From the NCBI GenBank assembly GCA_003645605.1, contig QNAY01000008.1, positions 1 to 12,063 on the forward strand: a DNA stretch of 12,063 bases, written 5' to 3'. The notes beneath the pieces were generated by a model that was given only the letters and a program-made list of their open reading frames with translations, did not search any database and was not told the DNA's origin. Origin of the DNA: Thermodesulfobacteriota bacterium. Lineage in GTDB: Bacteria; Desulfobacterota; Dissulfuribacteria; Dissulfuribacterales; UBA3076. Shown here in pieces: positions 1-12,063 of the stretch (positions are counted from its first letter, which is position 1; every line of letters begins with the position of its first letter). The position numbers were made by a program, and so were the translations under genes.

Positions 1-26
1 ATTAGCCGCCTTCGGCGGGACTTCTC

Positions 27-70
27 TGACAGGATGAACAAGATTTACATGATTTTCATTTATCCTGTCA
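27..70. repeat. inverted repeat TGACAGGAT / ATCCTGTCA
   Basis: TGACAGGAT at 27-35 is exactly complementary to ATCCTGTCA at 62-70, giving a 9-bp stem around a 26-base AT-rich loop. The right arm is followed by seven A residues on the + strand, so on the - strand a T run precedes the stem; it is not a canonical + strand terminator. The right arm lies inside the direct repeat that recurs at about 411-447. Confidence 0.55.
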
Positions 71-98
71 AAAAAATGGAAATTCCTATACTGTCAAG
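62..98 (+). repeat. direct repeat, copy 1
   Basis: This block shares ATCCTGTC, an A run, TGGAAATTC and TATACT, in the same order and spacing, with 411-447. About 30 of 37 positions match by eye. It lies about 350 bases upstream of copy 2. The stretch between the copies has no recognisable gene, so the pair could mark the ends of a decayed element or simply be two members of a dispersed family. Confidence 0.5.
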
Positions 99-333
99 TT
101 GCTGATATTCTTTTCGTGTTTTCAGTATTTCGTGCTTTCGTGATAATTCTTTTCCTTTTCGTGTGTTGCACAATCTGACCCGTAACCGCACAGATCGAAT
201 TTTTTTCTACTCGATATTTTAATTTGACCATTGCATTGTGCACAGCAAGAAGTACGTTCCAATTTTGTCTTAGCCCTTCGATATTGCATATTTTTGGATT
301 TGTGGTGTTAGGTTTCGCTTCGCTAATCAACAA
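94..333 (-). other. doubtful 79-codon open frame, probably not a gene
   Basis: The open frame begins with ATG at 333 and ends at 94. Its last third is Lys/Arg/Thr-rich and is the translation of the TTTCGTG-type octamer tract, which argues against a functional C-terminus. The middle (for example the segment NWNVLLAVHNA) is less repetitive and could be a scrap of a decayed gene. I do not recognise a family. There is no neighbouring gene on this strand to form an operon with it. Confidence 0.15.
112..143. repeat. octamer tandem tract, unit TTTCGTGN
   Basis: Four consecutive 8-base units can be read: 112-119, 120-127, 128-135 and 136-143. Three begin TTTCGTG and one is TTTCAGT. A further TTTCGTG occurs at 157-163. 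The tract belongs to a set of short-period intergenic tracts with different units found throughout the window. Confidence 0.6.
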
Positions 334-346
334 TCAACAATCCAAC
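325..346. repeat. heptamer tandem tract, unit AATCAAC
   Basis: AATCAAC occurs at 325-331 and 332-338, followed by a third, diverged unit (AATCCAAC, 339-346). It is short, but it has the same 7-8 base period as the other intergenic tracts. Confidence 0.5.
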
Positions 347-410
347 GGGACATGGTATTTGGCCCGAGACCTTCCTGGGTCAACGGAAGAAAGGTAACCC
401 TGAACGGTTC

Positions 411-447
411 ATCCTGTCTCAAAAATGGAAATTCTTATACTATTGAA
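411..447 (+). repeat. direct repeat, copy 2
   Basis: This is the second copy of the 62-98 block. It ends within three bases of the ABC ATPase start codon, so this repeat supplies the whole immediate upstream region of that gene, including a TATACT hexamer that could act as a -10 box. Confidence 0.5.
436..441 (+). promoter_or_regulatory. possible -10 box (TATACT) of a near-leaderless ABC transcript
   Basis: TATACT is one change from the TATAAT consensus. The ATG of the ATPase lies only eight bases downstream, so a transcript started here would have almost no leader. That would fit the lack of any Shine-Dalgarno sequence before this ATG. No good -35 hexamer is seen at the expected distance, so the call is weak. 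Confidence 0.2.
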
Positions 448-449
448 TT

Positions 450-1232
450 ATGACACAACAAACTGAGTTCAATCAGGAGCTTGTTGCGGAAAAGGCCCTT
501 GTTGCCAGGGAAGTGGTAAAAGTCTATAAAGGGTCATCCAGTCCCGCGCTTAATGGTCTTAATATTTCCGTAAACCAAGGAGAAATCTTTGGGCTTTTGG
601 GCCCCAACGGAGCTGGAAAGACCACTGCTATCTCCATTATGAGTACTTTGCTACGGCCCACCAGAGGTAGCATAACTATTTATGGGATTGATATCGTCAG
701 ATATCCGAATGAAGCAAAGAAGTTGCTGAGTCTTGTGCCACAAGAAATTGCCCTTTATCCTAATCTGACCGCACGGGAAAACCTGCGGTATTTCGGCCGG
801 CTGTATGGTTTGCGTAGTCAACAACTTGAAAACAGGATTTGGGAAAGTCTTGAACTAGTCGGGTTAAAAGAAAGGGGTGACGAGCGGGTTTTTACTTTTT
901 CCGGGGGGATGAAGCGGCGTGCCAATCTGGCCGCAGGCATATTGAGCAAACCCCGGCTCCTTTTTCTTGACGAGCCAACTGTCGGCATTGATTCTCAGTC
1001 ACGGAATATGATTCTGGAAAAACTCGCATTGCTCAAGAATACCGGAACGTCCATGGTCTATACGACCCATTACATGGAAGAGGCAGAACTTCTTTGCTCT
1101 TCTATTGTCATCATTGACAAGGGGCAGAGCATTGCTGAAGGCAATCCACAAGAACTGATCAACCGGACTCCCGGATGTTCCAGCCTGCAAGACCTGTTTT
1201 TCGCCATGACCGGAAAAAGTATCAGGGATTGA
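450..1232 (+). CDS. ABC exporter ATP-binding subunit (ABC-2 / drug-lipid exporter class)
   Basis: This is the nucleotide-binding subunit of an ABC exporter and hydrolyses ATP at the inner face of the cytoplasmic membrane. All core motifs are intact: Walker A GPNGAGKT (51-58), Q-loop Gln98, signature SGGMKRR (151-157), Walker B LLFLDEP (170-176) and the H-loop His207. The short linker TVGID after Walker B and the 260-residue length fit the family that pairs with ABC-2 permeases (drug, lipid or polysaccharide export). The start at 450 has no Shine-Dalgarno sequence; about 20 residues precede the first strand of the domain, which is normal. The permease gene follows after 44 bases, so the two form a transporter. 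The substrate cannot be read from the sequence. The downstream carrier protein and methyltransferase hint at an acyl or lipid-like product. Confidence 0.93.
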   Translation: MTQQTEFNQELVAEKALVAREVVKVYKGSSSPALNGLNISVNQGEIFGLLGPNGAGKTTAISIMSTLLRPTRGSITIYGIDIVRYPNEAKKLLSLVPQEIALYPNLTARENLRYFGRLYGLRSQQLENRIWESLELVGLKERGDERVFTFSGGMKRRANLAAGILSKPRLLFLDEPTVGIDSQSRNMILEKLALLKNTGTSMVYTTHYMEEAELLCSSIVIIDKGQSIAEGNPQELINRTPGCSSLQDLFFAMTGKSIRD

Positions 1233-1238
1233 GGAACT

Positions 1239-1271
1239 CTTGAACCCCTGAACCTTTAAACCCAGAACCTG
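1239..1271. repeat. octamer tandem tract, unit NNTGAACC
   Basis: Three 8-base units and one 7-base unit follow one another: 1239-1246, 1247-1254, 1255-1262 and 1263-1269, each ending in AACC. The tract fills almost the whole gap between the ABC ATPase and permease genes and replaces any ribosome binding site for the permease. The tract at 3692-3720 uses nearly the reverse complement of this unit. Confidence 0.55.
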
Positions 1272-1276
1272 TTTTT

Positions 1277-2614
1277 ATGTTTAAACTGTACGCAACTATT
1301 TTAAAAGAGCTTCTATTGCTCAGACGAGATCGGGCCGGTCTGCTTGTGCTTTTTGTCATGCCTGCCGTGCTTGTACTTGTTGTCTCGCTGGTCCAGGAAA
1401 ACGTCCTCAAAACAATAGGTGGAACCAGTACCCGAATTCTGTTCGTAGATAAGGACCGGAACTCCCTGGTGGAAACTATAGAAAACCGGTTACGTGAATT
1501 TGGTTCCTTAGAAATCATTAAGGAGCTTGATGGGCAAAAAATTGATGAAAAATCGGCCAGAGAGGCAATTATTAATGGAGATTTCCAGTTCTGTGTTATC
1601 ATTTCGGAGGGAATTACAGAAGCTGTCAGGGAACGAGCACGGCAGTTGGTGACGAGGTCACTTTCGACAGACGACATCCCGCTTAAAAATGATATAGATG
1701 TTCCGGACCTGGTTGTTTATTTTGATCCTACCGTGCGGGGAGGCTTTCGATCAGCCGTGGTCAGTTCCCTGAACATGGCGGTCCTTAGCATGGAAATCAG
1801 AGAAAAGGTCCGGATTTTCTCTGAACTCTTGCCGAAGCAAATGAACAAGATCATCCAGGAGGCGATGGATCCGTATGTATCCGAGAAAATCGTTGAGGAT
1901 ATCCCAAAGATGAGTCTTGACTGGAGCAATCAAAATATGATGGGGATCAAAGAGAAACCGGCTTTCAGTAAGGATTTTGAAAAAATACCCACCTCTGTAC
2001 AGCAAAACGTCCCTGCCTGGGCCCTCTTTGGCATATTTTTTATCGTTGTACCAATGGCCGGTGCCCTGATCAGGGAAAGACAGGATGGGATGCAGATGCG
2101 CCTTCTGACAATGCCGGTCTCTTATCTAACCTTGCTTTCAGGTAAGGTGATAGCATATGTATTGGTTTGCCTGATCCAGTTTATATTTATTCTTATTATC
2201 GGAAAGCTGGTCCTTCCTTTTCTGGGAACCTCAACGCTGGAGATGGGCTCATCCCCAATAGCTGTTATTATGATTCTTCTCAGTTCAATTCTTGCCGCTA
2301 CAGGTTATGGCATCATGCTTGGAACAATTGCCGGAACCTATGAGCAGGCCTCCATGTTCGGCGCCATATCTGTTGTGATCGCAGCGGCTTTGGGTGGTGT
2401 TATGGTCCCTGTGTATGCTATGCCGAAAGTGATGCAGGAGATCAGCGCCTTTTCTCCTCTGGCATGGGGACTCGATGCCTTTCTGGATATATTTGTGCGG
2501 CAAGGAGACATCAAGACCGTCTTTCCTGAAATACTTCTACTGCTTTCATTCTTTGTTGGTACTATGCTAATATCGTGGTCTTATTCCTTTCGCCAAAATC
2601 GAACTGGTATATGA
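1277..2614 (+). CDS. ABC-2 type exporter permease
   Basis: This is the membrane subunit partnering the upstream ATPase. The layout is typical of ABC-2 exporters: one N-terminal membrane segment (about 21-40, preceded by the basic stretch RRDR), a large extracytoplasmic domain (about 42-245), then about five membrane segments near 247-266, 288-317, 327-350, 356-379 and 416-435. The cytoplasmic loop RERQDGMQMRLLTMPVS (266-282), between the second and third segments, is the usual coupling region of this family. At 445 residues it is a full-length subunit, probably acting as a dimer. No Shine-Dalgarno sequence precedes the ATG; the gap is an octamer repeat tract. Its stop codon overlaps the first base of a hairpin repeat (2614-2650). 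The substrate is unknown. Confidence 0.9.
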   Translation: MFKLYATILKELLLLRRDRAGLLVLFVMPAVLVLVVSLVQENVLKTIGGTSTRILFVDKDRNSLVETIENRLREFGSLEIIKELDGQKIDEKSAREAIINGDFQFCVIISEGITEAVRERARQLVTRSLSTDDIPLKNDIDVPDLVVYFDPTVRGGFRSAVVSSLNMAVLSMEIREKVRIFSELLPKQMNKIIQEAMDPYVSEKIVEDIPKMSLDWSNQNMMGIKEKPAFSKDFEKIPTSVQQNVPAWALFGIFFIVVPMAGALIRERQDGMQMRLLTMPVSYLTLLSGKVIAYVLVCLIQFIFILIIGKLVLPFLGTSTLEMGSSPIAVIMILLSSILAATGYGIMLGTIAGTYEQASMFGAISVVIAAALGGVMVPVYAMPKVMQEISAFSPLAWGLDAFLDIFVRQGDIKTVFPEILLLLSFFVGTMLISWSYSFRQNRTGI

Positions 2615-2650
2615 ATTGTGTCTGAACGGACTTTTCGTTCAGGGACTGAA
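2614..2650 (+). repeat. dispersed hairpin repeat, copy 1
   Basis: The core TGAACG-gactttt-CGTTCA forms a 6-bp stem with a 7-base loop, and the outer GT.../...AC arms add imperfect pairing (9 of 11 positions in total). Over 37 bases it matches 5321-5357 at about 31 positions in the same orientation. No T run follows on the + strand, so it does not look like a simple terminator; a REP-like dispersed element fits better. Confidence 0.6.
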
Positions 2651-2677
2651 TAAGAAGCGAAGGTTTTGAAGGAAAAT

Positions 2678-2749
2678 ATGGATGGAATCATCAGTAACAT
2701 CAGCGTTTATTCGCGGTTGGTGAATCTTAAAGGAGAATATTGTTGGTAA
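2678..2749 (+). CDS. possible 23-residue leader peptide before the ACP gene
   Basis: An ATG at 2678 is preceded by AAGGA with suitable spacing and opens a 23-codon frame (MDGIISNISVYSRLVNLKGE...) that ends with TAA at 2747-2749. The stop lies just past the TTG start of the ACP gene, and the frame contains the ACP ribosome binding site. This geometry would suit translational coupling of a gene with a weak start codon. The peptide has no recognised domain, and a frame this short can occur by chance. Confidence 0.3.
   Translation: MDGIISNISVYSRLVNLKGEYCW
2731..2735 (+). promoter_or_regulatory. ribosome binding site deciding the ACP TTG start
   Basis: AGGAG (within AAAGGAGA) lies 4 bases before the TTG at 2740 and 7 bases before the TTG at 2743. 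An in-frame TAA at 2728-2730 blocks any earlier start, and the frame holds no later ATG. One of these two TTG codons is therefore very probably the start; the second has the better spacing. Confidence 0.65.
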
Positions 2750-3018
2750 CTGGAGGACTGGAAAAAGAACTCGGTGATTTGATAGTTAAAATTTGCAATG
2801 TTTCCAACCCGATACCGGATGCTTTGTTACCGGACGCTCCGCTGATAGGACCTGATTCTCCTCTGGGCCTTGATTCTCTTGACGCTGTAGAAATCGTAGT
2901 AGCAGTTCAGAAGGAATATGGAGTGCATATTGATGCCCAAGAAACAGGTCGCAGAGTTTTAGAGTCACTTAGGACCCTTGCGGATTTTATTAGGAGACAA
3001 AGCAAGGCCGAGCGATGA
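2740..3018 (+). CDS. acyl carrier protein (phosphopantetheine-binding)
   Basis: This is a stand-alone acyl carrier protein of about 92 residues that would carry a growing or finished acyl chain as a phosphopantetheine thioester. The attachment motif is GLDSLDAVEI with Ser46 as the modified residue, followed by the usual helix III/IV region ending in RTLADFIRR. The stretch before it (PDAPLIGPDSPLGLDSLD) and the SLRTLADFI ending resemble carrier proteins from specialised acyl clusters (aryl-polyene-like) more than housekeeping AcpP; this is recalled from family knowledge. The start is TTG. The gene overlaps the methyltransferase by ATGA, so translation is probably coupled. An AcpS able in principle to activate it lies on the other strand at 5303-5734. 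Confidence 0.85.
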   Translation: MLVTGGLEKELGDLIVKICNVSNPIPDALLPDAPLIGPDSPLGLDSLDAVEIVVAVQKEYGVHIDAQETGRRVLESLRTLADFIRRQSKAER

Positions 3019-3683
3019 AACGGATCCCTGAGCCTGAATTGATGAACACTGAAAGGCAGGCCAGAGCCTATGCAATGGCCAACTTCAATAATCCGAACTG
3101 GTTGTTTGTTGAACATTTTAAAAATAGTTTTTTTGAAAAGGAGATAATCGGTACAATCCTGGATTTGGGGTGTGGTCCTGCCGACATCACCGTGCGTTTT
3201 GCAAGGTTTTTCCCAAAATGTCATATACATGGTGTGGACGGCGCTGAAAGTATGTTGAAATACGGGCAAGCTGCAGTCACAAAGGCCGGCCTGACCGACC
3301 GCATCCGCCTTATTCATGGCCGTCTGCCTGATGTGCAAATGCCTCTTGCCGAATATGATGCCATTATCTCCAGCCACCTCTTGCATCATTTTGCTTCACC
3401 CATGGTGTTATGGGAGACTATCAAAACCTTTAGCAAGAGGGGTGCACCGATTATGATAATGGATATAATTCGACCTCGAAACAAAGAGGAAGCAGGCGCC
3501 ATTGTCGAAAAATATATGGGCGATGAATCGGCTATTCTGAAAAAAGATTTCTTTAGCTCGTTATTGGCTGCCTATAGGGTAGGAGAGGTACAAGAACAGC
3601 TTAGGCAAGCCGACTTAGTCAGTCATCTGTCAATTAGAATGGTGAGCAGGATCCAAATGGTGGTAAAGGGAATTATATCATAA
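3015..3683 (+). CDS. class I SAM-dependent methyltransferase
   Basis: This is a soluble Rossmann-fold methyltransferase that transfers a methyl group from S-adenosylmethionine. Motif I is ILDLGCGPAD (48-57), the acidic end of strand 2 is HGVDGAESM (72-80), and the strand 4 region is YDAIISSHLLHH (114-125), as in small-molecule or lipid methyltransferases of the Methyltransf_11/25 type. The chain has 222 residues, with a short helical N-terminus and a helical C-terminal part (about 155-222) that probably covers the substrate. The ATG overlaps the ACP stop codon, so the two proteins are probably made together, and the substrate may be an ACP-bound or ACP-derived acyl compound (inference). The actual substrate is not visible from the sequence. 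Confidence 0.88.
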   Translation: MKRIPEPELMNTERQARAYAMANFNNPNWLFVEHFKNSFFEKEIIGTILDLGCGPADITVRFARFFPKCHIHGVDGAESMLKYGQAAVTKAGLTDRIRLIHGRLPDVQMPLAEYDAIISSHLLHHFASPMVLWETIKTFSKRGAPIMIMDIIRPRNKEEAGAIVEKYMGDESAILKKDFFSSLLAAYRVGEVQEQLRQADLVSHLSIRMVSRIQMVVKGIIS

Positions 3684-3691
3684 CCGTTCAC

Positions 3692-3720
3692 GGGTTCAGG
3701 GTTCAAAGGCTCAGGGTTAA
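3692..3720. repeat. heptamer tandem tract, unit GGGTTCA
   Basis: GGGTTCA occurs at 3692-3698 and 3699-3705, then AAGGCTCA at 3706-3713 and GGGTTAA at 3714-3720. It follows a copy of TAACCGTTCACG (3681-3692) directly after the methyltransferase stop. It has the same period as the other intergenic tracts and is close to the reverse complement of the 1239-1271 unit. Confidence 0.55.
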
Positions 3721-3771
3721 CCGAAAATCTAAACTGTTGATTCGTGGGTTCTGAATTGAGGCAATTTTTTC

Positions 3772-5055
3772 ATGAAGATCGAAAACCTGAGTGAATTAGA
3801 AATTAAGAGTCAATTTTCTATATTATGCGATATTAGTATGGAATTGACGAGCCCCGCGCCTCTTGAAGAGGTTCTTGAAAAAACAGCGGATTTGTTAGCG
3901 ACGTTTTTCTTTCCTGATTCGATTAGAATCTACTTGTGGTACGAAGAAATATCTAAACTAAAACTGAAGATTCAGAGAGGTCTCTCGAATAGTTTTCTAA
4001 AAGAGGTACAAGAAATCGCCTTGGGCACAGGATATTCCGGTATTGCCATTGCGCGAGGGAAACCAGTTGGCATGAATGTTTCTGAGTTTACAGATGGACA
4101 AAGAAAAGCGCTTTTTGAAAAAGAGGGGATTAAGTCTGTTCTGGCTATACCCTTGATTCTCAAAGGCTGCACAATGGGTGTGCTGAATGTGGCCAGTACC
4201 AGAAATTTTGTTTTTTTCTCAGATAAACTGAATTTTCTACATGCAGTTGGGAGCCAGATTTCTATTGCCATTAATTATGCAAGGTTATTTGAAGAAAAAA
4301 TTGAGCAAGAAAAACTAAAGGCTGCCTTAAAATTGGAAAGAACGCTTGCCCGAATCCAAAAATCGGCTGCTGTAGGAGAAATAGTAGGCAAAGTTGCTCA
4401 CGAGTTACGAAATTCTCTGATGGTTGTAGGAGGGATTGCCCAACGGCTCATGAAAAACTGCTCTCCTTTGGATAAAAAATATATTGAGATTGTCCTTTCT
4501 GAAATCTCCAGCCTGGAAACAGTTCTTTCAGATCTTGATGTCTATAATTCAGAGGAATTCCAACCGGAAGAAGTAGATCTTAATCAATTAATTAATGATT
4601 CTCTACAATTATTTCAGGGCCAATTTGAAAGAAACAATATCACGACTCAGAAATCCCTTGATAAGGCATTACCCAGAGCTTTTGTAGACCTTAAGCAAAT
4701 CAGACAGGTTTTGATTCCTATCATTAAGAACGCCCTGGAAGTAATGCCCGACGGCGGTATTTTTTCCATAAAAACACAGGTTTATAATGGGTTCGCCCAA
4801 TATATTATTGAAGATACAGGGCCACAGATACCGCAAAGTGATTTAATCAGGCTATACTGCTCCTTTGTCAGTGGCAGGCCAAGGGGAGTCGGTCTTGGGT
4901 TGGCTATTATTCAGCGAATAGTTGAGGCCAACAAAGGGACATTTTCAATAGCCAATAAAGAAAAAAATGGGGTAATTATCAAAATATGCCTTCCATTGCA
5001 GTGTATAGAGGATACCGTTTCTGATTTATCCTTGACCAGCCGTAAAGTAGCATGA
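3772..5055 (+). CDS. GAF-domain sensor histidine kinase, soluble
   Basis: The 427-residue protein has a GAF sensor domain (about 15-172), a charged helical linker (173-197), a dimerisation and phosphoacceptor helix with HELRNS and His210 (about 198-262), and a HATPase domain (about 300-408). The N box holds Asn320 (IIKNALEVMPDGG), the G1 box is EDTGPQIP with Asp348 and Gly350, and the G2 box is GVGLGLAI (372-379). The second glycine usual in G1 (DxGPGI) is Gln352 here. No membrane segment is seen, so it should sense a cytoplasmic signal. The start has GAGG ten bases upstream. No response regulator is encoded in the window, so it is an orphan kinase. The coding sequence is notably AT-rich compared with the genes around it. 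Confidence 0.9.
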   Translation: MKIENLSELEIKSQFSILCDISMELTSPAPLEEVLEKTADLLATFFFPDSIRIYLWYEEISKLKLKIQRGLSNSFLKEVQEIALGTGYSGIAIARGKPVGMNVSEFTDGQRKALFEKEGIKSVLAIPLILKGCTMGVLNVASTRNFVFFSDKLNFLHAVGSQISIAINYARLFEEKIEQEKLKAALKLERTLARIQKSAAVGEIVGKVAHELRNSLMVVGGIAQRLMKNCSPLDKKYIEIVLSEISSLETVLSDLDVYNSEEFQPEEVDLNQLINDSLQLFQGQFERNNITTQKSLDKALPRAFVDLKQIRQVLIPIIKNALEVMPDGGIFSIKTQVYNGFAQYIIEDTGPQIPQSDLIRLYCSFVSGRPRGVGLGLAIIQRIVEANKGTFSIANKEKNGVIIKICLPLQCIEDTVSDLSLTSRKVA

Positions 5056-5077
5056 TAAAAAGCAATTCGTCGATTAG

Positions 5078-5152
5078 GCCGGCATAGCTCAGTGGTAGAG
5101 CAGCTGATTCGTAATCAGCAGGTCTTCGGTTCAAGTCCGAATGCCGGCTCCA
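5078..5152 (+). tRNA. tRNA-Thr (anticodon CGT)
   Basis: The cloverleaf is complete. The acceptor arm GCCGGCA (5078-5084) pairs with TGCCGGC (5142-5148), the D arm is GCTC/GAGC, the anticodon stem GCTGA/TCAGC encloses loop TTCGTAA with anticodon CGT, and the T arm is TTCGG/CCGAA with loop TTCAAGT. The discriminator is T, and CCA is encoded (5150-5152). It reads ACG codons. It begins 22 bases after the histidine kinase stop codon. Confidence 0.95.
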
Positions 5153-5203
5153 AAAATCTGTGGTAGCATCAAGGCCTTTGCCTGTTTTCAATAGAACACA
5201 GAC

Positions 5204-5279
5204 GGGGATGTAGCTCAGTTGGGAGAGCGCCACGTTCGCAACGTGGAAGCCGGGGGTTCGAGTCCCCCCATCTCCACCA
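5204..5279 (+). tRNA. tRNA-Ala (anticodon CGC)
   Basis: The acceptor arm GGGGATG (5204-5210) pairs with CATCTCC (5269-5275) and includes the G3:U70 wobble that marks alanine tRNAs. The D arm is GCTC/GAGC, the anticodon stem CCACG/CGTGG encloses loop TTCGCAA with anticodon CGC, and the T arm is GGGGG/CCCCC with loop TTCGAGT. The discriminator is A, with encoded CCA (5277-5279). It reads GCG codons. It lies 51 bases after tRNA-Thr and is probably in the same transcript; a T run (5287-5292) follows. Confidence 0.95.
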
Positions 5280-5292
5280 CATTTCCTTTTTT

Positions 5293-5327
5293 AATTCAAA
5301 ATTCAAAATTTAGAATTCAAAATTGTG
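5293..5327. repeat. AATTCAAA-type tandem tract
   Basis: Units AATTCAAA (5293-5300), ATTCAAA (5301-5307), AATTTAG and AATTCAAA (5314-5321) follow each other with a 7-8 base period. The tract lies between tRNA-Ala and the 3' end of acpS and merges with the hairpin repeat at 5321. The last codons and the stop of acpS are inside it. Confidence 0.55.
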
Positions 5328-5734
5328 TATGAACGGCCTTTTCGTTCAGACACTAATTGGCCACTTATAATCACCACCGCAGTGGCATATTCTCCTTCAT
5401 GGGAAAGGCTGACATGCCAGTTGTTTGCTCCCAAGTCTGTTGCCTTCTTTAATGCAGAGCCGGAAAGGTGCAGCACAGGCTTTCCGGAAGGCTCATGGGC
5501 AATGGCCATCTGACGCCAGGTTACTCCGAGTCTCATGCCTGTACCCAGGGCCTTGGAGCATGCCTCCTTTGCTGCAAAACGGAGGGCAAGACCATGAGCC
5601 GGCTGTTTATGTTTCATACAGTAGGAGCATTCTTCACTGGTAAATACCCTGGATAAAAATTTCTCACCCCAACGGTTTACTGCCTTTTCAACCCTTGGGA
5701 TGTGAACCAGGTCAATTCCGAGGCCCAGGATCAT
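5303..5734 (-). CDS. acpS: holo-[acyl-carrier-protein] synthase
   Basis: AcpS transfers the 4'-phosphopantetheine group from coenzyme A to the conserved serine of carrier proteins. The N-terminal motif GLGIDLVHIPRVE (metal-binding Asp8) and the second motif RFAAKEACSKAL (Glu57, Lys60-equivalent region) are intact, and the C-terminal VSLSHEGEYATAVVI strand is present. The family core ends near residue 125. The last 17 residues here (QLVSERKGRSYTILNSKF region) are translated from a dispersed hairpin repeat and an AATTCAAA tract, so the tail is an acquired extension. The ATG lies four bases after the pdxJ stop; the pdxJ-acpS pairing is also found in E. coli. No strong ribosome binding site is seen, so coupling to pdxJ translation is likely. 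Confidence 0.93.
   Translation of the reverse strand: MILGLGIDLVHIPRVEKAVNRWGEKFLSRVFTSEECSYCMKHKQPAHGLALRFAAKEACSKALGTGMRLGVTWRQMAIAHEPSGKPVLHLSGSALKKATDLGANNWHVSLSHEGEYATAVVIISGQLVSERKGRSYTILNSKF
5321..5357 (-). repeat. dispersed hairpin repeat, copy 2, inside the acpS 3' end
   Basis: GTGTATGAACG (5325-5335) can pair with CGTTCAGACAC (5343-5353) at 10 of 11 positions around a 7-base loop. The block matches 2614-2650 at about 31 of 37 positions. On the - strand the hairpin is followed by an AT-rich stretch with several T runs, so it might also end the corA-acpS transcript, although it lies inside the coding sequence. Confidence 0.6.
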
Positions 5735-5738
5735 TAAA

Positions 5739-6467
5739 TTACTCTAAATAACCTTTTTGGACGAGAGAAAGCATCTCTCTTACGGCCCTCTCCATTCCAA
5801 CAAAAACGGCCCGGGCTACGACGGCATGCCCTATACTGAACTCCTGAATCTCACTCACTGCCGCAAGCCTTGCAGTATTGCGATAGTTAAGCCCGTGACC
5901 TGCGTGGACACGCAGACCTAAGTCCCTTGCTGCTCTTGCCATAGTTACTATTTGTTCGAATTCCTTGTCCTCAATATCCGGAGAAGGGGCATCTGCATAT
6001 AGTCCGGTATGGATCTCTATGCAATCTGCTCCTGTCTGTTTTGCAGCCTCAATCTGATCTTTCTCAGGATCAACAAAAAGACTCACTGGTATGCCTGCAT
6101 CGTGTATCCGGGTTACGGCCCTACTCAGGTGTTTCTCAAAATTTACAACATCCAGTCCCCCCTCTGTCGTGAGTTCTTCACGACCTTCCGGCACGAGGGT
6201 GACTATGTCTGGCTTTATCTCAGACGCTTTTTCTATCATTTCATCTGTCGCAGCCATTTCCAGGGTAAGCCTTGTTTTTACTGTCTGCCTGAGCAACTTA
6301 ACATCTCTGACCTGGATATGACGGCGATCTTCCCGCAGGTGGACGACAATACCGTCCGCGCCCGCGATCTCAACTATTCCCGCAGCCGTAACAGGGTCTG
6401 GTTCCGTGGTCCCCCTTGCCTGCCTGACTGTAGCTACATGGTCAACATTGATACAGAGATCCGCCAT
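5739..6467 (-). CDS. pdxJ: pyridoxine 5'-phosphate synthase (internal start)
   Basis: PdxJ condenses 1-deoxy-D-xylulose 5-phosphate with 3-amino-2-oxopropyl phosphate, the last ring-forming step of the DXP-dependent vitamin B6 pathway. The 242-residue product from ATG 6467 has the normal family length and a normal N-terminus ([20 protein letters not shown]). Active-site segments are intact: [16 protein letters not shown] (catalytic Glu region), [23 protein letters not shown] and the VHAGHGLNY segment near the C-terminus. AAGGAG lies six bases before the ATG, ideal for independent initiation, even though the frame is open upstream into ybeY. acpS follows after four bases. Confidence 0.9.
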
Positions 6468-6908
6468 TGTCTGCTCCTTATATAAAGCATTTAATAATGC
6501 CTGCTCTTTACGTGTCATACGTTCTGCTTCAACCGGGCCCAGTTCGTGATCTTCTCCCAGAAGATGAACAATACCATGCACCAATAACGCTTCAAGTCTT
6601 TGCTCCAGGTTCATGCCCGCATTCGCCGCCTCGCGTCTTGCAGTATCTATTGATATTACCACATCGCCAAGCAGATTATTCTCCTGTTGCGTAAAATCAT
6701 CTCCTTGCTGCCCGAAAGAAATAACATTGGTAGGGCAGGGCCTTTTCAACCAGAGTTTGTTGAGATGCGTCATCTCAGCATCATCTGCTAGAAGGATACT
6801 GAGCTCTGCATCAGGTCGTCCAATAGACCTTAAGAGTATTTCAGCCGCTCGTTTGAGGCGGAGAAGCGGCATGGATTTTGAGTGAGTTGATCTGATCAGG
6901 ACCGGCAC
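5739..6908 (-). CDS. ybeY-pdxJ: continuous YbeY-PdxJ reading frame (rRNA maturation RNase fused to PNP synthase)
   Basis: One 389-codon frame contains two complete proteins. Residues 1 to about 146 are YbeY, a zinc-dependent endoribonuclease for 16S rRNA 3'-end maturation and ribosome quality control. Its core PTNVISFG (59-66), LGDVVIS (80-86) and metal motif [11 protein letters not shown] (His111, His115, His121) are intact. Residues 148-389 are full-length PdxJ. No stop codon lies between them and there is almost no linker. The start is GTG at 6908, with GGAG eleven bases upstream. PdxJ keeps its own ribosome binding site and ATG at 6467, so the cell may make a fusion, free PdxJ, or both. 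A TAA in another frame sits exactly at 6480-6478, so a frameshift or base-call error near the ybeY end is the main alternative. Confidence 0.8.
6474..6479 (-). promoter_or_regulatory. pdxJ ribosome binding site inside the ybeY-pdxJ frame
   Basis: AAGGAG on the - strand lies six bases upstream of the pdxJ ATG (6467-6465). It is the strongest Shine-Dalgarno sequence in the ybeY-pdxJ-acpS stretch, and it argues that PdxJ is also translated separately. Confidence 0.8.
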
Positions 6909-6940
6909 GCTGTTTTTTGCTCCGCATTTCCTGAATAATC

Positions 6941-6989
6941 TTCCCCCTTCAGCCTTTTACCTTCTACCTTCAACCTTCTACCTTCCTCC
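6941..6989. repeat. heptamer tandem tract, unit TTCTACC, spanning the phoH stop
   Basis: Seven consecutive 7-base units are in perfect register: 6941-6947, 6948-6954, 6955-6961, 6962-6968, 6969-6975, 6976-6982 and 6983-6989, each TTCNNCC or TTTTACC. On the - strand the tract reads as repeated GGTAGAA, encodes the last residues of PhoH (RKVEG), supplies its TGA, and continues into the phoH-ybeY gap. Confidence 0.75.
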
Positions 6990-7950
6990 CCTCTTCGTCC
7001 TCATAGGCCTGGATAATCCGTCGCACAAGCCTGTGCCTTACCACGTCCTGTTTGGAGAAATTGATAAAAGCTATGCCCTCTATGCCTTGCAGGATATCTC
7101 TGGCCTCAAGGAGACCTGATCCACGCTTTTCCGGAAGGTCAATCTGTGTAATATCTCCTGTAATTACGGCCTTTGAGTCGTAGCCCAACCTGGTAAGAAA
7201 CATCTTCATCTGTTCAGACGTGGTATTTTGGGCCTCATCCAGGATGGTAAAGGCATCATTCAAGGTCCTGCCCCGCATGAAGGCAAGCGGAGCGACTTCA
7301 ATAACTCCACGTTCCAATAGCCGCGAGACCTTTTCAAAAGTAAGCATGTCATACAGGGCGTCATAGAGCGGTCTCAGGTAAGGATTTACCTTTTCCGCAA
7401 GATCGCCAGGCAAGAAGCCAAGCTTTTCTCCGGCTTCAACAGCCGGCCTTGCCAGAATAATTCTGGCCACCTTTTCCTTGATAAGGGCTGAGACAGCCAT
7501 AGCCATGGCAAGATAGGTTTTGCCGGTCCCAGCAGGGCCTATTCCAAAAACTATGTCATTGGTCCGTATGGCCTCAACGTAAAGTTTCTGTGCAAGGCTC
7601 TTTGGCGTAATGAGCCTCTTCCCGGAATTTACGCTCAGCTTGTCAAGAAAGATGTCTTTGAGATGGGCCCGTGGATCTGAACTGAGAATTTGGATAGCAA
7701 ATTCCACGTCATTTGAATGGAGTGGGTAGTTTTGCTTGAGGAGTTCATAGAGCTGGGAACATGTGCGACTCGCAAGGTCGACTCCTATAGGATCACCGGT
7801 GATGGTAATCTGGTTTCCTTTGACGTGTATAGTAACCTTTAGAAAATCTTCGATGACCTTGAGGTTTCTTCCCTGTTCTCCATAAAGGCTTAAAGCAGGT
7901 GAATTGTCATCAAAGTATAATTGCTGTTGCTGATTGGAAACTTTTTTCAT
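6970..7950 (-). CDS. phoH: PhoH-like ATPase (YbeZ family)
   Basis: This is a 326-residue P-loop ATPase of the PhoH/YbeZ family, cytoplasmic and associated with RNA metabolism and YbeY function. An N-terminal KH-like region (about 15-75) precedes the PhoH domain (about 112-315). Walker A is GPAGTGKT (138-145) and Walker B is FTILDEAQN (234-242), with the family segments [16 protein letters not shown] (167-182) and [11 protein letters not shown] (263-273). The ATG overlaps the stop of the upstream ARMT1-like gene as ATGA, with GGGGA just before it, so translation is probably coupled. The C-terminus ends inside a heptamer repeat. The phoH-ybeY adjacency is widespread in bacteria, as in E. coli ybeZ-ybeY. 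Confidence 0.95.
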
Positions 7951-9695
7951 ATATCCCCAAGTGCCCTGTCATACAATTTCCCCACACCATATTCCTTTCT
8001 CCTCAGAAATTTCTCCCATGGCGGGCCTATGATCTGCATCTCAGGGTGTTCCTTTTGGACTTCAAGTGCTATCTTCATCTCCATTGTACAACCGGTGCTG
8101 TAGGTGGCGTCTTTTCCTATCCACTCGGGCGGTATTTTTTCATCCATAAGTTCAAAGGCATTTTCAATATCGTCTACTGTCTGGAACCTCCACATGTCTA
8201 TCAGCCCGCTCCTCTGTACAATCTCCCACATATACATTATATCATCGGCATCCATGCCCGGCTCGAAGTGTTCCGCCGGGTTTATCACTACCACCCCCTC
8301 CTGTCTTTTACGAAGGTAATCCACAAATACGTTTAGTATCTTCTTCGCGGTCTCCAACTGATGCGGTATGCTCCCCACAATAGCGCTGTAGAACAGGATC
8401 TTCTTACCTTGATTCTTTTTTATTTTCAGATCAATGACCAGAGCTTTGGCCTTGGCCCTCAGGGCTGCCTCTGAAAAACGTATGACCTTTGGATGACGCA
8501 GTTTCTCCCTGAGCGTGAGTTTGCCGGGTTTTTGACAAACCATGGACAGGGCGTCTCTAGTGAACTGGAAGCGTGATTTAATAAAGCAATCGGCATCTTC
8601 AGCACTGCGACTGATTACCGCGTCAGCTTCTTTGAAGGCCCTGGCAAATGTTACTGACGTAAGAAGTGGATTAAAGTGCTCTTGGGTCCCATCTGAGATA
8701 ACATATAATGTTTTATCGCTTTTAAGTTCTTCCAAAAGTTCTTTTTTCGAGATGTTTGGATTAGCGACAATCTCCGCCCCTGACAGCATCTCCTGGAGAT
8801 AAGGGTCTTCGAGTACGTCATTTAATGTGATTGCATCATAGTAGAAGGCCTTTTTGACAGATAATATGACGTTGATCCCCATACGGATCAAGATCCGTAT
8901 CATGGCAAGATCAAGCAGTATCTCACCGGCAGAGACTCCCATCCATAACAGATACCGTCTTTCCCCGGAATGGATCCATTTTTGGAGTGTATTTTTCAGC
9001 CATATCCAGCCTGGACCTTCTATCGGGGCCTTCATCATAGAACGGAGTGTGTCTGATGTGACTTGTTTTTCACTGGTCCAAAGCTCCGAGTAGCCGGACA
9101 AGGCTATGAGACGGCGAATTTGCAAGAGGTGTATCCCAAAGTTTACCTCGTTCAGAGGGGTGTCTTCCCGCAATTCCAGCCCTTTGGGGTCATTGAAGGC
9201 CTCCTTAAAGTCCTCTGACGTAAGGAGTTCACATATTCTGCGATTTTTGGTTTCCTTGATTTGGGCCAGCGGGCGATCAATTTCGCTGACCCGGATGAAT
9301 ATCTGGAGCAGCCTTTTTTCAAGTCTTAATGGGAGCATCACCAGCGAGGCGGTCTCACGCCTGAATTTCATTCCCAGAAGGCTGAGCAGAAACTTTTGCT
9401 TGTAGGTATCTTTCACCACCGAGCGTACAAGCGGTTCGACACGTTCCCACACCTTTATATAGGCAAAAGTAAGGAGATCTCCCCCCTTTTTTTCTATGAT
9501 AGTCTTGAAGATTTTATCAGAACAAGGGTAGTAGAAAGGCTCTTCATCCAATAATACCATAAACCTCAACTGCTCTGGTGAAGCGACTTCCTGGGGAAAT
9601 ACTTCGTAGGCAAGGTGGTTCTCAGTATAGAAATTCGCAATCCAGGCGTCTTTTTCAGGATCTAAACCAGAAAAGGACTCATAGGTACGGTCCAT
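7947..9695 (-). CDS. ARMT1/DUF89-like protein with altered metal site
   Basis: This is a 582-residue soluble protein. The central part (about 245-375) resembles the ARMT1-like DUF89 fold of metal-dependent phosphatases: [16 protein letters not shown] (247-262), an alternating strand and helix with YYDAIT (285-290), YVISDGT (331-337) and [13 protein letters not shown] (357-369). The Asp-Asn pair that normally starts the DNAGE motif is Val-Ser (253-254 region), so the usual metal ligands are missing there. The N-terminal 240 residues are mostly helical. The C-terminal 150 residues hold an unassigned segment with [12 protein letters not shown] (532-543). The start ATG is 16 bases from AAGGAGG, which is long. 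It is coupled to phoH through ATGA. The family assignment is from remembered motifs; the function is unknown. Confidence 0.55.
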
Positions 9696-9716
9696 GGGTC
9701 GGTCTGAAGCGCCTCC

Positions 9717-10649
9717 TTAAAACATCCTTTTTTTGATAAAGATAAATACCACTGTCCCGGATAATAAGAAGGACAGTCCCATTGTCAGGGCAAAAGCAAA
9801 AGGTGAGTCTTGAAAAGGAAGGGCGATGTTCATGCCATAGATACTTGCAACTAGTGTGGGTAACATGAGAACCATGGTCACAGCAGTCAAGAATTTCATT
9901 ACCATATTAAGATTGTTAGAAATTACAGAGGCGTATGCATTCATCATCCCACTCAGGATATCACTGAAGATTTTTGCCATTTCTATAGCCTGCTGGTTTT
10001 CAATTTGGGCATCTTCCAGGATATCTTCGTTTTCTTCGTCTACAGGTAAATAACGACCGCCCTGAAGCCTAGCCATTACTACGTCATTGGCCCTAAGACC
10101 GGTATTGAAATAAACTAAACTTTTTTCAAGGTTTAAGAGTTTCAGGAGTTCAATATTGCGGAGCGATCGGTGAAGTTCTGCCTCGTATTCATTGGTCAAT
10201 TTGTCTATAAGCCGAAGATGTCTTAAGTAGGCATTTGCCACCCTGAGAAAGATATTAAATACAAACCGGACCTGATCTTCAAGTAAACGTTTGGCCCATT
10301 TGGATTCCATGAGTCCTTCAAAGACCGGAGTTTCCTTGAGGCAAATCGTTATTACAATTTGGCCTGTAACAATAATACCCAATGGAATGGCCTCGTAGCG
10401 GACGAGGTCCCCCTCATGGCGTGGGTCCGGCATCTTGATGATGATCAAAAATTGACCTTCCTCCCGTTCTATCCTGGAGGTCTCTTCCTCATCGAGCGGG
10501 TATCTCAAGAACTCCGGGAGTATTCCCAGTTCCTTCTGGACCCTGTCCAGTTCCTCAGGGGTAGGAGCTACCAGATTTATCCAACTGCCCTTGTTGATAT
10601 CAGAGCAACGCTCTACACCTTCACTATTTGGCCGAAAAACAGTAAGCAT
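9717..10649 (-). CDS. corA: CorA-family magnesium/divalent cation channel
   Basis: CorA forms a pentameric inner-membrane channel for Mg2+ (sometimes Co2+ or Ni2+). The protein has 310 residues: a cytoplasmic N-terminal domain (about 1-135), a long stalk helix rich in Glu, Leu and Asn (about 140-250), and two membrane segments at about 252-270 and 286-305. The selectivity motif YGMN (271-274) directly follows the first segment, and the chain ends in the basic IKKRMF. It is the first gene of the minus-strand operon, with GGAAGAGAG upstream of its ATG and a 146-base gap to the next gene, where its promoter should lie. No clear -35/-10 pair could be chosen there. Confidence 0.93.
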   Translation of the reverse strand: MLTVFRPNSEGVERCSDINKGSWINLVAPTPEELDRVQKELGILPEFLRYPLDEEETSRIEREEGQFLIIIKMPDPRHEGDLVRYEAIPLGIIVTGQIVITICLKETPVFEGLMESKWAKRLLEDQVRFVFNIFLRVANAYLRHLRLIDKLTNEYEAELHRSLRNIELLKLLNLEKSLVYFNTGLRANDVVMARLQGGRYLPVDEENEDILEDAQIENQQAIEMAKIFSDILSGMMNAYASVISNNLNMVMKFLTAVTMVLMLPTLVASIYGMNIALPFQDSPFAFALTMGLSFLLSGTVVFIFIKKRMF

Positions 10650-10756
10650 TTAAAACTACTCTCTTCCTTATAAAATAGAACCCTAATCTTGAATTCTAAT
10701 GACCTTACCGGTTCGTTCACTAAAACTCAATTTAAAAACTGCACAATAGGAAAAAA

Positions 10757-10784
10757 TAACCATTCACGGGATTACAACGCCCGT
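10757..10784 (-). terminator. weak hairpin after the permease genes
   Basis: ACGGG (10766-10770) can pair with CCCGT (10780-10784) around a 9-base loop. On the - strand the hairpin lies just after the stop of the 10796-11368 gene and is followed, after about six bases, by a T-rich run (complement of 10751-10757). The short stem and the offset T run make this a weak terminator candidate. The same stretch contains a TAACC(A/G)TTCACGGG motif copy. Confidence 0.3.
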
Positions 10785-10795
10785 TTTACCACAAC

Positions 10796-11368
10796 CTACC
10801 GATGTTGAGCTTCTGCTTTGTCCGTCGTTTCATCGACATCAGGCAACCGGTATCGCCGTTGATCAAACCACCAACCGATCACAGCAGAAAAAAGCACGAC
10901 AAGCGGCAAGGAAACGGCAAAACGAATGCAGGTGAAACGCCACCCAAGAAATGAGGCCTCGAAGAGCGTCATGGGCACTCGGCAGATTCCTGCCGCAGAC
11001 AGGAAAGCGAGAACAACGCTTAGATTTGCTCGTTTCACATATAGGGCATGGGCGACCGGGAGTACGACCTGGAGACCACCGACCGTTGTTCCTGCCAGCA
11101 GAACTGCCCATACATAGGATAGGAGGCCTGAGCCGTGGCCAAGGTGCTTTTCAACGGTCTCTGTCTTGATCCAAACATCGAATAGTCCGACCAGTATGAA
11201 AACGCAGGGCAGAACTCTGAGCATCTGCCCAAGAAATGACAGGAAGTTCCGTCCGATCGCTTCTCCCGGCGCGAATCCTGTGTGCAGGGAGCCGAGCATG
11301 AAGATGCTGAATAGCGCGCCGACTCCCACAGTCCATGGATGCTGCTTTAATATCTTCACGACCTTCAC
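10796..11368 (-). CDS. permease second half (YraQ/DUF318-like)
   Basis: This is a 190-residue membrane protein with segments near 12-30, 44-66, 83-105, 113-133 and 148-168, and a hydrophilic tail. The start chosen is GTG at 11368, because GTGA overlaps the stop of the upstream half and GGAG lies seven bases before it. The frame stays open upstream to 11641, but that part is hydrophilic, lies over the other gene and makes no sense as protein. The segment TTVGGLQVVLPVAHALYVKR and the later E..FLGWRF...R match the position and pattern of the upstream half, so the two look like the duplicated halves of a predicted YraQ/DUF318 permease. The substrate is unknown; some relatives act in arsenic or thiol export. 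Confidence 0.7.
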   Translation of the reverse strand: MKVVKILKQHPWTVGVGALFSIFMLGSLHTGFAPGEAIGRNFLSFLGQMLRVLPCVFILVGLFDVWIKTETVEKHLGHGSGLLSYVWAVLLAGTTVGGLQVVLPVAHALYVKRANLSVVLAFLSAAGICRVPMTLFEASFLGWRFTCIRFAVSLPLVVLFSAVIGWWFDQRRYRLPDVDETTDKAEAQHR

Positions 11369-11847
11369 TGCAACTCTCCAAAAAAGAGACCCGTGGCTAT
11401 TGCCACTACAGTTGCTATTATGAAACTGACGACGTTTCGACAGAGAGCCAACCGGGTGCCAAGATACGTCCTCTCCATAGGAAAAGTCGCCACCCCAACC
11501 ATCATCAGCGTTGTAGAGAAGGCAGAAAGAACCATGTACAGTGCCCCCCGATCGAGCAAGATGCCGCATAGAGGGAAGGCTATGAATCCCGGCATGATCG
11601 ACACGGAGCCGAACCCAAGCGCGCTTCCCATGGCTATCCATTTGTTCTCGCGAGCCAGCACCTGCACCAGCACGTGGTCCGGGACGAGATAGAGGGCCAC
11701 GGCAACCATCATGAGCATGCAGAGGAATGCCGGGGCGATTCTCAAGAATCGGCGAAGCGCGATCTGGAGGGCGCGTCCGGTCTTGCGGGGACTCGCCAAG
11801 AGCGAAAGGCCCAAGAGCAATACCGTGATGATATAGAGAATCAGCAT
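11365..11847 (-). CDS. permease first half (YraQ/DUF318-like)
   Basis: This is a 160-residue membrane protein with segments near 2-18, 36-55, 72-97, 101-121 and 137-157. The core SVSIMPGFIAFPLCGILLDR (81-100), followed by FPMERTYLGTRLALCR, parallels the second half encoded directly downstream. It probably assembles with that half into a full permease of about 350 residues, the usual length of the single-chain family. Coding GC is high (about 58-63% on lines counted by eye) compared with the rest of the window, which could mean a different origin. The ATG at 11847 has only a weak GGAA upstream. A frameshifted single gene is the alternative, but the overlap with its own Shine-Dalgarno sequence favours two real genes. 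Confidence 0.7.
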   Translation of the reverse strand: MLILYIITVLLLGLSLLASPRKTGRALQIALRRFLRIAPAFLCMLMMVAVALYLVPDHVLVQVLARENKWIAMGSALGFGSVSIMPGFIAFPLCGILLDRGALYMVLSAFSTTLMMVGVATFPMERTYLGTRLALCRNVVSFIIATVVAIATGLFFGELQ

Positions 11848-12063
11848 CGTTTCATTCCGCTGGTTTTAGTCTGTTCCGGTCTGTCTGCCGACGGAGGCCG
11901 GTGGTAGCCGGGGTTACCAACGACCAACTAAACAAGCTTGAATTTTTGTAACCGTTCACGCTAATGTGTCATGATTCGCGCTGCCATGTCATTTCGACCA
12001 AAGGGAGAAATCTTTACCATCCAGAACTCAGATCTTTCCAGTTTGGGTTCATCCGGTTCACTA
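11848..12063. other. intergenic region upstream of the permease pair
   Basis: No gene is seen. The stretch holds a GC-rich partial inverted repeat (GTGGTA at about 11901-11906 with TACCAAC at about 11916-11922), a TAACCGTTCACG motif copy (11949-11960) and a hairpin repeat (11991-12011). The promoter for the permease pair should lie here, but no convincing -35/-10 pair was found. Confidence 0.5.
11991..12011. repeat. hairpin repeat ATTTCGACC-aaa-GGGAGAAAT
   Basis: ATTTC (11991-11995) pairs with GAAAT (12007-12011) and CC with GG, with opposed GA/GA mismatches between, around an AAA loop. The motif GTCATTTCGACC..AGGGAGAAATCTTT is of a type I remember as widely dispersed in intergenic DNA of several bacterial groups. 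Only one copy lies in this window. Confidence 0.5.

Follow-up and report, generated by a model that had tools for sequence, protein, structure and literature searches.

On the minus strand of the window analysed here, which comprises 12,063 nucleotides (positions 1 to 12,063 of contig QNAY01000008.1, assembly GCA_003645605.1) from a Thermodesulfobacteriota bacterium of the order Dissulfuribacterales, the coding sequence of YbeY continues into that of PdxJ without an intervening stop codon. This raises the questions of whether the locus is a genuine fused gene or two genes joined by an error, and whether it is expressed as one protein or as two.

Layout of the fused frame

The fused gene is located between phoH and acpS, and comprises the following features:

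6970..7950, minus strand: phoH (Pfam PF02562), upstream neighbour of the fused gene
5739..6908, minus strand: single YbeY-PdxJ open frame of 389 codons (389 aa), with a GTG start, read from 6908 to 5739
6480..6884, minus strand: YbeY domain (TIGR00043), residues 9-143
6546..6578, minus strand: YbeY zinc motif HxxxHxxxxxH (His111, His115 and His121), located from the aligned rows
6478..6480, minus strand: out-of-frame TAA, one frame away and not conserved
6474..6479, minus strand: internal Shine-Dalgarno (SD) sequence AAGGAG, assigned from the sequence, its conservation and codon skew
6465..6467, minus strand: ATG as putative internal start of PdxJ (in frame, Met148 of the fusion), a start codon being kept here in 74/74 fused genes
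5739..6467, minus strand: predicted free PdxJ, 242 aa, 26.6 kDa
5763..6458, minus strand: PdxJ domain (Pfam PF03740), residues 151-382
5303..5734, minus strand: acpS (Pfam PF01648, TIGR00516), downstream neighbour of the fused gene

An initial annotation, made from the window alone, had described complete YbeY and PdxJ in one frame, meeting at the normal end of YbeY with an almost absent linker. Both proteins are indeed complete within the 389 aa and score above the curated cut-off values. The YbeY portion matches PF02130 over residues 31-141 (94.7 bits; cut-off 25) and TIGR00043 over residues 9-143 (108.9 bits; cut-off 45), and the PdxJ portion matches PF03740 over residues 151-382 (325.5 bits; cut-off 24.5) and NF003625 over residues 148-385 (355.6 bits; cut-off 190). 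As the YbeY match stops at residue 143 and free PdxJ would start at residue 148, the linker amounts to approximately 4 residues. The coordinates, zinc motif, AAGGAG, in-frame ATG (six bases beyond the AAGGAG) and TAA (6480-6478) of that annotation were all correct, and its estimates of about 43 and 26 kDa agree with the computed masses of 43.0 kDa for the fusion and 26.6 kDa for free PdxJ.

The three histidines of the zinc motif occur in 94/97 aligned rows, with the remaining three rows lacking YbeY. Where chain 1xm5 has residue 59 (E. coli YbeY Arg59, presumably a functional residue), the window protein has leucine (Leu54) rather than arginine. This position is occupied by L, F and R in 41, 19 and 15 of the 75 fused rows, respectively, and by R in 11 of the 19 unfused rows with YbeY; G134 (L121) is included in these residue counts and in those of the zinc motif. 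Since the arginine is also missing from 8/19 unfused YbeY rows, its loss was not treated as excluding membership of the YbeY family. Alignment to 1m5w indicates that the PdxJ portion retains all of the E. coli residues N9, H12, R20, H45, R47, H52, E72 and H193, which we take to be the active-site residues.

Several other features of the window lie near this locus or further upstream. A 582-aa protein is encoded beside phoH (7947-9695, minus strand), with a sub-threshold match only to an ARMT1-like domain, and tRNA-Thr(CGT) and tRNA-Ala(CGC) are located just past acpS on the opposite strand (5078-5279, plus strand). Two overlapping frames at 10796-11847 (minus strand), one matching the ArsP_1 permease family and the other without a family match, could represent paired half-permeases or a frameshift.

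Distribution of the fused gene

Among the 46 genomes of the Dissulfuribacterales, 41 contain a match to the fused gene, the window's own included, and in all 41 it forms one stop-free frame. No second match was found in these 41 genomes, and neither ybeY nor pdxJ was found in the other five. The frame of G018 ends at the end of its contig, after the first 92 PdxJ residues. Furthermore, the fusion is carried by at least 50 of 395 genomes sampled from the phylum, 17 of them from the order and 33 from outside it, with each of the latter checked as a single stop-free frame in the DNA; this number is a lower bound. G134, which has unknown bases at the join, is not included in it. The 33 include Thermodesulfobacterium sp. 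TA1, T. commune, T. hydrogeniphilum, Thermodesulfatator indicus and T. autotrophicus, and database entries add fused proteins from T. atlanticus, Caldimicrobium thiodismutans and Desulfurivibrio dismutans. Both Pfam domains were present in 58/58 and 78/78 matches of two database searches and in 119 of the 120 matches listed, out of 357, in a third. A Dissulfuribacterales bacterium database protein shares 81 % identity with the window protein over the YbeY part, and the name given here to the order of the 46 genomes rests on this protein.

The single YbeY-PdxJ frame is thus real, and the product of neither chance nor an indel. The possibility, to which the initial annotation drew attention, that a one-base sequencing or assembly error hides the ybeY stop, and with it two ordinary genes, draws on the TAA one frame away at the SD sequence, but its probability is practically nil, as relatives share the same frame (41/41 matching genomes of the order, the 40 others at 58-91 % identity to the window's gene) and other families also have the fusion, in genomes that are named or consist of a single contig. 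The TAA itself is incidental. The sequence TAAGG lies shortly ahead of the PdxJ start in only 9/41 fused genes of the order (11/74 of the non-redundant fused genes overall), and its interpretation as a programmed signal was rejected on the basis of this poor conservation.

Two further candidates were not retained. The 1337-aa open frame of G012, an apparent triple fusion, owes its upstream part, judged by eye, to an Arg/Gly/Pro-rich reading of GC-rich DNA. The candidate fusion of G051 (open frame 463; L171) has YbeY and PdxJ in register, but separated by a stop codon, and is hence unfused, an arrangement also found in L172 (G088) and L176 (G291).

Origins of the fusion

A tree of joined YbeY and PdxJ sequences (92 rows, junction columns removed, leaving out L121, L164 and L167-L169) requires three changes between the fused and separate states, and a topology uniting the 73 fused rows in a single clade was rejected (AU p = 0.00018). 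A second tree, built from PdxJ alone (174 rows, other phyla among them), requires four state changes, all of which are forced by well-supported branches. These four changes are best read as three fusions and one later split, both trees being quick ones with which other mixtures of gain and loss are possible. The ybeY stop codon was lost in at least two lineages, and most likely in three. The fusions are best assigned to Thermodesulfobacterium and its kin (families f39, f72 and f97), to family f20, and to a group made up of the window's order and families f25, f83 and f105. The separate ybeY and pdxJ genes of L118 (G335, family f71) are nested within a fused clade and represent a possible secondary split. 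The zinc motif and the beginning of the NVDH motif match in PdxJ are 40 residues apart in the measured genes of the window's order and 42-43 apart in families f25, f83 and f105; three f20 genes have 46 residues here, and the Thermodesulfobacterium group has 51-56.

In eight unfused rows (L034, L128, L129, L134, L135, L139, L143 and L149; seven distinct, with L034 and L128 identical in the tree), the 3' end of ybeY contains the SD sequence of pdxJ, and its stop codon is found between this SD sequence and the pdxJ start, in frame with the latter. They likely display the ancestral arrangement, from which loss of one stop codon would yield the fused form.

Nucleotide-level signs of an internal PdxJ start

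The junction was compared across 74 non-redundant fused genes, comprising the 78 fused among 100 loci examined less three duplicates and G134, which has N in the junction and was also excluded from the trees. These genes are related by descent, such that the counts below are not independent events or trials. A start codon is present at the PdxJ position in 74/74 genes, 73 being ATG and one GTG; in the latter the residue has changed (Val), yet the start codon is retained. An SD match of 4-8 bases is located 5-10 nt upstream in 74/74 genes. The mean SD duplex energy at these internal starts is -10.2 kcal/mol (n=74), whereas other ATGs of these genes average -3.9 kcal/mol in frame (n=600) and -4.1 kcal/mol out of frame (n=948). 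Among the other in-frame ATGs, 2.3 % reach the median value of the internal starts, and 18.5 % match the weakest one (-6.0, two genes). All were scored against the E. coli 16S tail as anti-SD; the matching 16S 3' end, with CCTCCTT, was found in 8/46 genomes of the order, with that of the window not among them.

Synonymous resampling, in which residues were fixed and codons drawn according to each gene's own usage, gave a mean SD energy of -5.4 kcal/mol against the real -10.2. At most 10 % of resamples were as strong as the real sequence in 33/74 genes, compared to 4/148 control sites; only 13/74 genes reach a value of 5 % or less, and three of the 74 exceed 50 %. The synonymous preference is concentrated in two codons upstream of the start. 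At codon -12, lysine is encoded by AAG in 23/23 cases (10.6 expected, judging by codon use elsewhere in the genes) and arginine by AGG in 43/43 (10.4 expected), and at codon -9 glutamate is encoded by GAG in 31/33 cases (16.8 expected) and arginine by AGG in 23/29 (8.0 expected). Clear synonymous skew is absent at codon -6 of the fused genes, and at codon -15, which lies outside the SD core, it is absent for Glu and Lys, with Arg encoded by AGG in 4/5 cases (0.8 expected). Each of the three codon phases is represented among the SD cores (2, 30 and 42 genes), which encode differing residues (KE, RR, RE, ME, GG and others), and it is therefore the nucleotides rather than the residues that are conserved.

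Local mRNA folding between -30 and +30 is weaker than in other windows of the same gene in 68/74 cases. The internal SD sequence is stronger than that of ybeY itself in 54/60 pairs and not stronger in six, where ybeY starts were assigned by position and the 14/74 genes without a candidate start in range were left out. True N-termini usually have Ala, Pro or Thr after the start, and one of these is the penultimate PdxJ residue in 70/74 genes. Selection seems to maintain the internal PdxJ start, given the conservation of the start and SD sequence, the skewed codons of the latter and the weak folding of the site.

A separate observation concerns the database protein P0028, a fused protein with Leu in place of Met at the PdxJ start, in which the equivalents of R20 and H193 are also substituted.

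Products of the fused gene

The initial annotation had proposed that the gene gives both a fusion and free PdxJ. Given the comparative signs in 74 genes, this is the best-supported reading, and most likely a 43 kDa YbeY-PdxJ fusion and a free 26.6 kDa PdxJ are both made from this one gene. In the ancestral state, ybeY and pdxJ would have been neighbours, with the pdxJ SD sequence within the 3' end of ybeY. Following loss of the ybeY stop codon, ribosomes starting at ybeY would read through to produce the fusion, and the internal ribosome-binding site of pdxJ, retained by selection, would permit a second initiation yielding the free enzyme. As the internal site is usually the stronger of the two, free PdxJ probably outnumbers the fusion. 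PdxJ is described as forming octamers (PMC6253932; PMC10471632), which are tetramers of dimers, and free and fused subunits may thus share mixed octamers to which few YbeY domains are attached.

The same two products would be expected if the join were of no use, with the loss of the stop codon neutral, YbeY tolerating a partner at its C-terminus and PdxJ production relying on the internal start. This has close to an even chance of being correct: the internal site is the stronger in most pairs, a single stop codon can be all that distinguishes the unfused state, and ybeY often adjoins pdxJ without a known reason (PMC10582724). Neutrality is less readily reconciled with the maintenance of the frame in all 41 genomes of the order showing the gene and its recurrence in other families; one nested split (L118) was observed. 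The neutral join shares the two-product mechanism with the preferred explanation and differs from it only on benefit, and the confidences placed in the two overlap. The link between rRNA processing and vitamin B6 synthesis that the initial annotation saw in the join would be a hypothetical one in functional terms; the two genes commonly adjoin each other, and their fusion can result from the loss of a single stop.

Intragenic SD-like sequences may slow ribosomes. The internal SD sequence could then be a translational pause that allows YbeY to fold before PdxJ, or else a relic, with the gene always making a single chain. We consider this unlikely, since a pause requires neither a start codon nor weak folding, whereas the start codon is kept (once as GTG), the SD spacing is 5-10 nt and mRNA folding is reduced. 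The Ala, Pro or Thr after the start also speaks against a single chain, although these residues were possibly inherited.

Separate working YbeY and PdxJ could also be obtained by cleavage of the fusion, or by a ribosomal frameshift that ends YbeY. Stops in one other frame are somewhat enriched just before the PdxJ start (1.05 versus 0.67 per 30 nt elsewhere), with at least one in 50/74 genes, but the remaining frame has no excess (0.43 versus 0.56; 30/74 genes), and the TAA at the SD sequence is restricted to just 9/41 genes of the order. The junction residues vary between genes, with no common cleavage or slip site apparent by eye, and a stop codon would achieve the same more simply. This route is rated a little below even the single chain, and its frameshift variant is supported weakly at most.

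PdxJ in a sister genus

Two fused genes belong to a sister genus, g3:

525-1685: fused gene L009 (G010), g3 member
1501-2658: fused gene L029 (G009), g3 member

In both, the PdxJ portion no longer has the equivalents of E. coli R20 and R47, presumably substrate-site residues, and L029 has also lost those of N9 and H12. Seven database proteins (P0019-P0022 and P0024-P0026) likewise lack both arginines; P0019 is G010's own protein and P0026 carries the motif of L029. The dN/dS between L009 and L029, for one pair and by a simple method, is 0.37 for PdxJ versus 0.02-0.14 in 11 of 13 comparison pairs (unsaturated), and 0.26 for YbeY versus 0.09-0.24 in eight unsaturated pairs. With the YbeY value also slightly raised, relaxation may not be confined to PdxJ.

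A pdxS-pdxT pair is encoded in G009 (L181, 4242-5738, G009:C99), the only one of the 46 genomes of the order with a full-length PdxS; the PdxS search reached E 0.001 in 4/46 genomes, three by weak partial matches. Contamination as the source of this pair is unsupported, as this contig carries a birA gene with 74 % identity to its G010 counterpart and 63-66 % to those of three genomes of the window's genus. PdxA was found in 42/46 genomes of the order, G009 included, and in G010 (an 89 % complete genome) neither PdxA nor PdxS was found.

PdxJ catalysis thus seems relaxed in g3, judging from its substituted residues and substitution rates. The single frame and internal start persist, which would fit either a structural role or a loss that is simply recent. 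It is conceivable, with a small chance of proving correct, that the PdxJ ring, diluted by internally started subunits, would serve as a platform for a limited number of YbeY domains and be kept even where it is no longer required for vitamin B6 synthesis.

Relation to known systems

A fusion of YbeY to another partner has been described, as YbeY-Era fusions are reported from some Clostridia, Selenomonadales and Thermoleophilum (PMC10582724). There, N-terminal YbeY is likewise joined to the product of a usual neighbour gene, but Era is a ribosome-assembly partner of YbeY, whereas PdxJ is a metabolic enzyme. The available portion of that paper does not mention an internal start for Era, and describes pdxJ as a frequent satellite of ybeY, the reason being unknown; in the accessible text of PMC1360075 ybeY and pdxJ are mentioned apart. 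Internal in-frame starts are established for cas8b/Cas11b and cas10/Cas11 (PMC11899642). As with the fused gene, one gene gives two proteins and an internal start frees the C-terminal part as a subunit, and the authors of that study infer that the internal start is used more often than the gene's own. Cas11 differs in being a subunit within one larger protein of one complex, whereas YbeY and PdxJ are two unrelated, complete housekeeping proteins. Internal initiation is furthermore demonstrated for Cas11, and is what we infer for YbeY-PdxJ.

N-terminal proteoform pairs usually differ by an N-terminal stretch and not by a whole second enzyme. Salmonella pairs from alternative in-frame starts, as described in PMC11005335, resemble the present case in that two proteins arise per gene by way of in-frame starts. 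In UniProt, the 'Multifunctional fusion protein' of Thermodesulfobacterium commune and Caldimicrobium thiodismutans is the same two-domain protein, named by automatic annotation, and this name is silent on the internal start and the repeated origin. The NCBI and JGI names seen give the PdxJ half only. A literature search, with most subscription papers outside its scope, found no paper reporting a YbeY-PdxJ fusion.

Significance

YbeY-PdxJ combines two features of known kinds, the fusion of domains and an internal start retained by selection. It would represent a natural case of the fusion of neighbour genes in which the stop codon has been lost and the ribosome-binding site of the second gene is still under selection. 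A protein annotated as 'fused' need not be produced in the fused form alone; most of the database names seen cover a single half, and the internal start appears in none of them. The repeated joining of YbeY, which acts in ribosome maturation, to PdxJ, an enzyme of vitamin B6 synthesis, sharpens the question, posed in PMC10582724, of why metabolic genes such as pdxJ adjoin era and ybeY.
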